DNA from: a virus
Reading direction: 5' to 3' (one strand)
Length of the DNA stretch: 49,516 bases
IMG/VR virus record: IMGVR_UViG_3300045919_000291
Location: 1-49,516 of that record
In this document: positions 1 to 49,516 of the stretch, one piece after another
Layout of the letters: each line of letters opens with the position of its first letter
Position numbering within the stretch: the first letter of the stretch is position 1
The notes under the pieces: generated by a model
Told to the model about the DNA's origin: nothing
The model's database searches: none
The model's input: the letters and a program-made list of their open reading frames with translations, nothing else
Made by a program: the position numbers and the translations under genes

Positions 1-195
1 GCCGGCGCACCACCCGAAGGCATGACCTTCCGCGAATGGGCCGGCGCAGGCTTCCCGGTCACTGTCACCAATGGCCGCGACCTTGCGGTTGGCGTTTCCC
101 GTGAGCAAGGCGAGCAAATGAGCCGCCCCGCCTCGCTTTCTGGGCCGCGCCGCACGGGGCGCTTGCTGCCAGCAGTAACCCCTGGGGTCTACTGA
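1..195 (+). CDS. Tape measure protein, C-terminal end (partial)
   Basis: This is the last 64 codons of the tape measure gene, whose full copy lies at 47336-49495; the 5' end is cut off by the window edge. The frame runs open from base 1 to TGA 193-195. That stop overlaps the next ATG (195-197) as TGATG, so the two genes are translationally coupled across the circle junction. It carries the V/A variant codon at base 89. Confidence 0.95.
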   Translation, partial: AGAPPEGMTFREWAGAGFPVTVTNGRDLAVGVSREQGEQMSRPASLSGPRRTGRLLPAVTPGVY

Positions 196-216
196 TGACC
201 ATCGTTTCCGCCATCG
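1..216. repeat. Terminal direct repeat, left copy
   Basis: Bases 1-216 are identical to 49301-49516 except at base 89 (T here, C at 49389). The repeat covers the last codons of the tape measure gene, its stop and the start of the next gene. It shows that the sequence closes on itself into a unit of about 49,300 bp. The mismatch changes Val (GTT) to Ala (GCT) in the tape measure protein. Confidence 0.97.
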
Positions 217-1058
217 GTCAGGCTGCCGGCGCGCTTTCGGCCGTCAACAACATCGCCAACCTGTTGAGCGGCGCCAGCGCCATGATGCTGGGCGATGTGC
301 CGTTGACCGACTTCGCGCTTCCGGCCGAAGTCGGCCGCGGTACGGTGCAGCAATACACGGTCCACAAGTTTCCCGGCGGGGCGCGCTGGGTTGACGCGAT
401 GGGCGGCGACCCAGCGCCGATTACGTGGAAAGGCACGTTCTTCGGCATCAACGCAGCGGCGCAGGCTCGCCGGCTTGAGGCGATGGTGGAGGCCGGCGCC
501 GTTGTTAACCTGAACCTGCCGGGCGCCGTGTACCGGGTCGCGCCGCAGTCTTGCACCGTGACGCAGAGCTACGCCCGCGCCGACTATGTGATGACGTGCA
601 TCGTCATCCCGACGCAGCCCCCAGCGCCCGAAACCCCCGACACCTCCATTCTGAGCGACATTGCCGGCGGCTTGGCGGCGGCGCAGGCGGCCTTGGCCAA
701 GGCTCAGGCTATCACGGCAGCGGCGGCGCCCATCCTCGGCGCTGTAGGCGTCTCTGTGGGCCGTATCGCAGCCTTGCAGGGTGCCTTCGCCACGGCTGGC
801 GGCCTGGCCGGCGCTGCTGGCGGGCTGGTGGCAGGTTCGGCGGCCATCGGCAGCACACTCGACAGTGCCAGCACTGCGGTTTCGCTGGCGGTACGCACTC
901 GCACGGCGGCGGGGCTGGACATGCTTGCAGCCATAGGCAGCACGGCGACCGGCATCGGCGTGGCCGAGCAGCATGCCGGCGTGATGGCGCTGGCAACGCA
1001 GGCCCGCGGGTTTGCCGGGCGCGTGGTTGGCAACATCAATCAGGGTGGGCTGTTCTGA
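195..1058 (+). CDS. Tail protein, DNA-circularisation N-domain family (Mu gp43-like position)
   Basis: This is a 287-residue protein between the tape measure and the LysM-like tail protein, the slot of Mu gp43. The N-terminal part holds the signature FPGGARWVDAMGGD followed by ITWKGTFFG (about residues 55-80), typical of baseplate proteins annotated as having a DNA circularisation N-terminal domain. The C-terminal half is Ala/Gly-rich and low in complexity. The protein probably sits at the tail tip and joins the tube to the baseplate hub. The start is fixed by TGATG overlap with the upstream stop, and the end overlaps the next ATG at 1058 in the same way. The family call comes from motif and gene order. 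Confidence 0.72.
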   Translation: MTIVSAIGQAAGALSAVNNIANLLSGASAMMLGDVPLTDFALPAEVGRGTVQQYTVHKFPGGARWVDAMGGDPAPITWKGTFFGINAAAQARRLEAMVEAGAVVNLNLPGAVYRVAPQSCTVTQSYARADYVMTCIVIPTQPPAPETPDTSILSDIAGGLAAAQAALAKAQAITAAAAPILGAVGVSVGRIAALQGAFATAGGLAGAAGGLVAGSAAIGSTLDSASTAVSLAVRTRTAAGLDMLAAIGSTATGIGVAEQHAGVMALATQARGFAGRVVGNINQGGLF

Positions 1059-1249
1059 TGCGGACCATTCAGGTCATCGGCGGCAACCTATGGCAAGTGG
1101 CAGCGCGCGAGCTTGGCGATGCCACGCAAGCGAGCCGGATCGCGCTGTTGAACGGCCTGTCTGACCCGGTGTTGCCGGCTGGCGTGTTGCTGGCGCTGAA
1201 ACTACCGGCGGTTGACCCGAACGCGGGCGGCGGCCTGTTTCCGCAGTGA
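1058..1249 (+). CDS. LysM-like tail protein (P2 gpX type)
   Basis: This 63-residue protein has a LysM-like pattern: a GGNLWQVAARELGDATQAS core, then an NGLSDPVLPAG loop and a hydrophobic end. Such short proteins (P2 gpX family) sit between the tape measure or gp43-like gene and the hub gene gpD, and help build the baseplate centre. ATG overlaps the upstream TGA as TGATG, and the stop overlaps the GTG of the hub gene. It is slightly shorter than P2 gpX (67 residues). Confidence 0.75.
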   Translation: MRTIQVIGGNLWQVAARELGDATQASRIALLNGLSDPVLPAGVLLALKLPAVDPNAGGGLFPQ

Positions 1250-2358
1250 GCGGCACGTCATCGCCGCGGCTACGGGTGCTGGTGGATGGCCAGGAACTCG
1301 GCGGCGCACTTTGGGCCGAGGTGGTCCAAAACCAATACTACATGCCCGACACCTTCGAGGTGCGGTTTGCGTTCAACGCGCCCAAGGCGGGTGGCCTCGT
1401 TTGGTGGTCTCAGGTTTCGGCGCTGCTGTTGACGATCCAGGCCAGTGCGGACGGCAAGGGCTGGACCGACCTGATCTTGGGCCAGGTTGACCACGTTGAT
1501 CTGCATCCGGCGACGGGTACGGCCATTGTGCAAGGCCGCGACCTGACCGCGATGTTTCAGGATGCGCGCACGCAAAACGCATGGCGCGGCAAGACGGCGA
1601 GCGAAGTGGTGCTGGCGCTGAATGCGCTGCACAAGGGGCCGGATGGCAAGCCGCTGCTGACGCCGTTTGTGACCGCGACAACGCCGCTGGTGGATAGCTA
1701 CTACGGCGGCGACCACACCAAGGTAACGCTGGGCGAGTTTTCGCGGATCACCACGGAATGGGGCCTGATCACCTATCTGGCCGAGCGAAACGGCTTCGAT
1801 GCCTTCGTTCGCGGCAAGGGGCTGTATTTCCGCCCGCAAGCTGACCCCGACACGGCGCAGGCTTCTTTGACCGTGAATTACGCGCCGGCATCGCTGCTTC
1901 AGCCGGCCCCGGTATCGGACGTGATCGACTTGCGGATGGAACGCAGCCTGACGCTGGCGAAGGATATCGAGGTGGCCGTGCGGTCCTGGCGCAGCGACAA
2001 CGCGCGGGGCTTCACCAAGCTGGCGCGGCGGTTGGGCGCGCGGAGTGCGAACGCGGCTTTCGGCGGAGCGCAGCGCTACGTCTACGTTCGGCCGAACATG
2101 ACCGAGGAGCAGGCGCAGCAATTCGCCAACACGGCGCTGGCCGAACTCTCGCAGCATGAGCGGGTGATTACCTTCCGCCGGCCCTTCGATCCCGCGCTTG
2201 ATACCGATGCGGTGGTGCGGCTGAGCGGCACGGGAACGGGCTTCGATCAGAAGTACCATATCGACACGATTACGACCGTGATCGGCTTTGAGGATGGGGC
2301 CTATCAATCCATCCGCGCGAAAAATCACGACGTCCAGACGCAAGCGCAGGTGGCCTGA
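1246..2358 (+). CDS. Baseplate hub protein (Mu gp44 / P2 gpD-like)
   Basis: This 370-residue protein is likely the central trimeric baseplate hub that connects the tail tube to the spike. The N-terminus (PRLRVLVDGQ, then QNQYYMPDTFEVRF) and the GRDLTAMFQDA segment near residue 100 fit the gpD/gp44 fold. The gene starts at GTG 1246, overlapping the preceding stop, and ends as TGATG with the spike gene. Order (LysM, hub, spike, gp25-like wedge, gpJ, gpI) is that of P2 and Mu. No internal disruption is seen. Confidence 0.85.
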   Translation: MSGTSSPRLRVLVDGQELGGALWAEVVQNQYYMPDTFEVRFAFNAPKAGGLVWWSQVSALLLTIQASADGKGWTDLILGQVDHVDLHPATGTAIVQGRDLTAMFQDARTQNAWRGKTASEVVLALNALHKGPDGKPLLTPFVTATTPLVDSYYGGDHTKVTLGEFSRITTEWGLITYLAERNGFDAFVRGKGLYFRPQADPDTAQASLTVNYAPASLLQPAPVSDVIDLRMERSLTLAKDIEVAVRSWRSDNARGFTKLARRLGARSANAAFGGAQRYVYVRPNMTEEQAQQFANTALAELSQHERVITFRRPFDPALDTDAVVRLSGTGTGFDQKYHIDTITTVIGFEDGAYQSIRAKNHDVQTQAQVA

Positions 2359-2909
2359 TGGAACGCATGATGGCGGCCTTGGGCGCCCGCGCTGCGGCGC
2401 TGGACGGCATGACCGCGCAACCGCGTTGGGGCGTGGTGACCAGCGTGAACCCGGCCGCGATGCGGGTGCGGGTGATGATCCAGCCCGAGGACGTGGAAAG
2501 CGGGTGGCTGCCGGTCATGGCGATGGCTTCCGGCAGCGTGACCGTATGGGCGCCGCCGACGCAGGGCCAGCAGGTGTTCATGGTGCCGGACTGCGGCAGT
2601 GCAGACGATTACGTGGTGTTGGGGTTGGGCTTCAGCGGTACGGCGCAACCGCCGCAGGTGCCGAACGCGGTTGGTGGCGGCAACAGCGTGGTGCAGCCGG
2701 GCGAGTTCTGCGCTGTGGCGGGCAGCACGGTGTTGCGGGTTTCGACCGGCGGCGTGTTCGTCAAGGGCAACCTGGTGGTGGATGGCGACGTGAGCGACGC
2801 GCACGGCAGCCTAGATCGCCTTAGGGGCAACTACGATTCCCACAAGCATCCGGGCGTGACGGCCGGCAGCAGCCTGACCGCGACAACCGATCATGTGGAC
2901 GCCGAATGA
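2358..2909 (+). CDS. Baseplate spike protein (gpV / Mu gp45-like)
   Basis: This 183-residue protein is likely the membrane-piercing spike at the tail tip. An OB-fold-like N-terminus (WGVVTSVNPAAMRVRVMI) is followed by a Gly/Val-rich strand region (about residues 115-150) suited to a trimeric beta-helix. Near the C-terminus lies YDSHKHPGV; an HxH motif of this kind coordinates an iron ion at the apex of P2 gpV and phi92 spikes. The gene is coupled to the hub gene by TGATG and overlaps a tiny membrane-protein gene at its end. Confidence 0.88.
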   Translation: MERMMAALGARAAALDGMTAQPRWGVVTSVNPAAMRVRVMIQPEDVESGWLPVMAMASGSVTVWAPPTQGQQVFMVPDCGSADDYVVLGLGFSGTAQPPQVPNAVGGGNSVVQPGEFCAVAGSTVLRVSTGGVFVKGNLVVDGDVSDAHGSLDRLRGNYDSHKHPGVTAGSSLTATTDHVDAE

Positions 2910-3007
2910 TGGGCGCTCCAGCCCGCATCGCATTCGCCCTAGCCGCTGCGTGCTGGGCCATCGCCTTCGCGGTCATCGCATGGAAAGGATGGCCTCTGCA
3001 TGGCTGA
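2906..3007 (+). CDS. Tiny single-span membrane protein
   Basis: This 33-residue ORF (MMGAPARIAF... ending WKGWPLHG) is essentially one hydrophobic helix (residues 7-26). It overlaps the spike gene stop by ATGA and the start of the gp25-like gene by 8 bases, so it bridges the two tail genes without a gap. ATG at 2909 is an equally possible start. The function is unknown. Its position in the baseplate operon could suit an inner-membrane helper of DNA entry, but that is speculation. Confidence 0.5.
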   Translation: MMGAPARIAFALAAACWAIAFAVIAWKGWPLHG

Positions 3008-3365
3008 CCTCGCGCACAGCTACGGCGGCGATTTGACGCTTTCGGCCACGGGCGACCTGGCACTTTCAACCGGCGCCGATGAAACGCGGGACCGTGTGCT
3101 GCGCCGGCTACTGACGTCGCCGGGCGCGTATCTCTGGCATCTGGACTATGGCGCAGGCTTCGCCGGCATGATCGGGCGGCCGATCAATCCCGCGGTGATC
3201 CAGGCCGTGGCGCAGCAGCAGATGTTGCTTGAGGCCGCGGTTGCCACCAGCCCGCCGCCGACCGTCGCGGTTTCGCAGGGCCAAGCCGGCGCGGTGTTCG
3301 CGGCGATTTCCTACACCGATGCACCGAGCGGCACGCCGCAGGTGCTTTCGCTGCCGAAGGGCTGA
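3000..3365 (+). CDS. Baseplate wedge protein, gp25-like (P2 gpW / Mu gp46)
   Basis: This 121-residue protein carries the gp25/gpW signature: DLTLSATGDLALSTGADETRDRVLRRLLTSPG, followed by WHLDYGAG and a small GRPI loop. It forms the inner wedge that contacts the sheath and starts sheath polymerisation. It begins inside the preceding 33-residue ORF and is followed by the gpJ-like gene after 3 bases. Confidence 0.85.
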   Translation: MADLAHSYGGDLTLSATGDLALSTGADETRDRVLRRLLTSPGAYLWHLDYGAGFAGMIGRPINPAVIQAVAQQQMLLEAAVATSPPPTVAVSQGQAGAVFAAISYTDAPSGTPQVLSLPKG

Positions 3366-3368
3366 CGC

Positions 3369-4496
3369 ATGACGACGCTGACCCTTCAGAGTTTCGACAC
3401 GCTGGTCAACAACATGGCGGCGCAGGCGCAAGCCTCCGCTTCCGTGCCGCTGAACCTGACCGATGGCAGCGTGCTGCGCGCGATTTTCGAGGCCGATGCC
3501 AGCGTGGCCCTATGGCTGCAATGGCAGGCCGTGCAGATCATGTCGGCCACGCGGTTGGCCAGCAGCAACGGCGCCGATGCAGATAGCTTCGTCAACGACT
3601 TCAACCTGACGCGGCTGCCGGCGGTCAGTTCAACCGGGACCGTTGCCCTGAGCCGCTACACCTCGGGCACGGTGGTAAACGTGGCGCCCGGCGCGACGCT
3701 GAAAACGGCAGACGGCACCCTGACCTTTACGGTGGTGGCCGATACCGGGCAGGGGGCGTGGAACGCCTCGGCCGGCGCCTACCAGTTCTCCAGCGGCGCG
3801 ACTTCCATCAACGTGACGGTGGTGTGCAGCACGGCGGGCACGGCCGGCAACGTGCTGGCCGGCGCGATTAGCGTGATTTCCTCGACGCTGCCGGGCGTGG
3901 ATACCGCGACCAACGCGGCCGCCTTCGCCAATGGCATCAACGCCGAGAGCGACGCCGCGCTGAAGGTGCGGTTCGTCAACTACATCAGCAGCCTGTCGCG
4001 CGCCACGGAAGGCGCGGTGAGCGCGGCCATTGCCGGCGTGCAGCAGGGGCTTGCCTTCACGATCCAGGAGAATACGCCGAGCGCCGGGTATTTCACGGTG
4101 ACGGTAGATGATGGCACCGGCTCGCCATCCTCCGCGCTGCTTGCGCTGGTCTATGCCGCCGTGGCTGCGGTGCGCGGCGTGTGCATCACGCCCATTGTCC
4201 AGGGGCCGAGCAATACCGGCGTGGTTGTCTCCATGACGATCAGCGTGGCGGCCGGCGCTGTGGCGGCGACGGTTGCGGCGAATGTGGCCGCTGCCGTGCT
4301 GGCCTATATCAACGCGCTCACGGTCGGTTCCGTGCTGCGGTACACGCGGCTGGCGCAGGTGGCCTATGATGCCGATGCCAGCGTGACCAACGTGGCTTCG
4401 CTGCTGGTGAACAGCGCGACGGCGGATGTGGACCCCGGCGCAACCGGCGTGGTGCGCGTGACCGGCGGCGCGGCCGGCGTGACGGTGAGCCACTGA
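3369..4496 (+). CDS. Baseplate wedge protein J-like (Mu gp47)
   Basis: This 375-residue protein is a member of the gpJ/gp47 baseplate family. The N-terminus (SFDTLVNNMAAQAQA, then LTDGSVLRAIFEADASVALWLQ) is characteristic, and a middle region with AGTAGNVLAGAIS marks the conserved core. Together with the gpI-like protein it forms the outer wedge and carries the fibre network. It lies one base upstream of the gpI-like gene. Confidence 0.88.
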   Translation: MTTLTLQSFDTLVNNMAAQAQASASVPLNLTDGSVLRAIFEADASVALWLQWQAVQIMSATRLASSNGADADSFVNDFNLTRLPAVSSTGTVALSRYTSGTVVNVAPGATLKTADGTLTFTVVADTGQGAWNASAGAYQFSSGATSINVTVVCSTAGTAGNVLAGAISVISSTLPGVDTATNAAAFANGINAESDAALKVRFVNYISSLSRATEGAVSAAIAGVQQGLAFTIQENTPSAGYFTVTVDDGTGSPSSALLALVYAAVAAVRGVCITPIVQGPSNTGVVVSMTISVAAGAVAATVAANVAAAVLAYINALTVGSVLRYTRLAQVAYDADASVTNVASLLVNSATADVDPGATGVVRVTGGAAGVTVSH

Positions 4497-4497
4497 C

Positions 4498-5157
4498 ATG
4501 GCGACAGGCGATCAGGCTGACATGGCCGGGCGCATGCTGGCCACGCTGCCGGGCGGCTGGTTTCCGGATGTAGCGCCGAACCTCTCGACGGCACTGGCGG
4601 GGCCGGCGGCATCGCAGGCTTTCGTTTATGGGCTGATGCAGTTCGCCAAGGCGCAGGAACGCATTGCCACGGCGAGCGGCTTTTTCCTTGACGCGATCAG
4701 TCTGGATTTCTTCGGCACGGCGATGCCTCGGTTGTTGGCCGAAAACGACACGCAATACAGGGCGCGCATCCGTGCAGAATTGCTCCGCGAAAAGGGCACC
4801 CGCGCTGGGTTGATCCGCGCCTTGACCAACCTGACCGGCCGCGCGCCCATCGTGTTTGAGCCGCTGAATATCTACGACACTGGCGCCTGGGATACCGGGA
4901 CGCTCTATTACGACGCCATGGGCGGGTTCACCGATCTTGGGCCGTTCCAGGTGTTCGTCACCGTCTATCGCCCGGCTTCCGGCGGTGCGGTCGGTATCGG
5001 CGCATGGGATGCCACCGGCAGCTATTGGGACGGCGGCAACTTCTACTGGATCGATGACAGCATGGTCTCGGGCCAAGTGACCGACGCCGCGATTTACGCG
5101 CGCGTCGCCAGCGTCATTCCCGCCGGCACCACGGCATGGGTCGCCATATCCAACTGA
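4498..5157 (+). CDS. Baseplate protein I-like (Mu gp48 type)
   Basis: This 219-residue protein follows gpJ as in Mu and P2. It has the usual leader (MLATLPGGWFPD), a central RARIRAELLREKGTRAGLIRALTNLTGRAP helix pair near residues 85-115, and aromatic/Gly-rich repeats (GAWDTGTLYYDAMGG, GAWDATGSYWDGGNFYW) resembling each other in the C-terminal half. It joins the wedge to the tail fibres encoded next. Confidence 0.8.
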   Translation: MATGDQADMAGRMLATLPGGWFPDVAPNLSTALAGPAASQAFVYGLMQFAKAQERIATASGFFLDAISLDFFGTAMPRLLAENDTQYRARIRAELLREKGTRAGLIRALTNLTGRAPIVFEPLNIYDTGAWDTGTLYYDAMGGFTDLGPFQVFVTVYRPASGGAVGIGAWDATGSYWDGGNFYWIDDSMVSGQVTDAAIYARVASVIPAGTTAWVAISN

Positions 5158-5167
5158 GGTTCATCGC

Positions 5168-6502
5168 ATGAACAGGCAAATCGTCGCGGCGCAACAGCAG
5201 CCGCGGGCGCTGGACTTTTTGACGTCCGAACGCGCGACCATGATCAACTTCGGGCACCTGGCGCGCATGGTGCTGGGGACCGGCACGCTTGTCGATGGCC
5301 TGGCTTGCACGCAAACCACCGTGCCCAGCATGCAGGTTCAGGTGGGGCCGGGCTGCATTACCTTCCTGACCGTGGTTGACGGCAGCGCCTATGGCTCCAT
5401 GGCATCCGACAGCAACGCGCTGGTGAAAGTCGGCATCAACGAAGGCACGACTTCCTTCACGCTGACCGCGCCGGGCACCGCGGGGCAGAGCATCAACTAT
5501 CTGATCGAGGCGCAGTTCAGCGAGAGCGACACCAACTCGACCACGCTGACTTTCCTGAATACCGGGACGGGGCTGCCCTACACCGCTTCGGCCAACACCA
5601 CGCGCCAGCAGATTGTGTCGCTTCAGGTGAAGAACGGCACCGCGGCCACGACCGGCACGCAAACCACGCCGAGCGTGGATAGTGGCTGGACGGGCCTGTA
5701 TGTGGTGACGGTGGCCTATGGCGCCACCAGCGTCATCAACGCCAACATCAGCACCTATGCCGGCGCTCCTTTCCTGGCCGCGAAGCTGCCGGCGCTGCTG
5801 CCGCTTTCCGGCACGCTCGGCGGGATCAGCGCGACGCAGATTTATGCAGGCAACCCCAACGGGCATGTGGCCGGCAACACGGCCAGCGGAAGCCTGCCGC
5901 CGGATACCTGTTGGGATAGCACCAACTTGGCGCTGTACACTTGCACCACGACGGGCAATGCCGGGGCCGCGGTATGGCGCCCCATTACACCGCCATCCGG
6001 TGCGCAGCAGTACACGGCGACCGGCGCCTTCACGTTCACCGTTCCTGCCGGCGTCTACCTGCTGAAAGAGGCCCATCTTTGGGCGGCTGGCGGCGGCGGC
6101 AGTTCGGGCGCAGGCGGCTCAGGTGGCGCAGGCGAGTATCTGCCGATCTTCAACATTGCGGTCACGCCGGGGCAGACTATCAGCGGCAGCGTGGGAACCG
6201 GCGGTACGTCGGCGGTCAACGGTGCGACCGCGGGCAATGGCGGCAACACCACGTTCAATTCGCAGACCGCCAATGGCGGCGGCGGCGGCGGCGCTGGTCC
6301 CGGCACGGGCGGCACGGGCGCGGGCGGGCTGGCCGTAGCTGGTCAGGCCGGCATGGACTTGGACGGCACACTCTCAGCGGTGCGCGGCGGGTATCCGGCC
6401 TTCTGGAATGGCGCCGGCCAGGGCGGCGATGCTTCCGGCCTGACCTCTGGCACTGGCGCCGCCTCTGCCGGTCAGAATGGCAAAGTCATCATCAAGTGGT
6501 AG
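5168..6502 (+). CDS. Tail fibre protein with glycine-rich C-terminal domain
   Basis: This 444-residue protein lies directly after the gpI-like gene, the normal tail fibre position. Residues 1-280 look like a beta-rich attachment part. Residues from about 300 read GGGGSSGAGGSGGAG and continue as Gly-rich repeats to the end (KVIIKW). This is the pattern of the glycine-rich adhesin domains at phage fibre tips (polyglycine II-type sheets) that contact the host surface. The end resembles that of the next gene (GIVVVTEW), suggesting two related adhesins. Confidence 0.75.
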   Translation: MNRQIVAAQQQPRALDFLTSERATMINFGHLARMVLGTGTLVDGLACTQTTVPSMQVQVGPGCITFLTVVDGSAYGSMASDSNALVKVGINEGTTSFTLTAPGTAGQSINYLIEAQFSESDTNSTTLTFLNTGTGLPYTASANTTRQQIVSLQVKNGTAATTGTQTTPSVDSGWTGLYVVTVAYGATSVINANISTYAGAPFLAAKLPALLPLSGTLGGISATQIYAGNPNGHVAGNTASGSLPPDTCWDSTNLALYTCTTTGNAGAAVWRPITPPSGAQQYTATGAFTFTVPAGVYLLKEAHLWAAGGGGSSGAGGSGGAGEYLPIFNIAVTPGQTISGSVGTGGTSAVNGATAGNGGNTTFNSQTANGGGGGGAGPGTGGTGAGGLAVAGQAGMDLDGTLSAVRGGYPAFWNGAGQGGDASGLTSGTGAASAGQNGKVIIKW

Positions 6503-6556
6503 CGCGCGGCTGGCGTGAGCCGGCCGCCCTGATCCTCGATCCATAGGGATAATCGC

Positions 6557-9500
6557 ATGACAGCTTCCGCGCTCATGGCGGCGGTGCGCCTCGGCGCGAC
6601 CACCAACTATGGCCGCCCCTCCATGGTGCGGGGCAATACGCTGGTGGTGCATGCGGATTTCAGCAACAGCACCACGGGTGTTGCCACGGCGCCAAGTGAT
6701 CCCAGCATTACCATTCAGCCGCCGACCACGACTGAGCATCCGTCGCCCTCGCCTGTCGTCTACACCACCACCAGCAACCCGCCGCTGGTGGCTGATGGCG
6801 TGGGTAGCTGGTATGTCATCATCACGCCCGACTATGACGGCGCGTGGCAAGCAAGCGCCGCATGCAGTACGCCATATCCGGCGCTGGCGACGGCTGGCTT
6901 TGATGTGGTGGCCGCCGGCAGCATCACGCCCGCTCCGCTGACCGCCTACACGACAGCAGCAACCGACGCGCGGATTGCCGCGCAGATTGCGGCGGCGGCG
7001 GCCAGCGCGACGACGACTTATCTGCAAATCCTGGCATTCCAGAACGCGGTTGGCGTGACGCCTACCGGCCTGGTTGGCGATGGCACCACCAACGACGCGA
7101 CGGCGATCAACGCGGCGATCACCATCGCCGTGGCTGCCGGCGGCGGGACGATCCTGCTGCCGCTGCCCGCCGTGGCCTACAACTGCACCGCTGGCATTAC
7201 GATACCGGCCAACGCGAAAAACATCCGCATCATCGCGCATCCGCGCGCATGGATTAAGCTCGGCTTCGCGCCCGGCAGCCAGGGCGGCCTGGTGCAGAAT
7301 GGCGACGTTTCCGGCGCGGCCAGCGGCAGCACGCGGCCTCGGAATATCTACATTGAAGGCGGCATTTGGGGGTCTCCCTACACGGCGGCCAGCGACCTGT
7401 CGGCCAGCGCGGTCACCTATGGCGGCTCGCATTTCAACCTGATCGCTGATGACCTGACGCTGTTCCGCGTCCGCTGCGAAGGGCTGGGCACGTCTGCGAA
7501 ATTCTTCGTCGGCGGCGGCGACAATGTGCTGATTGATCAGTGCTGGTTTGGGTACGCGCTCAAGAGCACCTCGGCCGGCGGCATCCGCGTTGGTTTGGGC
7601 GGCGTCAAGGCGCCGATCATTGTCCGCGACACTTTCTGCCTTAGTGGTGACGACTGCCTAGGCGTGGTGCCGGCCAGCACCGGCCCGACCAAAAACTATG
7701 ACGTGGGCGATGTCTACTTCCTCAACTGCAAAGGAGGTTCGTGGCAGGCGCGCTTTTGCGTGGTCGGTATGGGCGACCGGACGCTGGGGCCATTCATCAG
7801 CGGCGCGGTTCGCGTCAGCAACATCAGCACGTTCACAACCACGGCGGCGCACGGGCTGTCGGTCAATAGCATAGCAAACACCTCGGGCGACAGTGACCCG
7901 ACCTTTGACGGCTCGTTCACCGTGCTTTCGGTGCCGACTTCCACCACGTTCACCGTCTCCAATCCCGGCAGCAACGCTACCAGCACGGGCGGTTCGCTGG
8001 TTTCCGGCCTGACGACCAAGATCGGCAGCGTGACGTTTGACGGCTGCGCGGGTTTTGGCACCGGCCGCGGCGCGAACGTCGGCAATACCGACAGCGCAGG
8101 CTCGGTGTGGCTGGTGAAGTTCACCGGCTGCCATATCTGGAATAACGACACCAGCTATACCAGCACGTTGGATGCGCTGCTGTATTTCCAGGGGTCCGAC
8201 TTCACTATTACGGCGCGGAATGGCGTGCCCGGCGTGGTCCGCATTATCCTTGATAAGTGCCAGATCGGCGGCTTTCCGTGGCAGATCGGCGGCGCAAAAA
8301 CGCGGCACCTGGATACCAGCGGCGACGTTGGTGATATCATCATCCGCGATACCGATTGGGGCACCATCGCGCAGCCTGATGGCCTCGGCGCGATCTACGC
8401 CAAGCAGGCGCGCAGCCTGACCATCGAACGCGGCACGCTGACGTCGGGCGCGGGGCAGTCTGCGGTGTGGCTGGGGCAGACCACGGCAACATCCGTGCAG
8501 CGTTTCGAGTTCAACGGCGCAGTCTTCCCGGGCTGCACGGCCAATGCCGACGGCACGACGGTCAGCGCGATCATCCGCGCGACCAACGTCGGCTCCGGCC
8601 TGATCCGCAGTCGCACTCGCGCCGAGTTGGACAGCACCGGGCGCTTGCAGTTGATGTCGGTCATCAACGCGACCGACAGCATCCGGCTCGAAAGCGCGCA
8701 GGTTATCGGCACGCTGAACAGCACTCCAGTTTACGACGGCAGCAGCGGGCTGGTGGTCAGCTATGGCAGCGACCTGGTTCCGCAAACCATCATCCCGGCC
8801 GGCGCTGGCAGTGGATACCAGACCATTGCGGTCACCAGCGGCACAACAACGTTGGCGTGGAACGGCACGGCGGGGCTGATCCGGCTGACGGGTTCCGGCG
8901 TTACCCCGACGATCACCACCATAACGCCGACAGTGACGCCGACTACAGCCGTGCGCCTGACACTGCTGGTGGTGCAAGGCAGCACGACGGTAACGCTGGC
9001 CACGGGCGGCAACCTCGATTTGCCGTTTACGATATCAGCCACGCAAACCCGCACCATCGCGCTGGTGTGGAACGTCCTCAGTTCGCAGTGGGAGTTGGAA
9101 ACCGGCACCGGAAGCAGCGCGGTCACTGGCGCGCTGGGCTACACGCCGGCCCGCTCTGGTGCGAACAGCGATATCACCAGCCTATCCGGCCTGACCACGC
9201 CGCTGAGCGTGGCGCAGGGCGGCACGGGCGTCACCACCAGTACTGGCAGCGGCGCCATTGTGCTGGCCACCAGCCCAACGCTGGTGACGCCAGCGCTGGG
9301 GACGCCATCGGCTGCGGTGCTGACCAATGCGACCGGGCTGCCGTTGACAACGGGTGTCACGGGCACGCTGCCGGTGGCCAATGGCGGTACGGGCGCCAGC
9401 ACGGCGGCGACGGGGCTTGCTGCGCTGGGTGGCACTCCGCCGGGCATCCGCACCACGTTCACCAGCAGCGGCACTTTTACGCGAGCGAGTACCTCCACCT

Positions 9501-10753
9501 GGGTGGCGGTTTTTGTCCAGGGCGGCGGCGGTGGTGCTGGCCACGGCGGAACCTACAACGCCTCTCGCACCACCACTGCGGCGAGCGGGACCGGCACCAC
9601 GGCGACCCTGACCTATGCCGGCCAGGATGTGATGCCGGTCGGCTCTACCATCGTCGTCTCCGGTGTGACGCCGGCCGGTTACAACGGTACCCAAACCGTC
9701 ACGGCCAGCAGCGCCGGCAGTGTCAGCTACGCCAATGCAACAACTGGCGCGCAGACGGTCGCCGGCACGATAACCAACGGCGGCAGTGGCGGCGCTTCGG
9801 GCGGCGCGGGTGGGTGGCGCTACAACCTATACCGGGCCGCCGATCTTCCGGCCTCGGTGACTGTGACTGTTGGTGCCGCCGGCCCCAGCGGCGTGGTGCT
9901 GAGCAGCCCCACCGTCACCGGCAGCGGCACAACCATCACCGTCACCGCGGCCAATACGCTGGTGGTCGGACAGGCCGTGGTGCTGAGCGGGTGGAGCGGC
10001 GGCACTGGCACCGTTAACGGCGTCTGGACTGTCGCCACTGCCAGCGGCAGCGGCTTTACCATCACGTCTGGGGCGGTCTCCGGCACATGGACGGGCGGTT
10101 TGGCCTGGACCGGCGGCGGCCCTGGTGGCGTCTCTTCGTTTGGCAGCTTGCTCGCTGGTGGTGCGGCAGGCGGCGGCGGCCCTGGTAGTCTCGGCAATAC
10201 CTCGGGCGGCGGCGCTGGCGGGGGCATGCACAACAGCGTCGCCGGCAGCGGCAATACCGCGGGCGGCACAGCTACCAATTTCGGCCTGTCTGGAGAGACG
10301 ACTGCCGCCGGCGACCGGCCAACGGTCCAGGGTACTGGTTCCAGTGGTAGCGGGTGCAGCAATGTCGGGGCTGCCTCGGTAGGCGGCGCGAATATGTGGG
10401 GGCCATCAGCAGGCGGTGCTGGTGCTGGCTTTACCGCTGCTGGTGCTGGCGGCGCTGGCAAAAGCTCAGGCGCGGCCATCATTGATGGAGCCGTTGTATT
10501 CCCCGGCAATACGAACAGCGGCAACGGCCCCGCTGGCACCACCTCGGCCACTCGGCCGGTCGGCCCTTGGATCGACGCCACGGGCGGCAGTGGCGGCGCC
10601 AGCAGTGCGGCAGCCAACGGTGGCACGGGCGGCGCGGGCGGCGGCTTCGGGTCCGGCGGCGGCGGCGGTGCAGCGGGGCGGCTGGACCTGGGGTTTGTCG
10701 GCGGTGCCGGCGGCGCAGGGGCGCCGGGCATTGTCGTGGTAACGGAGTGGTAG
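6557..10753 (+). CDS. Large tail fibre / tailspike with beta-helix domain and glycine-rich tip
   Basis: This 1398-residue protein is the largest in the genome. A virion-binding N-terminus (1-165) is followed by GLVGDGTTNDATAINAAI at about 173, the start of a pectate-lyase-like right-handed beta-helix running to about 700, a fold often used for polysaccharide depolymerisation. Tail-fibre repeats (VAQGGTG, VANGGTG) lie near 890-945, then a glycine-rich tip. Three short beta modules of similar pattern are inserted at about 419-480, 1008-1075 and 1115-1183; the last two lie within the glycine-rich part. No catalytic residues can be assigned from sequence alone, so enzyme activity is unproven. Confidence 0.78.
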   Translation: MTASALMAAVRLGATTNYGRPSMVRGNTLVVHADFSNSTTGVATAPSDPSITIQPPTTTEHPSPSPVVYTTTSNPPLVADGVGSWYVIITPDYDGAWQASAACSTPYPALATAGFDVVAAGSITPAPLTAYTTAATDARIAAQIAAAAASATTTYLQILAFQNAVGVTPTGLVGDGTTNDATAINAAITIAVAAGGGTILLPLPAVAYNCTAGITIPANAKNIRIIAHPRAWIKLGFAPGSQGGLVQNGDVSGAASGSTRPRNIYIEGGIWGSPYTAASDLSASAVTYGGSHFNLIADDLTLFRVRCEGLGTSAKFFVGGGDNVLIDQCWFGYALKSTSAGGIRVGLGGVKAPIIVRDTFCLSGDDCLGVVPASTGPTKNYDVGDVYFLNCKGGSWQARFCVVGMGDRTLGPFISGAVRVSNISTFTTTAAHGLSVNSIANTSGDSDPTFDGSFTVLSVPTSTTFTVSNPGSNATSTGGSLVSGLTTKIGSVTFDGCAGFGTGRGANVGNTDSAGSVWLVKFTGCHIWNNDTSYTSTLDALLYFQGSDFTITARNGVPGVVRIILDKCQIGGFPWQIGGAKTRHLDTSGDVGDIIIRDTDWGTIAQPDGLGAIYAKQARSLTIERGTLTSGAGQSAVWLGQTTATSVQRFEFNGAVFPGCTANADGTTVSAIIRATNVGSGLIRSRTRAELDSTGRLQLMSVINATDSIRLESAQVIGTLNSTPVYDGSSGLVVSYGSDLVPQTIIPAGAGSGYQTIAVTSGTTTLAWNGTAGLIRLTGSGVTPTITTITPTVTPTTAVRLTLLVVQGSTTVTLATGGNLDLPFTISATQTRTIALVWNVLSSQWELETGTGSSAVTGALGYTPARSGANSDITSLSGLTTPLSVAQGGTGVTTSTGSGAIVLATSPTLVTPALGTPSAAVLTNATGLPLTTGVTGTLPVANGGTGASTAATGLAALGGTPPGIRTTFTSSGTFTRASTSTWVAVFVQGGGGGAGHGGTYNASRTTTAASGTGTTATLTYAGQDVMPVGSTIVVSGVTPAGYNGTQTVTASSAGSVSYANATTGAQTVAGTITNGGSGGASGGAGGWRYNLYRAADLPASVTVTVGAAGPSGVVLSSPTVTGSGTTITVTAANTLVVGQAVVLSGWSGGTGTVNGVWTVATASGSGFTITSGAVSGTWTGGLAWTGGGPGGVSSFGSLLAGGAAGGGGPGSLGNTSGGGAGGGMHNSVAGSGNTAGGTATNFGLSGETTAAGDRPTVQGTGSSGSGCSNVGAASVGGANMWGPSAGGAGAGFTAAGAGGAGKSSGAAIIDGAVVFPGNTNSGNGPAGTTSATRPVGPWIDATGGSGGASSAAANGGTGGAGGGFGSGGGGGAAGRLDLGFVGGAGGAGAPGIVVVTEW

Positions 10754-10755
10754 GA

Positions 10756-10917
10756 ATGAGCGACAGCACCCCGCGCCGCTGGTTGGTCATAACCACGGTC
10801 GAAAAGCAGGACGAAAACGGCGAGCCAATTCCGATTGGCGCCGCCGTCAATGTCATCATGTGGGATGGCGTCTCCGACTGGACACCGCCCGAAGGCACGC
10901 GCGTAGAGCCGGCCTGA
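10756..10917 (+). CDS. Small conserved-looking protein after the fibre gene
   Basis: This 53-residue protein (MSDSTPRRWLVITTVEKQDE...) starts at ATG 10756, two bases after the fibre stop, with TAGG before it. The same frame is open upstream but that part is shadow sequence of the fibre gene. It has a compact beta-like pattern and ends in an acidic/proline tail. It may be a fibre assembly helper or part of the same transcription unit; no family is recognised. Confidence 0.55.
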   Translation: MSDSTPRRWLVITTVEKQDENGEPIPIGAAVNVIMWDGVSDWTPPEGTRVEPA

Positions 10918-11109
10918 CGATCCGTGACGGCCGGGCTGCCACCCGACCGTCACGCACCACGCCGGAGCGCAGTGGCGCACGGCGAACCCCCACCGGAGAA
11001 TCCGCCGATGGTTGCCCACCAGACGCTCATGGACTCTGCACGCCAACGGCTGCGCGGCAAGGGGCGAGATTCACGATGAGTTTCACGCTGATCTCACGGG
11101 GAATGGGGC
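10918..11109 (+). other. Spacer between tail and lysis genes, with hairpin and possible micro-ORFs
   Basis: A perfect 8-bp inverted repeat, CGTGACGG (10923-10930) with CCGTCACG (10947-10954), lies just after the tail operon and could be a processing or termination hairpin, but no T-run follows. Downstream, a 23-codon ORF (11008-11079) has a GGAGA 8 bases before its ATG and overlaps by ATGA a 30-codon ORF (11076-11168). That ORF in turn overlaps the lysis gene out of frame. These could be leader peptides; the evidence is weak. Confidence 0.4.
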
Positions 11110-11484
11110 ATGCCGTGCGGCATGGCCGATATCATCCCGTGGCGCCGTCGCGTCCCCATGCCGAATAGCGCGCGGGCTGCCGAGGTGGCCCCGACAGACG
11201 GCGAGTTCCGCATGCTGCTGGAAATGCTCAAGCAGCTTGAGACGAACCAGTCGCAGCGGTTCGGCGCGCTTGATGATCGGCTTGACCGGCAAGACGCCTG
11301 GGTCATGAAAAACCGCGAGGTTTTCGAGGCGGGGCTGGAGAAAACCAACGCCGCCGTTGCCGAACTGCGGAACGACGTGGCGAGTGCAAAAGGGGGCGTC
11401 GCCCTCGGCCGGTGGATCGCGGGGTTGCTCGGCATCGGTGGTTTCGTCGCCGTGTGGCGGTGGTTCGTTGGGCCGCATTCATAG
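11110..11484 (+). CDS. Coiled-coil protein with C-terminal membrane anchor (XhlA/holin-accessory-like)
   Basis: This 124-residue protein has a long charged helix (about residues 30-90, with LLEMLKQLETNQSQRFGALDDRLDRQ) and one hydrophobic segment near the C-terminus (ALGRWIAGLLGIGGFVAVW). This layout matches XhlA/hemolysin-type lysis accessory proteins. It is the first gene of the lysis group. The start is uncertain: 11110 follows a GGGGAATGGGG stretch, and ATG at 11122 or 11158 is also possible. Confidence 0.6.
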   Translation: MPCGMADIIPWRRRVPMPNSARAAEVAPTDGEFRMLLEMLKQLETNQSQRFGALDDRLDRQDAWVMKNREVFEAGLEKTNAAVAELRNDVASAKGGVALGRWIAGLLGIGGFVAVWRWFVGPHS

Positions 11485-11493
11485 GGGATCATC

Positions 11494-12054
11494 ATGGCAG
11501 ATTTTTGGGATGAGATCGGCAGCGCGCTGAAAGGCGTCGTGCCGGTGATCCAGACTGTGGCGCCTACCGTGGCCTCGGCCCTCGGCGGCCCGCTGGCCGG
11601 CATGGCTGTACAGGCCCTAAGCAACGCAATTCTCGGCAAGCCGGATGGTGCGCCGGCCGACATCGCCAAGGCCCTGACAGCGACGCCGCCAACAGCGGAT
11701 CAGCTTCTCGCACTCAAAAAGCAAGAGGAAGACTTCACCGCGCGCATGGAGGAGCTTGGCTTCAAGCGCGATCAGCTTGTCTTTGGGGACCGCGACAGCG
11801 CCCGCACGCGCGAGGCGAAAACGGGCGACAGCCTGACACCGCGGATGCTGGCCGGCGCCGTCACCGTGGGCTTCTTCGGTATCCTCGCGCTGATGATGTT
11901 CCATGAGGTGCCCGCTTCGGGCCGTGACGTGCTGCTGGCCATGACTGGCACGCTGGGCACGGCGTGGGTGGCAGTGGTGAGCTACTACTTCGGCAGCAGC
12001 GCCGGCAGCAGCGCGAAGACCGATCAGCTTGCCGCGCTGGCGAACCGGCCATGA
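11494..12054 (+). CDS. Holin, 3-TM GTA-release type
   Basis: This 186-residue protein resembles the 'holin of 3TMs' family first described for gene transfer agent release. It has an N-terminal Ala/Gly-rich helix (ALGGPLAGMAVQALSNAILG), a charged middle, and two clear membrane segments near residues 117-137 (MLAGAVTVGFFGILALMMF) and 146-166 (LLAMTGTLGTAWVAVVSYYFG). The C-terminal tail is Ser/Ala-rich. It precedes the endolysin gene and overlaps it by ATGA, as expected for a coordinated lysis pair. Confidence 0.8.
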   Translation: MADFWDEIGSALKGVVPVIQTVAPTVASALGGPLAGMAVQALSNAILGKPDGAPADIAKALTATPPTADQLLALKKQEEDFTARMEELGFKRDQLVFGDRDSARTREAKTGDSLTPRMLAGAVTVGFFGILALMMFHEVPASGRDVLLAMTGTLGTAWVAVVSYYFGSSAGSSAKTDQLAALANRP

Positions 12055-12668
12055 TCACGCCCGACATTCTCCTGCGCCTTGGCTGGATTGACCCCGAGGC
12101 ATGGGCGCCGATTCTGCAAACCGCGTGCGACAAGAACGCCATCAACACGCCCTCGCGCGTCGCCATGTTCCTGGCCAACGTGGGCCACGAAAGCGGCGGC
12201 GGCCGGCGGCTGGTGGAAAGCCTGGACTACACGCCGGCCGCGCTGCTGAACCAGTGGCCGAAGCATTTCACGCCCGAGACGGCGCAGGCGATGGGGCGCA
12301 CGCCGGGCCATGCTGCCGACCAGCGAGGCATCGCAGAGGCGGCTTACGGCCAGCGCATGGGGAACAACCTGCCCGGCGACGGCTGGCACTGGCGGGGCAG
12401 GGGGCTGCTGCAGATCACTGGGCGTGCTGGTTACTCGCGCGCGGCCGTAATGCTGGGCATCCCCATGGATGGCTTAGCGGCGGCGCTGGAGACGCGGCAG
12501 GGCGCTGCGGATAGCGCGGCAGGGTGGTGGCGCCTCTCGGGCTGCAACGCCCTCGCAGACGCCGGCAAGGTCGCTGCCGTGCGCGCCATCGTCAACGGCG
12601 GCAGCATCGGGCTGGATGACGTCGCGGCGCGGTATCGTGTTGCCATGGCGGCGTTGGGTGGGGCATAG
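12051..12668 (+). CDS. Endolysin, GH19 (chitinase-like lysozyme) family
   Basis: This 205-residue peptidoglycan hydrolase has the GH19 features NVGHESGG (Glu47, likely catalytic acid), LVESLDYTPAALL, and the active-site wall WHWRGRGLLQITGRAGY near residues 105-122. No signal peptide is visible, so release should depend on the upstream holin. ATG 12051 overlaps the holin stop; the longer open frame upstream is shadow sequence. Confidence 0.9.
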   Translation: MITPDILLRLGWIDPEAWAPILQTACDKNAINTPSRVAMFLANVGHESGGGRRLVESLDYTPAALLNQWPKHFTPETAQAMGRTPGHAADQRGIAEAAYGQRMGNNLPGDGWHWRGRGLLQITGRAGYSRAAVMLGIPMDGLAAALETRQGAADSAAGWWRLSGCNALADAGKVAAVRAIVNGGSIGLDDVAARYRVAMAALGGA

Positions 12669-12735
12669 TTGGCGAGTTCAGACTGATTGTCGTAGTAGTT
12701 CCCGCCGGGTGTCTCCAAGCCCCAGCAAACGCAGA

Positions 12736-12765
12736 AGCCGCCGCTGGGGAAACCTGGCGGCGGCT
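12736..12765. terminator. Hairpin between convergent gene sets
   Basis: AGCCGCCGC (12736-12744) pairs perfectly with GCGGCGGCT (12757-12765) around a 12-base loop. It lies between the end of the lysis operon (+) and the end of a minus-strand gene set, so it could terminate both. Only a short T/A stretch follows on either side, so the intrinsic strength is uncertain. Confidence 0.55.
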
Positions 12766-12804
12766 TTCGCAATTCTGGGGCGCGGTGAACCGGGGGTTTG
12801 TGGG

Positions 12805-12969
12805 TCAGTCTGCGTCAAGGCGCTTGACCAGCGCGTCAAGCTGCTCCTGCGCCATGCGGAAGATCGGATGCGCAGCCAGGGCCGGGGCCAGGGCGGCGAC
12901 GGTCTGGAAGTTCATCTGAGCGCACATGGCAAGCTCGGCGTTGTTGGGTGAAAAGCCATCATCGGGCAT
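12805..12969 (-). CDS. Small hypothetical protein
   Basis: This 54-residue protein (MPDDGFSPNNAELAM... ending LVKRLDAD) is amphipathic and helical throughout. ATG at 12969 follows a GGAGG sequence in the repeated start module ACCCCCGGAGGCCCG shared with the three genes upstream on this strand. It is the last gene of the four-gene set and is too short for family recognition. Confidence 0.6.
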   Translation of the reverse strand: MPDDGFSPNNAELAMCAQMNFQTVAALAPALAAHPIFRMAQEQLDALVKRLDAD

Positions 12970-12988
12970 CGGTCGGGCCTCCGGGGGT

Positions 12989-13192
12989 TTAACGGTTCGG
13001 GCGCTGGGTCAGCGCCAGCGTGCAGGCGGAAGACCGCGACGGGCTATCCAGATCACCGCCGCAAGCGGCCTTAACCCGCTCCGTGATCTGCTGCGCGTCC
13101 TGCATGGCGCAGGAGACGGGGCCGCCGATCAGCATGCCGAAGCAGAGGATAGCGGCGATACTGGCGGTAATGATGCCGGCGTTGTCGCTCAT
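12989..13192 (-). CDS. Small membrane protein
   Basis: This 67-residue protein has an N-terminal hydrophobic segment (IITASIAAILCFGMLIGGPVSCAM, residues 7-30) followed by a soluble tail with a Cys pair. The segment could be a membrane anchor or, because of the GPVSC at its end, a lipoprotein-like signal; the spacing is not canonical for a lipobox. ATG at 13192 is preceded by CCCCCCGGAGGCCAC. Confidence 0.6.
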   Translation of the reverse strand: MSDNAGIITASIAAILCFGMLIGGPVSCAMQDAQQITERVKAACGGDLDSPSRSSACTLALTQRPNR

Positions 13193-13207
13193 GTGGCCTC
13201 CGGGGGG

Positions 13208-13432
13208 TTACGAGACGGGAAGGAGTGCGAGGCGGGAGCGGCCTTCTGCGACAACCTCCAGAACCTCGCTCTCGACGCAGTTGATGACGCCGGGCGGATG
13301 GCCTTCCCATCGCTTAGCGGCCTCGTCGCGCCCAGCCAGACGGCACAGGCGGGCGATATGGGCTGGGGTAAAGCCGCAGCGGGGCGTCTCCGCGTGCGCC
13401 TCGCAGTAGGCGAGAAACTCAGCGTCGGTCAT
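13208..13432 (-). CDS. Small hypothetical protein
   Basis: This is a 74-residue soluble protein (MTDAEFLAYCEAHAETPRCG...). Residues 20-45 (GFTPAHIARLCRLAGRDEAAKRW) could form a short helical DNA- or protein-binding unit. The start at 13432 is preceded by the repeated module TAACCCCAGAGGCCGCC. No family is recognised. Confidence 0.55.
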   Translation of the reverse strand: MTDAEFLAYCEAHAETPRCGFTPAHIARLCRLAGRDEAAKRWEGHPPGVINCVESEVLEVVAEGRSRLALLPVS

Positions 13433-13446
13433 GGCGGCCTCTGGGG

Positions 13447-13626
13447 TTAGGTGGACGATTGGGCGAGACGGGCGCGCAGCCGGTCAAGACGGACCCTCTC
13501 ATAGAAGGCCCCGGCTTCCTGCTGGGCGGCAAGCACGCCCAGACGCGCCGCCTTCTTCAAGTCGCGGGCGGCTTGCCGCTCCTCGGCCTTCTTCATGTAT
13601 GCAAGTTGTTCTTCGGTCAGGGTCAT
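13447..13626 (-). CDS. Small basic helical protein
   Basis: This 59-residue Lys/Arg-rich, probably all-helical protein begins MTLTEEQLAYMKKAEERQAARD. The frame is open further upstream, but ATG 13626 is chosen because TAACCCCGGAGGCCGCC stands directly before it, as for the next three genes on this strand. It is the first gene of the set and faces the divergent control region at 13627-13753. Confidence 0.6.
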   Translation of the reverse strand: MTLTEEQLAYMKKAEERQAARDLKKAARLGVLAAQQEAGAFYERVRLDRLRARLAQSST

Positions 13627-13696
13627 GGCGGCCTCCGGGGTTAGGGTACCGACGCCCTGAAAGCCTGGGCCGTCGCTGTCTGCCGCGCAATATGCC

Positions 13697-13731
13697 TTGC
13701 CAAGCTGTACAGCGCAATGGCAAACTTGCCA
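13697..13731. promoter_or_regulatory. Putative operator/promoter for the divergent gene sets
   Basis: The palindrome TGGCAAACTTGCCA lies at 13718-13731, and CTTGCCA also occurs at 13696-13702. TTGCCA (13697-13702), a 17-base spacer and GCAAAC (13720-13725) mirror TTGTCA-17-GCAAAC before the Cro-like gene at 25475. The GGCAAAC half-site matches the repressor operators at 24939 and 25460, but the arms are one base closer together. Its role as a repressor site is inferred. Confidence 0.45.
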
Positions 13732-13753
13732 GAACACACCGCAAAGGCAGACA

Positions 13754-14347
13754 GTGAGGTTGATCTACAAGCGCATCAGCAAGGGGTTCACCGAAGCGGC
13801 GCAGGATGCGGCGCTGCTGGCGGCCGGCATCACAGAGGCTGAGTTGTATGAAGCGTACATTGACCATCCGCCGAAGCCTCGCGCGGGCGATGAGCCGTAC
13901 ATGAGCCGCCGCCATGTGGCGGGCGCGGCGCGCGAGGGGGATGAGGTGTGGGTAGCCCGGCCGGGCGTCATCGCCACCACGGAAGATGAAGCCTTGCGAT
14001 GGGTAGCCTCCATCTGCGACCTCGGCGCGGTGCTGTGCATCGCCAGCACGGGCGAGCGGTATCATTGCCCCAGCGCGGCGCGCGACCAGATCGCGGATGG
14101 GCTGCGCTTGGCTGCGGCGATCCGGGCCGACGAACGCGGGGCGGTTATGGTGAAGGTGCGGCAGGCGGTGCGGGTTCGGCTCGGGCGGAAGCCCATTGCC
14201 GAAGACAGGTTGAACAAGGCCCGGCCGCTGTGGGCTGACCCGAAGCTTACCGCCGAGGATGTGGCCAAGCGCACCGGCCTGGGGGTGCGGACGCTCTATC
14301 GCAAGCTGGGGCCGAAGGGCACCACGCCATTTGGAAGGAAGCCATGA
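13754..14347 (+). CDS. Degenerate serine-recombinase-like protein with C-terminal HTH
   Basis: This 197-residue protein starts at GTG 13754 after AAAGG. Residues 1-100 follow the resolvase pattern: RLIYKRISKG with Ser9 in the catalytic Ser position, a YEAYIDH strand, then GDEVWVARP where active enzymes have GD..VV..LDRL.R. The DR(L)GRS arginines are absent (PGVIATT), so catalysis is doubtful. Residues 165-184 (LTAEDVAKRTGLGVRTLYRK) match the Hin-type helix-turn-helix. It leads a plus-strand set of small genes and may be a DNA-binding regulator derived from a recombinase. Confidence 0.6.
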   Translation: MRLIYKRISKGFTEAAQDAALLAAGITEAELYEAYIDHPPKPRAGDEPYMSRRHVAGAAREGDEVWVARPGVIATTEDEALRWVASICDLGAVLCIASTGERYHCPSAARDQIADGLRLAAAIRADERGAVMVKVRQAVRVRLGRKPIAEDRLNKARPLWADPKLTAEDVAKRTGLGVRTLYRKLGPKGTTPFGRKP

Positions 14348-14607
14348 CAGACGAGACCAAAACGACCCTGCGCCCATACGAAGACCTACGGGATGCGGTG
14401 GAAACCGAGTTCGGGCGCAGCGAAAACTCCATCGTGACCGCGCGCCTTGATGCCCTGCTCGCTGAACGTGACCGGCTGCGGGCGGCTCTGGCAACGTCCG
14501 AGGCCGAGGCCCGGCGCTACGCGAGCCACTACCCGCAGTCGTCGGACGGGCGGAACACCTTCCTCATGCTGGCCGAGAAGATCGCAGAGTGTGCCAATGC
14601 CCGATAG
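14344..14607 (+). CDS. Small coiled-coil protein
   Basis: This is an 87-residue protein. Residues 30-60 (ARLDALLAERDRLRAALATSEAEARRYA) form a heptad-like helix typical of Ead/Ea22-like phage accessory proteins. ATG overlaps the recombinase-like stop by ATGA, indicating coupled translation. Function unknown. Confidence 0.6.
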   Translation: MTDETKTTLRPYEDLRDAVETEFGRSENSIVTARLDALLAERDRLRAALATSEAEARRYASHYPQSSDGRNTFLMLAEKIAECANAR

Positions 14608-14899
14608 CAAGTCCGAGACCACCCCGGCGCCGGTGGTGCAGGTCGCCCGGTACATCGACGCCATCGACGCCATCGACGCCCACATGCACGTCAATCGCTG
14701 GATCGAGGGGCTGGCCGGCAGGTTGCCGCCGGGCGCCAGCATCGAGAGCTACGGCTTGCGGTTTGATGATCCCACGGCGTTGCCGAATGGCGGGGTGACG
14801 GTGGTGTGGGGCGAACCGGGGAGGATGGCGGGCATCGCCACCATCGTCCGCGATCCCTGCAACTGGTCCCGCCTGACCATCGTGGAGCGTGCCACATGA
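14597..14899 (+). CDS. Hypothetical protein with IDA repeat
   Basis: This 100-residue protein starts at ATG 14597, overlapping the previous gene by 11 bases. Residues near 20-28 repeat the triplet IDA three times, encoded by a perfect 9-base tandem repeat (ATCGACGCC x3, 14654-14680). The rest is a mixed alpha/beta soluble protein. It ends by ATGA overlap with the next gene. No family recognised. Confidence 0.6.
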   Translation: MPDSKSETTPAPVVQVARYIDAIDAIDAHMHVNRWIEGLAGRLPPGASIESYGLRFDDPTALPNGGVTVVWGEPGRMAGIATIVRDPCNWSRLTIVERAT

Positions 14900-15132
14900 G
14901 CGAAGCCCAGAAGACGACCGCGCCTACGCGCGCCCTTCGCAGGCTGCGCCCGGCCATCGAGAAGCTGCACGCGCACCGCCTCGACGGCACCTATGACGCG
15001 GCGGGTCGGTATATGAGCCTTCACGAAACCGACTGGTGGGGGAAGCTTACCGCGCGCGACCGCGCCCGCGCCGTGCGGGCAGCGAACCGCTTCGTATTCT
15101 GGCCGTCTGAGGAAGCCACCCATGCCAAATGA
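14896..15132 (+). CDS. Small basic hypothetical protein
   Basis: This is a 78-residue Arg-rich protein (ALRRLRPAIEKLHAHRLDG... then TARDRARAVRAANRFVFW). ATGA overlap with the upstream gene fixes the start. The longer open frame upstream is not needed. It could bind nucleic acid by charge, but no motif supports this. Confidence 0.58.
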   Translation: MSEAQKTTAPTRALRRLRPAIEKLHAHRLDGTYDAAGRYMSLHETDWWGKLTARDRARAVRAANRFVFWPSEEATHAK

Positions 15133-15322
15133 CCCCGCCGACCTGAAGACGACCGACTTCCCGCCGCTGGTGGGCATCCGACGCGCTGCTTCCTGGCTCG
15201 CCTTTCGGGCGGTCATCATCTGGCCGTTCTCGGTCAAGCAGCGCGGCCTAGGCCGGCTCTATTGGGGGCTGCTGCCGTGGGCTGGCCTGTGGGCGTATCA
15301 CCCGAATGGAGGCAGCAAGTGA
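15122..15322 (+). CDS. Small hydrophobic protein
   Basis: This 66-residue protein has two hydrophobic, Trp-rich stretches (ASWLAFRAVIIWPF and LYWGLLPWAGLWAY), suggesting a membrane hairpin. It overlaps its upstream neighbour by 11 bases and the next gene by 4. Function unknown. Confidence 0.58.
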   Translation: MPNDPADLKTTDFPPLVGIRRAASWLAFRAVIIWPFSVKQRGLGRLYWGLLPWAGLWAYHPNGGSK

Positions 15323-15558
15323 GCGAGCGGCAAACCACCACCCCAGGCGTATGCCGGCAGGCACTGGCGGCGACCGGACAGCCATCGCCGCGGACTTGCG
15401 CTGTGTGCGGGCTTGGGCCTTGCCGCCTTCCTGGGGCGCAAATCGTCACGCCGGCCATGATGGCTCCATCCCTGCACGGGTGCATCTGCCCTCCAGGCAG
15501 TGAGGCAACCTGCCGTGGCCCGATGTGCCCGCGCCAGCCGATAGGGTCTGCCACATGA
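15319..15558 (+). CDS. Cysteine-rich, probable zinc-binding small protein
   Basis: This 79-residue protein starts at GTG 15319, with GGAGG seven bases upstream. Nine cysteines include CAVCGLGPC and a C-terminal CICPPG...CRGPMC, suggesting two zinc sites. It is the last gene before the integrase control region. A nine-codon ORF (15555-15584) follows by ATGA overlap and is probably not a gene. Confidence 0.6.
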   Translation: MSERQTTTPGVCRQALAATGQPSPRTCAVCGLGPCRLPGAQIVTPAMMAPSLHGCICPPGSEATCRGPMCPRQPIGSAT

Positions 15559-15587
15559 CCAGCAAGCCCGAGACGACCCGATAGCGG

Positions 15588-15777
15588 TTGCACCAAACTG
15601 CACCAGCCCGCCCGCAACCCATTGATATCACAAGCGCAGTGGTGCCCAGGAAAGGACATTTCTAGCCCAATGTAAACAGCTAACTAGCTGACTCGGCTTG
15701 GTTTTGCTTGGTTGCGCTTGGGCGGATTTGGCCACGTTTGGTATCCCATTGCACCACGATTGCACCACGCTGCACCA
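15588..15777. other. Probable attP region with phased integrase arm-type repeats
   Basis: YTGCACCA octamers occur at 15588 (T), 15598 (C), 15749 (T), 15760 (T) and 15770 (C), all in the same orientation and spaced 10, 11 and 10 bases, that is on one helix face. The two clusters flank about 145 bases with no gene. Inside lies the palindrome CAGCTAACTAGCTG (15677-15690) and GCTTGG repeats (15705-15721). Tyrosine integrases bind such arm sites around a core, and the integrase gene follows at once. The core itself cannot be fixed without a host junction. Confidence 0.6.
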
Positions 15778-15802
15778 TGGCGCCGGCAGGAGTCGGGCGA
15801 TC

Positions 15803-16810
15803 ATGGCCAACATCACGAAACGCGGGAAGGCGTGGCGGGCGCTGGTGCGGCGCCGGGGCCAGCCGGCGATCAGCAGGACGTTTGATTCCTACGCCGAGGC
15901 TGAGGCATGGGCGGCGACAACCGAGGCCGAGATACTGGCGGGCCGGCGGCCGGCGGATGCCGCGGTGACGGCAGATGGGCAGACAGTGGCCGACCTGCTG
16001 GCCCGGTACGCGCGGGAGGTTTCGCCGGGGAGGCGCGGCGCGCGGTGGGAGGTGATCCGGCTTGGGCTGCTGCAACGGGCGCCGGAGCTTCAACGGCCCG
16101 TCGCGGGGTTTGAGCCGGCCGACCTGGCCGAGTGGCGCGATGCGCGGGCGGCGCAGGTATCAGCGGCCAGCGTGAACCGGGAGCTAAACCTGATCAGCGC
16201 CGTGTTCACCCATGCGATCAGGGAATGGCGCGTGCGGCTGCCGGCGAACCCGGTGCATCTGGTGGCCCGGCCCCGGAACCCCCGCGCGCGTACCCAGCGC
16301 GTGCCGCCTGATGCCGTCACGGCCATCTGCGCTGCGCTGGGGTGGCCGGGCGACGCGGCGCCTGTGGGGCTGGCGCAGTGGGCCGCGTTTGCGTTCCGGC
16401 TGGCGCTGGCGACCGCCATGAGGAAAGGCGAGGTTTTGGCGGTGACGTGGCGCCATGTGCATCTGGCGCGCGGATATCTGCACCTGCCCGTGACGAAGAA
16501 TGGCGATGCAAGAGACGTGCCGCTCAGTAGCTCGGCCGTCGCCCTGCTGCGGCTGCTGCCGGTCGGGGCGCCGGATGCGCGGGTGGTGCCGATCCGCAGC
16601 GGATGGCTTGATGCGCTGTTCCGCCGGGCCGTGCGCGCGGCCGGCTATGATGGGCTGCATTTCCATGATACGCGGCGCGAGGCTACCAGCGTGTTCGCCG
16701 CGCGCGTCACGATCTTGGAGTTGATGCGGATTACGGGGCATCGCAGCATGAAATCCCTGGCGATCTACTACGCCGAGGATGCGGGGGAGTTGGCGCGGAA
16801 GTTGGGTTAG
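15803..16810 (+). CDS. int: Tyrosine integrase
   Basis: This 335-residue site-specific recombinase has an N-terminal arm/core-binding part (1-160) and a catalytic domain with Arg207 (ATAMRKGE), Lys232 (TKNGD), His288 and Arg291 (HDTRR), His313 (TGHRS) and the nucleophile Tyr322 or Tyr323 (AIYYAED). All key residues are present. ATG 15803 follows AGGAG; the frame is open upstream through the repeat region, but that is not needed. The gene ends tail-to-tail with the methyltransferase gene, their stop codons overlapping (TTAG). Confidence 0.95.
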   Translation: MANITKRGKAWRALVRRRGQPAISRTFDSYAEAEAWAATTEAEILAGRRPADAAVTADGQTVADLLARYAREVSPGRRGARWEVIRLGLLQRAPELQRPVAGFEPADLAEWRDARAAQVSAASVNRELNLISAVFTHAIREWRVRLPANPVHLVARPRNPRARTQRVPPDAVTAICAALGWPGDAAPVGLAQWAAFAFRLALATAMRKGEVLAVTWRHVHLARGYLHLPVTKNGDARDVPLSSSAVALLRLLPVGAPDARVVPIRSGWLDALFRRAVRAAGYDGLHFHDTRREATSVFAARVTILELMRITGHRSMKSLAIYYAEDAGELARKLG

Positions 16811-17700
16811 GCAATGTCGCGGCGCGTCTGCATGAACAGGGGGCTTTCAGCTTGAAGCCGCCGCTCTGTCAGCGCCGCATAGTCGGGGTTGATTTCGATC
16901 AGGGTGGCGTTGCGCTGGTTTCGGTCAGCCATAAGGGCGGTCGTGCCGGCGCCACCGAAAGGGTCTAGAACCATATCGCCAGGCCGAGTTCCGGCTTTGA
17001 TGCAACGCTCAACCACTCCGATGGGCATCATGGCAAAGTGGGCGCCGGGGAATGGCTGCTGAGCGCTCACGGTCCAGACGTTGTGTGCGTTGCGGCCTAG
17101 CGGGTTCGGGTCGCTGTTAAATGGCCTGCCGCCCCCGTGATACACACCCTCACCCTCGCGCTGGCCCTTGTCGGTTTCCTGCCGCCGACCCTTCCATTTC
17201 GTCTTGGCTTGCTCGGCCGTGGTCTTGGACGGCTCCCGAATGGCGTCCTGATCATAAAAATACCGCTCGGCTCGGCTCAGTAGGAACACCGGCTCCCACG
17301 CGCTGGTGGGGCGGTCCTTGACGTTCTCAGGCATCGGCGCCGGCTTTACCCATGCGATCTGCTGCCGCAACACCCACCCGTCGTCTTGCAGCGCAATGGC
17401 AACTCGGGCGGGGAGCATAAGAAGCTGCTTCCCTGGCCCGTACACGTCGCCGATGTTGAGCCACACCGTGCCATCTGGTCGTAAGCAACGGCGCACCTCG
17501 CGGAACACATGAACCAAGTTCGCCACGTATTCCCGGTGGCCTTTCTCCTGGCCGATTTCTTTTTCTTTGTCGGGGTGGCCGGGCGGTAGGTATGAGCGCA
17601 GCCCATAGTACGGCGGCGACGTCACAACGGTTTGAACCGAAGCTTCGGGGATGTCCGCGAGCCTCGCCATGCAATCGCCTATAATGATCTGGATCGTCAC
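16807..17700 (-). CDS. DNA methyltransferase (beta class, TSPPY; likely N4-cytosine)
   Basis: This 297-residue amino-methyltransferase has TSPPYYG (catalytic motif IV, residues 27-33) ahead of DPFGGAGTT (AdoMet motif I, 246-254), the beta-class order; TSPPY is common in N4-cytosine enzymes. The target recognition region lies between them. It probably protects phage DNA from host restriction, since no partner endonuclease is nearby. It starts at GTG 17700, overlapping the upstream gene stop as GTGA, and is the last gene of the long minus-strand operon. Confidence 0.88.
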   Translation of the reverse strand: MTIQIIIGDCMARLADIPEASVQTVVTSPPYYGLRSYLPPGHPDKEKEIGQEKGHREYVANLVHVFREVRRCLRPDGTVWLNIGDVYGPGKQLLMLPARVAIALQDDGWVLRQQIAWVKPAPMPENVKDRPTSAWEPVFLLSRAERYFYDQDAIREPSKTTAEQAKTKWKGRRQETDKGQREGEGVYHGGGRPFNSDPNPLGRNAHNVWTVSAQQPFPGAHFAMMPIGVVERCIKAGTRPGDMVLDPFGGAGTTALMADRNQRNATLIEINPDYAALTERRLQAESPLFMQTRRDIA

Positions 17701-18053
17701 TTAATCGCAGCCCTCATGACCGACTGACCATTTGCGGTTAACCTAACAGAATGAACCGCCCTAGGCGCCATAGGCCCAACAATCTCGATTAAACCTATCT
17801 GCACGCATTGGCTTAGGCGCCGGCTAAACCCTTTTGCATTATTGAAGCTGTAGTAAGCTGATGAAGCGCGCGTTGTAGCAGTGACGTGGCCGCCGGCTAC
17901 CAGGCTTAGTGCGTCCAACATTAACCGACCTTGGTTAAGGCGACACGGCTCCATCGGAGCGCGCCCGCAAACACCAGTTTCCGCGACGCCACAAACTCCA
18001 TCGCATGGCTGGTGATCCTCGGGGCAGAGGATAGCCGCCTTTTGCGCGGCCAT
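17697..18053 (-). CDS. Hypothetical protein, possible winged-helix
   Basis: This 118-residue protein has a Cys-rich start (CPEDHQPCDGVCG) and a C-terminal half reading GFSRRLSQCVQIGLIEIVG...RAVHSVRLTANG, which resembles a winged-helix unit. ATG 18053 forms TGATG with the upstream stop; GTG at 18056 is an alternative. Its place between the AlpA-like protein and the methyltransferase suggests regulation, but this is inference. Confidence 0.5.
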   Translation of the reverse strand: MAAQKAAILCPEDHQPCDGVCGVAETGVCGRAPMEPCRLNQGRLMLDALSLVAGGHVTATTRASSAYYSFNNAKGFSRRLSQCVQIGLIEIVGPMAPRAVHSVRLTANGQSVMRAAIK

Positions 18054-18265
18054 CACCCCACCTTCCTCGGCCGCCCGCCCTTCGGCGTGGCCCTACTCTG
18101 CGCGGCGCACCACGCATGGACCACCGCTGGCACCCACCGCGGCGACAGCCCTTCGACGCGCGGCGGTAATTTGTGCGGCTGCTTGGTCACGTAATCAGCC
18201 ACGGTGGATTTAGCGAGCCGGAGATGCGCGGCCAGGTCGGCCGTTGTCCAGAGTGGATCACTCAT
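18053..18265 (-). CDS. AlpA/excisionase-like DNA-binding protein
   Basis: This 70-residue protein has an N-terminal helix-turn-helix of MerR/AlpA type (LWTTADLAAHLRLAKSTVADYVTKQP) followed by PRWVPAVVHAWCAAQ and a basic tail (GGRPRKVG). Proteins of this shape act as excisionases or regulators near integrases; the integrase lies about 1.2 kb away. ATG 18265 is the start: the open frame further upstream is shadow of the next gene. Confidence 0.6.
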   Translation of the reverse strand: MSDPLWTTADLAAHLRLAKSTVADYVTKQPHKLPPRVEGLSPRWVPAVVHAWCAAQSRATPKGGRPRKVG

Positions 18266-18524
18266 TGCCCGCCTCCATCCGCGCCACCTCGGCGCGCACG
18301 GCCAGGCCGTGCGGGGTGAGGCGCCACCATTCGCCGAAGTCTCCAACGCAGTACGTGCAGCCGCGCGCCGGATGCCCCGACCAAGCGGCAAGCCGGCGCA
18401 GGCTGACCGGCAGCGCGCCGGGGCAATGGCGAGCCAGTCGCGTATCCGCCGGCAACCACATGATCGCCCGGCGCTGCGCTGGCGACAGGCGCCGCGCCAT
18501 GTCGGCGGGGGTGGGGTTAGTCAT
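18258..18524 (-). CDS. Hypothetical protein
   Basis: This 88-residue soluble protein has conserved-looking WLP, CTYCVGDFGEWWRLTPHGLAVRAEV elements; the C-terminal part resembles a winged-helix wing followed by a helix. It overlaps both neighbours by 8 bases. Function unknown. Confidence 0.55.
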   Translation of the reverse strand: MTNPTPADMARRLSPAQRRAIMWLPADTRLARHCPGALPVSLRRLAAWSGHPARGCTYCVGDFGEWWRLTPHGLAVRAEVARMEAGNE

Positions 18525-19029
18525 GGGAGATGATCCTCAGTTCTTCCTCTGCCGCTGCGGCCAGCGCGTCGTTGAGGCGAAGCCGGTGCTTCTCCACGTC
18601 CGTCACCCATTTCATGGGCTGGCGCCGAGGCAGCGCGTTCAGTGACGCCGCGATCATGCTCGAAGATGCCTGCAACGGAACGATGACGGCGCCCTGCCGC
18701 CTTAGCATTTCCGCAACAGATTGGCCGTTCCCCCCAAGGTTCAGAGACGAAAGTGCCTTACTGACGCGCTCGCCCGCATGAGATACGCGGCGGGTAGAAG
18801 AAAGCCGGTCCCTGATTTCAAATGATCCGTTCAGCACATGATCAATGAGGTGCTTCGTCTGCCGAGGCTTGATACCAGCCAAGTAGAACGGCGCCACCAC
18901 GCCCCAGCCGAAATCATGCACCAAGGCACGCCATTCTGATGCAAGGCTGTCAATAACGTCCATGCGCTTGCGAATGATCTCAAGGGCGCCAGCGTCAAGG
19001 CTGCCGCTATCCGGCGCCCCCTCACTCAT
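18517..19029 (-). CDS. Hypothetical helical protein
   Basis: This is a 170-residue protein of mostly charged helices. ATG 19029 is preceded by AGGAGG; the 55 codons open upstream are shadow of the next gene. The stretch IDSLASEWRALVHDFGWGVVAPFYLAGIKPRQTKHLIDHVL has a helix-turn-helix-like rhythm. No family recognised. Confidence 0.55.
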   Translation of the reverse strand: MSEGAPDSGSLDAGALEIIRKRMDVIDSLASEWRALVHDFGWGVVAPFYLAGIKPRQTKHLIDHVLNGSFEIRDRLSSTRRVSHAGERVSKALSSLNLGGNGQSVAEMLRRQGAVIVPLQASSSMIAASLNALPRRQPMKWVTDVEKHRLRLNDALAAAAEEELRIISHD

Positions 19030-19414
19030 CCCCCGCCTCCTGCTGGCGCGGGGCGGCGGCGATGAAGGCGGCCAGCGCTGCCGGCCGGTACAGGTCGCCT
19101 TCATTGACCCATACCAACCGGCAATCCCCCAGCGCCCGAAGGTCAGTGCTTGGGCTATCCACACGTCCATCAACGTCCATCTCAGCGCGCTCATACCGCA
19201 GCTCCGTCGCCTCCCGCGGCACCGCCACCAGCGAGCCGTCGCGCAGCCCGGCCAGCGTGGCGAGGGGGATGTTGATGGCGGTTAGGGCGCGTTCCGTGTC
19301 CTGTACGCAGCCGCAGTTTAGGCCGCATGGCAGCACGTCATACGCGGCGGCGCAGGCGTCAATGAACAACGCCCGCGCCACATCATCGCGCAGCTTGTCG
19401 GTTCCGGCGCTCAT
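19022..19414 (-). CDS. Hypothetical protein
   Basis: This 130-residue soluble protein begins MSAGTDKLRDDVARALF. It contains CGLNCGC, a possible metal-binding cluster. ATG 19414 follows AAGGAG and overlaps the preceding gene stop by ATGA. Function unknown. Confidence 0.55.
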   Translation of the reverse strand: MSAGTDKLRDDVARALFIDACAAAYDVLPCGLNCGCVQDTERALTAINIPLATLAGLRDGSLVAVPREATELRYERAEMDVDGRVDSPSTDLRALGDCRLVWVNEGDLYRPAALAAFIAAAPRQQEAGDE

Positions 19415-19605
19415 GGCTTCGTCTCCTTGATCGGCTGCCACCACCGGCTGCCCTCCCGCTTGCGATGTTGCGGCGCGTGAATGCAGCCGCCATCGCCCTC
19501 TTCGTCTTTCACGCAATTATCCGGCACGCTGCCATCTTCCAGATCGACGTGGCAGCCGTACTTGATGCCGGCAGCCTGCGCCTCGCGCTTCGCCTTCGCG
19601 CTCAT
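19411..19605 (-). CDS. Small acidic/basic hypothetical protein
   Basis: This 64-residue protein has a Lys/Arg/Ala-rich start (MSAKAKREAQAAG), an acidic middle with cysteines (CVKDEEGDGGCIHAP) and a Trp-containing tail. ATG 19605 is chosen because it overlaps the upstream stop by ATGA. Function unknown. Confidence 0.52.
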   Translation of the reverse strand: MSAKAKREAQAAGIKYGCHVDLEDGSVPDNCVKDEEGDGGCIHAPQHRKREGSRWWQPIKETKP

Positions 19606-19976
19606 GCCTTCGTCTCCCCGGCCAGGGCGCGCTTTGCAACGCGCCGCAGATGCCCCACCCACTGCTGCGCCCACACCAAGTCATCCACTGGCGCAGCGGC
19701 GAGCGGGACGCTGGGGATATGGCTGTCGCGGATTTCCTCCAACGCCTCCCGCAACCGCGCATTCTCGGCGTCCATCTGCGCGATCTGGCCGGCGCAGTTC
19801 TCAAGGTCAGCCTGCGCCGTGACGTACCCCGCTTCGGCGCCGCGCAGGTCGTCCAGCAGGGCGAGGATGGCGGTGGGGTTGGTCGCCTTTGAGTAGTCGT
19901 ATGTTGTCGGCGTGTAGAGCGGCCAATCTTTCGCAGCCGCCTCGGCCAGCCACCGCAGTTCGTCGTTGTCGGTCAT
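19602..19976 (-). CDS. Ead/Ea22-like accessory protein
   Basis: This 124-residue protein has a compact N-terminus (LRWLAEAAAKDWPLYTPTTYDY) with NPTAILALLDDL, then a coiled-coil (LENCAGQIAQMDAENARLREALEEI). This order is typical of the variable Ead/Ea22 phage proteins, whose role is unknown. It overlaps both neighbours by 4 bases. Confidence 0.55.
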   Translation of the reverse strand: MTDNDELRWLAEAAAKDWPLYTPTTYDYSKATNPTAILALLDDLRGAEAGYVTAQADLENCAGQIAQMDAENARLREALEEIRDSHIPSVPLAAAPVDDLVWAQQWVGHLRRVAKRALAGETKA

Positions 19977-20266
19977 GGCTTGGTTGCCTCCCGAATGCGC
20001 GTGTTGAAACTGAGCGATGTGAAGTGCCGCTCATTGTGGCCGGCGTCCAACCGGGCGAGGTACGTCAGCGCGTCAGCTTTTCTCAGGAAGCTTGTGGCTT
20101 GATATGACACGTACCTAACCCCCACGCGGCTTCCGGCGGCCCATGCGTTGGCGTTCCAGAGAAGCCCCGGTTTTGCTTTTTCGGTGGGCGTCTGCGCCGC
20201 TTCCATGCGCGCGAGGTGCGCGGCAATGCGCTGCGCAATCTCTGTCAGCTTTGGCTCCTGGCTCAT
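19973..20266 (-). CDS. Hypothetical protein
   Basis: This 97-residue protein begins with an amphipathic helix (LTEIAQRIAAHLARMEAAQ) followed by a Trp/Tyr-rich beta-like segment. The start at ATG 20266 overlaps the upstream stop. The longer open frame is not supported by a Shine-Dalgarno sequence. Confidence 0.52.
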   Translation of the reverse strand: MSQEPKLTEIAQRIAAHLARMEAAQTPTEKAKPGLLWNANAWAAGSRVGVRYVSYQATSFLRKADALTYLARLDAGHNERHFTSLSFNTRIREATKP

Positions 20267-20403
20267 GTCGCTGCCCTCGCTATCGCCCCTAAAATCGCCC
20301 CGACGATCTCTGGCATGTCCCAGCCGAGGCGCAGGCCGATGCCGATGGCGACGGCCAGCTTCCACGCGACGAAGGATGGGATGTTGATGGTGGTCTCGCT
20401 CAC
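20263..20403 (-). CDS. Small membrane protein
   Basis: This 46-residue protein starts at GTG 20403 (MSETTINIPSFVAWKLAVAIGIGLRLGWDM). Residues 11-27 and 30-45 are hydrophobic, suggesting one or two membrane helices. GTGA overlap with the upstream stop supports the start. Confidence 0.5.
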   Translation of the reverse strand: MSETTINIPSFVAWKLAVAIGIGLRLGWDMPEIVGAILGAIARAAT

Positions 20404-20618
20404 GCCCCGCCCTCCCGCTTGCGATCCCGCGCCGCCAGGTCGGCCGCGATGGCCATTTTGCACCAGCCCGCGCCGCGCCATTCTCCAGTGTCCTTTTGCG
20501 CGAGGCTTTCGCGGGCCTCATCAGCGCACAACTCCTCACACCGCGCGAACGCCCAGCGCACGGCAGCCGCGACGTCCAGCGGCAGGCGGGACAGGTCGGC
20601 GTAGGGGTCGTCGGTCAT
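20400..20618 (-). CDS. Small hypothetical protein
   Basis: This 72-residue acidic helical protein (MTDDPYADLSRLPLDV...) contains CEELC and EWRGAGWCKMAIAADLAARD. ATG 20618 overlaps the upstream stop by ATGA. Function unknown. Confidence 0.52.
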   Translation of the reverse strand: MTDDPYADLSRLPLDVAAAVRWAFARCEELCADEARESLAQKDTGEWRGAGWCKMAIAADLAARDRKREGGA

Positions 20619-20866
20619 TTGGACGCCTCCTTCCTTTCCAGGACCATCAGCAGATTTTCCAGCCGCGTCGCATTGCGAGCGTAGAACGCCGAGCGAATGT
20701 CGGCGGCAAGACCGCCTGGGCACCACGGCTCAAACCCCTCCAGCATTGCGGGCGGTGGGGTCCATTCTTTCTTGGCAATGCGCTTCAGCAGCACGGCCCA
20801 GATGTCATCGCTATCGCAGTCGTTGGCGCTGAAATAGACGCTGACGATTTCTTCAGCGTACGGCAT
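20615..20866 (-). CDS. Hypothetical protein
   Basis: This 83-residue protein (MPYAEEIVSVYFSANDCDSDD...) ends in a charged helix (RLENLLMVLERKEASK). ATG 20866 forms TGATG with the upstream stop. No family recognised. Confidence 0.52.
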   Translation of the reverse strand: MPYAEEIVSVYFSANDCDSDDIWAVLLKRIAKKEWTPPPAMLEGFEPWCPGGLAADIRSAFYARNATRLENLLMVLERKEASK

Positions 20867-21063
20867 CACCCCACCCTCCGCAGCAGTTCCGCCAGCCAAG
20901 CGGCCGGCACCAGACACGCGCCAGTGCCGGCGTAGGCGTCGGTTCCGAGGGTGCCGCGCTGCCCCGGCGCGGCGCTAAGCTCGACCATCTGCGCGAGGGC
21001 TTGGCGGTCGAGTGGCGCCACGGGCGGGCGCGGCGGGATGGGGAGACCGGGGAGGGTTTGCAT
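20866..21063 (-). CDS. Small hypothetical protein
   Basis: This 65-residue proline-rich N-terminus (PGLPIPPRPPVAPLD) is followed by two short helices, the last ending AAWLAELLRRVG. It starts two bases after the stop of the ATPase gene. Function unknown. Confidence 0.5.
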   Translation of the reverse strand: MQTLPGLPIPPRPPVAPLDRQALAQMVELSAAPGQRGTLGTDAYAGTGACLVPAAWLAELLRRVG

Positions 21064-21065
21064 GG

Positions 21066-22082
21066 TCAGGCGGCCTCGGCGTCATCGGCGGGAGAGGCGG
21101 GATCAAAGATCGCCAGGGCAGCAGCAACCGCATCGTCAACCTGCGCCGCCAGCTCGGGCCGATTTTTCGCCAGCCACGCGCGCTGCTTAATCGTCGCGTC
21201 GGCTCCGGTCAGCAGCGACAACGCAGCCATCCCCGGCGCGTCCTGAATCTTGGCGATTAAGTCGCGCACACCCTCAGCAACCTTGTCCAGCGGCGAGCGG
21301 GCCTCGCCAGTCTCAGCCCATTCGCGGAGGCGCTTGCCGGCCGCAGCGTCAATAAACCCGGCTTCTGGGAAGATCGTCCGCAGGTCGGCGTTCAGCTTGT
21401 GCGGCAGATCATACCGCGGCTGGCCGGGCGTTTCCGGGTGCAGTGTCATGCTGCCGGAAAGCTCAAACATAAAGCCCTTTTCGCAAATCGGCATGAAGCC
21501 CATGGGCTGCACCTCCGACCGCTGCTGGCCGTCCTTCATCACCTTCACGATCTTGATTTTTTCCTGCGCCCGCAGGCAGAAGATCAGATGGGTACGACAC
21601 TGGATCAGCTTCGACATCATCCGCTGATGCCGCAGCTTCGGCTTCTTCCAAGCTGGCGCCGTCATGGCCTCGATCTTCCACGCCTGACCGCCGGCCATGC
21701 GCTCGGCCTCGGCGGCCTGGATATCGCTGCACCCACCCTCGCCGGTCCATTCGTGCGACATGCTGTCGATCACGATCACCGTGGCGCCGGCTTCCTCGCA
21801 TGCCTTGATCGCCTCGATGTAGCGCTCAGGCGTGTAGGGCGCGGCAAAGTCCAGATGCAGGAAGTTGAACGTCTTCACGCCATCAGCCTGTTCGCCGGGC
21901 TTCGGCGCATAGTGCAGCGCGCGGCCAGCCTCGGTGTCGATCACCGCGATCTTGCCGGTGCCGTTGGCGATGCCGCGCGCCAGCACCAAGGCTGAGAACG
22001 TCTTGCCGGAACCGCTGGCTCCGGCGATGCCGAACAGCAGCCCGATCTTCTCGCGGACGGCTGGGCGAAGGGTGAAACTCAT
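21066..22082 (-). CDS. RecA-fold ATPase (AAA_24 / Sak4-like recombination protein)
   Basis: This 338-residue ATPase has Walker A GASGSGKT (residues 21-28), Walker B TVIVIDS (101-107) and a SHEWTG segment after it. This architecture is shared by phage AAA_24 proteins, including Sak4-type single-strand annealing partners. The adjacent exonuclease gene overlaps by ATGA, so the two probably work together in DNA recombination or repair. ATG 22082 is the start; 41 codons open upstream are shadow of the exonuclease gene. Confidence 0.8.
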   Translation of the reverse strand: MSFTLRPAVREKIGLLFGIAGASGSGKTFSALVLARGIANGTGKIAVIDTEAGRALHYAPKPGEQADGVKTFNFLHLDFAAPYTPERYIEAIKACEEAGATVIVIDSMSHEWTGEGGCSDIQAAEAERMAGGQAWKIEAMTAPAWKKPKLRHQRMMSKLIQCRTHLIFCLRAQEKIKIVKVMKDGQQRSEVQPMGFMPICEKGFMFELSGSMTLHPETPGQPRYDLPHKLNADLRTIFPEAGFIDAAAGKRLREWAETGEARSPLDKVAEGVRDLIAKIQDAPGMAALSLLTGADATIKQRAWLAKNRPELAAQVDDAVAAALAIFDPASPADDAEAA

Positions 22083-22936
22083 GCTGCGATCTCCTCTTCC
22101 ATGTTCTCGGCTTCCTCGGCCGCTGTCGCCCATGCGGGCGCTTCGACGTAGGCGGTTCGGTTCGGGTAGCCCGGCCAGCGATCCGCACTCAGGCAGCGCG
22201 CCCAAAGCGCAACGGCGCGATCAACCTCGGCGCTGGCAATCTCGCCCAGCGAGGGTGCGGCGGTGACCACAGAGACGCCATGCGGCGCCTTCTGCTCGAT
22301 CACCACAAACAGAAACTCGGGCGGCCGGTAGCCAAGCAGCTTGCCAATCCGCAGGTAGAAGGCCCGCTGAAACGCATGCTCCGCGATCATGGCGCGCTGA
22401 AACTCGGCCGGCGCCGCGCTCTTGCCTGTCGTCTTCAGGTCATACCAAGGCGCGCGCGGGTCGGCCGGCATGCGGTCCACCATGCAGCGCAGCCACGCCG
22501 GGCCATCCTGCGCGATCAACACCGCCTCGGATGTGCCGGGCTTGAAAAAGTCGGCGCAATCGGGGTGCTGGCGCATGTGGTCGGCAGCATCAACGGCGCA
22601 TTTCCGCAGCGCGTCCAGCTCCCGCGCCAGAACCGGAATGCGGCCGGCTGCGCGGACTTCCTCGCGGCGATCCTTCGCGGCCTTGGTGCGCCAATCGTCG
22701 GCTTCGATGGCCTCATAGTCATCGCCCCGGCCCAGCAACATCCGGTGAAGGATGCTACCGTTCTCCATGGCGGCGCTGGGGTCCATCCCTTCGCCGCCGA
22801 ACCGCGGATGCTGGTGGTGGGCGTGCATCGGGCTGCGCCGGATCAACGTCTTGGCAATACCGCTGGACAGGCTCGGAACCAAGCAGGGGTCCGCGTGGTA
22901 CTGCGCCGGGGTCATGGTTGGGTGAATGCCGATCAT
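22079..22936 (-). CDS. PD-(D/E)XK exonuclease (RecE/Cas4-like)
   Basis: This 285-residue protein is likely a 5'-3' DNA exonuclease. It shows GSILHRML (60-67), GTSEAVL with Glu137, VDRM with Asp154 and YDLKTT with Asp166/Lys168, the ordered active site of RecE-type PD-(D/E)XK nucleases. The neighbouring ATPase/annealing-type protein makes a recombination pair. ATG 22936 overlaps the stop of a tiny membrane-protein gene by ATGA; an alternative start is 22951. Confidence 0.83.
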   Translation of the reverse strand: MIGIHPTMTPAQYHADPCLVPSLSSGIAKTLIRRSPMHAHHQHPRFGGEGMDPSAAMENGSILHRMLLGRGDDYEAIEADDWRTKAAKDRREEVRAAGRIPVLARELDALRKCAVDAADHMRQHPDCADFFKPGTSEAVLIAQDGPAWLRCMVDRMPADPRAPWYDLKTTGKSAAPAEFQRAMIAEHAFQRAFYLRIGKLLGYRPPEFLFVVIEQKAPHGVSVVTAAPSLGEIASAEVDRAVALWARCLSADRWPGYPNRTAYVEAPAWATAAEEAENMEEEIAA

Positions 22937-23070
22937 GCCACGCCCGCCCATTCAGCCAGGACCAGCACCGCCCAAGCCGCAGCAGGCAGCACTTCGCCCA
23001 GCAGCAGCACCAAGCCCGGCAGGCCGAGGGCGGCGGCAATCAGCCACGCGGCTACTTCGTCGTCAGTCAT
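22933..23070 (-). CDS. Tiny membrane protein
   Basis: This 45-residue ORF (MTDDEVAAWLIAAALG...) has two hydrophobic stretches (8-24 and 26-44), likely a membrane hairpin. It overlaps the exonuclease start and the DUF3268 gene end by ATGA-type junctions, so it fills the gap exactly. Function unknown. Confidence 0.55.
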   Translation of the reverse strand: MTDDEVAAWLIAAALGLPGLVLLLGEVLPAAAWAVLVLAEWAGVA

Positions 23071-23444
23071 GGGACGATCTCCTGCACGATGCGGTAGATG
23101 ATGCGGGCTTCTTCAACCGACTTGATTTCGCCGGTGTGGTACTCGCGGCCGATCCGCGCGGAAATGCGGGCATAAGCCACGCTACGGGACATGATCCCGT
23201 TTTTCCAAACCGGGTCTAAGATCGCATGGATGCGCTGCCGAGCGTTGCGAAGTTCCGGCGTCGGGATATTCCCGAGCGGGTCGGTCGGTCGCCGGCTTTT
23301 ATGATGGCAGCCGACGTAGTTCCTGCATGCGTCGCACCGCCAGAACGGCAGTGCGGCCAAATCGGGACGCCCCGGATAAATCTCGGCGCCGGTTGTCAGC
23401 CGCGCCGCAACCTTTGCGTTACAGCCGCAGCACAAAAGCTTCAC
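23067..23444 (-). CDS. DUF3268-type zinc-finger protein
   Basis: This 125-residue protein has CCGC near the N-terminus (Cys5/Cys8), CDAC (Cys37/Cys40) followed by RNYVGCHHKS, then PLGNIPTPELRNARQRIHAILDPVW. These are the marks of the DUF3268 zinc-finger family common in prophages. The start is GTG 23444, just before the first Cys motif. The role is unknown, but the family often sits near replication or recombination genes. Confidence 0.75.
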   Translation of the reverse strand: MKLLCCGCNAKVAARLTTGAEIYPGRPDLAALPFWRCDACRNYVGCHHKSRRPTDPLGNIPTPELRNARQRIHAILDPVWKNGIMSRSVAYARISARIGREYHTGEIKSVEEARIIYRIVQEIVP

Positions 23445-23827
23445 AACACCCCTCCCGACTGCCGCAACCACCGCCGGCACTCCAGCTCGCAGCGCAGCAT
23501 TTCCCGCGCGGTCTCGTGGTCGCCGCCCGCCCTGTGAAACCACGCATCCGCGCGATACCAGAGCGCGCGGGCGGCCAGGTCAGCGCGGGTGCGATCCCGG
23601 CCGAGGGGCATCCGCTCAACCGCATGGTGCGCCGCGAGGGCCTGTCGCCGCACCTCGGCAGCGCGAGCGAACCGGCTGGCGCGGAGTGAGGCGTGTAGCC
23701 GAGACGCCGGCAGGGCGATGACTGGCGGCGGGGCTGGCGTCACCCAGCCGTGCAGGCGGTCCACTACCAAGCGCAGGAATGGGCGCTCAGACGGTGATGC
23801 GGGGTGGCGCCAGGATGGGGTGGTCAT
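23441..23827 (-). CDS. Arg-rich hypothetical protein
   Basis: This 128-residue Arg/Ala-rich, probably helical protein ends ALWYRADAWFHRAGGDHETAREMLRCELECRRWLRQ, which looks like one helical repeat pair. ATG 23827 forms TGATG with the upstream stop; GTG 23830 is an alternative. Function unknown. Confidence 0.55.
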   Translation of the reverse strand: MTTPSWRHPASPSERPFLRLVVDRLHGWVTPAPPPVIALPASRLHASLRASRFARAAEVRRQALAAHHAVERMPLGRDRTRADLAARALWYRADAWFHRAGGDHETAREMLRCELECRRWLRQSGGVL

Positions 23828-23985
23828 CACGCTTCCTCCTCTTCATCATCAGCGCACATCGGGCAGTTTGCCGGGCCGGGGCAGCGGCCGGGCATGTCGT
23901 CGCCGCACTGGCACCGCTGAGCGGCGCGGTCTTCGCGGGCGTCGGCGCGGGCCTCGCGGGCCTCGTATTCGCGGTCTTCGTCCAT
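23827..23985 (-). CDS. Small zinc-ribbon-like protein
   Basis: This 52-residue ORF (MDEDREYEAREARAD...) has a highly charged helix followed by CQCGDDMPGRCPGPANCPMC and an acidic tail. Five Cys residues fit one zinc site. TGATG junctions at both ends make it a real link in the operon chain. Confidence 0.6.
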   Translation of the reverse strand: MDEDREYEAREARADAREDRAAQRCQCGDDMPGRCPGPANCPMCADDEEEEA

Positions 23986-24425
23986 CACCGATCCCCCGCC
24001 ACAAGCTGCGCCATGTCGCCGTGGCGCGCTGCGAACCGGCTCGGCCGATGCGCCGCAAACTCGGGCAAGGTGTGCCGTGCGCGCCGGGCAAAATTCTCAA
24101 CAGCAGCCACGGCGGCCGAGACGGCATCCAGCGTCGCGTCGGTCGGTGGTTGGGTGGTGTCGCTCGCGTCCACCTGCCGCAGTGCTGTGTGAACCTGATC
24201 CAGCACGCTCAACAGCGGCGTGGCCGGGGTTGGCGTAGTCGGACGGGTAACGCCCATCGTGGCGATGGATGCCAGCACCCGGCGCAACTCGTCGCGGTAG
24301 CTGGCGAACGTGCCATCGGGGTCTTTGCCGTCAGCAATCAGGATTTCCGCGCCTTGGCATTGGCCTTCGAGGAGCATCGATGCGCGCTCCCAATCCGCCG
24401 GGCTGGCGTAGTGCGGCGCGCTCAT
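23985..24425 (-). CDS. Hypothetical protein
   Basis: This 146-residue protein (MSAPHYASPADWERASMLLEGQ...) has a helical N-terminal half and a Thr/Pro-rich hinge (RPTTPTPATP). It is coupled on both sides (ATGA, TGATG). Function unknown. Confidence 0.55.
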   Translation of the reverse strand: MSAPHYASPADWERASMLLEGQCQGAEILIADGKDPDGTFASYRDELRRVLASIATMGVTRPTTPTPATPLLSVLDQVHTALRQVDASDTTQPPTDATLDAVSAAVAAVENFARRARHTLPEFAAHRPSRFAARHGDMAQLVAGDR

Positions 24426-24619
24426 GCCGGCACCTCTGAGCGGATCGTGGTGATGCGCAGCATGTCGGCGGCTTCACGCCACACGGTCGCGCGGGCCAAG
24501 TGAATAGCGCGCGCTTTCTGCGTCGCGCACCTGTCGGCGTATCCTTCCTGAACTCGCGCCATCTGGTAAAAATGATCCGCGACTTCGGTGAGGCTGCCGG
24601 CCTCGTACCGCGCGCTCAC
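24422..24619 (-). CDS. Small helical protein
   Basis: This 65-residue, all-helical, Ala/Arg-rich protein (ARYEAGSLTEVADHFYQMARVQEG...) starts at GTG 24619, overlapping the upstream stop as GTGA. Function unknown. Confidence 0.55.
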   Translation of the reverse strand: MSARYEAGSLTEVADHFYQMARVQEGYADRCATQKARAIHLARATVWREAADMLRITTIRSEVPA

Positions 24620-24897
24620 GCCGCAACCTCAGGCATCCCGTGAACGCGGATGGCGCACTCAATCCCGCTGGTCAGCGCCTCGGCCTCGGCGGTCAGGCGC
24701 TCCAGGTCGTCCGCGTCGGTGCTGTCATCGCAGCCGGCGTCTTCGATCCGCCCATAGGCGTTCTCGAACGCGGTGAAGGCGCGGCCGAGGCGCGTGAATG
24801 CCGCGTCGAAGCTGGCGTAGGCGCTTTCGCGGGCCAGGGCGGCGCGGGTCGGCGCCAGGCCGGCAGCGCGTTCGCTGAAGTTTTCGGGGTAGGGCAT
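24616..24897 (-). CDS. First gene of the leftward early operon; hypothetical helical protein
   Basis: This 93-residue protein is Ala/Arg/Glu-rich and helical (RAAGLAPTRAALARESAYASFDAAFTRLGRAF). ATG 24897 has GGAGG about ten bases upstream. Its leader carries the operator pair at 24939-24970, so it probably receives the repressed leftward promoter. Confidence 0.6.
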   Translation of the reverse strand: MPYPENFSERAAGLAPTRAALARESAYASFDAAFTRLGRAFTAFENAYGRIEDAGCDDSTDADDLERLTAEAEALTSGIECAIRVHGMPEVAA

Positions 24898-24938
24898 GGG
24901 GTGGGGCCTCCGTTGTTCGGTGGCCCCACTTTGGTTTA

Positions 24939-24970
24939 GGCAAACTTTGCCGTCAACTGAAAACTTTGCC
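24939..24970. promoter_or_regulatory. Operator pair and leftward promoter
   Basis: GGCAAACTTTGCC (24939-24951) is a perfect 13-bp palindrome. A second copy matching 11 of 13 bases lies at 24958-24970, centred 19 bases away. On the minus strand TTGACG (24956-24951) abuts the first operator, which would occupy the promoter spacer. The -10 is not clear (CAAAGT at 17 bases is the nearest). This is a classic setting for repression of the leftward early genes by the HTH protein at 24976-25290. Confidence 0.65.
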
Positions 24971-24975
24971 CAAAC

Positions 24976-25290
24976 CTAATTCTTTTTCGGCTCGCCGGCC
25001 ATGACGCGCGCGATTGATAGCACCATGTCCCATTGCTCGGCCGACAGCTTATCAAACAGGCGCAGCGATTCCGCGACCATAGGCGCCAAATCTGCCTCGT
25101 TTGGGTCTCTAAGTAGGTCCTCCGGTTTCGCTTGAAGTACAACTGCGATCTGCCGGAGCGTTGCAACCGTCATGGATTGATCTCCGGAAATCCATAGGGA
25201 GATCGTTGGCTCAGACACCCCAAGGGCATTAGCCAGGTCCTTTTGTTTTAGCCCCCTGAATTTAAGCCACGACCGTAGGTTGAGCAACAT
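24976..25290 (-). CDS. Phage repressor (Cro/CI-type HTH)
   Basis: This 104-residue protein has an HTH_3 domain: LRSWLKFRGLKQKDLANALGVSEPTISLWISGDQSMTVATLRQIAVVL, followed by a short helical C-terminus (LSAEQWDMVLSIARVMAG). It lacks a LexA/CI peptidase domain, so induction may not use RecA-driven self-cleavage. ATG 25290 is chosen; ATG 25362 would add 24 basic residues and has GGAG before it. It faces the divergent Cro-like gene and is flanked by related palindromes. Confidence 0.78.
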   Translation of the reverse strand: MLLNLRSWLKFRGLKQKDLANALGVSEPTISLWISGDQSMTVATLRQIAVVLQAKPEDLLRDPNEADLAPMVAESLRLFDKLSAEQWDMVLSIARVMAGEPKKN

Positions 25291-25437
25291 GGCTTTTTGC
25301 TCCGCTTTTTGTGCACTACGCCGGGTAGGTGCGCGGGCGTGGGCTGGGGTGTCTTTTTCCATCCACTCCGATAGCGTCTGACACCTACGAATTGAATGCA
25401 GCGGGAGCAAAGAGTTAGCCCGCATCAAAGATATCCC

Positions 25438-25472
25438 TTGTCATGCGGACTTTGCTGTGGGCAAACTTTCCC
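25438..25472 (+). promoter_or_regulatory. Rightward promoter/operator
   Basis: TTGTCA (25438-25443) is followed after 17 bases by GCAAAC (25461-25466). GGCAAACTTTCCC (25460-25472) matches the leftward operator at 12 of 13 bases, and a weaker copy (9 of 13) is centred at 25450. The operator runs to two bases before the Cro-like ATG. There is no Shine-Dalgarno sequence, so a leaderless transcript is possible. Confidence 0.55.
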
Positions 25473-25474
25473 CC

Positions 25475-25699
25475 ATGAGCAACTTCGATCTTCGAGCGGC
25501 GCTGCGTTCCTCGGGCCTCAAGCAGCGGGCGGTTGCCGATGCGCTGGGGGTTTCCGAGCCGACAGTGAGCATCTGGGCATCGAGCCGCATTCCAGCCGAG
25601 CGGGTTCGCCCATTGGCGGCATTGCTGCGCGTGGACCCGAGCGACATTCGCCCTGACCTGTTCGCCGGGTTGGTCGAGACGGCCGAGGCTGCCCCATGA
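25475..25699 (+). CDS. Cro-like HTH protein
   Basis: This 74-residue protein (MSNFDLRAALRSSGLKQRAVADALGVSEPTVSIWASSRIPAERVRPLAALL) is a compact HTH regulator. Its recognition helix (VSEPTVSIW) closely resembles that of the repressor (VSEPTISLW), so both likely bind the GGCAAACTTTGCC operators. A GTG at 25457 would add six residues but lies within the operator. It is the first gene of the rightward early operon and ends by ATGA overlap. Confidence 0.78.
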   Translation: MSNFDLRAALRSSGLKQRAVADALGVSEPTVSIWASSRIPAERVRPLAALLRVDPSDIRPDLFAGLVETAEAAP

Positions 25700-25791
25700 A
25701 CCGCCTCCTGTGGGCCGCCTGCCTCGCGCTGTTGGGCGCCTCGGCTGCGGTTGGCGTCGGCATCCTGTTGTTCAGTTTGGCGAGGGGCTAA
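25696..25791 (+). CDS. Tiny membrane protein
   Basis: This 31-residue ORF (MNRLLWAACLALLGASAAVG...) is a single hydrophobic helix with basic ends. ATGA overlap with the Cro-like gene couples it. Function unknown; the position right after cro is suited to an early host-modifying or exclusion peptide, which is speculation. Confidence 0.5.
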   Translation: MNRLLWAACLALLGASAAVGVGILLFSLARG

Positions 25792-25794
25792 GCC

Positions 25795-26373
25795 GTGAGC
25801 ATGCAGCCCAGTATAGAGATCGCATGCCGGAACAACGCGGTTCTTGATCACTGGGCGGCGGGCCGGTCCATTGAATGGATTGGCGGGCGGCTGAGTATCT
25901 CGCCGAACTTGGTCAAGGTAATCGCGCATCGGGCGCGCAAGGCCGGCGATGTTCGGGCCGTGAACCGCAAGCGAGTGCTGCCGATTGACCGCGACCTGGC
26001 GCTGCGCATGTGGGAAGCCGGGGCGACCGAGGGGCAAACAGCCCGCGCGCTCCGTACAACCACCGACGTCATCCATAGCATTGTCAACAACGCACGCGCC
26101 GCAGGTGATCCGCGCGCCGTGTACCATTCGCGCTCGCCGATTTCTCCCGCGGCCGAGCGCGAGGGCGGCGGGACTGTCCGGGGGGGCTTGCCCGCCGCCC
26201 ATTTACGCCAGCCACACGAACAGCGCGCCAGCCTCGGCCAGCAGGATTGCGGCGAGCAGCGCGAGCAAGAGACGGTCGAGCCAAGGCGTTGCAGCGCCTT
26301 GGTTCATCAGCCCGTCAGTCGTCAGTCGCTTGGTGCCTTGCATGTCCGACAGCATGCAAAGGAGCGCGCCTAA
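25795..26373 (+). CDS. Double HTH DNA-binding protein
   Basis: This 192-residue protein starts at GTG 25795 and contains two tandem helix-turn-helix units: WAAGRSIEWIGGRLSISPNLVKVIAHRARKAGDVRAV (about 20-56) and MWEAGATEGQTARALRTTTDVIHSIVNNARAAGDPRAV (about 73-110). Each ends in AR.AGD.RAV, pointing to internal duplication; the pattern recalls GcrA-like regulators. From about residue 115 the protein is His/Gln/Arg-rich and lacks coding character, and a minus-strand membrane ORF fits better there. TAATG couples the stop to the next gene. Confidence 0.62.
   Translation: MSMQPSIEIACRNNAVLDHWAAGRSIEWIGGRLSISPNLVKVIAHRARKAGDVRAVNRKRVLPIDRDLALRMWEAGATEGQTARALRTTTDVIHSIVNNARAAGDPRAVYHSRSPISPAAEREGGGTVRGGLPAAHLRQPHEQRASLGQQDCGEQREQETVEPRRCSALVHQPVSRQSLGALHVRQHAKERA
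26203..26355 (-). CDS. Possible antisense small membrane protein
   Basis: On the minus strand a 50-residue ORF (MLSDMQGTKRLTTDG..., with WLDRLLLALLAAILLAEAG) encodes a soluble N-terminus and a clear membrane helix. It overlaps the low-quality C-terminal third of the double-HTH gene. Its third-position GC looks higher than that of the sense frame here. No good Shine-Dalgarno sequence is seen (starts at 26355, 26343 or 26307 possible), so the call is tentative. Confidence 0.3.
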   Translation of the reverse strand: MLSDMQGTKRLTTDGLMNQGAATPWLDRLLLALLAAILLAEAGALFVWLA

Positions 26374-26445
26374 TGCCTACGGCACAGTGTGCCGATAACC
26401 CGGCTAGCATTTGCCGTGAGGTTATCGAGGGGTGGGTTACCCACC
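26281..26445. other. Cluster of five inverted repeats
   Basis: Within 165 bases lie CCAAGGCG/CGCCTTGG (26281-26302), TTGCATG/CATGCAA (26338-26359), GGCACAGTGTGCC (26381-26393), GATAACC/GGTTATC (26394-26400 with 26420-26426) and GGTGGGTTACCCACC (26431-26445). All arms are perfect. They straddle the junction of two early genes and the start of the second. Such density suggests a structured mRNA leader, multiple protein sites or an origin-like element. Confidence 0.5.
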
Positions 26446-26768
26446 TTGGTTTTAAGGCTGGTTTGTACCGAGCCGCCCAAGCCCTCGGCGTCTCTGAGCG
26501 CTGGGCAAGGGGCTTCCGCGCTGGAGAGCCGGCCCGTGTCGATGCCGCCGTCTACATCCGCGCCGTTGAGGCTCGCCGCCTGCTGCGGGCCGAACGTCGC
26601 GCCGCCCTTCTCCTGGAACTCCAAGCCTTAGAGGCCGCAGATGATTTCATACCTTCGCCTCACGTTCTGGCGGCGCGCGACGAACTGCGCGGGGTGGCTG
26701 ACAAGCCGGCTGGAAATAGTCGAGGGCTGGTGCTTCGCGCAACTGAAGCGCTGCAAGGCGAGGCTTAA
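26373..26768 (+). CDS. HTH-like early protein
   Basis: This 131-residue protein starts at ATG 26373 with AAGGAG upstream and TAATG coupling. GLYRAAQALGVSERWARGFRAGEPARVDAAVYIRAVEARR (about 31-70) reads as a helix-turn-helix followed by a basic helix. The 42 codons open upstream are shadow. It may regulate the early genes; its first codons contain two of the five palindromes. Confidence 0.6.
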   Translation: MPTAQCADNPASICREVIEGWVTHLGFKAGLYRAAQALGVSERWARGFRAGEPARVDAAVYIRAVEARRLLRAERRAALLLELQALEAADDFIPSPHVLAARDELRGVADKPAGNSRGLVLRATEALQGEA

Positions 26769-26771
26769 GCC

Positions 26772-27524
26772 GTGATCTCGGACGCCACCCTCTACGCCGC
26801 CGGGGCCAAGCGTGTGGAACGCATCGGCGGCGCGCTGCTGGTGTTGGGGGATTGCCGCGAGATTGCGCCGAAGCTGCCGCGCCCGGCGGCGCTGATTAGC
26901 GATCCGCCGTATGGGATGAAGTGGGACACGAACGCCAAGCGCTTCAGCCGTGGTGGGAATGATTGGGGAGCATCCATTGTGGGGGACGCCGAGCCATTCG
27001 ATCCCGCCCCTTGGTTAGCCCTCGGCGTTCCTGCCGTGTTGTGGGGGATGAACCATTTCAGCGATAGGCTGCCGGCCGGACGAACGCTCATCTGGCTGAA
27101 GCAGCATCCCGACGCATTCGGGGCCTTCCTTTCAGATGGCGAAGTTGCCTGGGCTAATGGCGGCACGGGCGTCTTTGTCTTTTACAAACACCGGGCGGCA
27201 AACCCTGGAGCGGGCGAAGGCGTCAACGAACGGCAGCACCCAACGCAGAAGCCATCCACGCTCATGCGCTGGTCCATCGAACGCGCCAAGGTTCCGCCCG
27301 GCGGTACGATCCTCGATCCCTACATGGGCAGCGGCACGACGCTGGTTGCCGCCGTGCAGATGGGCCACCCCTGCATCGGGATAGAGATCGAGCCGCGCTA
27401 CTTCGACACCGCCTGTCGCCGCGTAGCCGAGGCCGCGCGCCAGCCGTCGCTGTTCGTCCCGGCCGCGCCCGCTCCGGTGCAGCACAGCCTGAGCTACCCC
27501 ACAACCGCCATGGGTGACGCATGA
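26772..27524 (+). CDS. DNA methyltransferase (beta class, DPPY; likely N6-adenine)
   Basis: This 250-residue enzyme has DPPYGMKW (motif IV, 44-51) and DPYMGSGTT (AdoMet motif I, 182-190), with QHPTQKP before motif I, the usual arrangement of small phage N6-adenine methyltransferases. It starts at GTG 26772. It is a second, different methyltransferase from that at 16807-17700. No endonuclease partner is seen, so it is probably an orphan that protects phage DNA or marks sites. Confidence 0.9.
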   Translation: MISDATLYAAGAKRVERIGGALLVLGDCREIAPKLPRPAALISDPPYGMKWDTNAKRFSRGGNDWGASIVGDAEPFDPAPWLALGVPAVLWGMNHFSDRLPAGRTLIWLKQHPDAFGAFLSDGEVAWANGGTGVFVFYKHRAANPGAGEGVNERQHPTQKPSTLMRWSIERAKVPPGGTILDPYMGSGTTLVAAVQMGHPCIGIEIEPRYFDTACRRVAEAARQPSLFVPAAPAPVQHSLSYPTTAMGDA

Positions 27525-27613
27525 CCACCGCCGCCGCGCTCATCGCTGCCGCCGCGCTGGCGCTGCGCGTCACGCCGGCATTGCGCGGGTATTTCGCGGG
27601 GGAGGGGCTGTGA
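27521..27613 (+). CDS. Tiny Ala-rich hydrophobic protein
   Basis: This 30-residue ORF (MTTAAALIAAAALALRVTPA...) is an Ala/Leu helix with a short polar tail. It overlaps the methyltransferase stop (ATGA) and the following GTG (27610). Coupling is its main support; it could be a short membrane peptide. Confidence 0.42.
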   Translation: MTTAAALIAAAALALRVTPALRGYFAGEGL

Positions 27614-27804
27614 TCCGCACCCCATCAAATCCGCGCAGCGAGATTTTCGAGGCGACCGGCATGACCTTCAACCGCAGGACAGAAGATGCCCTGGTCGAGT
27701 TGATTGAGCGTCACTGCGCCGCAGCGTGGAGGCGCGGGTATGACGCAGGGCTGTTAGGTCTCAAGGAATCCTTGAAGACTGAGACGAAGGAGACGCGCGC
27801 ATGA
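27610..27804 (+). CDS. Small hypothetical protein
   Basis: This 64-residue protein starts at GTG 27610 with GGGGGAGGGG before it. It is helical with a charged tail (LLGLKESLKTETKETRA); its middle (EDALVELIERHCAAAWRRGYDAG) is common among small phage proteins of unknown role. It overlaps the next ATG by 4 bases. Confidence 0.55.
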   Translation: MIRTPSNPRSEIFEATGMTFNRRTEDALVELIERHCAAAWRRGYDAGLLGLKESLKTETKETRA

Positions 27805-28121
27805 GCCGTCAGCAACTCCGGGAAATGCTTTCCTGGCTTGATGCCATGGCCATGCAAATCGGTGAGCCGATGCTTGCCGATGCGGCGGCTGAGTTGCGCC
27901 GGATGGATGAAGCGCTGACAAAGATCGCGGCCGACGCACGCGACTGCCATGAATGCGGTTCTTTCGATATCGCGTGGGATACGCAGCACCCCACCGGCAT
28001 TGCAGCGCGCGGCCCGTGCGGCTCCGTCTATTGTCACGCCGAATGCCAGTGGCATGCCGAGGGCGGCGAGAGCGTCTGTGGCCCGGCTAAGCGCGCCGCT
28101 GCGGCGAGCGTCACGCCATGA
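27801..28121 (+). CDS. Cysteine/histidine-rich zinc-binding protein
   Basis: This 106-residue protein has an N-terminal helix (MSRQQLREMLSWLDAMAMQIG) and a metal-binding half: CHECGSFD, then CGSVYCHAECQWH and a final Cys. Two zinc sites are likely. It lies in the replication operon, coupled by ATGA on both sides. No named family. Confidence 0.58.
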   Translation: MSRQQLREMLSWLDAMAMQIGEPMLADAAAELRRMDEALTKIAADARDCHECGSFDIAWDTQHPTGIAARGPCGSVYCHAECQWHAEGGESVCGPAKRAAAASVTP

Positions 28122-28534
28122 CCCGCACGCTCCCCGCCTACCCCGGCGCCGCGGTGCCCGAGGTTTCCTACCAGCCCGGCATCCCTGCCGAGGCGGTCGC
28201 GCTGGCGTTCGTCGCTGCGCGCAATCAGACCGCGGGGGCGCTGGCGGGTTATCCAGCGCAGCGTGTGGTTCCTCCCTCAAACTGCGCCGGGGCGGGTCAC
28301 ACCGTCCCGGCGGCTTTTTCGCGGGTGGTCGCGCTGCCGGTCATGGCGTGCGAGCGGTGCGGGGATGATGTGGTGTTCGTCCTCATGTGCAAGCCGTGCC
28401 TGCGCGCTGAGGAACTACGCCGCCGGCTCACTGCGAAGTCCCTGCATCGGAAGCGCTCAGTGGCCAACGCGGCAATTCGGAGCACGCAGCCGCGGGACGA
28501 GCGCGGCAACTTCGTCAAGGCGTCGCCGGCATGA
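28118..28534 (+). CDS. Zinc-ribbon protein
   Basis: This 138-residue protein has CERCGDDVVFVLMCKPC, a single Cys4 zinc ribbon at about residues 78-94, followed by a basic helix (RRRLTAKSLHRKRSVANAAIR). It precedes the VRR-NUC gene by ATGA overlap and may bind DNA or RNA. Confidence 0.6.
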   Translation: MTRTLPAYPGAAVPEVSYQPGIPAEAVALAFVAARNQTAGALAGYPAQRVVPPSNCAGAGHTVPAAFSRVVALPVMACERCGDDVVFVLMCKPCLRAEELRRRLTAKSLHRKRSVANAAIRSTQPRDERGNFVKASPA

Positions 28535-29061
28535 GCAAAATCCTCGACCTCTACCTCGGCGGAAACGAGGGTGCGGCCCTTTCGTCGTATGTCGGCAAGC
28601 TCCGGCAGAAGAAGGCCCGCGCGCCGCGTGATCCGATGGCGCCGAAGAAGAAGCCAGGGGCACCGGAGAAGATGCTTCAGGTTGCGGTGCTGGCCGACTT
28701 CAAGCGCCACGCTTCATGCGGCCGGATGGAGGCGACCGTCTCCACTGCGCAGGGCACTGGCGCCACCAAAGAAGCGCGGATGCGGTACGGGCAGAAGATG
28801 AAGGCGTTCGGCGTATGGGCTGGATCGCCGGATTTGAAGGTGTGGCTGCCGAATGGTCGCGCCGTGCTGATCGAGCTGAAGGCGCCCGGCGGAACGCTGT
28901 CCGATGCGCAGAAGACCGCCCACGCCGAGCTGAGCGCCATGGGGTTCCCGGTCTATACCTGCCGGTCATTGGAAGAGGTGCGCCACGCCCTCGGCGCCCA
29001 TGGCGTCGTCTATGCCGGCACGCTCCGCGCTGCGCTGCCGGCCGAGGGGTTGCGGCGGTGA
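28531..29061 (+). CDS. VRR-NUC domain nuclease
   Basis: This 176-residue protein carries the VRR-NUC active site: GSPDLKVWLPNGRAVLIELKAPGG with Asp101, Glu115 and Lys117, followed by LSDAQKTAHAELSAMGFPVYTCRSLEEV. This PD-(D/E)XK-type fold occurs in phage replication clusters and in FAN1-type structure-specific nucleases. It probably trims branched replication or recombination intermediates. Confidence 0.88.
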   Translation: MSKILDLYLGGNEGAALSSYVGKLRQKKARAPRDPMAPKKKPGAPEKMLQVAVLADFKRHASCGRMEATVSTAQGTGATKEARMRYGQKMKAFGVWAGSPDLKVWLPNGRAVLIELKAPGGTLSDAQKTAHAELSAMGFPVYTCRSLEEVRHALGAHGVVYAGTLRAALPAEGLRR

Positions 29062-29906
29062 GTGCATCCGTGGCGACGTCAAGCCTGCATCCCGACTTGG
29101 AGCGCGTGGCGCTTCTGGGTTGGCGCCTTACCCCGGTCTGGCCGAACCGCGCCGGCTGCTTCAAGGGATACCTACAGGCGGCCACCGCCGACCTGGACCA
29201 GATCGACCGCTGGCAGCATGAGTTCGCCGGCTGCAACTGGTCCGTGGTGCCCGAAGGTTCAGGGGTTTGGGCGCTGGACGTTGACGCGCCCTCAGCCGAC
29301 CACGTAGCCGATGGCGTTTCAGCCCTGCGCGCGTGGGAGGATCAACACGGCGCCTTGCCACCGCATCCCCATGGCCGAAGCGGCGGGGGTGGTCATCTGC
29401 TGGTGTTCCGCGACGCCGGCCACCCGATCAAGTGCGAAAGCGGCTGGCCGGTGGCGGGGATCGACCCGCGCGCCCGCCGTGTGCAGTTCACCATCAGCCC
29501 TTCGCGGCACCGCACGACGAAGCGGCTCTATTCTTGGGAAGCCGCCCCGTGGGAGGTATCCGCGCCCGTCGCCCCGGCATGGCTGTTGAAGCTGGTGGCG
29601 CCGCCGGCCAAGCCCGCCAGGCCCGAACGCCCGGCCATTCTGACAGAGGATCGCGCCGCCAAAATCCTGGCCCGCGCCGTTGACGACGTGATCCGCGCCG
29701 CGCCCGGCACCCGCAACGCCGCCTTGAACCGCGCCGCTTTCACGGCTGGCGGCTTGTCGGCAACCGGCAAACTGAACGAGCGCGACGCCATCTTCGCCCT
29801 CTACACCGCTGGCCGTCATATCGGCCTTGAGGATGGGGAAACCCGCCAGACCATTCGCTCCGGGTTCGAGGCCGGCGCCGCCGCCCCGATGAGTGAGCGC
29901 GCCTAA
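29058..29906 (+). CDS. Bifunctional primase-polymerase (prim-pol N-domain)
   Basis: This 282-residue protein starts at GTG 29058. The prim-pol fold is marked by GWRLTPVWPN, WSVVPEGSGVWALDVDAP (Asp74/Asp76, metal site) and SGGGGHLLVF, then DPRARRVQFTISPS. It would lay down primers for phage DNA replication together with the SF3 helicase encoded next. In many phages the two are fused; here they are separate genes spaced by two bases. Confidence 0.85.
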   Translation: MSASVATSSLHPDLERVALLGWRLTPVWPNRAGCFKGYLQAATADLDQIDRWQHEFAGCNWSVVPEGSGVWALDVDAPSADHVADGVSALRAWEDQHGALPPHPHGRSGGGGHLLVFRDAGHPIKCESGWPVAGIDPRARRVQFTISPSRHRTTKRLYSWEAAPWEVSAPVAPAWLLKLVAPPAKPARPERPAILTEDRAAKILARAVDDVIRAAPGTRNAALNRAAFTAGGLSATGKLNERDAIFALYTAGRHIGLEDGETRQTIRSGFEAGAAAPMSERA

Positions 29907-29908
29907 GC

Positions 29909-31312
29909 ATGGACGGGGACGACTTGGCCAACATCATCGACCTCGCCGCCCGCCGTCACAACGAGATGCCGCCCGACGCCGGGCGCAACCCGCTGGACTT
30001 TGGCGAAACCGATGTGGCCCGGCGCTTCGCCGCGGCGATGGCTGGGCGACTGGCCTATGACCACGATGATAAGAGTTGGTTCGTCTGGTCAGGCTCCATT
30101 TGGGAAAAAGATAGTGTCGCCGGGGCTATGGAGAGGGTGAAACTGTTCGTTGAGGGAGAGCGCGCGCGCGCTCTGCTGCCCGCCGACGAAAAGGCGATGA
30201 CCAAGGTTCGCTTCGTCCGTTCCGTCGAGGAGGCGGCCCGATCCGATCCGTTGGTGGCCGTGCATGGCGCGGTTTGGGATGCCGATGGCTGGCTGCTGGG
30301 CACGCCAGATGGGGTTGTTGACCTCCGCACCGGCAAAATCCGCGATGGGCGCCCGGAAGACTACATTGCCAAGCACACATCGGTCGCGCCAGCGGCGGCT
30401 GACGCGCCTTGCCCGATCTGGCTGGGCTTTCTGGACGAGGCCACGCGCGGGGACAAAGACCTTCAGGCGTTCTTGCGTCGCTGGGCCGGCTACTGCCTCA
30501 CAGGCGATGTTTCCGAGGAGGTGCTATGCTTCCTCTACGGCGACGGCGGCAACGGCAAGGGCGTGTTCACTGGTGTTCTGGCCGCCATCATGGGCGCCTA
30601 TGCCGTGGCCATGCCCATTGAAGCCTTCACGGCCGGAGGCAGACAGAATCAGGAATACTACCGCGCCCAGATGGCCGGCGCCCGGCTGGTCACCGCATCT
30701 GAAACCGAAAGCGGACGGCATTGGGCCGAGGCGCAGATCAAGGAGTTGACCGGCAACGAGACGCCGGTTTCCGCCCGCCAGCCACACGGGCGCGTCTACA
30801 CCTACCGGCCACAGTGCAAGTTGCAGTTTGTAGGCAATCACGCGCCCAGCCTCAAAGGCCGCAGCCCGGCGATGGAGCGGCGCCTTCGCATCATCCCCTT
30901 CGAGCATAAACCGGCCAAGCCAAACTTTGACCTGAAGGCCGACCTGGTGCCCGAGTACCCGGCCATCCTTCGCTGGGCCATCGATGGCTGCCTTGACTGG
31001 CGAGACGACCGCCTAGGCACCGCCGACGCCATTCAGCGAGCCAGCAGCGACTACTTCGTGCGGCAGGACGTTTTCGGCCGATGGATGGATGAACGCTGCA
31101 TCCTCGATGGCGGCCTTTCCGTGGGGCCTGGCGCGCTGTTCAGCGACTACCGCGAATGGTGCCGCGGAACCGGCGAGACCGCGCTCAGCAGCCCCGAGTT
31201 TGCCGAGAAGATCGACCGGACCAAGGGGCTTCGTCGCACGAAGTATGCCGGCAAGAACCTGATCGCCGGGCTGGGCCTCAAGAACGAGGAGGACAGCCGC
31301 TATGCGCAGTAG
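29909..31312 (+). CDS. SF3/D5-type replicative helicase (P4-like primase C-terminal)
   Basis: This 467-residue ATPase has the D5_N region (ahead of about residue 200), Walker A GDGGNGKG (211-218), an acidic motif near ASETESGRHW, and the sensor-like LQFVGNHAP. It matches phage D5/P4-type helicases that melt and unwind the origin. It is preceded by the prim-pol and followed by the iteron-like repeats, so a replication initiation unit is likely. Confidence 0.9.
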   Translation: MDGDDLANIIDLAARRHNEMPPDAGRNPLDFGETDVARRFAAAMAGRLAYDHDDKSWFVWSGSIWEKDSVAGAMERVKLFVEGERARALLPADEKAMTKVRFVRSVEEAARSDPLVAVHGAVWDADGWLLGTPDGVVDLRTGKIRDGRPEDYIAKHTSVAPAAADAPCPIWLGFLDEATRGDKDLQAFLRRWAGYCLTGDVSEEVLCFLYGDGGNGKGVFTGVLAAIMGAYAVAMPIEAFTAGGRQNQEYYRAQMAGARLVTASETESGRHWAEAQIKELTGNETPVSARQPHGRVYTYRPQCKLQFVGNHAPSLKGRSPAMERRLRIIPFEHKPAKPNFDLKADLVPEYPAILRWAIDGCLDWRDDRLGTADAIQRASSDYFVRQDVFGRWMDERCILDGGLSVGPGALFSDYREWCRGTGETALSSPEFAEKIDRTKGLRRTKYAGKNLIAGLGLKNEEDSRYAQ

Positions 31313-31319
31313 CGCCCGC

Positions 31320-31560
31320 TTTGGGAGGGATTTGGGGAGGTTGGGGAGGGACTTGGGGAGGGACTTGGGGAGGGCAGAGGGCAACCACAGCGCCGATCCA
31401 ACTCACCAAAACCCATTGCCGCGCCTCATTTTCAGACCCTTTCAGTCCCGTTGGGGAGGGATGGGGATAGCCCTGGGACATAAGTTTGCAGCATGCGCGC
31501 ACACACACAGTAGGGGGATTTGAGTTTTGAGCCTCCCCAGCCCTCCCCAACCTCCCCAAA
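31320..31560. repeat. Iteron-like repeats with 20-bp inverted repeat; candidate origin of replication
   Basis: TTGGGGAGG-type units occur five times in tandem (31320, 31331, 31341, 31353, 31365; the last three have an exact 12-base period). They occur once more at 31451 and three times in reverse at 31532-31560. TTTGGGGAGGTTGGGGAGGG (31331-31350) is exactly inverted at 31541-31560, about 190 bases apart. Between them lie an alternating CA run (near 31500) and no gene. Location right behind the helicase supports an origin; the G-runs could also form quadruplexes. Confidence 0.6.
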
Positions 31561-31581
31561 CCATCAGCGAAGGAGCCTTCA

Positions 31582-31770
31582 ATGTCTGATTTTCAGCAGC
31601 GCGACATGAGCGGGACGCTCTTTCGGAACGACAAGAAAGAGAAGGACAACCACCCGGATTACACCGGCTCCGTCACGGTGAACGGCGCACCGTTCCGCCT
31701 TTCTGCCTGGATCAAGGAAGGCAAGAAGGGCAAGTTCATGTCGCTGGCCCTGACCCCGGCCGGCAAGTGA
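31582..31770 (+). CDS. Small conserved phage protein
   Basis: This 62-residue protein ([20 protein letters not shown], then [13 protein letters not shown] and [18 protein letters not shown]) is a compact beta-rich unit of a type often seen near phage replication genes. AAGGAG stands before ATG 31582. Its exact role is unknown; a small nucleic-acid-binding barrel is possible. Confidence 0.65.
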
Positions 31771-32051
31771 TCCCCGCCCCCATCCTCCGCATCCGCCGCC
31801 TGATCGCCCGTGGCGACGTCGCTCAAGCACTGGCCGCCCTCCGCGACCATGCCGAGGCGGCCGACTGGCACGACGCTCGCGCCGTCCAGGCCGTGGCGGC
31901 GCTGCTGGGGGTGCCGAACCACCCAGGGGCGCTGGCCGTGCTGGACGGGCACGGATGGGCGCCAGACGACGCTGTGGCCGCCTCTGACGGGTCGGCCGCT
32001 ACCCATGCCGCGCCGGACCTCTCCAAGCCGCTGGCGGGGCCTTCAGCGTGA
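31767..32051 (+). CDS. Hypothetical protein
   Basis: This 94-residue protein starts at GTG 31767, overlapping the previous stop. It is Ala-rich with helices ([38 protein letters not shown]), perhaps a helical repeat pair. Function unknown. Confidence 0.52.
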
Positions 32052-32413
32052 CCTGCGTCGATTTCAAGGGCGATAGCGCCTTCACGCCGGATGGCGCTGA
32101 GCACCGTGGGGCGGGTGCGCTTTACGCCGCCGCCCGTCACCTGATTGGAACGGGAACCGACCCAACGGCGATGATGGTGGCCGGCTGGGAGGGGGAGGCA
32201 CCCAGTTTCGTGCCGGCGCGGGTTGGCTACTGGGCTGAGATGGCATGGGGCGGCGAAAACGCAGACCCGTGGCCCCGGCGATGGTCGCCGCACCCGAAGG
32301 CAGAACTGCCCATTCCTCTCCTCCGGTGGTGGCAAGAAACGGCCGCTGCGAGGGTGGCCGCTAGGGTGGCCGCTGCCAAGGCGCGCAAGCCGCTGGTGGA
32401 CGCTAAGGCATGA
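32048..32413 (+). CDS. Hypothetical protein
   Basis: This 121-residue protein starts at GTG 32048, overlapping the previous stop (GTGA). It has Trp-rich segments (GYWAEMAWGG, PWPRRW) and a C-terminal Ala/Arg helix (ARVAARVAAAKARK). No family recognised. Confidence 0.52.
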   Translation: MTCVDFKGDSAFTPDGAEHRGAGALYAAARHLIGTGTDPTAMMVAGWEGEAPSFVPARVGYWAEMAWGGENADPWPRRWSPHPKAELPIPLLRWWQETAAARVAARVAAAKARKPLVDAKA

Positions 32414-32742
32414 CCTGCGCCAAAGCTCACGTTTCCGCCCGGCTGGTCACCCCCGAGGGCCGCGTATTCCTCGGCGCCAACGACTGCCGGCGCCCGCAAT
32501 ACGTGTGCCCCAGGATCGAGGCGGGGCATGGGCGCGACGATTACCGGCTATGCCGGGAGGTATGCCAGCAGCCGGGGCATGCCGAGGTTATGGCGATCCG
32601 CGCCGCCGGGCCGTGGGCAGTGGGGGCGACGGTCTACGTCAACCACTGGCGGGTGTGCGACGATTGCGCGGCGTTCGCGCGGGCGGCCGGGGTGGTTAGG
32701 GTTGTGTGCGAGGGCGTGCGGCCAGAACCGGAGGCCGCATGA
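32410..32742 (+). CDS. Cytidine/deoxycytidylate deaminase-like protein
   Basis: This 110-residue protein has GHAEVMAIRAAG (His57, Glu59) followed by VNHWRVCDDC (Cys83, Cys86), the zinc and proton-shuttle set of the deaminase fold; the usual Pro before the first Cys is Val. A short upstream Cys-rich stretch (CRRPQYVCPR) may bind another ion. It may act on free nucleotides or on nucleic acid. It is the last gene of the rightward operon. Confidence 0.72.
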   Translation: MTCAKAHVSARLVTPEGRVFLGANDCRRPQYVCPRIEAGHGRDDYRLCREVCQQPGHAEVMAIRAAGPWAVGATVYVNHWRVCDDCAAFARAAGVVRVVCEGVRPEPEAA

Positions 32743-32743
32743 C

Positions 32744-32920
32744 CTACCGCAGCAGCGACAGGATCACCACCACCTCGGCGGGCGGCCCGATCTGCGCCCA
32801 GCGCCGCACGCTGCGGGCCACGTCGCGGGCCGGGTGGTTGTGCCGCACCAGCAAGCGGGCGAAAGCCGACTGGGTGTATCCCAGGGCGGCCAGCGCGGCG
32901 CGGAATTCATCGGCGGTCAT
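32744..32920 (-). CDS. Small HTH protein
   Basis: This 58-residue protein (MTADEFRAALAALGYTQSAFARLLVRHNHPARDVARSVRRWAQI) has a Cro-like helix-turn-helix. It ends one base from the deaminase-like gene in convergent orientation. It is the last gene of a minus-strand cassette whose promoter lies at 33171-33206. Confidence 0.65.
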   Translation of the reverse strand: MTADEFRAALAALGYTQSAFARLLVRHNHPARDVARSVRRWAQIGPPAEVVVILSLLR

Positions 32921-32921
32921 G

Positions 32922-33122
32922 TTAGCGGCGCCCCTTCCCGGCGATGCGGTCACGCAAGATGCGCTCATAGGCCCGCTTGGCCGCAGCCTCCCCGCGCTGA
33001 ATGGCCATGTGCATGGCGCAGGCTTCCCCCATACCGACTTCCAGCGGGTAGCCGTTCGCTTCGATGACGAAGCCGGCGCCTCCGTTGGTATTCTCAGGGC
33101 GGGTGGTGACAGCGTAGGTCAT
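32922..33122 (-). CDS. Small hypothetical protein
   Basis: This 66-residue protein (MTYAVTTRPENTNGGAGFVI...) has a beta-rich first half and a helical end (AIQRGEAAAKRAYERILRD). GGAGA precedes ATG 33122, the start chosen over a longer frame. It is the first gene after the tandem operator. Function unknown. Confidence 0.55.
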   Translation of the reverse strand: MTYAVTTRPENTNGGAGFVIEANGYPLEVGMGEACAMHMAIQRGEAAAKRAYERILRDRIAGKGRR

Positions 33123-33170
33123 GGTCTTAATCTCCGTATCGGCCGGGTCCATTCCCTTGCCGATGACCAG

Positions 33171-33206
33171 AACATAGGCGCCAAACGCCTAGGCGTCAAG
33201 CGCCTA
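33171..33206 (-). promoter_or_regulatory. Promoter with tandem operator
   Basis: On the minus strand TTGACG (33199-33194) and TATGTT (33176-33171) are separated by exactly 17 bases, a good sigma-70-type promoter. It overlaps two abutting 17-bp palindromes, TAGGCGCCAAACGCCTA (33175-33191) and TAGGCGTCAAGCGCCTA (33190-33206). It drives the genes at 33122 and 32920. A cassette HTH protein is the likely ligand. Confidence 0.75.
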
Positions 33207-33519
33207 TTTGTGGGGGCCGCGTATTTTTCTGCGCCAACACCGGCAGCGGTGCCGGCGTCGGGTGGCGCGCGATGACCGCGGCGACCTCCGCGAGCCACGC
33301 GGCGACGTCAGCCGGGACCGCGTATCGGCCGGCGGTCCACGACGTGCTGGCGCTGGCCGAGTGCCCCCAGGCCGCCGCGACCTGGCGGGCGGACCAGCCG
33401 CAGCGGGCGCAGAGGGTGCGGAAGGTGGGGGCGTCCATGGGCGCCTCACGGGCGGCCTTCGCTGCCGCCAGCCGCGCCTGCATGATGGGTTCCATTTGGC
33501 AGAGGGTCTTTCCGGCCAT
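33196..33519 (-). CDS. HTH regulator
   Basis: This 107-residue protein has a Cro-like core (FRTLCARCGWSARQVAAAWGHSASASTSWTAGRYAVPADVAAWL, about 34-77). Its stop overlaps the tandem operator that controls the next genes, so it is a candidate for their repressor. ATG 33519 follows the previous stop by four bases; M at 33495 or 33483 is also possible. Confidence 0.62.
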   Translation of the reverse strand: MAGKTLCQMEPIMQARLAAAKAAREAPMDAPTFRTLCARCGWSARQVAAAWGHSASASTSWTAGRYAVPADVAAWLAEVAAVIARHPTPAPLPVLAQKNTRPPQIGA

Positions 33520-33523
33520 CGCC

Positions 33524-33745
33524 CTACCACCAGCGCAGTTTAGCGGTTTTCGCGGCGTCGATCATCGTGGCGGCGTAAGCCTCGGCGGCCTTCTTCGTGT
33601 CGAAGGTCCGGCGGCGGCTGTTGGTCAGGCCACCCAGGCCAGTGTCAATCCAGACCTGCCATTGCTTGCCGTTCCGGCTGTAGTTTCCGCAAATCGGGTG
33701 GCCTTCGGTGGTGAAGCCTGCGGTGTTGCCTTGCTTCGTGAACAT
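33524..33745 (-). CDS. Small hypothetical protein
   Basis: This 73-residue protein (MFTKQGNTAGFTTEG..., with GKQWQVWIDTGLGG and RRRTFDTKKAAEAYAATMID) has a beta-hairpin followed by a helix, like the arm-binding domain of integrases. GGAGAGACGACG directly precedes the ATG, identical to the leader of the gene at 34024. Function unknown. Confidence 0.6.
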   Translation of the reverse strand: MFTKQGNTAGFTTEGHPICGNYSRNGKQWQVWIDTGLGGLTNSRRRTFDTKKAAEAYAATMIDAAKTAKLRWW

Positions 33746-33773
33746 CGTCGTCTCTCCATCAGGGGCAGGGGAA

Positions 33774-33791
33774 CCGGGGCCGTAGCCCCGG
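33774..33791 (-). terminator. Hairpin between two cassette genes
   Basis: CCGGGGC (33774-33780) and GCCCCGG (33785-33791) form a perfect 7-bp stem with a 4-base loop in the 54-base gap between two minus-strand genes. No T-run follows on the minus strand, so it may lower rather than stop transcription, or act in mRNA processing. Confidence 0.4.
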
Positions 33792-33799
33792 CGGGGTTG

Positions 33800-34024
33800 T
33801 CAGTGAACCGTGGCGATGATGGCGGCCAAGAACCTTGCGGCCGGGCGCTTGCCGCCCATGCGGCCCGCGAGGATCGCCAGCAGCGCGGGGGATTGGATGC
33901 TCTCGGGGCCTTCCGCGATGACCCGGCCGCGCAGGGCATTCCAGAGCAGGGCAGCGGACTTATCGGCCAGAACAGCGGCGCCGATCTTGGAGGCTTCTTC
34001 AAAGGTCATCGTCTGCTTGGTCAT
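33800..34024 (-). CDS. Small hypothetical protein
   Basis: This 74-residue helical protein (MTKQTMTFEEASKIGAAVLADKSAALLWNALRGRV...) starts at ATG 34024 behind GGAGAGACGACG. The longer frame upstream crosses the control region. It is the first gene of the minus-strand cassette and diverges from the gene at 34153. Function unknown. Confidence 0.58.
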   Translation of the reverse strand: MTKQTMTFEEASKIGAAVLADKSAALLWNALRGRVIAEGPESIQSPALLAILAGRMGGKRPAARFLAAIIATVH

Positions 34025-34081
34025 CGTCGTCTCTCCGTTTCCGCCAGCGCCATCCGCCGGCCATGTGTGCAACCTAACCAC

Positions 34082-34136
34082 ATTATGTGCGCAAGGCAAG
34101 CACATTTTGCGGGGTTGATGCATGAGAGTTTCTCAT
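34082..34136. promoter_or_regulatory. Divergent control region with two palindromes
   Basis: ATGTGC (34085-34090) and GCACAT (34100-34105) form an inverted repeat. ATGAGAGTTTCTCAT (34122-34136) is a second, compact palindrome close to the start of the late-regulator-like gene. CATAAT (minus strand, 34087-34082) is a good -10 for the leftward gene. The region is AT-rich compared with its surroundings and probably holds promoters in both directions. Confidence 0.5.
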
Positions 34137-34152
34137 TGAACGGAGCCTATCC

Positions 34153-34668
34153 ATGAGCAACCGAAAACGCGCGCGCGCGGCCAAATCAGCGGCACGCCCG
34201 GCCGTGGTCCTGAGCGACTATGGCGCGGTACTGGCGCGGGTGGTGGTTGAGGAGGTGGCCGACCCTGGCCAGCCCAACCGCACGATCCGCCGGGCGCAGG
34301 TGGTGCCGCTCTATGTCGGGTGGTGGAAAAAGGGCGGGATTTCCGACGAAATGCGCGAGGCGGCAGATAGGTACGCCATCACCTGTGAGCATGAGCACGG
34401 CGCCAGAGATAGGGGCGAGATTGGCATGCCATCCAACCGCGCGCCGCATACCCAGGGACACCCGCTCATGTCCCAGGTACAGGCAGCGGCCAGCCTGCGC
34501 GCCGCGCACGCCTCGATCGGCCCTGATGCCTGCGCCCTGCTGCGCCTGTACGTGCGGGACAACCTGCCGCTGGACGATATCGCCCGGCGCCGGCATGAGC
34601 GCAAGGAAGTGACGATCATTGCGGTTCGCGGCGCGCTGGGCGGGCTGGTCAGCCATTGGGGGATGTGA
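34153..34668 (+). CDS. Probable regulator of packaging/late genes (DUF6456-like)
   Basis: This 171-residue protein has a basic start (MSNRKRARAAKSAARP) and a C-terminal segment (GPDACALLRLYVRDNLPLDDIARRR...VRGALGGLVSHWGM) that recalls the C-terminal domain of DUF6456-type alphaproteobacterial proteins, usually found at the head of terminase operons. GGAG precedes ATG 34153. A role in switching on late genes is likely from position, not proven. Confidence 0.58.
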   Translation: MSNRKRARAAKSAARPAVVLSDYGAVLARVVVEEVADPGQPNRTIRRAQVVPLYVGWWKKGGISDEMREAADRYAITCEHEHGARDRGEIGMPSNRAPHTQGHPLMSQVQAAASLRAAHASIGPDACALLRLYVRDNLPLDDIARRRHERKEVTIIAVRGALGGLVSHWGM

Positions 34669-34754
34669 TGAACCACCCGGTTGAAATTCCCCCTTGCCTG
34701 TGGGAACGAAATATGCCAGGGATGGCGCATCCTCCAAAATCGCGCCCGGTTTAA
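34668..34754 (+). CDS. Tiny hypothetical protein
   Basis: This 28-residue ORF (MNHPVEIPPCLWERNMPGMA...) is coupled to the upstream stop by TGATG and ends three bases before the small terminase gene. The proline-rich sequence with one Cys gives no clue to function. It may serve as a coupling leader. Confidence 0.42.
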   Translation: MNHPVEIPPCLWERNMPGMAHPPKSRPV

Positions 34755-34757
34755 GCC

Positions 34758-35186
34758 ATGCCTCGCGGCGGTAGAACCTCGGGCACCCGGCCGAAAGGCA
34801 ACGGCGCCGGGTTGCACGGCCCGAAGAAAGGCGCCGGCTGGGGTGGTTCCGCGAAGGGGGCGAGCATGTCGCGCATTACCCCCGACGAAAAGGGCGAAGC
34901 AATCCGTGCGCTCTCCAAAGACCCGGCGCACATGGCCAAGAAACTGGACCTTGCGGCGGAAATGCTGGCCATCCGCGTGCAGATAGCCCGCGACCCTGAG
35001 ACGCAGGCCCTTGGGCTGGCCGCGGCCGAGAGCGTGGAAAAGCGGCTGCTTGGCGCGCCGATGCAGCCGAGCGAGGTAAGCGGCCCCGGCGGCAAGGCCA
35101 TCGAAATGGACACCCCGCTTGACCGCATCGCTAGCCGCCTCGCTGGCCTCGCTGCCCGAGGCAACCCGCCTGAGCGTACTGAGTGA
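34758..35186 (+). CDS. terS: Small terminase subunit-like protein
   Basis: This 142-residue protein begins with a Gly/Lys/Arg-rich flexible region and continues as helices (DEKGEAIRALSKDPAHMAKKLDLAAEMLAIRVQI). It lies directly before, and overlaps by 68 bases, the large terminase gene. The position and helical, basic build suit the DNA-recognition subunit of the packaging motor, though no HTH is obvious. Confidence 0.6.
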   Translation: MPRGGRTSGTRPKGNGAGLHGPKKGAGWGGSAKGASMSRITPDEKGEAIRALSKDPAHMAKKLDLAAEMLAIRVQIARDPETQALGLAAAESVEKRLLGAPMQPSEVSGPGGKAIEMDTPLDRIASRLAGLAARGNPPERTE

Positions 35187-37422
35187 CCTATCCCCGGCCG
35201 AGCTACGGTCGCTGGAATACGACTGGCGATTTTGGGCGCGGCAGAACCAGCTAGCCCCGCCGGGAGATTGGACGTTCTGGCTGCTGCTGGCTGGCCGAGG
35301 TTTCGGCAAGACGCGAACCGGCGCCGAGTGGGTGCGGCAAGCGAAAAACACATGCAGCCGCATTGCGCTGGTGGCTCCTACCGCCGCCGATGTGCGCGAC
35401 GTGATGGTTGAGGGCGAGAGCGGCATCCTCGCCATCTCGCCGCCTGATGACCGGCCACTGTATGAGCCAAGCAAGCGGCGCCTGACATGGCCCAACGGCG
35501 CCATCGCTACCACCTACTCGGCCGATGAGCCGGAGCGACTTCGCGGGCCTCAAAGTGATGCCGCCTGGTGCCTGTCTGGCGATACGTTGGTCACGATGGG
35601 CGACGGTTCCCTGAAGCGACTTTCTGCTGTTGCCGCAGACGATGAGGTGCTGACGCGATCCGGTCCCCGCCGCGTGCTCGCCTCTGCGATGACGAGACAA
35701 AAAGCTGAAGTGTTTCTTTTGCGTTCTGTGGGTGGACAAGCTATAATCGGCACTGCCGATCATCCTGTGTGGATTGAGGGCGTGGGGTTTCTTCCCCTTG
35801 GGCAACTCTCTCCAGGGATGGTTTTATGTGCGGTCAATGCGTGCAGTGGGGCGGCAAACTCTGGCACCGCTACGGCAACGGGCACTACGAAGCGACTGCC
35901 CGGCTTCATCGGGAAATATGGGAAGCGGAGCACGGCCCAATCCCGGCCGGGTCTCATGTTCACCACATCAACGGCGACAAGGCCGACAACAGGCTGGAGA
36001 ACCTCGAACTTCTCACGCACGCAGCCCATGCTGCGCACCACGCGGCCGAAAACCTTCCGCCCCATAAAGAGCTTGCTGCTGCAAACGCTCTCGCGGCTAT
36101 TCGACGCAACCATGCCTTACGGATGGGGCGCGCGCTTCGGTGTATTCAGTGTGGCGGGGAGTACCGAAGCGGGTCTAAGCACCCCACGCGGTTCTGTTCT
36201 TCTGCTTGCATCGAGGCCGCCCGCTCTGGCGCGTTTGGGCAATCTGCTCGCCAGTGCGCGAGGTGTGGCGAAAGCTACACGGCAACGCGCCGCGTTCAGC
36301 TTTATTGCACGAAGCGGTGCAACACGTTGGCTGCATCTGATAGGGCTGAAAGTCGGTCAGAGCGGATCATCGCTTGCGCGTGTTGTGGCGCATCCTTTGC
36401 CAGCGCCCGATCTAATGCTAAGTTCTGCAAAAGGGCGTGCGCCCTCGCTTTCCACGCTGATAATCGCTTCCGTGGAAAGATTGGAAGATCGCCGAGATGT
36501 CTATGACATTGCGGTAGAGGGCGCGCGGGAATTCTTCGCTAACGGCATTCTTGTCCACAACTGCGACGAACTCGCGGCGTGGCGCTATCCCGAAGCGTTC
36601 GATATGCTCATGTTCGGGCTTCGTCTCGGTAAGCAACCGCGTTGCGTCATCACCACCACGCCGAAGCCGGTCAAGCTGGTGCGCGACTTGTTGAACGATC
36701 CGCGCTGCAAGATCACACGCGGCAGCACCTATGACAACCGCGCCAACCTGGCCGAAAGCTTCATGGCGCAGGTGGTGCGCAAATACGAGGGGACGCGCCT
36801 CGGCCGGCAGGAACTGAATGCCGAGTTGCTTGAGGACGTGCCCGGCGCGATGTGGAACCGGGCAATGCTGGACGCGAACCGCGTGCGGCAGGCGCCCGAC
36901 ACACTGCGCCGCGTGGTGGTGGCGATCGACCCAGCCGTCACCAGCGGCGAGAGCGCGGACGAGACCGGCATCGTCGTGGCTGGCGTTGGCGCCGATGGCA
37001 TCGGTTACGTGCTGGACGACCTGACCTGCAAAGACACCCCAGACGCATGGGCGCGCAAAGCCGTGAACGCCTACAAGGCGCACAAGGCTGATCGCATCGT
37101 GGCCGAGGTGAACAACGGCGGCGACTTGGTTGAGGCAACCATTCGCATGGTTGACCGCGCCGCATCATTCACCGCCGTTCGTGCCACGCGAGGCAAGGCG
37201 GTTCGGGCTGAGCCGGTGGGCGCGCTGTACGAGCAAGGCCGCGTTAAGCATGTGGGTGCATTCGCGGCGCTTGAAGATCAGATGTGTGGGTTTACCGCCG
37301 ACCTTGACCGCAAGGCGCACGGCAGCAGCCCAGACCGCGTTGATGCGCTGGTGTGGGCGCTTACCGAGTTGATGGTGGAGCCGCAGATAGCCCCCGCCAC
37401 GGCCCAACCACTTCGGCTCTAG
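35119..37422 (+). CDS. terL: Large terminase subunit precursor containing an intein
   Basis: This 767-residue precursor is interrupted by a 331-residue intein, so the mature ATPase/nuclease would have 436 residues. The extein holds Walker A AGRGFGKT (58-65), a Walker B region joined after splicing as AAW-CDELAAW, and the RNase H-like nuclease with Asp604 (VAIDPAV) and SPDRVDALVWAL near the end. The intein lies exactly at the Walker B acidic pair, so splicing is needed for a working motor. The start is TTG 35119, overlapping the small terminase gene; no better start is seen. Confidence 0.92.
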   Translation: MTASLAASLASLPEATRLSVLSDLSPAELRSLEYDWRFWARQNQLAPPGDWTFWLLLAGRGFGKTRTGAEWVRQAKNTCSRIALVAPTAADVRDVMVEGESGILAISPPDDRPLYEPSKRRLTWPNGAIATTYSADEPERLRGPQSDAAWCLSGDTLVTMGDGSLKRLSAVAADDEVLTRSGPRRVLASAMTRQKAEVFLLRSVGGQAIIGTADHPVWIEGVGFLPLGQLSPGMVLCAVNACSGAANSGTATATGTTKRLPGFIGKYGKRSTAQSRPGLMFTTSTATRPTTGWRTSNFSRTQPMLRTTRPKTFRPIKSLLLQTLSRLFDATMPYGWGARFGVFSVAGSTEAGLSTPRGSVLLLASRPPALARLGNLLASARGVAKATRQRAAFSFIARSGATRWLHLIGLKVGQSGSSLARVVAHPLPAPDLMLSSAKGRAPSLSTLIIASVERLEDRRDVYDIAVEGAREFFANGILVHNCDELAAWRYPEAFDMLMFGLRLGKQPRCVITTTPKPVKLVRDLLNDPRCKITRGSTYDNRANLAESFMAQVVRKYEGTRLGRQELNAELLEDVPGAMWNRAMLDANRVRQAPDTLRRVVVAIDPAVTSGESADETGIVVAGVGADGIGYVLDDLTCKDTPDAWARKAVNAYKAHKADRIVAEVNNGGDLVEATIRMVDRAASFTAVRATRGKAVRAEPVGALYEQGRVKHVGAFAALEDQMCGFTADLDRKAHGSSPDRVDALVWALTELMVEPQIAPATAQPLRL
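35569..36561 (+). mobile_element. Intein in the large terminase (residues 151-481)
   Basis: Splicing motifs are canonical: Cys151 in CLSGDTLV (block A), GTADHPVW with Thr212/His215 (block B), DVYDIAVEGAREFFANGILVHN (blocks F/G, 460-481), His480-Asn481 at the end and Cys482 as the +1 residue. The usual block F His is Arg here. The N-domain ends near residue 236. The 220 residues between the half-domains have no family signature and are out-of-frame translation of an HNH endonuclease gene. Codons are more A/T-rich than in flanking terminase sequence, suggesting recent entry. Confidence 0.92.
35826..36506 (+). CDS. HNH homing endonuclease nested out of frame in the intein
   Basis: This 226-residue ORF lies in another frame than the terminase. 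ATG 35826 follows AGGGATGGTTTT (SD-like) at the end of the intein N-domain; its TGA (36504-36506) falls at the start of block F. Residues 27-72 (LHREIWEAEHG..., HVHHINGDKADNRLENLELLTH) are an HNH_3 nuclease with His46/His47, Asn49 and His65-72. Three Cys4 modules follow (106-128, 144-165, 184-205; CxxC-13/14-CxxxC), probably for DNA recognition. It likely mobilises the intein. Its own frame is closed by TGA at 35775-35777. Confidence 0.88.
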   Translation: MCGQCVQWGGKLWHRYGNGHYEATARLHREIWEAEHGPIPAGSHVHHINGDKADNRLENLELLTHAAHAAHHAAENLPPHKELAAANALAAIRRNHALRMGRALRCIQCGGEYRSGSKHPTRFCSSACIEAARSGAFGQSARQCARCGESYTATRRVQLYCTKRCNTLAASDRAESRSERIIACACCGASFASARSNAKFCKRACALAFHADNRFRGKIGRSPRCL

Positions 37423-37431
37423 GGGGCGCGC

Positions 37432-38832
37432 ATGGATGTTCGGACGCCTTCCGCGGCGGTTGCTGCCATGGCGCAGGACTGGGCGCTGGTGGATGCCCTG
37501 ATGGGCGGCACACGCGCCATGCGGGCCGCCAAGCAGGCGTATCTTCCGCAGTGGCCGGCAGAGGATGGCGAGAGCTACAAGGCGCGGCTGGCGACGTCGA
37601 CGTTGTTCCCGGCCTATCAGCGCACGGTTTCGGTCCTGACCGGCAAGCCGTTTTCCAAGCCGATCACGATTGGCGATGACGTGCCGCCGCGGGTTGCGGA
37701 AATGCTGCCCGATGTGGATTTGGAGGGCCGCAACCTCGATGTGTTCGCGGCCGAGGTGTGCGAGGATGCGCTAGCGCGCGGGTTCTGCGGCATCCTGGTT
37801 GACTGCCCGCCAAACCCCGGCGCGCGCACGGTGGCCGAGGAACAGCAGGCCGGCATTCGGCCGTATCTGGTGCATATCAAGGCCGGCGCCATCCTTGGGT
37901 GGAAGTCCGAGGTTGTCGGCGGCCAGCGCAAGCTGACGCAACTGCGGCTGCTGGAAACCGTCGAGGTTGAAGACGGTCCATTCGCCACCAAGGCGATTGA
38001 GCAGGTTCGGGTGCTGACGCCGGGCGCGTGGCAGACCTACCGCGCCAAGGCGACGGAGGCGGGCAAAATCGAATGGGTGCTGTTCGGCGAGGGCGTTTCG
38101 ACGCTGCCGGAAATCCCGTTCATCCCGGTGTATGGCCGGCGCGCGGGTTTCATGGTCGGCACGCCGCCCATGCTGGAACTGGCGCACGCCAACGTAGAGC
38201 ACTGGCAATCGAAGTCGGATCAGCAGACCATCTTGCATGTTGCGCGGGTGCCGCTGCTGTTCGCCAAGGGGCTGGCCGGGACGACGATCACGGTTGGCGC
38301 CGGTTCGTTCGTCAGTACCGATGGCGAGCATGCCGACCTGAAATATGTTGAGCATTCCGGCGCGGCCATCGAAGCCGGGCGCCTTTCGCTGCTGGACCTT
38401 GAGGACCGCATGCGCCAGGCCGGCGCCGAGTTGCTGGTCATCAAGCCGGGCAACATCACCGAAGTCCAGACCGTCGCCGACAACGAGCAGGGCATGTGCG
38501 ACCTGCAACGGATCGTGCAGGTGTTGGAAGACTGCATTGACCAAGCGCTGGCCCTGATGGCGCGCTGGGTTGGTTTGCCGACCGGCGGCACGGTGGAAAT
38601 CTACCGCGACTTCGGCGCCGCCACGCTGGCCGAGGCTTCGGCCGAGTTGCTGGCAGGCATGGAAGCGCGCGGCGGCCTGTCGCGTGAGACGCTGTACGCC
38701 GAGCTGAAGCGCCGAGGCATTCTTGGGCCGGGCGTTGATGTGCATGAGGAGCTGGAGCGCGCGAAGGTGCTGCCGGCTGACAAGAAACCCGATCCTGCGG
38801 CGCCTGAGCCTGACCCGGCCAGGGACGCCTAG
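37432..38832 (+). CDS. Portal protein (DUF4055 type)
   Basis: This 466-residue protein follows the terminase. The N-terminus (GGTRAMRAAKQAYLPQWPAEDGESYKARLATSTLFPAYQRTV) and the later IPFIPVYGRR plus ELAHANVEHWQSKSDQQTILHVARVP are typical of DUF4055 portals. It would form the dodecameric ring for DNA entry and tail joining. The C-terminus is Pro/Asp-rich. Confidence 0.88.
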   Translation: MDVRTPSAAVAAMAQDWALVDALMGGTRAMRAAKQAYLPQWPAEDGESYKARLATSTLFPAYQRTVSVLTGKPFSKPITIGDDVPPRVAEMLPDVDLEGRNLDVFAAEVCEDALARGFCGILVDCPPNPGARTVAEEQQAGIRPYLVHIKAGAILGWKSEVVGGQRKLTQLRLLETVEVEDGPFATKAIEQVRVLTPGAWQTYRAKATEAGKIEWVLFGEGVSTLPEIPFIPVYGRRAGFMVGTPPMLELAHANVEHWQSKSDQQTILHVARVPLLFAKGLAGTTITVGAGSFVSTDGEHADLKYVEHSGAAIEAGRLSLLDLEDRMRQAGAELLVIKPGNITEVQTVADNEQGMCDLQRIVQVLEDCIDQALALMARWVGLPTGGTVEIYRDFGAATLAEASAELLAGMEARGGLSRETLYAELKRRGILGPGVDVHEELERAKVLPADKKPDPAAPEPDPARDA

Positions 38833-38870
38833 CGAGATTGCCGCACGGCTGATGCCAACGCGGCGCAACT

Positions 38871-38908
38871 GAGAGGCGGATGCCTTTCACCACTCGGCCG
38901 GATGGCCG
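38871..38908 (+). promoter_or_regulatory. Leader element before the scaffold-like gene
   Basis: The 88-base gap before the scaffold-like gene contains GAGAGGCG (38871-38878) and CCGGATGGCCG (38898-38908), the latter inside a self-complementary GGCCGGATGGCC. The same two words in the same order occur in the leader of the coat gene (39769-39776 and 39783-39793). It is a candidate cis-acting RNA motif. Confidence 0.4.
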
Positions 38909-38920
38909 GAAAGCCCCACC

Positions 38921-39673
38921 ATGAAACTGAAGATGAGCGACGCCGGTCAGGTTGTGGTCAGCGACGGCAAGCCTGTTTACGTGGCCGATGACGGCAAGGA
39001 GATCGTCTTCGACTACCCCGCGACGCTGGCGACGATTGGCCGGCTGAATGGCGAAGCCAAGGGGCACCGAGAACGCGCGGAGGCGGCCGAGAGCCGCGCC
39101 AAGCTGTTTGAGGGTATCGAGGATGCCGACGCCGCCCGCAAGGCGCTGGCGACGGTCAAGAACCTCGGCGATCAGCAGTTGATCGCGGCCGGTGAGGTAG
39201 AGCGCATCAAGTCCGAAACCGCCAAGGCGGTTGAAGAGAAATACAAGCCGTTCGTCACCAAGGCGGAAAAACTGGAAACCCAGTTGCACCGCGAAGTCAT
39301 CGGCGGTGCCTTCGCCCGGTCCAAGTTCATCGGCGAGAAGCTGGCCATTCCGCCCGACATGGTGGAAGCCGCCTTCGGCAAGCATTTCAGCCTGACGGAT
39401 GGCCGCGTGGTGGCCAAGGGACCGGACGGCAACACGATCTACAGCCGCGCGAACCCAGGCGAACTGGCCGACTTCGATGAGGCCGTTGAAATGCTGGTGC
39501 AAGCCTATCCGCACCGCGACACGATCCTGAAGGGCACTGGCGCGAGTGGCGGCGGCGCGCAGGGTGGCGCGAGCGGCGGCGGTTCCAAGCAGATGGCGCG
39601 CAAGGCTTTCGAGACCTTGGCGCCGGCAGAGCGCATGGCGCACGTCAAGGCCGGCGGAACTGTGGCCGACTGA
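38921..39673 (+). CDS. Scaffold-like protein (DUF6651 type)
   Basis: This 250-residue protein lies between portal and coat genes. It has a beta-like start, then a long charged coiled-coil (about 48-130: GHRERAEAAESRAKLFEG...KAEKLETQLHREV), a GDG-type module and a Gly/Ser-rich linker with a basic C-terminal helix (SKQMARKAFETLAPAERM). This fits an internal scaffold for P22-like coat assembly. Confidence 0.7.
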   Translation: MKLKMSDAGQVVVSDGKPVYVADDGKEIVFDYPATLATIGRLNGEAKGHRERAEAAESRAKLFEGIEDADAARKALATVKNLGDQQLIAAGEVERIKSETAKAVEEKYKPFVTKAEKLETQLHREVIGGAFARSKFIGEKLAIPPDMVEAAFGKHFSLTDGRVVAKGPDGNTIYSRANPGELADFDEAVEMLVQAYPHRDTILKGTGASGGGAQGGASGGGSKQMARKAFETLAPAERMAHVKAGGTVAD

Positions 39674-39692
39674 TGAGCCGCGCCAACGAGTG

Positions 39693-39823
39693 GGTGCCGC
39701 AGTAGCGCGGCACCGGACGTAACACGGCGCCCCACGGCGCAAGACTACCTAGCCCGACCCTGGATGGGGAGAGGCGCACCGGCTGGATGGCCGACCCGCG
39801 AACAAACCCCATCCAGCTAGGAG
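39693..39823 (+). promoter_or_regulatory. Structured 5' leader of the coat gene with sequestered Shine-Dalgarno
   Basis: GGTGCCGC/GCGGCACC (39693-39700 with 39707-39714) is a strong hairpin. CTGGATGGGG (39760-39769) pairs perfectly with CCCCATCCAG (39807-39816), and CCTAG (39748-39752) with CTAGG (39817-39821) extends the stem into the Shine-Dalgarno AGGAG (39819-39823). A second CTGGATGG (39783-39790) can compete for the same CCATCCAG. Two exclusive folds are thus possible, one burying the ribosome site of the coat gene. Confidence 0.55.
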
Positions 39824-39832
39824 CGCGCCACC

Positions 39833-40999
39833 ATGGCGAATACGCTGACGTCCCTCACGCCTACCATCTACGAAGCCCTTGACGTCGTCTCGCGCGAACT
39901 CATGGGCGCCATCGGCTCCGCGTCACGCAACACCAGCGCCGAGCGCGCCGCGCTGAACCAGACCATCATGGTGCCGGTTGCGCCGGCCGCGACCGCCGCC
40001 GACAACACCCCGGCCGTGACGCCGCCGAACACTGGTGATCAGACGGTGGGCAACACCACCATGACGATCAGCAAGAGCAAGCACGTTCCGATCCGCTGGA
40101 ACGGTGAAGAGCAGCGCGGCCTGATCAACGCCGGCAGCTACAACCAACTGCTGATGAACCAGTTTGCCCAGGCGTTCCGTACCCTCGGCAACCTGATGGA
40201 AGTGGACCTGCTGTCGGCGGCCCAGCTTGGCGCCTCGCGCGCCTATGGCACCGCAGGCACCGCGCCGTTTGGCACCGCCGCTGACCTGAGCGATATTGCG
40301 CAGGTTCGCAAAATCCTGAACGACAACGGCGCTCCCCAGACGGACCTCCAGATGGTCGCCAACTCGGCGGCCATGGCCAACCTTCGCGGCAAGCAGAACG
40401 TGCTGTTCAAGGTGAACGAAGCCGGCACTGATGCGCTGCTGCGCGACGGCATGATTGGCCGCCTGGAAGGTTTCGACCTGCGCGAAACCGGCAGCGCGAC
40501 GCTGTTCACCAAGGGCACCGGCACCAGCTACACCACCAACACCGCGGGCTATGCGGTGGGCGCCACGGCGATCACGCTGATCACCGGCAGCGGCACCGTC
40601 CTGGCCGGTGACGTGGTGACCTTCGCGGGCGACACCAACAAGTACGTGGTTGCGGCTGGCGTTGCGGCACCGGGCGTCATCACCCTGGCCGCGCCGGGCC
40701 TGCTGGTGGCGATCACCACCAGCGCCACGGCCATGACCATCGGCAGCAGCTACACGCCGAACCTGGCCTTCTCCAAGTCTGCGCTGCAACTCGTGACGCG
40801 CGCCCCGGCGATGCCGGTCGGCCCTGGCGGGCAGTCGATGGACATGGCCGATGACACGATGACGGTGACCGACCCGGTCTCGGGCATCACCTTCGACGTG
40901 GCGCTGTATCGCCAGTTCTTGCAGGCGACCTACCACGTCCGGTTGGCCTGGGGCACGGCGAACGTGAAGCCGAACCACGTCGCCATTTTGCTGGGCTGA
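39833..40999 (+). CDS. Major capsid protein (P22 coat-like)
   Basis: This 388-residue protein resembles P22 gp5-type coats: TIYEALDVVSRELMGAIGSASRN near the N-terminus, ISKSKHVPIRWNGEEQRGL near residue 85, a beta-rich insert (about 225-305, possibly an I-domain) and LYRQFLQATYHVRLAWGTANVKPNHVAILLG at the end. AGGAG lies 9 bases before the ATG. As the most-needed protein its leader has unusual structure. Confidence 0.88.
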   Translation: MANTLTSLTPTIYEALDVVSRELMGAIGSASRNTSAERAALNQTIMVPVAPAATAADNTPAVTPPNTGDQTVGNTTMTISKSKHVPIRWNGEEQRGLINAGSYNQLLMNQFAQAFRTLGNLMEVDLLSAAQLGASRAYGTAGTAPFGTAADLSDIAQVRKILNDNGAPQTDLQMVANSAAMANLRGKQNVLFKVNEAGTDALLRDGMIGRLEGFDLRETGSATLFTKGTGTSYTTNTAGYAVGATAITLITGSGTVLAGDVVTFAGDTNKYVVAAGVAAPGVITLAAPGLLVAITTSATAMTIGSSYTPNLAFSKSALQLVTRAPAMPVGPGGQSMDMADDTMTVTDPVSGITFDVALYRQFLQATYHVRLAWGTANVKPNHVAILLG

Positions 41000-41008
41000 T
41001 CCTGAAAC

Positions 41009-41035
41009 GGCGGGCGGCCGGTTGCGTCGCCCGCC
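41009..41035 (+). terminator. Hairpin after the coat gene
   Basis: GGCGGGC (41009-41015) and GCCCGCC (41029-41035) form a 7-bp GC stem ten bases after the coat stop, followed by TCCTTGG. It could stop part of the transcripts or protect the 3' end of coat mRNA. Downstream genes run on in the same direction. Confidence 0.5.
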
Positions 41036-41053
41036 TCCTTGGAGGACTGCGCC

Positions 41054-41194
41054 ATGCAGTGTGAAACCGCGCGGATTGTCGCGCCAATCAGCGACGAAAA
41101 CCCGCTGGGCTACATCGTCATCAATGCGGATGACTTCGCCGAAGGGCAGGAACTGTGGGCTGAGCCTGCCGCGGCGAAGAAGACGAAGGACTGA
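41054..41194 (+). CDS. Small protein after the coat gene
   Basis: This 46-residue ORF (MQCETARIVAPISDENPLG...) has GGAGG eight bases before its ATG and ends four bases before the next gene. It contains an acidic middle and a Lys-rich end (AAKKTKD). Such short acidic proteins between coat and connector genes are common; the role is unknown. Confidence 0.65.
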   Translation: MQCETARIVAPISDENPLGYIVINADDFAEGQELWAEPAAAKKTKD

Positions 41195-41198
41195 GCCT

Positions 41199-41594
41199 GT
41201 GGCCCTGACCGACGCGCAGATGACCGATGTGCGTCGCTATGCCGGCTATCCGCTGGCCGGCACCACCATGACGATCACCGACGATCAGGATGTGGTCTAC
41301 ATGCAATTCGGCATGGTCACCATGTCGCTGCATCGCCGGCTGACCTCGCTTTCGACAAATGAAGAAACCGTGCTGGGCACCTACCTGACCACGCTGGCCG
41401 GGCTGGAAACCGCCGTGGCTGGTGCGGGCGCGAACCTCGATACCGATCAGGCCGCGGTGTGGAAGCGCAATCGCAGCGAGGTTGGCGATCGGGCCGCGCT
41501 GTTCGATCAGTGGCGGTTCCGCATGTGCGCGTATCTCGGCCTACCGCCTGGCCCTGGCTTGGCAGGTGGCGGCAACCGGCTGATGCGCGCCTAA
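41199..41594 (+). CDS. Head-tail connector-like protein
   Basis: This 131-residue protein starts at GTG 41199 (MALTDAQMTDVRRYAGYPLAG). Mostly helical with SLHRRLTSLSTNEETVLGTYLTTLAGLE, it fits head-tail adaptor proteins in size and position. The 59 codons open upstream are shadow of the small gene. TAATG couples it to the next gene. Confidence 0.6.
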   Translation: MALTDAQMTDVRRYAGYPLAGTTMTITDDQDVVYMQFGMVTMSLHRRLTSLSTNEETVLGTYLTTLAGLETAVAGAGANLDTDQAAVWKRNRSEVGDRAALFDQWRFRMCAYLGLPPGPGLAGGGNRLMRA

Positions 41595-42235
41595 TGGACG
41601 GCACCCGCATGCAGGCCCTTGTCTCCAAGGGCTACCGCATCGCCGGCAGCAAGGCCGGCACGACCTACACGCAATATCGCCCGACTGACCCGCTGGCGCC
41701 GCTGGGCAACCAGATTGGCACGATCACCGCGGCATTCGACGCCAAGGCGGCCTTCCGCTTCGACGCGCCGAACGAGTATGGCGACAGCCGGTGGTACGGG
41801 CTGTTTGATACCTCGGCCGTTGATGCGGGCGATTATCTGACCGGCCAGCTTGGCACGTATTTTGTCGCGGCGGTTCAACCGCTGCTGCCGGCGTTCTGCA
41901 TTTCCTGCAACACGACGGTGGACTTGCTTCGCATGCCGGCCAATGCCGCGCCTGGGTTGCAGCCCTACACGGCAGTTTCCGGTGGCAGCGAGGTGACGCT
42001 TCTCTCCGCGTGGCCGGCGTCGCTGCTGTTTGGTGGCCGCGCGAGCCGTGGCGAGGCGGGATTGCCCGGTGAACTCGGGCTGGCTTCGTATCTGGCGCTG
42101 CTGCCTGCCTTCGCGGGTGCGACGGTGCAGCCGGGCGACGTGCTGCGCGACGCGAACGGGCTGCGGTACAATGTCCAGTCGGCGGAACTCTCCGACCTCG
42201 GCTGGCGGATTTATGCGCGGCTGGCCGAGGCGTAA
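41594..42235 (+). CDS. Neck/tail-completion protein candidate
   Basis: This 213-residue protein begins MDGTRMQALVSKGYRIAG; the first 100 residues are beta-rich (YTQYRPTDPLAPLGNQIGTI) and the C-terminus ends GLRYNVQSAELSDLGWRIYARLAEA, similar to small tail-terminator or stopper proteins. It lies between connector and sheath genes. The family is not certain. Confidence 0.52.
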   Translation: MDGTRMQALVSKGYRIAGSKAGTTYTQYRPTDPLAPLGNQIGTITAAFDAKAAFRFDAPNEYGDSRWYGLFDTSAVDAGDYLTGQLGTYFVAAVQPLLPAFCISCNTTVDLLRMPANAAPGLQPYTAVSGGSEVTLLSAWPASLLFGGRASRGEAGLPGELGLASYLALLPAFAGATVQPGDVLRDANGLRYNVQSAELSDLGWRIYARLAEA

Positions 42236-42238
42236 CCC

Positions 42239-43072
42239 ATGGCCGACCTGAGCGACGTAGAGCAAGCCTTGGCCCTGCTGGCCACGCAAGCACTGTACCC
42301 CAGCGGCATCAGCCTGCCGCCGGCCGTCTCGGCGTTGTGCAAATTGCATCGCGGTTGGCCGCTGCCACGCGAGCTAGACGCCGACATGAAGGCCGGCAAT
42401 ATCGTGGTGGTTTCGGTGTTCGCGCAGCGCAACGCCAGCCGCAACACCAGCCGCTATCCGCGCGAGTGGCAGCAGGCGCAGACGCAGCCGGCGGCGACGA
42501 TGACGGCCACGGTTTCCGGCGCGCATGTGACGATCGCCGGCACGGTATCGGCGGCGCAGATTGTGGCGCTGATCATCAACGGCGCGACGGCCTATGCCTA
42601 TCGCCCGCTGGCGACCGACGCCGCTGCCGACGTGGCAACCGCGCTGGCCGCATTGGTGCCCAGCGCCACTGTATCCGGCGCGGTGGTGACGGTGCCGGGT
42701 TCGGCGCCTCGCATCACTGCAAGGGTGGAAGCTGACGCGATCACCACGCGCGAACTGCGCCGGCAGGAACAGAGTTTCACGATCACCATCTGGGCGCCGA
42801 CGCCGGCCTTGCGCGATGCCGCGGCGAGCGTGGTGGATACGCTGTTCGCCGGCCTGGATCGCTTCGCCCTTGCGGACGGGTACAGCGCGCGGGTGCGCTA
42901 CGTCTCAACGGGCGAGGATGACAGCCCGCAGCGCGGATTGCTGTTCCGCCGCGATCTTCGATTCACGGTCGAGTACCCGACCACTGAGACAGCCACGACG
43001 CCGCGCATGGCGGTGGGCGTCTACAACATCACCAGCAACCTGGCCGGCTCGGCCGCAACCATTCTTGTGTGA
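42239..43072 (+). CDS. Tail completion/terminator protein candidate
   Basis: This 277-residue protein has an Ala-rich beta-like middle (TATVSGAHVTIAGTVSAAQIVALIING) and a conserved-looking RRQEQSFTITIWAPTPALRDAAASVVDTLFAGL helix-strand unit that resembles tail terminator proteins. The first third may bind the portal side. Position before the sheath gene supports a neck role. Confidence 0.55.
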   Translation: MADLSDVEQALALLATQALYPSGISLPPAVSALCKLHRGWPLPRELDADMKAGNIVVVSVFAQRNASRNTSRYPREWQQAQTQPAATMTATVSGAHVTIAGTVSAAQIVALIINGATAYAYRPLATDAAADVATALAALVPSATVSGAVVTVPGSAPRITARVEADAITTRELRRQEQSFTITIWAPTPALRDAAASVVDTLFAGLDRFALADGYSARVRYVSTGEDDSPQRGLLFRRDLRFTVEYPTTETATTPRMAVGVYNITSNLAGSAATILV

Positions 43073-43082
43073 GGCCGAACCC

Positions 43083-43241
43083 ATGGCGGTGCATCTGATC
43101 GTAACCGCGCCATTCGCTGACTACCAGCGAGGCGAGCGGATCGAAGACCCTGACACCGTTGATGCCATTCTGGCCGATGAGCGGTGCCACAACGTGGTGA
43201 AGGTGGCCGCTGAGCCGCCCGCGCCTGCGCAGGAGGGCTGA
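43083..43241 (+). CDS. Small conserved-looking tail protein
   Basis: This 52-residue protein (MAVHLIVTAPFADYQRGERI...) reads as a small beta-strand/helix unit (YQRGERIEDPDTVDAIL). It lies three bases before the sheath gene, where many myoviruses carry a short protein of unknown role. The frame upstream is shadow. Confidence 0.62.
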   Translation: MAVHLIVTAPFADYQRGERIEDPDTVDAILADERCHNVVKVAAEPPAPAQEG

Positions 43242-43244
43242 GCC

Positions 43245-44792
43245 ATGGCCATCGTCATGCAGGGCGCGCTAAACACCACGGCGCTGGTCGATGCTGATCT
43301 CTACGTTCAGATCGTGCCGCCCGCAAACCTCGCGGTCAACGGCGTACCGTCCAACGTGCTGGGCGTGGTTGGTACGGCGACTTGGGGGCCGGTGAACAAG
43401 CCGATGCCAATCGGCACCATGGGCAATCAGGTGGCCTGGTTTGGCCCGGTGCAGAACCGCAAGCACGACATCGGGACGGCGGTTGCCGTGGCGACGCAGC
43501 AGGGCGCGAACAACCTGCGCTGTGTGCGTGTGACCGACAGCAACGACGTGGCGGCGACCTCGGCCGGCGTTGCCACCTGCATCACATTCGCCGCGCTCTA
43601 CACCGGCAGCCTCGGCAACAGCATCACGGTGCAGTTGAAGGCGGGCAGCAAGGCCAGTTCTTGGCAAGCCATCATCGGCGTGCCCGGCTATCAGGTCGAG
43701 GTGTTCGACAACATCACCGGCACCGGCAACGCCTTCTGGGTGGCCCTGGCCGCGGCGATCAACTCGGGCAGCGGCGTGCTGCGCGGCGCATCGCAGTGGA
43801 TAACCGCGGCGGCCGGTTCCGGCACCACGGCGGCGAGCGCGGCGACCTACACCTTCACGGGCGGCGTTGACGGCGCTGTGGTTGGGTCCAGCAACGTCAA
43901 GACCGCAACGCTGGTTGGCGCTGACAGCACCACCCGCACCGGCATGTATGCCCTCCGCGGTGTGATGGCTGCTGGCACGCTGCTGCTGGCTGATGCCGAC
44001 GATACCACGCAGTGGAGCGCGATCAACGCCTTCAGCCAGTCTGAGGCTTGCTTTCCCATACTCGCCGGGCCGAGTGGCGACACCATCGCCAACGCGGTCA
44101 CCACCAAGCAGGCAGCATTTGATGACGCCTGGGGCAAGCCGATGTTCGGCGACTGGTGCTGGTGGAACGACCCTTACAACGGCGTGCAGCGGGTGGTGCA
44201 TCCGGCGGCGTTCGCGGCCGGCAAGCGTGCCAGCCTGGCGCCGCACCTTTCCACGCTCAACAAGCCGCTCGTGGGCATCATCGGTACGCAGCGCAGCGGC
44301 CTCGGCAATACCGGCGGCTACAGCACGGCCGAACGCATCACGCTGACCTCGGCCGGTATCGACTTCATCACCAACCCGGCTGCCGGCGGGCTGAATATCT
44401 GGGCGGTGCGCGAGGGCATCAACGCCGCGTCCAATGCCAGCGTGCAGGATGAAACCTACACCAGCATGACCAACTACATCGCCGCGACGCTGAATGCTTC
44501 GCAGGGCGTGTGGATTGGCCAGCCACTTGAGCCGGCGCTGTTACGGCGCATCAAGGCCAGCCTGGACGGGTTTTTCAGCAACATGCTCGGGCAGCGCATG
44601 CTGGCGCTGAATGCTGATGGCAGCCTGCCGTGGAGTGTGGTGTGCGACGTGAGCAACAACCCGCAGGCCCGTATCTCGCAGGGCTACGGGCAGGCTGACG
44701 TGAGCGTCACCTATATGGGCACGCTGCGAAAGTTCATCATCAATTTGCAGGGCGGCGCCACGGTTTCCACCGTGACCGTCACGCGCGCCTGA
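43245..44792 (+). CDS. Tail sheath protein
   Basis: This 515-residue protein shows sheath features: VLGVVGTATWGPVNKP near residue 35, TGSLGNSITVQL near 125, and the conserved C-terminal part with LNIWAVREGINAASN, ATLNASQGVWIGQP, LLRRIKASLDGFFSNML and SVTYMGTLRKFIINLQ. It forms the contractile outer tail. Its presence defines the virion as myovirus-like. Confidence 0.93.
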   Translation: MAIVMQGALNTTALVDADLYVQIVPPANLAVNGVPSNVLGVVGTATWGPVNKPMPIGTMGNQVAWFGPVQNRKHDIGTAVAVATQQGANNLRCVRVTDSNDVAATSAGVATCITFAALYTGSLGNSITVQLKAGSKASSWQAIIGVPGYQVEVFDNITGTGNAFWVALAAAINSGSGVLRGASQWITAAAGSGTTAASAATYTFTGGVDGAVVGSSNVKTATLVGADSTTRTGMYALRGVMAAGTLLLADADDTTQWSAINAFSQSEACFPILAGPSGDTIANAVTTKQAAFDDAWGKPMFGDWCWWNDPYNGVQRVVHPAAFAAGKRASLAPHLSTLNKPLVGIIGTQRSGLGNTGGYSTAERITLTSAGIDFITNPAAGGLNIWAVREGINAASNASVQDETYTSMTNYIAATLNASQGVWIGQPLEPALLRRIKASLDGFFSNMLGQRMLALNADGSLPWSVVCDVSNNPQARISQGYGQADVSVTYMGTLRKFIINLQGGATVSTVTVTRA

Positions 44793-44807
44793 TAGGGAGG
44801 CAAGCAG

Positions 44808-45248
44808 ATGGCCGTTACCTCTGGCGCCAATGCATTCAACATTGGCCGCGATACAACCCTGACCCTGATCGGGCCGTTCGGCAACGTGCCGCTGGTCAAC
44901 GTCACCAGTTTCCAGAAGCAGCAGGTGGTCGGCCAGACCGGCGATACCCTGCTGAATGGCGACACGCTGAACGCCGCCATCCCCAAGGGGTGGTCCGGTT
45001 CGTTCAGCGTGGATCGCGGCAGCCGCGACCTCGACGCGCTGTTCGGGCTGATCGAGGCCGGGTGGTTCCTCAACGGCTCGCTGGCCAACTCGACGCTCTA
45101 TGAGCGCGTGGTGGAGACGGACGGCTCCGTGAGCAACTGGCAATACACCAACGTCTCGCTGACCTTGAGCGACGCCGGCACGGCTGCCGCCGACGCTATG
45201 GTGAAGCAGACGGTTTCGTTTAGCGCTTCGCGGAGGGTTGCCGTCTGA
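44808..45248 (+). CDS. Tail tube protein
   Basis: This 146-residue protein lies after the sheath gene, as in Mu and P2. NIGRDTTLTLIG, DTLNAAIPKGWSGSFSVDRGSRDLDALF and the ending SLTLSDAGTAAADAMVKQTVSFSASRR are the pattern of gpFII-type tube proteins. GGAGG stands before ATG 44808. The stop overlaps the next gene by TGATG. Confidence 0.9.
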   Translation: MAVTSGANAFNIGRDTTLTLIGPFGNVPLVNVTSFQKQQVVGQTGDTLLNGDTLNAAIPKGWSGSFSVDRGSRDLDALFGLIEAGWFLNGSLANSTLYERVVETDGSVSNWQYTNVSLTLSDAGTAAADAMVKQTVSFSASRRVAV

Positions 45249-45559
45249 TGGACGATTTGACCACGGTAACCACCGATGATGGCCGCGTGCTGGGCGTCAT
45301 CGAAATGGACCCGGCTGACCAGCTCGACTTGTTTGAAGCGTGCGGCGACCTATCCACCAACCAGCAGTGGGTTGGTATGGCGCTGCTGGCGTGTTCCGTG
45401 CGCTCCATCAACGGGGTGCCCGTGCCGCAGCCGGCGAACAAGCTCCAGGTTCGCGCGCTGGCAAAGCAACTCGGCAAGAAGGGCATCGCCGCCGTGGCGA
45501 AGTTCCTGGGCGAGAAGCAGGCCGACGCACCCGAGGTGGTGGCCGCGGCAAAAAACTAG
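45248..45559 (+). CDS. Tail assembly chaperone, short form (G)
   Basis: This 103-residue protein follows the tube gene and ends just after a slippery heptamer. The compact sequence MDDLTTVTTDDGRVLGVIEMDPADQLDLFEACGD... with LQVRALAKQLGKKGIAAVAKFLG resembles gp41/gpG-type chaperones that bind the tape measure. Termination at TAG 45557-45559 gives this short form; slippage gives the long form. Confidence 0.85.
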   Translation: MDDLTTVTTDDGRVLGVIEMDPADQLDLFEACGDLSTNQQWVGMALLACSVRSINGVPVPQPANKLQVRALAKQLGKKGIAAVAKFLGEKQADAPEVVAAAKN

Positions 45560-45729
45560 CCCGCCACCCCGCGCTGCGGGATGCGGTGTTCCTGGCCAAG
45601 AACAACGTCATGTCGCTGGATCAGGCGCTGCGGCTTTCGCCGGCCAGGCGCCTCGCGCTGGTGGTGGTTACGGGCGAGTTGGACGGCGGTTCGTTTGATT
45701 GGCCGGGGTTGCGTTGGCGGGAGAAATGA
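45248..45729 (+). CDS. Tail assembly chaperone, long form (GT) by -1 frameshift at 45550-45556
   Basis: A AAA AAC (45550-45556) is in phase as X XXY YYZ: codons GCA AAA AAC TAG. Slipping back one base at this site joins a 57-residue extension (LARHPALRDAVFLAKNN..., ending GLRWREK) to the 103-residue short form, giving 160 residues. The second frame has no start of its own at the junction. G/GT frameshifting between tube and tape measure genes is conserved in tailed phages. No clear downstream pseudoknot was traced. Confidence 0.85.
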
Positions 45730-45732
45730 CCG

Positions 45733-46242
45733 ATGCGGACCTTCGCCAACATGGATGAGTTTCTGGTGTTCCTCGCCACGCGCCGCGGTGCGGTTGAGGA
45801 TGCGCAGAAGCACGGGTTGGACGTTGCGGCGCGTATCATCAAGGCGGAAGCGAAGGCCGAGATCGGGCACTATCAGGCGGCGGTGTGGCCGTTTGAGGCG
45901 TGGCGCGAACTGGCCGACAGCACCAAAGAAGAGCGGCGCGAGCAGGGCTTCCCTGAGAATGAACCGCTGCTGCGCGACGGCATCCTGCGCGACAGCATCG
46001 AACATTCCGGCGACAGCCACCGCGCCCATGTAGGCGTGCCCGACAAGATGGTGCAGCACAGCTACGAGAAGGCGCCCGACAACATCGGCGATATCGCGGT
46101 GTGGCAGGAGTTCGGCACCGAGAAGATACCGCCGCGATCCTTCCTTGGCGGGGCCGGGGCGCGGAAGGCCGATGAGGCGGTGACCACCATCGCCCGCGAG
46201 GTGGTGTTTGCGCTGGCCGGGACGCGGCCGAACAATATCTAG
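45733..46242 (+). CDS. HK97 gp10-like minor tail protein
   Basis: This 169-residue protein begins MRTFANMDEFLVFLATRRG and has a middle with LLRDGILRDSIEHS, HRAHVGVPDK and IAVWQEFGTEKIPPRSFLGG, the pattern of HK97 gp10/neck-type proteins. It is unusual between the chaperone and tape measure genes rather than upstream of the sheath. Its stop overlaps the minus-strand gene end. Confidence 0.72.
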   Translation: MRTFANMDEFLVFLATRRGAVEDAQKHGLDVAARIIKAEAKAEIGHYQAAVWPFEAWRELADSTKEERREQGFPENEPLLRDGILRDSIEHSGDSHRAHVGVPDKMVQHSYEKAPDNIGDIAVWQEFGTEKIPPRSFLGGAGARKADEAVTTIAREVVFALAGTRPNNI

Positions 46243-46703
46243 CGGCGTGTGAATGTTGGCTTTTTTGCGGTCGCGGCGCCTACCGCGCGCTCAAGTCGCT
46301 TCCATGCGGCGGCAGCCTCGCTGTTGATCAAGATGCATGAGCCGACGCGCCGATCCACTTCAGCCCAAGCTGCGTCAAGTTCGTCCGCGACACTAAGGAT
46401 CGGCTCTGCAATCGGTTTTTCTGGCTTCGGAAGCCCAGCCAAAACCCGCAATTTTTCTGCTGATTTCCGGCTAAACCCAGGAAGTTTCCCCGGCCCATCA
46501 AGGGCCGAGGCAATATCGCTTTCTCGCAAGTCCGAAAACGACTTCACCCCCGCGTTTGATAGAACCTTTGCGGCAGAGTAAACTGTGCCGCCGGGCAGGC
46601 GCATGTGCCACCAATTCTGAGAGTATGGAGCGGGAGCGCTTTCGTTTGATGGGGATGGGCGCAGCACTGGAATGCTGGCGTTTTCCTCGGCGGATTTCGG
46701 CAT
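46239..46703 (-). CDS. HhH-domain cargo protein (moron)
   Basis: This 154-residue minus-strand protein lies within the plus-strand tail operon. KVLSNAGVKSFSDLRESDIASALDGPGKLPGFSRKSAEKLRVLAG (about 46-90) resembles a helix-hairpin-helix pair, which often binds DNA. The rest is Ala/Glu-rich and helical. Opposite orientation marks it as a moron expressed in the lysogen. It is convergent with the gp10-like gene, the stops overlapping. Confidence 0.6.
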   Translation of the reverse strand: MPKSAEENASIPVLRPSPSNESAPAPYSQNWWHMRLPGGTVYSAAKVLSNAGVKSFSDLRESDIASALDGPGKLPGFSRKSAEKLRVLAGLPKPEKPIAEPILSVADELDAAWAEVDRRVGSCILINSEAAAAWKRLERAVGAATAKKPTFTRR

Positions 46704-46721
46704 CGTTCGGTCCTGGCGGAT

Positions 46722-47312
46722 CTAGCGGCGGGTGATGCGCTGAATGATGTGGCGGCTGGTGAATGGCCAGCGTTCGCCATGTTCGACGGGTTGGCCGGCC
46801 ATCGCCATGAAGATGGCGCCGACAATGCCGACCGGAATGGAAAACGGGAACCACTGCGTTACGATGGGGGCCAGTTCACGCCCCCCGCCGCCGCTGAACA
46901 GCGTATCGCCGATGATGGCGAACATGACCACGCCGAGATAACCGAAGAACAGTAGGAAGCACGCGCCGGCAACCCTCGCCGCGGTTCGCCGGTTTGCCGC
47001 CTTCCTAGTCTCCCTCCGCTCCAGCCTTTCGGCCTCAGTAGCCGGCGGGGTAGGGGCGGTCATCCCCTGGGCGATAACTGCGACTGGCGCCAGCGCGAAC
47101 AGTGCCATCATGAAAACGCGGGCGGCTTCATCGGCCGCGTGGGTGACGCCCAGCACCGCCAGCACGACGAAAGCAACGCCGTAGCCGCGCAGAAACCACC
47201 GGCAGGCCCGGCGGCGCTTTTCCCTCCGCGCTTCCTTTGCTTCGGCCCGGCGGCGCTTTTCGGCAACCGACATACCGTCGTCTTCAAAATCATCCGCTTC
47301 CGGCCGCGCCAT
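46722..47312 (-). CDS. Multi-span membrane protein (moron; possible exclusion protein)
   Basis: This 196-residue protein starts at ATG 47312 behind AAGGA. A charged N-terminal helix (KRRRAEAKEARREKRRR) is followed by membrane segments at about 42-58, 66-84, 115-138 and 158-178. A two-gene minus-strand cassette with a membrane protein inside a late operon is typical of prophage-expressed superinfection exclusion or other lysogenic conversion genes; no homology is claimed. Confidence 0.62.
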   Translation of the reverse strand: MARPEADDFEDDGMSVAEKRRRAEAKEARREKRRRACRWFLRGYGVAFVVLAVLGVTHAADEAARVFMMALFALAPVAVIAQGMTAPTPPATEAERLERRETRKAANRRTAARVAGACFLLFFGYLGVVMFAIIGDTLFSGGGGRELAPIVTQWFPFSIPVGIVGAIFMAMAGQPVEHGERWPFTSRHIIQRITRR

Positions 47313-47335
47313 GGCTGTCCTTCTGAGGGCCACGC

Positions 47336-49495
47336 ATGATCAACGCCTACAAGATCGGCGTCGAACTGGCCCTAACCGGCAATGTTGCGCGCGTCATTGC
47401 CGATCTGACAAGGCAATTCGATACGCTCAACGTGGCTGTGAAGTCGGTTCAATCCAGCTTGGCCGGCATGACGCAGGGCATGCGTGGGGTTGCCGACTTG
47501 GGCAAGCAGGCGGCGCAGGCTTGGACTGAGGCGGCTAACGCCATGCACCGGGCGTCCGGTGGTGGCGGGGGTGGCCGAGGGCCTGGCGGCTTTGGCGGCT
47601 TCCTGCCGGGCTTTGCAGGCGGCGCGGCCGGGGGCTTTCTGGCCGGCGGCGGGGGTGGCGGCTACGGTGGTGGTGGCAACCTGCGGCTGGGTGGCCCCGG
47701 CGGCGGTGGTATGCCTCCGCTGACGCCGGGTGGTGGCGGTGGGGCTGGCGGTGGCCCCGGCGGCGGTATGTCCTCACACGGCTACGCGCTGGCCGCCGCT
47801 GGCTATGGTATGGTGGCGGGCGGTATCTCTGCCGCTGGGCGGGCGACCCTTGGCGCTGCCGGCGACGTGTCGCACCTTCGCGCCATGCTGTTGGCGCAGG
47901 GCGTATCGCCGGCAGAGGCCGATGCGACAGTGGCGCAGGCCCGAGGCATCGCCCGAGCTACGCCGGGCATTACCATCGGGCATGCGCTGGGCGCCGCTGT
48001 TGACCTCAAGAGCATCCTTGGCGGCACTGATAGCGACCCTACCAGCATGGGGCCGGCGCTGACTGCCCTGCCTGCCTTTACCCAGATGATGGCGGTTCTC
48101 AACATCGCCGGCCGGCAGCGCGGTGACCCGACTTATGCTGCGGCGCGGGCGCAGGAACTGCTGGGCCATCTTGTCGACGAGCGCACGCATGGCGTGAGCA
48201 GCGAGGCGTTGCAGCGCCAGCTTGACATGGCGCTGCGGGTTTCCGTCGCCACGAATAACCGGGTCAACCCCACAGATTACATGATGTTCGCACGACGCGC
48301 CCGCGCAGCCGGCATGTCGTTGAACGAAGACGCGCTCTACGGCACCGTGCCGAGCCTCATTCAGCAGTTGGGCGGCAGCCAAGCCGGCACTGGCGCAATG
48401 GCGATGTTCCGCCAGTTCAGCACCGGCACCATGACGCAGAACCGGGTGGCGGAATTGCAGCGCCTCGGCATTCTCAACCGCCGCGCGCATTGGGACCACG
48501 GCCGGGTTACCACCATGCAGCGCGACTTGGTTGGTTACGACCAGATTGTCAGCGATCCGGTTCAGTGGATCGCCAGCGTTCTAAAGCCGGCGCTGGAGCG
48601 CGCTGGTATTACCGACCGTCTGGCGCAGGCTCGCGCGGCGCAATCGCTCGGCAGCACCGCAACGGCCGGCGGCTTTATGTCGGACGTGCTGGCAGGATTG
48701 GCCGCCATCATGAAAGAGGCGGCGAATATCCGCGCCTCTCAAACCGGCGGCCAAGCGCTGAATACGCTGATGAAGTCCGACTACACCGCCAACACGGCCG
48801 CCTTCAGTGCAGCTTTCCACAACATGCTGACAGATATCGGCGGCCCTCTGATGCAGCCGGCGATTGACCAAATGAAGTCGCTGGGCGGCGCTATGCGGGG
48901 CATCGGCGAGTTTGCCGATAAGCACCCCGACATGACGCGCCGGATTGCCTACATAGGGGAGGCGCTTCTTGCTGTGGCCGGCGTTGGCGCTGCGGTGGCC
49001 GGCGGGCGGCTGCTGTTCGGCCCAATGTTGGCGCTGCTGGCGCCGGTAGAGGCGTTCTTTGCGCGGCTGGTGACGATGGACGCCGCATTTGCCGGCGCGA
49101 CTGTCGGCGGTGGTATGGCGGCGGTGCTCGGCTTCCTCGGCCGCTTGATAGGGCCTCTTGGCGCTATCGGCTTGGTATTTGAGCCATCAGCGACCAACGG
49201 TGGCAGGGACACAGGCGCCCGCGACAGCAATGAAACCCGCGAGCTTGAGCGCCGACGCACGGCACTCGGCCAGCCTTCTTTGTTCAGCTCGGCGCCAGCA
49301 GCCGGCGCACCACCCGAAGGCATGACCTTCCGCGAATGGGCCGGCGCAGGCTTCCCGGTCACTGTCACCAATGGCCGCGACCTTGCGGCTGGCGTTTCCC
49401 GTGAGCAAGGCGAGCAAATGAGCCGCCCCGCCTCGCTTTCTGGGCCGCGCCGCACGGGGCGCTTGCTGCCAGCAGTAACCCCTGGGGTCTACTGA
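47336..49495 (+). CDS. Tail tape measure protein
   Basis: This 719-residue protein is helical at the start (ARVIADLTRQFDTLNVAVKSVQSSL...), has a long Gly-rich linker (about 75-145), a central helical region and hydrophobic segments (about 530-625: ALLAVAGVGAAVAGGRLLFG, PMLALLAPVEAFFARL). It sets tail length and helps DNA entry. The length suggests a tail on the order of 100 nm by the usual rule, an estimate. The stop overlaps the next ATG, and the end is repeated at the window start. Confidence 0.9.
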   Translation: MINAYKIGVELALTGNVARVIADLTRQFDTLNVAVKSVQSSLAGMTQGMRGVADLGKQAAQAWTEAANAMHRASGGGGGGRGPGGFGGFLPGFAGGAAGGFLAGGGGGGYGGGGNLRLGGPGGGGMPPLTPGGGGGAGGGPGGGMSSHGYALAAAGYGMVAGGISAAGRATLGAAGDVSHLRAMLLAQGVSPAEADATVAQARGIARATPGITIGHALGAAVDLKSILGGTDSDPTSMGPALTALPAFTQMMAVLNIAGRQRGDPTYAAARAQELLGHLVDERTHGVSSEALQRQLDMALRVSVATNNRVNPTDYMMFARRARAAGMSLNEDALYGTVPSLIQQLGGSQAGTGAMAMFRQFSTGTMTQNRVAELQRLGILNRRAHWDHGRVTTMQRDLVGYDQIVSDPVQWIASVLKPALERAGITDRLAQARAAQSLGSTATAGGFMSDVLAGLAAIMKEAANIRASQTGGQALNTLMKSDYTANTAAFSAAFHNMLTDIGGPLMQPAIDQMKSLGGAMRGIGEFADKHPDMTRRIAYIGEALLAVAGVGAAVAGGRLLFGPMLALLAPVEAFFARLVTMDAAFAGATVGGGMAAVLGFLGRLIGPLGAIGLVFEPSATNGGRDTGARDSNETRELERRRTALGQPSLFSSAPAAGAPPEGMTFREWAGAGFPVTVTNGRDLAAGVSREQGEQMSRPASLSGPRRTGRLLPAVTPGVY

Positions 49496-49516
49496 TGACC
49501 ATCGTTTCCGCCATCG
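49301..49516. repeat. Terminal direct repeat, right copy
   Basis: Same sequence as bases 1-216 except C at 49389 against T at 89. It shows that the last base of the unit is 49300 and that the tape measure and following gene are continuous across the junction. Confidence 0.97.
49495..49516 (+). CDS. Start of the gp43-like tail gene (partial copy)
   Basis: Bases 49495-49516 repeat the first seven codons of the gene complete at 195-1058. This copy exists only because the window runs past the circle junction and is not a second gene. Confidence 0.95.

Follow-up and report, generated by a model that had tools for sequence, protein, structure and literature searches.

Inverted iteron sets around an alternating purine-pyrimidine tract behind an SF3 helicase gene: a probable replication origin in a temperate phage

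The window analyzed here is the whole of IMG/VR virus record IMGVR_UViG_3300045919_000291 (49,516 bp). Its gene set includes an integrase (positions 15698-16810), a repressor, a large terminase (35119-37422), a portal, a major head protein, a tape measure and a tail fibre. Because integrase, repressor, terminase, portal, major head protein and tape measure genes occur together, sequence comparison indicates that the element is very probably a temperate tailed phage. Satellites of the PICI type lack structural genes of a phage's own; the presence of a structural set and of an integrase thus identifies a phage rather than a PICI. The sequence-only reading had placed an iteron-like block after genes for a primase-polymerase (PrimPol) and an SF3 helicase, and domain matches confirmed PrimPol, D5_N/DUF5906 and SSB-like neighbours (Table 1). 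The true PrimPol start is probably located downstream of the listed position 28716; a VRR-NUC nuclease gene (28531-29061) overlaps the open frame (28716-29906) leading into PrimPol. Elsewhere in the window, two genes for DNA methyltransferases from related families (16810-17700, minus strand; 26772-27524, plus strand) both have phrog_67 as their best match. An Exonuclease VIII-like gene (22082-22951, minus strand) adjoins a conserved phage gene of unassigned function, phrog_1366 (21069-22205, minus strand), with which it perhaps forms a recombination pair.

A repeat block (31320-31559) fills the 269 bp that separate the end of the helicase gene (31312) from the start of the SSB-like gene (31582). 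It begins 8 bp past the helicase gene, immediately 3' of the putative initiator as in origins of the PICI/SaPI type. The block contains seven exact copies of TTGGGGAGG (five on the plus strand and two on the minus strand, all at 31332-31559) together with near copies, and is absent from the rest of the window. The expected number of exact copies was 0.31, and seven or more were reached in 0 of 100 shuffles. One-mismatch copies are located at both block ends, on the plus strand at 31320 and on the minus strand at 31532. The three reversed copies reported earlier are present, two of them exact and one, at 31532, a near copy owing to its single mismatch. Tandem units were also found where they had been described, but their spacing is a mixture of 9 and 12 bases, not the clean 12-mer array proposed. 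Two iteron sets flank a core, again as in PICI/SaPI-type origins, and in the window the right set is inverted. The 20-bp inverted repeat TTTGGGGAGGTTGGGGAGGG is exact, as originally described, with 190 nt between its arms. No exact inverted repeat in the window with a gap of up to 400 is longer (the next is 14 bp), and the maximum in 30 whole-window shuffles was 16 bp.

A 19-bp alternating purine-pyrimidine tract, overlooked by the sequence-only reading, lies between the direct and inverted TTGGGGAGG sets. The length of this tract alone is within chance for a window of such size; the recurring feature is its place. The core has a GC content of 0.56, versus 0.66 for the window, and its centre is the GC-rich alternating tract. 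No Rfam family matched the block. The exact DnaA box (TTWTNCACA), the mark of a DnaA-dependent iteron plasmid origin, occurs nowhere in the window. A turning point in GC skew, which had been suggested as a check, was not found at 31.3 kb.

Table 1. Features of the helicase locus and of the repeat block (window positions).
Feature	Position	Strand	Basis
PrimPol open frame (domain at about 29106-29582)	28716..29906	+	PF09250, E=1.6e-16, residues 131-289
SF3 helicase gene, D5_N + DUF5906, 467 aa; probable initiator	29909..31312	+	Domain matches, model
Code for C-terminal winged helix, residues 388-457; probable iteron reader	31070..31279	+	Predicted model and covariation
Left iteron set	31320..31373	+	Near copy 31320; exact TTGGGGAGG at 31332, 31341, 31353, 31365
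Left arm of exact 20-bp inverted repeat	31331..31350	+	Partner 31541-31560
Single extra iteron within core	31451..31459	+	Exact TTGGGGAGG count
Alternating purine-pyrimidine tract GCATGCGCGCACACACACA, recurring core element	31491..31509	.	Run search and locus comparison
Least stable stretch GGATTTGAGTTTTGAG beside tract; candidate melting site (inferred role)	31516..31531	.	
Right iteron set, inverted	31532..31559	-	Near copy 31532; exact copies 31542, 31551
Right arm of exact 20-bp inverted repeat	31541..31560	-	Partner 31331-31350
SSB-like gene, 62 aa, first after putative origin	31582..31770	+	phrog_18154, E=4e-14

Elements of the same build but with other words were found at the same place in four IMG/VR relatives (L001 to L004), whose helicases are 73-76% identical to that of the window. 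The iteron words were TTGGGGCAGG in L001 and L002, GGTGCAGG in L003 and AGGGGGAGG in L004, and each of the four has an alternating purine-pyrimidine tract between direct and inverted copies, like the window. The build is also retained by L050 (helicase about 30% identical; words CGGGGAGG/TTGGGGAGG) and by Acidithiobacillus phage AcaML1 (38% identical; word TCTGACGG). Thus, iteron letters differ even among close relatives. No annotated phage matched the 6-kb neighbourhood by blastn, and scanning genomes with the close-family alignment A1 gave no relative.

The TTGGGGAGG 9-mer itself, sought as pairs in viral contigs, was rejected as a marker in favour of the layout because nearly all matches, with the exception of L050, lacked a helicase relative by tblastn and many lay inside genes. 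Among these contigs, L018, L019 and L027 carry similar repeats (GACCTCCC and GGTTGGGGAGGTTGGGGAGGTTGTC), running in both directions, on either side of an AT-rich stretch. By tblastn they contain no helicase relative; these repeats are perhaps an origin for another initiator. In two further contigs (L031:5801-5911 and L020:27-132), the iteron of the window occurs together with inverted copies and a centre resembling the tract, with no helicase relative detectable in the stored DNA.

Helicase loci were gathered from viral contigs and bacterial genomes, and in 167 of them the 350 bp that follow the helicase stop codon were scanned. An inverted repeat of at least 12 bp was present in 54% of these loci, compared with 0.5% of shuffled sequences and 0.6% of control windows taken from those loci. 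For an alternating run of at least 14 bp, the proportions were 74% of loci, 3.6% of shuffled sequences and 1.9% of control windows. Since the control windows were mostly coding, counts were also made over whole loci with a composite rule, an alternating tract of at least 14 bp flanked by arms of at least 9 bp, after removal of redundancy. In a first set, 67 of 116 loci displayed this combination at the helicase end, versus 6 occurrences in 912 kb elsewhere. In a second set, gathered later with another query, filtered against the first set and scored by the identical rule, the corresponding values were 28 of 48 loci and 2 occurrences in 291 kb. The two sets together comprise 164 non-redundant loci, with 8 places elsewhere in about 1.2 Mb; about 40% of the loci fail the rule. 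The window itself contains a single occurrence, at the block.

The recurring design 3' of the helicase gene thus consists of iterons, an alternating purine-pyrimidine tract, and then the same iterons inverted. The arms are symmetric about the tract (median gaps of 31 and 34.5 bp; median left-right difference of -1 bp), and neighbouring iteron copies are mostly 9-10 bp apart. A less stable stretch is present on either side of the tract, and the GC content of the core was lower than that of its own locus in 42 of 46 relatives. The tract is mainly composed of CG/GC dinucleotides, with CA/TG, a composition that would favour Z-DNA under supercoiling. The window departs from the usual compact form, its arms being 190 bp apart and its tract off centre. 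In one relative (L112:3729-3811), about nine tandem copies of the 9-base unit GACCTGTAA lie to the right of the tract, as if the array had been expanded by slippage. In three AT-rich Firmicutes phages, inverted repeats of at least 11 bp were found in two and the tract in none. The layout is absent from BPP-1, a phage mentioned in the pRN1 paper. In Mycobacterium phage Findley and in Microbacterium phage Skylord, no intergenic space follows the helicase gene, and in Streptomyces phage TG1 this position carries no element of the kind.

If the iterons are read by the helicase, their letters should track the DNA-binding part of the protein. In a partial Mantel test on 54 loci, in which the redundancy filter and the partial correlation take out kinship only in part, iteron similarity was associated with identity of the helicase C-terminus when the ATPase was controlled for (partial r of 0.27, p of 0.002) but not with that of the ATPase when the C-terminus was controlled for (p of 0.15). 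On its own, the second set (28 loci) gave r of 0.285 and p of 0.002 for the former comparison and p of 0.33 for the latter. The five columns with the strongest association to the two main classes of iteron (R442, T438, Y414, P407 and K445) are all located in the C-terminal 58 residues, a mapping that is rougher than the Mantel test because the classes were drawn from simple patterns and shared ancestry was left in. In the predicted model of the window helicase (mean pLDDT of 92.7), residues 388-457 adopt a helix-strand-helix-helix-strand-strand order, that of a winged helix. Model and covariation together point to this domain as the probable iteron reader. The best structural match by Z was PriRep1 of SaPI5 (7ola; Z of 29.5, residues 22-460, rmsd of 5.0), tied with AsfvPrimPol (29.2) and followed by poxvirus D5/E5; the Z of NrS-1 polymerase was 20.8.

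We consider it highly likely, from sequence comparison, that the block is the replication origin of the temperate phage and is bound by the phage's own SF3 helicase. The origin proposed in the sequence-only reading is supported both by recurrence of the layout behind the helicase in independent phages and by the way in which the repeats covary with its C-terminal winged helix. A phage origin is the most likely reading since the arrangement is the same as that of the SaPI Rep iterons and of the SCCmec Cch2 site. From the established sequence anatomy, recurrence and iteron-winged helix covariation, we infer binding, double-ring loading, melting and replication start. The helicase encoded just upstream would bind the 9-bp iterons through its C-terminal winged helix. 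That the two iteron sets run in opposite directions suggests face-to-face loading of two helicase rings, one on each side of the core. The core would then melt, the adjacent PrimPol would prime, and SSB would coat the single strands.

The inverted arms could alternatively be recognized by a replication protein as a shape, a DNA stem-loop or cruciform, rather than through iteron words, as proposed for pRN1 and some phages. The window strand indeed folds better than 200 of 200 shuffles (z of -3.45), several relatives fold strongly, and pRN1 needs its stem-loop, whose sequence is poorly conserved (PMC4234260). However, L001, L002 and L050 have repeats on both sides without any folding excess, and the left and right copy numbers are unequal in 39 of the 54 loci having three or more copies. 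Moreover, the iteron letters track the winged helix, which an element recognized by shape only would not need. We therefore regard recognition by shape instead of words as improbable, although the stem-loop and iteron readings are compatible with each other.

It is very unlikely that the block is a regulatory element of transcription or mRNA, such as an operator, a terminator or a leader of the SSB gene. Its location between two genes of the same direction, the predicted folding of its RNA (z of -3.73) and GGAGG words resembling ribosome-binding sites would fit such a role. However, the RNA fold excess is missing in three relatives and no Rfam family is represented. A role in expression of the next gene is unlikely since that gene differs from one genome to another (it encodes SSB in the window and a polynucleotidyltransferase in AcaML1, with others elsewhere), whereas the helicase gene in front is constant.

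The proposal that a folded G-rich strand promotes initiation as a G-quadruplex fared worse still. The window strand has the potential claimed for it, with a maximum G4Hunter score of 2.48 and with two G3+ motifs on the plus strand and one on the minus strand of the block, but the feature is not conserved. A G3+ motif is present in only 16 of 77 tract-bearing loci of the same layout, AcaML1 reaches a score of 1.16, words such as TCTGACGG or GTAACCGA are unable to form a quadruplex, and the window has G3+ motifs at five places outside the block; we accordingly give this role little credence. A packaging or recombination site, at which repeats and symmetry are common, is very unlikely since the block stays with the helicase gene rather than with the terminase or integrase genes and covaries with the helicase winged helix.

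As regards the favoured reading, origins with iterons downstream of SF3 helicase genes are already known. The origin of Streptococcus thermophilus Sfi21, a noncoding element behind a primase gene, is a further precedent. Judged from the sequences compared here, the new aspects appear to be the alternating tract in the core, the turnover of iteron words paired with that of the winged helix, and the breadth of the layout. No description of an alternating tract in such origins, or of paired iteron and winged-helix turnover, was found in the open-licence literature searched. More tentatively, the loci may represent a widespread class of phage origins, in which iterons in a fixed two-way arrangement surround an alternating tract prone to form Z-DNA. 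The tract would act as the loading or melting site, and iteron words and winged helix would change together quickly. Each phage lineage would then have an origin key of its own, and competition for origins among related phages and satellites may be the driving force; we view this as a possibility with the odds against it. The comparison yields a testable rule: in phages and prophages with a D5_N/DUF5906 helicase, the DNA immediately after the helicase gene is the place to look for direct and inverted iterons separated by an alternating tract. The loci also provide naturally matched pairs of initiator domain and DNA word, from which a recognition code might be worked out.

Several known systems resemble the window in part. 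In pRN1, an essential stem-loop lies behind a PrimPol-SF3-winged-helix protein, its symmetry being conserved and its sequence not, and the same was suggested for some phages (PMC4234260). The pRN1 origin is a stem-loop without iterons, whereas arms of the window type are made of repeated iterons, often unequal in number. NrS-1 polymerase likewise combines PrimPol with an SF3 helicase region, and one recognition sequence per strand was suggested as its origin (PMC7102993); that site is an 8-nt PrimPol priming site, in contrast to the tandem iterons of the window. Cch2 of SCCmec is a D5-type helicase with repeats just downstream of its gene, to which binding of its C-terminal domain was shown, but the site comprises only three short direct repeats and no tract was described (PMC7581432). 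In SaPIs, the C-terminal domain of the Rep helicases recognizes iterons directly downstream of their own gene (Ubeda 2007, as cited in PMC7581432), and covariation indicates that the window helicase, for which PriRep1 is the best structural match, probably does likewise. PICI/SaPI elements and the window both have the origin directly 3' of the primase-helicase or Rep helicase gene, with two iteron sets around a core (PMC6092414). They differ in that the window helicase is split from PrimPol and belongs to a phage with terminase, portal, major head protein, integrase and repressor, not to a satellite. The PICI/SaPI core is described as AT-rich, whereas the centre of the window core is the alternating tract, which occupies the place where an AT-rich melting site would be expected. 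The layout of two iteron sets flanking an AT-rich region was said to be shared with PICIs by no other known bacterial replicon (PMC6092414); the loci compared here extend the two-set layout to many phages and prophages.

Follow-up and report, generated by a model that had tools for sequence, protein, structure and literature searches.

Genes and features at the locus

The window, i.e., the whole 49,516 nt stretch of the virus record IMGVR_UViG_3300045919_000291 that was analysed, contains a packaging module in the order terS-like ORF, large terminase gene (TerL), portal and scaffold-like gene (Table 1). No PHROG match was found for the terS-like ORF. TerL covers 35119–37422 on the + strand and contains a complete intein in an unbroken frame, which is open from 35080 to 37419 and ends with a stop codon at 37420–37422; with the frame open from 35080, the start codon of TerL is uncertain. 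The sequence RGPQSDAAW directly precedes the first cysteine of the intein, encoded at 35569, and VLVHN ends at 36561, followed by Cys+1 at 36562. An empty intein site was detected in the TerL of L083, which is 89% identical to the TerL of the window and reads RGPQSDAAW^CDELAAWRYPE (^ marks the junction).

Table 1. Features of the terminase locus in the window, with the evidence for each.
Feature	Position	Strand	Description
terS-like ORF	34758–35186		packaging module; assigned by position only
TerL N-extein	35119–35568	+	ATPase part; Pfam Terminase_6N; colinear with intein-free L083
Intein	35569–36561	+	331 aa, Cys1 ... His-Asn; host frame without stop; L083 has the empty site
Splicing (Hint) domain, N-terminal half	35569–35838	+	residues 1–90; pLDDT 95–98; Foldseek matches to GyrA and RecA inteins
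Upstream in-frame stop of the HNH frame	35775–35777	+	TGA
SD-like AGGGA	35814–35818	+	7 nt before the HNH start
Nested HNH endonuclease gene	35826–36506	+	226 aa; host = HNH+1; pLDDT 89
Host-frame filler	35845–36429	+	residues 93–287; predicted disordered, pLDDT <50 over most
HNH_3 domain	35901–36032	+	residues 26–69; PF13392, E 1.2e-18
Three Cys4 zinc-finger-like modules	36141–36440	+	C106–C128, C144–C165, C184–C205; cysteines invariant in alignments
Splicing domain, C-terminal half	36436–36561	+	residues 290–331, ends ...VYDIAVEGAREFFANGILVHN; TIGR01443; pLDDT 89–98
TerL C-extein	36562–37422	+	Cys+1 DELAAW..., nuclease part, stop; Terminase_6C; PHROG terminase
Portal	37432–38832		packaging module, after TerL

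The insertion fits the definition of an intein in its position and motifs. It lies in frame in a host protein which is intact and colinear without it (L083), and it has the required splicing motifs (Cys or Ser at position 1, TxxH in block B, a C-terminal Asn and Cys, Ser or Thr at +1), here Cys1, TADH and VLVHN^C, all in the host frame. Pfam Intein_splicing matched this frame with an E-value of 1.8e-7 in a single match spanning both ends, below the curated Pfam cut-off, and TIGR01443 (intein_Cterm) matched it above cut-off. The HNH gene runs in another frame, from the ATG at 35826 to the TGA at 36504–36506. It starts about 86 codons into the intein and stops where the C-terminal splicing motif begins. 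In the window, HNH_3 was matched by the HNH frame and the intein profiles by the host frame. The HNH motif is present and its residues H46, H47, N55, N59 and H68 are invariant alignment columns; with the catalytic residues conserved, the product has the sequence hallmarks of an HNH homing endonuclease, although cleavage and homing are inferred. An earlier note on this DNA had claimed an intein at exactly these borders with all splicing motifs in the terminase frame, and an HNH gene outside that frame which begins at the end of the N-terminal splicing domain, ends at block F and has its own upstream stop. All of these positions were confirmed, and the searches against domain databases which it called for returned Intein_splicing and TIGR01443 on the host frame and HNH_3 on the HNH frame.

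The arrangement fits neither established type of intein. A split intein has IntN and IntC on separate polypeptides, but in the window the host frame is open throughout; a canonical large intein has its endonuclease in the same polypeptide and frame, which is not the case here.

Predicted structures of both products

The host-frame product was modelled with AlphaFold2 from a 27-row alignment without templates. Residues 1–90 and 290–331 were predicted with a pLDDT of approx. 89–98, and most of residues 93–287 fell below 50. The predicted fold matched the GyrA, RecA and DnaB inteins in Foldseek, as expected for a Hint domain. The HNH-frame product (mean pLDDT as in Table 1) is predicted by AlphaFold2 to fold as an HNH domain with zinc fingers. 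Foldseek searches with this model gave no match below an E-value of 0.001, mostly zinc-finger noise. I-HmuI (PDB 1u3e) was found as a sequence-profile match of the HNH (E 0.007), and its fold match was weak.

Out-of-frame nesting in related inteins

Out-of-frame nesting is not unique to the window. A profile of eight nested HNHs was searched against the six-frame ORFs of 234 sequences, and the intein ends were located with two separate profiles, the N-terminal one built from block A–B matches, without requiring an open frame. Intein ends were found on both sides of 74 distinct HNH ORFs, 68 of which are nested out of frame, six split and none in frame. Homologous inteins carrying the same HNH in frame, named in the earlier note as a refuting outcome, are therefore absent from this set (0/74). 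Each of the 68 nested genes is enclosed by a single open host ORF (65 with host = HNH+1, three with HNH+2); the six split ones have a separate host ORF on either side. The inteins end with Asn followed by Cys or Ser in every nested case (68/68) and start with Cys in 66/68. Of the family members tested, all 30 matched Intein_splicing with their host frame and HNH_3 with their HNH frame (30/30 each). Because nested cases were used to build the HNH profile, the ratio of 68:6:0 cannot be taken as unbiased for HNH inteins at large. A replication set of 16 loci from bacterial and archaeal genomes, absent from model building, gave eight nested cases (all +1, with no stops in +1 and 3–27 in +2), three split and one in frame. 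The single in-frame case carries a distant HNH, and its recovery indicates that the classifier is able to report in-frame HNHs. In a Planctomycetota contig that is also one of the 16 loci (L244:2533–4599), a TerL intein carries its HNH at +2 instead of +1; this locus was read by eye, as its automatic score was partial.

Terminases of several Pfam families make up most of the hosts; two hosts are family-A DNA polymerases. The inteins of the latter (L028:2400–3212 and L063:2397–3212) have their nested HNH at host = HNH+2, which points to an independent origin, so that nesting likely arose separately in the polymerase inteins. Within TerL, the ATPase-motif site of the window is also occupied in L123, L126, L127, L098 and L158, and a second insertion site lies in the nuclease motif around DH^C..DA. 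Two TerL genes carry two inteins, each with an out-of-frame HNH (L158:1060–1875 and 2557–3348; L134:109–939 and 1801–2709). The nested layout is also present in a prophage-like TerL of Piscinibacter sakaiensis 201-F6 (L245, NZ_BBYR01000045, 2160–4760), and in the public records of Tetrasphaera phage TJE1, Acinetobacter phage Highwayman and Rhodobacteraceae phage MD07. In these three phage records TerL is annotated and the nested HNH is not; pipelines which keep one gene per locus miss such nucleases. Shared by over 70 related inteins from widely differing phages, out-of-frame nesting is thus a real and widespread build of this selfish element rather than a sequencing error.

Absence of stop codons from the host frame

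The expected number of host-frame stops was estimated by shuffling the synonymous codons of the HNH. For the window alone, the probability of an open host frame is 0.084 under this null. An open frame is only mildly unusual here, because GC-rich DNA is rich in long chance ORFs. With the window so near to chance, relatives were used, and the case for the window leans on them. In the nested +1 genes long enough to be tested (n = 61), no host-frame stop was found, whereas 101 were expected and 12.4 of the genes were expected to be open. Split genes (n = 6) contain 39 host-frame stops vs. 33 expected, and free-standing relatives (n = 21) contain 129 vs. 136 expected, none of the 21 being open. Both counts are near expectation, so the null is calibrated and purging of stops is confined to nested genes. 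The result persists in nested genes below 45% GC (n = 20; no stops vs. 50 expected). The nested class has an open frame by definition; pooling it with the split class removes this conditioning, and 61 of the 67 HNHs flanked by both intein ends are then open vs. 12 expected. Nominal and pooled probabilities are nevertheless too small, as the loci are related and their independence is overstated.

A chance open frame can be excluded for the family, but not for the window taken alone. The other, non-host frame of the HNH genes has nine stops in the window (approx. 12 expected) and 648 over 46 genes. The preference for +1 is consequently explained by composition, the other frame having many stops.

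Selection on the two frames

In aligned pairs, divergence within the HNH ORF is highest at the third codon position of the HNH frame (host position 2). In the flanking splicing domain it peaks at host position 3, the phase switching at the borders of the HNH. Judged from these comparisons, the HNH frame is under selection at the protein level. The HNH of the window shares 57% identity with that of L123, and the host-frame fillers of the two share 21%. The filler is accordingly not a conserved protein; all that is required of it is to stay open.

Translation signals of the nested gene

Nested HNH genes start at a median of 20 codons past the N-terminal intein motif. A Shine–Dalgarno (SD) match of at least 5 nt precedes 42% of the HNH starts, but only 6% of control ATGs in the matching frame of these host genes (p = 9e-11). 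The HNH start of L007 is preceded by AAGGAGG. In the window, the SD-like AGGGA pointed out in the earlier note is present but weak to moderate (duplex energy −7.7, 3-nt core match), and its weight comes from the enrichment across the family.

Three layouts of one HNH family

The HNH family occurs in three layouts: overprinted in an intein, placed between split-intein halves, or free-standing beside terL. The split layout, with the HNH as a free gene between two TerL halves that carry the split intein, was found in Lactobacillus phage CL2, L152, L194, L214 and L216. In the CL2 record (L231, KR905067, 455–2771) TerL is annotated only to the end of IntN, and the IntC-TerL tail at approx. 2487–2771 is unannotated. 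In PAE1, FBPa53, SN1, vB_EauM-23 and Poludnitsa, the HNH lies directly downstream of a complete TerL whose nuclease-site codons are uninterrupted. Free-standing HNHs directly 3′ of an intact terL with an empty intein site were observed at L224, L225, L229, L230 and L233, which suggests homing beside the target gene.

Eight nested genes, that of the window among them, form a supported set in the HNH tree, for which no root was inferred. The three layouts require 11 changes of unresolved direction, far below shuffled labels, with the label "free" confirmed by eye. The earlier note had suggested an intermediate between contiguous and split inteins. The presence of the same HNH family between split halves (CL2) and 3′ of intact TerLs supports this idea in part. 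If true, the occurrence of three layouts means that this HNH family is caught while inteins and endonucleases assemble and disassemble.

Proposed explanation and alternatives

We consider it highly probable that the locus is a mobile intein in a phage terL with its homing endonuclease as a separate overlapping gene; splicing, HNH expression and homing are inferences, as no experiment on splicing, expression or cleavage is available. Ribosomes on terL would make one precursor, in which the ends of the insert would fold into a Hint domain and excise all 331 residues of the intein, approx. 200 of which form a meaningless linker, joining the exteins into a 436-aa terminase. Other ribosomes would start at the internal ATG in the other frame and produce a free HNH-zinc-finger endonuclease, which would cut an intein-free terL at the ATPase-motif site, and repair would copy the intein in. 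The linker would tolerate nearly any sequence since it is excised, its sole constraint being the absence of stop codons, and TerL would pay little for the overlap because the peptide across the HNH gene leaves with the intein. A single precursor with a filler and a separately translated HNH had been put forward in the earlier note, and dozens of homologues now support it. As for its origin, we infer that an HNH gene, complete with start and stop, may have entered the loop of a mini-intein, the usual place of the endonuclease, in a frame with few stops, and that the remaining stops were then purged.

Alternatively, the intein may splice while the nested HNH no longer serves homing and is either a passenger in decay or a cofactor that helps TerL in packaging. 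Phage packaging modules commonly contain HNH proteins, and the free-standing relatives adjoin terL. On this view, the HNH could belong with the packaging proteins instead of being a homing enzyme. However, the catalytic and zinc-binding residues are invariant, the HNH frame is selected as a protein and the distribution of the intein is patchy, L083 being empty despite the high identity of its TerL. We regard this alternative as unlikely.

Programmed −1 frameshifting, which would fuse the HNH to the N-terminal part of the intein instead of using an internal start, is mechanically possible, as the HNH frame is open for 48 nt ahead of its ATG. It is nonetheless very improbable: slippery heptamers in frame occur at 3/65 loci only, SD sites are strongly enriched at the HNH start codons, and relatives in the free-standing and split layouts each use a start of their own. 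Even less credit can be given to removal at the RNA level, i.e., a group I or group II intron with an ORF and a host frame open by accident. HNHs of this type are found in group I introns and the HNH domain resembles I-HmuI, but no Rfam match to a group I or II intron structure was found in the insert, Hint motifs and fold are present in the host frame, and the strict absence of host-frame stops would be needless for an intron. Finally, two compensating indels in this single metagenome-derived contig could mimic the layout of an ordinary large intein with its HNH truly in frame, an artefact which the comparative sequence data already refute: the same frame relation recurs in dozens of independent contigs and in isolate genomes (Tetrasphaera phage TJE1, Acinetobacter phage Highwayman, Piscinibacter sakaiensis), both open frames are conserved in the diverged L123, L126, L098 and L127, and the HNH ORFs possess their own start, SD and stop.

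Comparison with known systems

Textbook inteins carry their endonuclease in frame, and LAGLIDADG inteins are likewise canonical large inteins. The intein of the window shares with them the Hint domain, insertion in a conserved motif and an endonuclease between blocks B and F, but its endonuclease is outside the intein polypeptide. An in-frame HNH_3 is found in the dCTP deaminase intein of cyanophage CL131 (PMC6293099). I-HmuI is a relative in the HNH domain, but is encoded in a group I intron and has other DNA-binding modules. Fractured genes with split inteins and free-standing endonucleases, mostly in phages, were reportedly described by Dassa et al. in 2009. The likeness is that the endonuclease is a gene of its own between intein halves, which the same HNH family shows in CL2, L152, L194, L214 and L216; the difference is that the window has one unbroken intein polypeptide overlapped by the endonuclease in another frame.

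The closest resemblance in frame usage is to the ShiLan element, whose out-of-frame HNH lies in a methylase with no splicing domain around it (Arsenault, Gosselin, and Gogarten, 2025, PMC11855218). Both have an out-of-frame HNH in an open host frame and a patchy distribution. However, ShiLan lacks splicing domains as well as a detectable RBS, presumably remains part of the host protein and resides in methylases (PMC11855218), whereas the family described here has a full Hint intein around the HNH, common SD sites and mostly terminase hosts. Overlapping frames are often seen in actinobacteriophages according to PMC11855218, which cites a 2025 preprint (10.1101/2025.01.02.630785). Among the papers searched, none describes a splicing intein with an out-of-frame endonuclease, but this preprint on non-canonical intein architecture may overlap with our results.

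On balance, we lean towards a large class of so far uncatalogued inteins, found chiefly in phage terminases, whose homing endonuclease is overprinted on the linker in another frame. As the linker is excised, it lets a second gene overlap the host gene at almost no cost. Splicing and homing would be separated within the same DNA, making separate expression levels and nearly independent evolution possible. The arrangement shows a route by which endonuclease genes may enter inteins without fusion, gives a concrete link to split inteins, and offers a natural test bed for overlapping genes, where one frame is selected as a protein and the other need only avoid stops. At L018:2069–4327 and L035:2177–4084, the host sequence near the start of the insert resembles the sequence after it (ALKPA.EP..), as in ShiLan.

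What the first reader, a model, noticed from the sequence alone, without database searches (positions are those of the whole stretch)
39693..39823. Two competing RNA folds before the coat gene, one hiding the Shine-Dalgarno
CCCCATCCAG+CTAGG next to the coat start pairs with CCTAG...CTGGATGGGG upstream, capturing AGGAG. A second CTGGATGG at 39783-39790 can pair with the same CCATCCAG instead. Mutually exclusive folds around a ribosome site are a hallmark of translational or ligand control, which is unexpected for a coat gene.
Basis: partly seen in the sequence, partly recalled or inferred. Interest (0 to 1): 0.7.

Follow-up and report, generated by a model that had tools for sequence, protein, structure and literature searches.

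The report
Tandem RNA hairpins controlling phage head genes
The two look-alike sequences before this phage's coat gene are two small RNA hairpins of an undescribed, conserved kind that hundreds of related phages carry in front of their scaffold gene and often their coat gene, and that probably let the phage sense its own scaffold protein and balance how much scaffold and shell it makes.

Summary
Both CTGGATGG copies are loops of conserved hairpins with a GGAU tetraloop. H1 is 39752-39775 and H2 is 39780-39793. A third strand, 39807-39821, just before the Shine-Dalgarno (SD), can pair with H1 and capture part of the SD. A sister array lies before the scaffold gene (38840-38909).

A covariance model finds this array only before scaffold and coat genes of tailed phages. 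Compensatory changes are abundant in loci that were not used to build it, and no Rfam family matches. The array tracks one scaffold family (phrog_784) even when the coat belongs to an unrelated family, and most host genomes carrying it lack CsrA. In scaffold leaders the last hairpin abuts or contains the SD. In coat leaders, H1 pairs with its own linker and SD region better than with other phages' (p 0.0002). Scaffold leaders show no such signal.

Best reading: a translational operator that probably binds the scaffold protein, plus a coat-specific competing helix. Shown: conserved RNA, context, specificity and statistical competition. Inferred: the ligand, the direction of control, and that translation is what is controlled.

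The parts
39752..39775 (+). H1 of the coat-leader array: outer stem GCC/GGC, internal loop CGA/AGA, inner stem CCCU/GGGG, GGAU tetraloop 39762-39765; followed by conserved GC
   Evidence: R1 match 39745-39796, E 9e-10
39780..39793 (+). H2 of the coat-leader array: CGGCU/GGCCG with GGAU tetraloop 39785-39788
39807..39821 (+). Competing strand (CCCCAUCCAG + CUAGG) complementary to H1 strand 39760-39769 and to CCUAG 39748-39752; overlaps the SD
39748..39769 (+). 5' partner of the long-range helix: CCUAG and CUGGAUGGGG
39819..39823 (+). Shine-Dalgarno AGGAG of the coat gene
   Evidence: direct reading
39833..40999 (+). Major head (coat) protein gene, phrog_283 / P22_CoatProtein PF11651
38840..38864 (+). 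H1 of the scaffold-leader array, outer stem GCCGC/GCGGC, inner GGC/GCC, loop UGAU (variant)
   Evidence: direct reading; R1 match 38833-38889 E 0.038
38870..38889 (+). H2 of the scaffold-leader array, 8-bp stem, GGAU tetraloop 38878-38881
38894..38909 (+). H3 of the scaffold-leader array, 6-bp stem, GGAU tetraloop 38900-38903, abutting the SD GGAAAG; ends 11 nt before the scaffold ATG
38921..39673 (+). Scaffold protein gene (phrog_784; middle = DUF6651 PF20356); candidate RNA-binding partner

Best explanation
A phage-encoded cis-regulatory RNA. Tandem hairpins with GGAU (sometimes GGAA) tetraloops sit in the leaders of the scaffold gene and often of the coat gene, and most likely act as translational operators. 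The most likely ligand is the phage's own phrog_784 scaffold protein. At the scaffold gene the last hairpin abuts or contains the SD, so a bound protein would block ribosomes and limit scaffold synthesis (negative feedback). At the coat gene the array lies about 40-50 nt upstream. There H1 competes with a strand next to or overlapping the SD, so whether H1 is held (for example by protein) or opened would set coat translation. Shown: the RNA, its compensatory changes, its restriction to these two leaders, its tracking of the scaffold family, and the excess H1-linker and H1-SD complementarity in coat leaders only. Inferred: protein binding, scaffold as the ligand, translation as the step controlled, and the direction of each effect.
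For: Positional clustering: hairpins with >=4 bp closing GGAU fall at scaffold and coat leaders in 80 relatives. GGAH with a >=4-bp stem is 155/241 in scaffold leaders versus 234/5333 elsewhere. Covariation: 72 double-change cells versus 20 shuffled in A1; 92 versus 26 in A2, whose loci were not in the model except the window row. Specificity: all 104 model matches in 825 kb of relatives are on the coding strand, nearly all in these leaders. In 16 host genomes and 5 phages, matches with E < 0.01 are only the head modules. Among 200 Burkholderiales genomes only the already known prophage matches. A DNA pattern over all IMG/VR gave 62 of 66 contigs in this module. Scaffold tracking: phages with coat phrog_247 but scaffold phrog_784 carry arrays. 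An HMM of the scaffold N-terminus hits 77/77 array loci and 5/46 others, and 4 of those 5 show tandem hairpins with other loops. Among 63 coat-phrog_247 loci no array occurs in the 38 without it. Coats are equally similar in array-positive and array-negative loci (439 versus 434 bits). Array-negative scaffolds are phrog_206, array-positive are phrog_784. SD geometry. Coat switch.
Against: No binding or expression data. The scaffold association could be genetic linkage, since the array lies beside the scaffold gene. It cannot be assigned to the N-terminal domain, because the rest of the scaffold also differs in array-negative phages (middle region 0/37). The predicted scaffold structure has no significant PDB match and no recognised RNA-binding fold. 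Mean predicted SD accessibility is the same with and without the array. In the window, forcing the array costs about 15 kcal/mol, so the array state would need co-transcriptional folding or tight binding. Coat-leader arrays are absent in several phages that have scaffold-leader arrays (PS-1, D14P, HK639, B1251).
Confidence: 0.5

Rival explanations
1. The array is an operator for the coat protein, as in RNA phages, and the scaffold link is only linkage.
For: Arrays precede the coat gene in many phages; coat-operator hairpins are a known principle in RNA phages (general knowledge).
Against: Arrays occur with two unrelated coat families, phrog_283 and phrog_247. Coats as similar to the window's as those of array phages have no arrays when the scaffold is phrog_206. 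Several phages have the array only before the scaffold gene.
Confidence: 0.1
2. A host protein binds the loops: CsrA/RsmA (GGA in hairpin loops, one site at the SD) or another host RNA-binding protein.
For: GGA in loops, several sites, and one near the SD resemble CsrA targets (CsrA literature; PMC4005645).
Against: CsrA PF02599 is absent from 10 of 16 bacterial genomes carrying array prophages, at least 7 of them isolates, and from the window and 5 phages; the control genomes ring. High-affinity Csr/Rsm loops are ANGGAX hexaloops (PMC4005645), whereas these are GGAU tetraloops closed by a covarying Y-R pair. Arrays depend on the scaffold family. A different host protein is not excluded.
Confidence: 0.1
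3. The hairpins act on transcription or mRNA processing (terminator, antitermination, put-like element or RNase site) rather than on translation.
For: Intrinsic terminators lie just before many scaffold arrays (L146, L147, L150, L152, L220, L221, L223), and some lie between array and coat gene (L036, L162, L170, L198).
Against: In the window no U-run follows the hairpins. Terminators are before the array in some phages, after it in others, and absent in others. The last scaffold hairpin keeps close register with the SD.
Confidence: 0.12
4. The array is a real operator, but the long-range helix at the coat gene is incidental pairing without function.
For: It is significant in only a minority of leaders (24 of 65 at p < 0.05). 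Mean SD accessibility is unchanged. Some leaders (L097, L152) have none.
Against: Own pairing beats other phages' linkers (p 0.0002 at both redundancy cut-offs). The effect is absent in scaffold leaders. Capture of the SD by the H1 5' strand recurs with different sequences (L197 GUCCUC/GAGGAC, L326 UCUCCUU/AAGGAGG, L004 GCUCCU/AGGAGC).
Confidence: 0.3

Closest known systems
Autoregulation of the P22 scaffolding protein gene (Wyckoff and Casjens 1985, J Virol 53:192; cited in PMC5744158; the paper itself is not held)
   Same: Scaffold next to a P22-type coat gene. Scaffold limiting its own synthesis is the same logic as proposed here.
   Different: P22 gp8 is not known to be related to phrog_784, and no such hairpin array is known to me for P22. 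Here the operator is visible but the regulation is not shown.
Coat-protein translational operator hairpins of RNA phages (MS2, PP7; general knowledge)
   Same: A short hairpin with a conserved tetraloop at a ribosome site of a virion gene.
   Different: Here a dsDNA tailed phage, tandem arrays of 2-4 hairpins, GGAU loop, scaffold rather than coat as the tracked protein, and two genes carry it.
T4/RB69 gp43 and gp32 autogenous operators (PMC3014915)
   Same: A dsDNA phage protein represses its own mRNA through an upstream hairpin (UAAC loop for gp43, about 40 bases upstream of the start) plus ribosome-site sequence.
   Different: Single hairpin or pseudoknot of a replication gene; no array shared by two head genes.
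CsrA/RsmA binding sites
   Same: GGA in hairpin loops, several sites, one near the SD.
   Different: Tetraloop instead of ANGGAX hexaloop; CsrA missing from most host genomes tested.

Membership tests
CsrA/RsmA regulon site | GGA in a hairpin loop, best as ANGGAX hexaloop on a stem (PMC4005645) | tested here: not met
   GGA is present, but in a GGAU tetraloop closed by a covarying pair
CsrA/RsmA regulon site | CsrA present in the host or phage | tested here: not met
   absent in 10 of 16 hosts and in all 6 phage records
Any Rfam 15 family (4227 models, including riboswitches and phage or leader RNAs) | covariance-model match | tested here: not met
   no gathering match in the window; no relevant match to the array at relaxed E in the window region or in 7 relatives
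Autogenous translational operator of a phage protein | conserved RNA structure at or near the ribosome site of the gene | tested here: met
Autogenous translational operator of a phage protein | structure co-occurs with the encoded protein family across genomes | tested here: met
   (linkage not excluded)
Autogenous translational operator of a phage protein | the protein binds the RNA and represses translation | not testable with these tools
   needs binding and reporter assays
Mutually exclusive leader switch | two conserved alternative helices sharing a strand | tested here: inconclusive
   H1 conserved; H1-linker pairing enriched but in a minority of leaders
Mutually exclusive leader switch | SD accessible in one state and hidden in the other | tested here: inconclusive
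   recurs in a subset but mean accessibility unchanged
Riboswitch (small-molecule ligand) | conserved aptamer core with a ligand | tested here: not met
   only short stems and GGAU loops are conserved; no Rfam riboswitch match

The most novel reading that the evidence does not exclude
One RNA-binding scaffold protein reads the same tetraloop array in two leaders with opposite outcomes. It blocks its own SD at the scaffold gene, and by holding H1 closed it stops the anti-SD strand from capturing the coat SD, so it switches coat translation on. The phage would then set its scaffold-to-coat ratio by RNA alone, coupled to assembly because scaffold taken up into procapsids no longer regulates.
Probability: 0.2. 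Interest if true: 0.85.

Novelty: new variant of a known kind. Interest (0 to 1): 0.68.

Why it matters
Tailed phages must make scaffold and coat in a fixed ratio. Post-transcriptional autoregulation of a scaffold gene was reported decades ago for P22, and I know of no RNA operator described for it. Here a conserved operator-like RNA, absent from Rfam, sits at exactly the scaffold and coat ribosome sites in phages of many Proteobacteria, including well-kept laboratory phages such as HK639, and a candidate binding protein is named. That makes the question directly testable with short RNAs and one purified protein. If confirmed, it adds a new RNA-protein pair (GGAU tetraloop array and scaffold) and a simple genetic way of tying capsid gene expression to assembly.

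Tried and rejected
Pentaloop YGGAY reading of the loops: only isolated hits, so replaced by tetraloop GGAU. Rfam families, including relaxed thresholds: nothing relevant. CsrA as binder: rejected for most hosts. Coat protein as binder: disfavoured by the coat swap. Assignment of the RNA link to the scaffold N-terminal domain alone: tried and withdrawn, because the middle of the scaffold also differs in array-negative phages. Fold search of the predicted scaffold: no match with E < 0.9. SD release by array formation as a general rule: not supported on average. Literature searches for a described motif or for the P22 mechanism gave no usable paper.

Full report
What is in the sequence. The region folds better than shuffles (z -2.97). 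The exact 10-bp match CUGGAUGGGG (39760-39769) to CCCCAUCCAG (39807-39816) has p about 0.01 against dinucleotide-shuffled linkers. In the favoured fold this helix, plus CCUAG/CUAGG, replaces one hairpin (H1) and keeps the other (H2).

What the repeat is. CTGGATGG occurs twice because each copy is the top of a hairpin with a GGAU tetraloop. In the whole window only seven + strand hairpins with at least 4 bp close on GGAU. Four of them form two tandem pairs, one before the coat gene (39762, 39785) and one before the scaffold gene (38878, 38900). The scaffold leader has a third, upstream hairpin with a UGAU loop (38840-38864). The genes are portal (phrog_145), scaffold (phrog_784, DUF6651), coat (phrog_283, P22 coat).

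Conservation. In 80 IMG/VR relatives found with the coat protein, GGAU-tetraloop hairpins pile up at -1100 to -800 and -200 to -1 relative to the coat, that is in the scaffold and coat leaders, with 0-2 per 100 nt in most other places. They come in runs of 2-4, most often 20-27 nt apart, with stems of different sequence. H1 has an outer stem, a small internal loop and a following G(C/U)GC; later hairpins are simple. An alignment of 33 arrays shows 72 double-change cells against 20 in shuffles. These arrays were picked by having hairpins, so the independent tests count more. A covariance model (R1) gives 57 matches in 423 kb of further loci and 47 in 401 kb, all on the coding strand and nearly all in these leaders; the one clear exception is an extra array of L004 in the portal region. 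The alignment of matches from loci outside the model (window row excepted) has 92 double-change cells against 26 (it is fitted to the model, so leans towards it). In scaffold leaders 155 of 241 GGAH tetranucleotides sit on a stem of at least 4 bp, against 234 of 5333 elsewhere in the same loci.

Specificity. In 16 host genomes of several megabases and 5 phages, matches with E below 0.01 fall only in the phage head module. In 200 Burkholderiales genomes the only match is the already known prophage (stricter filters). An exact DNA pattern scanned over all IMG/VR contigs hit 66 contigs, of which 62 lie directly before a scaffold or coat gene of this kind. Rfam 15 has no match.

Which protein does it follow? 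The array follows the scaffold, not the coat. Pseudomonas phages PS-1, D14P and R656 and loci L120, L124 and L126 have coats of an unrelated family (phrog_247; checked for PS-1, D14P, R656 and L120) with a phrog_784 scaffold, and carry arrays. Acinetobacter B1251 and Mannheimia 1152AP2 carry hairpin arrays too (the Mannheimia one, with GGAA loops, was read by eye). All 77 array-positive loci match an HMM of the scaffold N-terminus; 5 of 46 array-negative loci do, and 4 of these 5 have tandem hairpins with other loops (GGAA, GUGAA, GCGAA) in the same place, read by eye. In 63 distinct loci with phrog_247-type coats, arrays are found in 14 of 25 with this N-terminus and in 0 of 38 without; 10 of the 11 misses show GGAA/GGAU hairpins by eye. 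Coats are as similar to the window's in array-negative as in array-positive phages (434 and 439 bits), but the former have a different scaffold. This cannot single out the N-terminal domain, because the scaffold middle also differs there, and linkage of array and scaffold gene is not excluded.

Why an operator. In scaffold leaders the last hairpin usually ends 9-15 nt before the start codon (range 0-40) and abuts the SD. In L005, L006, L008, L019, L105 and Acinetobacter B1251 it ends at the start codon (0-1 nt) and its GGAU or GGAA loop is the only SD-like sequence. A protein on that loop would block ribosomes. Autoregulation of a scaffold gene is on record for P22 (Wyckoff and Casjens 1985, known here only as a reference in PMC5744158). 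T4 gp43 is a known example of a hairpin operator about 40 bases upstream of the start (PMC3014915). CsrA is unlikely: it is absent in 10 of 16 hosts and in all phage records tested, and its high-affinity loop is a hexaloop (PMC4005645).

The competing helix in coat leaders. In 65 coat leaders without near-duplicates, 24 have an array-linker match with p < 0.05 against shuffled linkers (about 3 expected). Against other phages' linkers, own H1-linker pairing and own pairing of the H1 5' strand with the SD region are both better (p 0.0002, also after a 75% redundancy cut). H2 shows little (p 0.02-0.03). The same test in scaffold leaders is negative (p 0.48), which also argues against a base-composition artefact. 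Capture of the SD by the H1 5' strand recurs with different sequences: window CCUAG/CUAGG, L004 GCUCCU/AGGAGC, L110 GUCUCC/GGAGAU, L197 GUCCUC/GAGGAC, L255 CUUC/GGAG, L326 UCUCCUU/AAGGAGG. But many leaders lack it, and mean predicted SD accessibility is equal in the two states. So a coat-specific switch is likely in a subset, and its direction is inferred only.

Verdict. A real, undescribed, phage-specific structured RNA family at scaffold and coat ribosome sites, best explained as a scaffold-responsive translational operator, with an added alternative helix at the coat gene. The protein ligand and the effect on translation are not shown.

Noticed in passing
window 35119-37422 and 35826-36506: The large terminase ORF carries an intein-like insertion (Intein_splicing and Vint/Hint matches below Pfam cut-off, E 1e-6 and 2e-3), and inside the inserted stretch an HNH_3 endonuclease (E 1e-18) is encoded in a different reading frame of the same strand.
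   Followed up: partly
L146 L147 L150 L152 L220 L221 L223 scaffold leaders; L036 L162 L170 L198 coat leaders: Terminator-like GC hairpin plus U-run inside the head operon, directly before the scaffold array or between the array and the coat gene; the Mannheimia phage record annotates three such terminators around scaffold and coat.
   Followed up: partly
L053 and L062, about 70-250 nt before the coat gene: Phages with other scaffolds (phrog_206) show tandem hairpins with GGGG tetraloops in the same place, possibly a parallel operator with a different loop.
   Followed up: no
L063, L080, L072, L149 scaffold leaders: Tandem hairpins with GGAA, GGGAA/GUGAA or GCGAA loops instead of GGAU, beside diverged scaffolds: possible loop-protein co-evolution.
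   Followed up: partly
L001, L010, L083 and relatives, coat gene start: Coat proteins with an N-terminal extension of about 35 residues; the array keeps its distance to the new start codon.
   Followed up: no
L004 1396-1448: An additional strong GGAU array well upstream of the scaffold leader, in the portal region, context not worked out.
   Followed up: no
L124, L126, L150 scaffold C-termini: The scaffold tail after the glycine-rich linker changes type together with the coat family, as if the coat-binding end of the scaffold is swapped with the coat.
   Followed up: no
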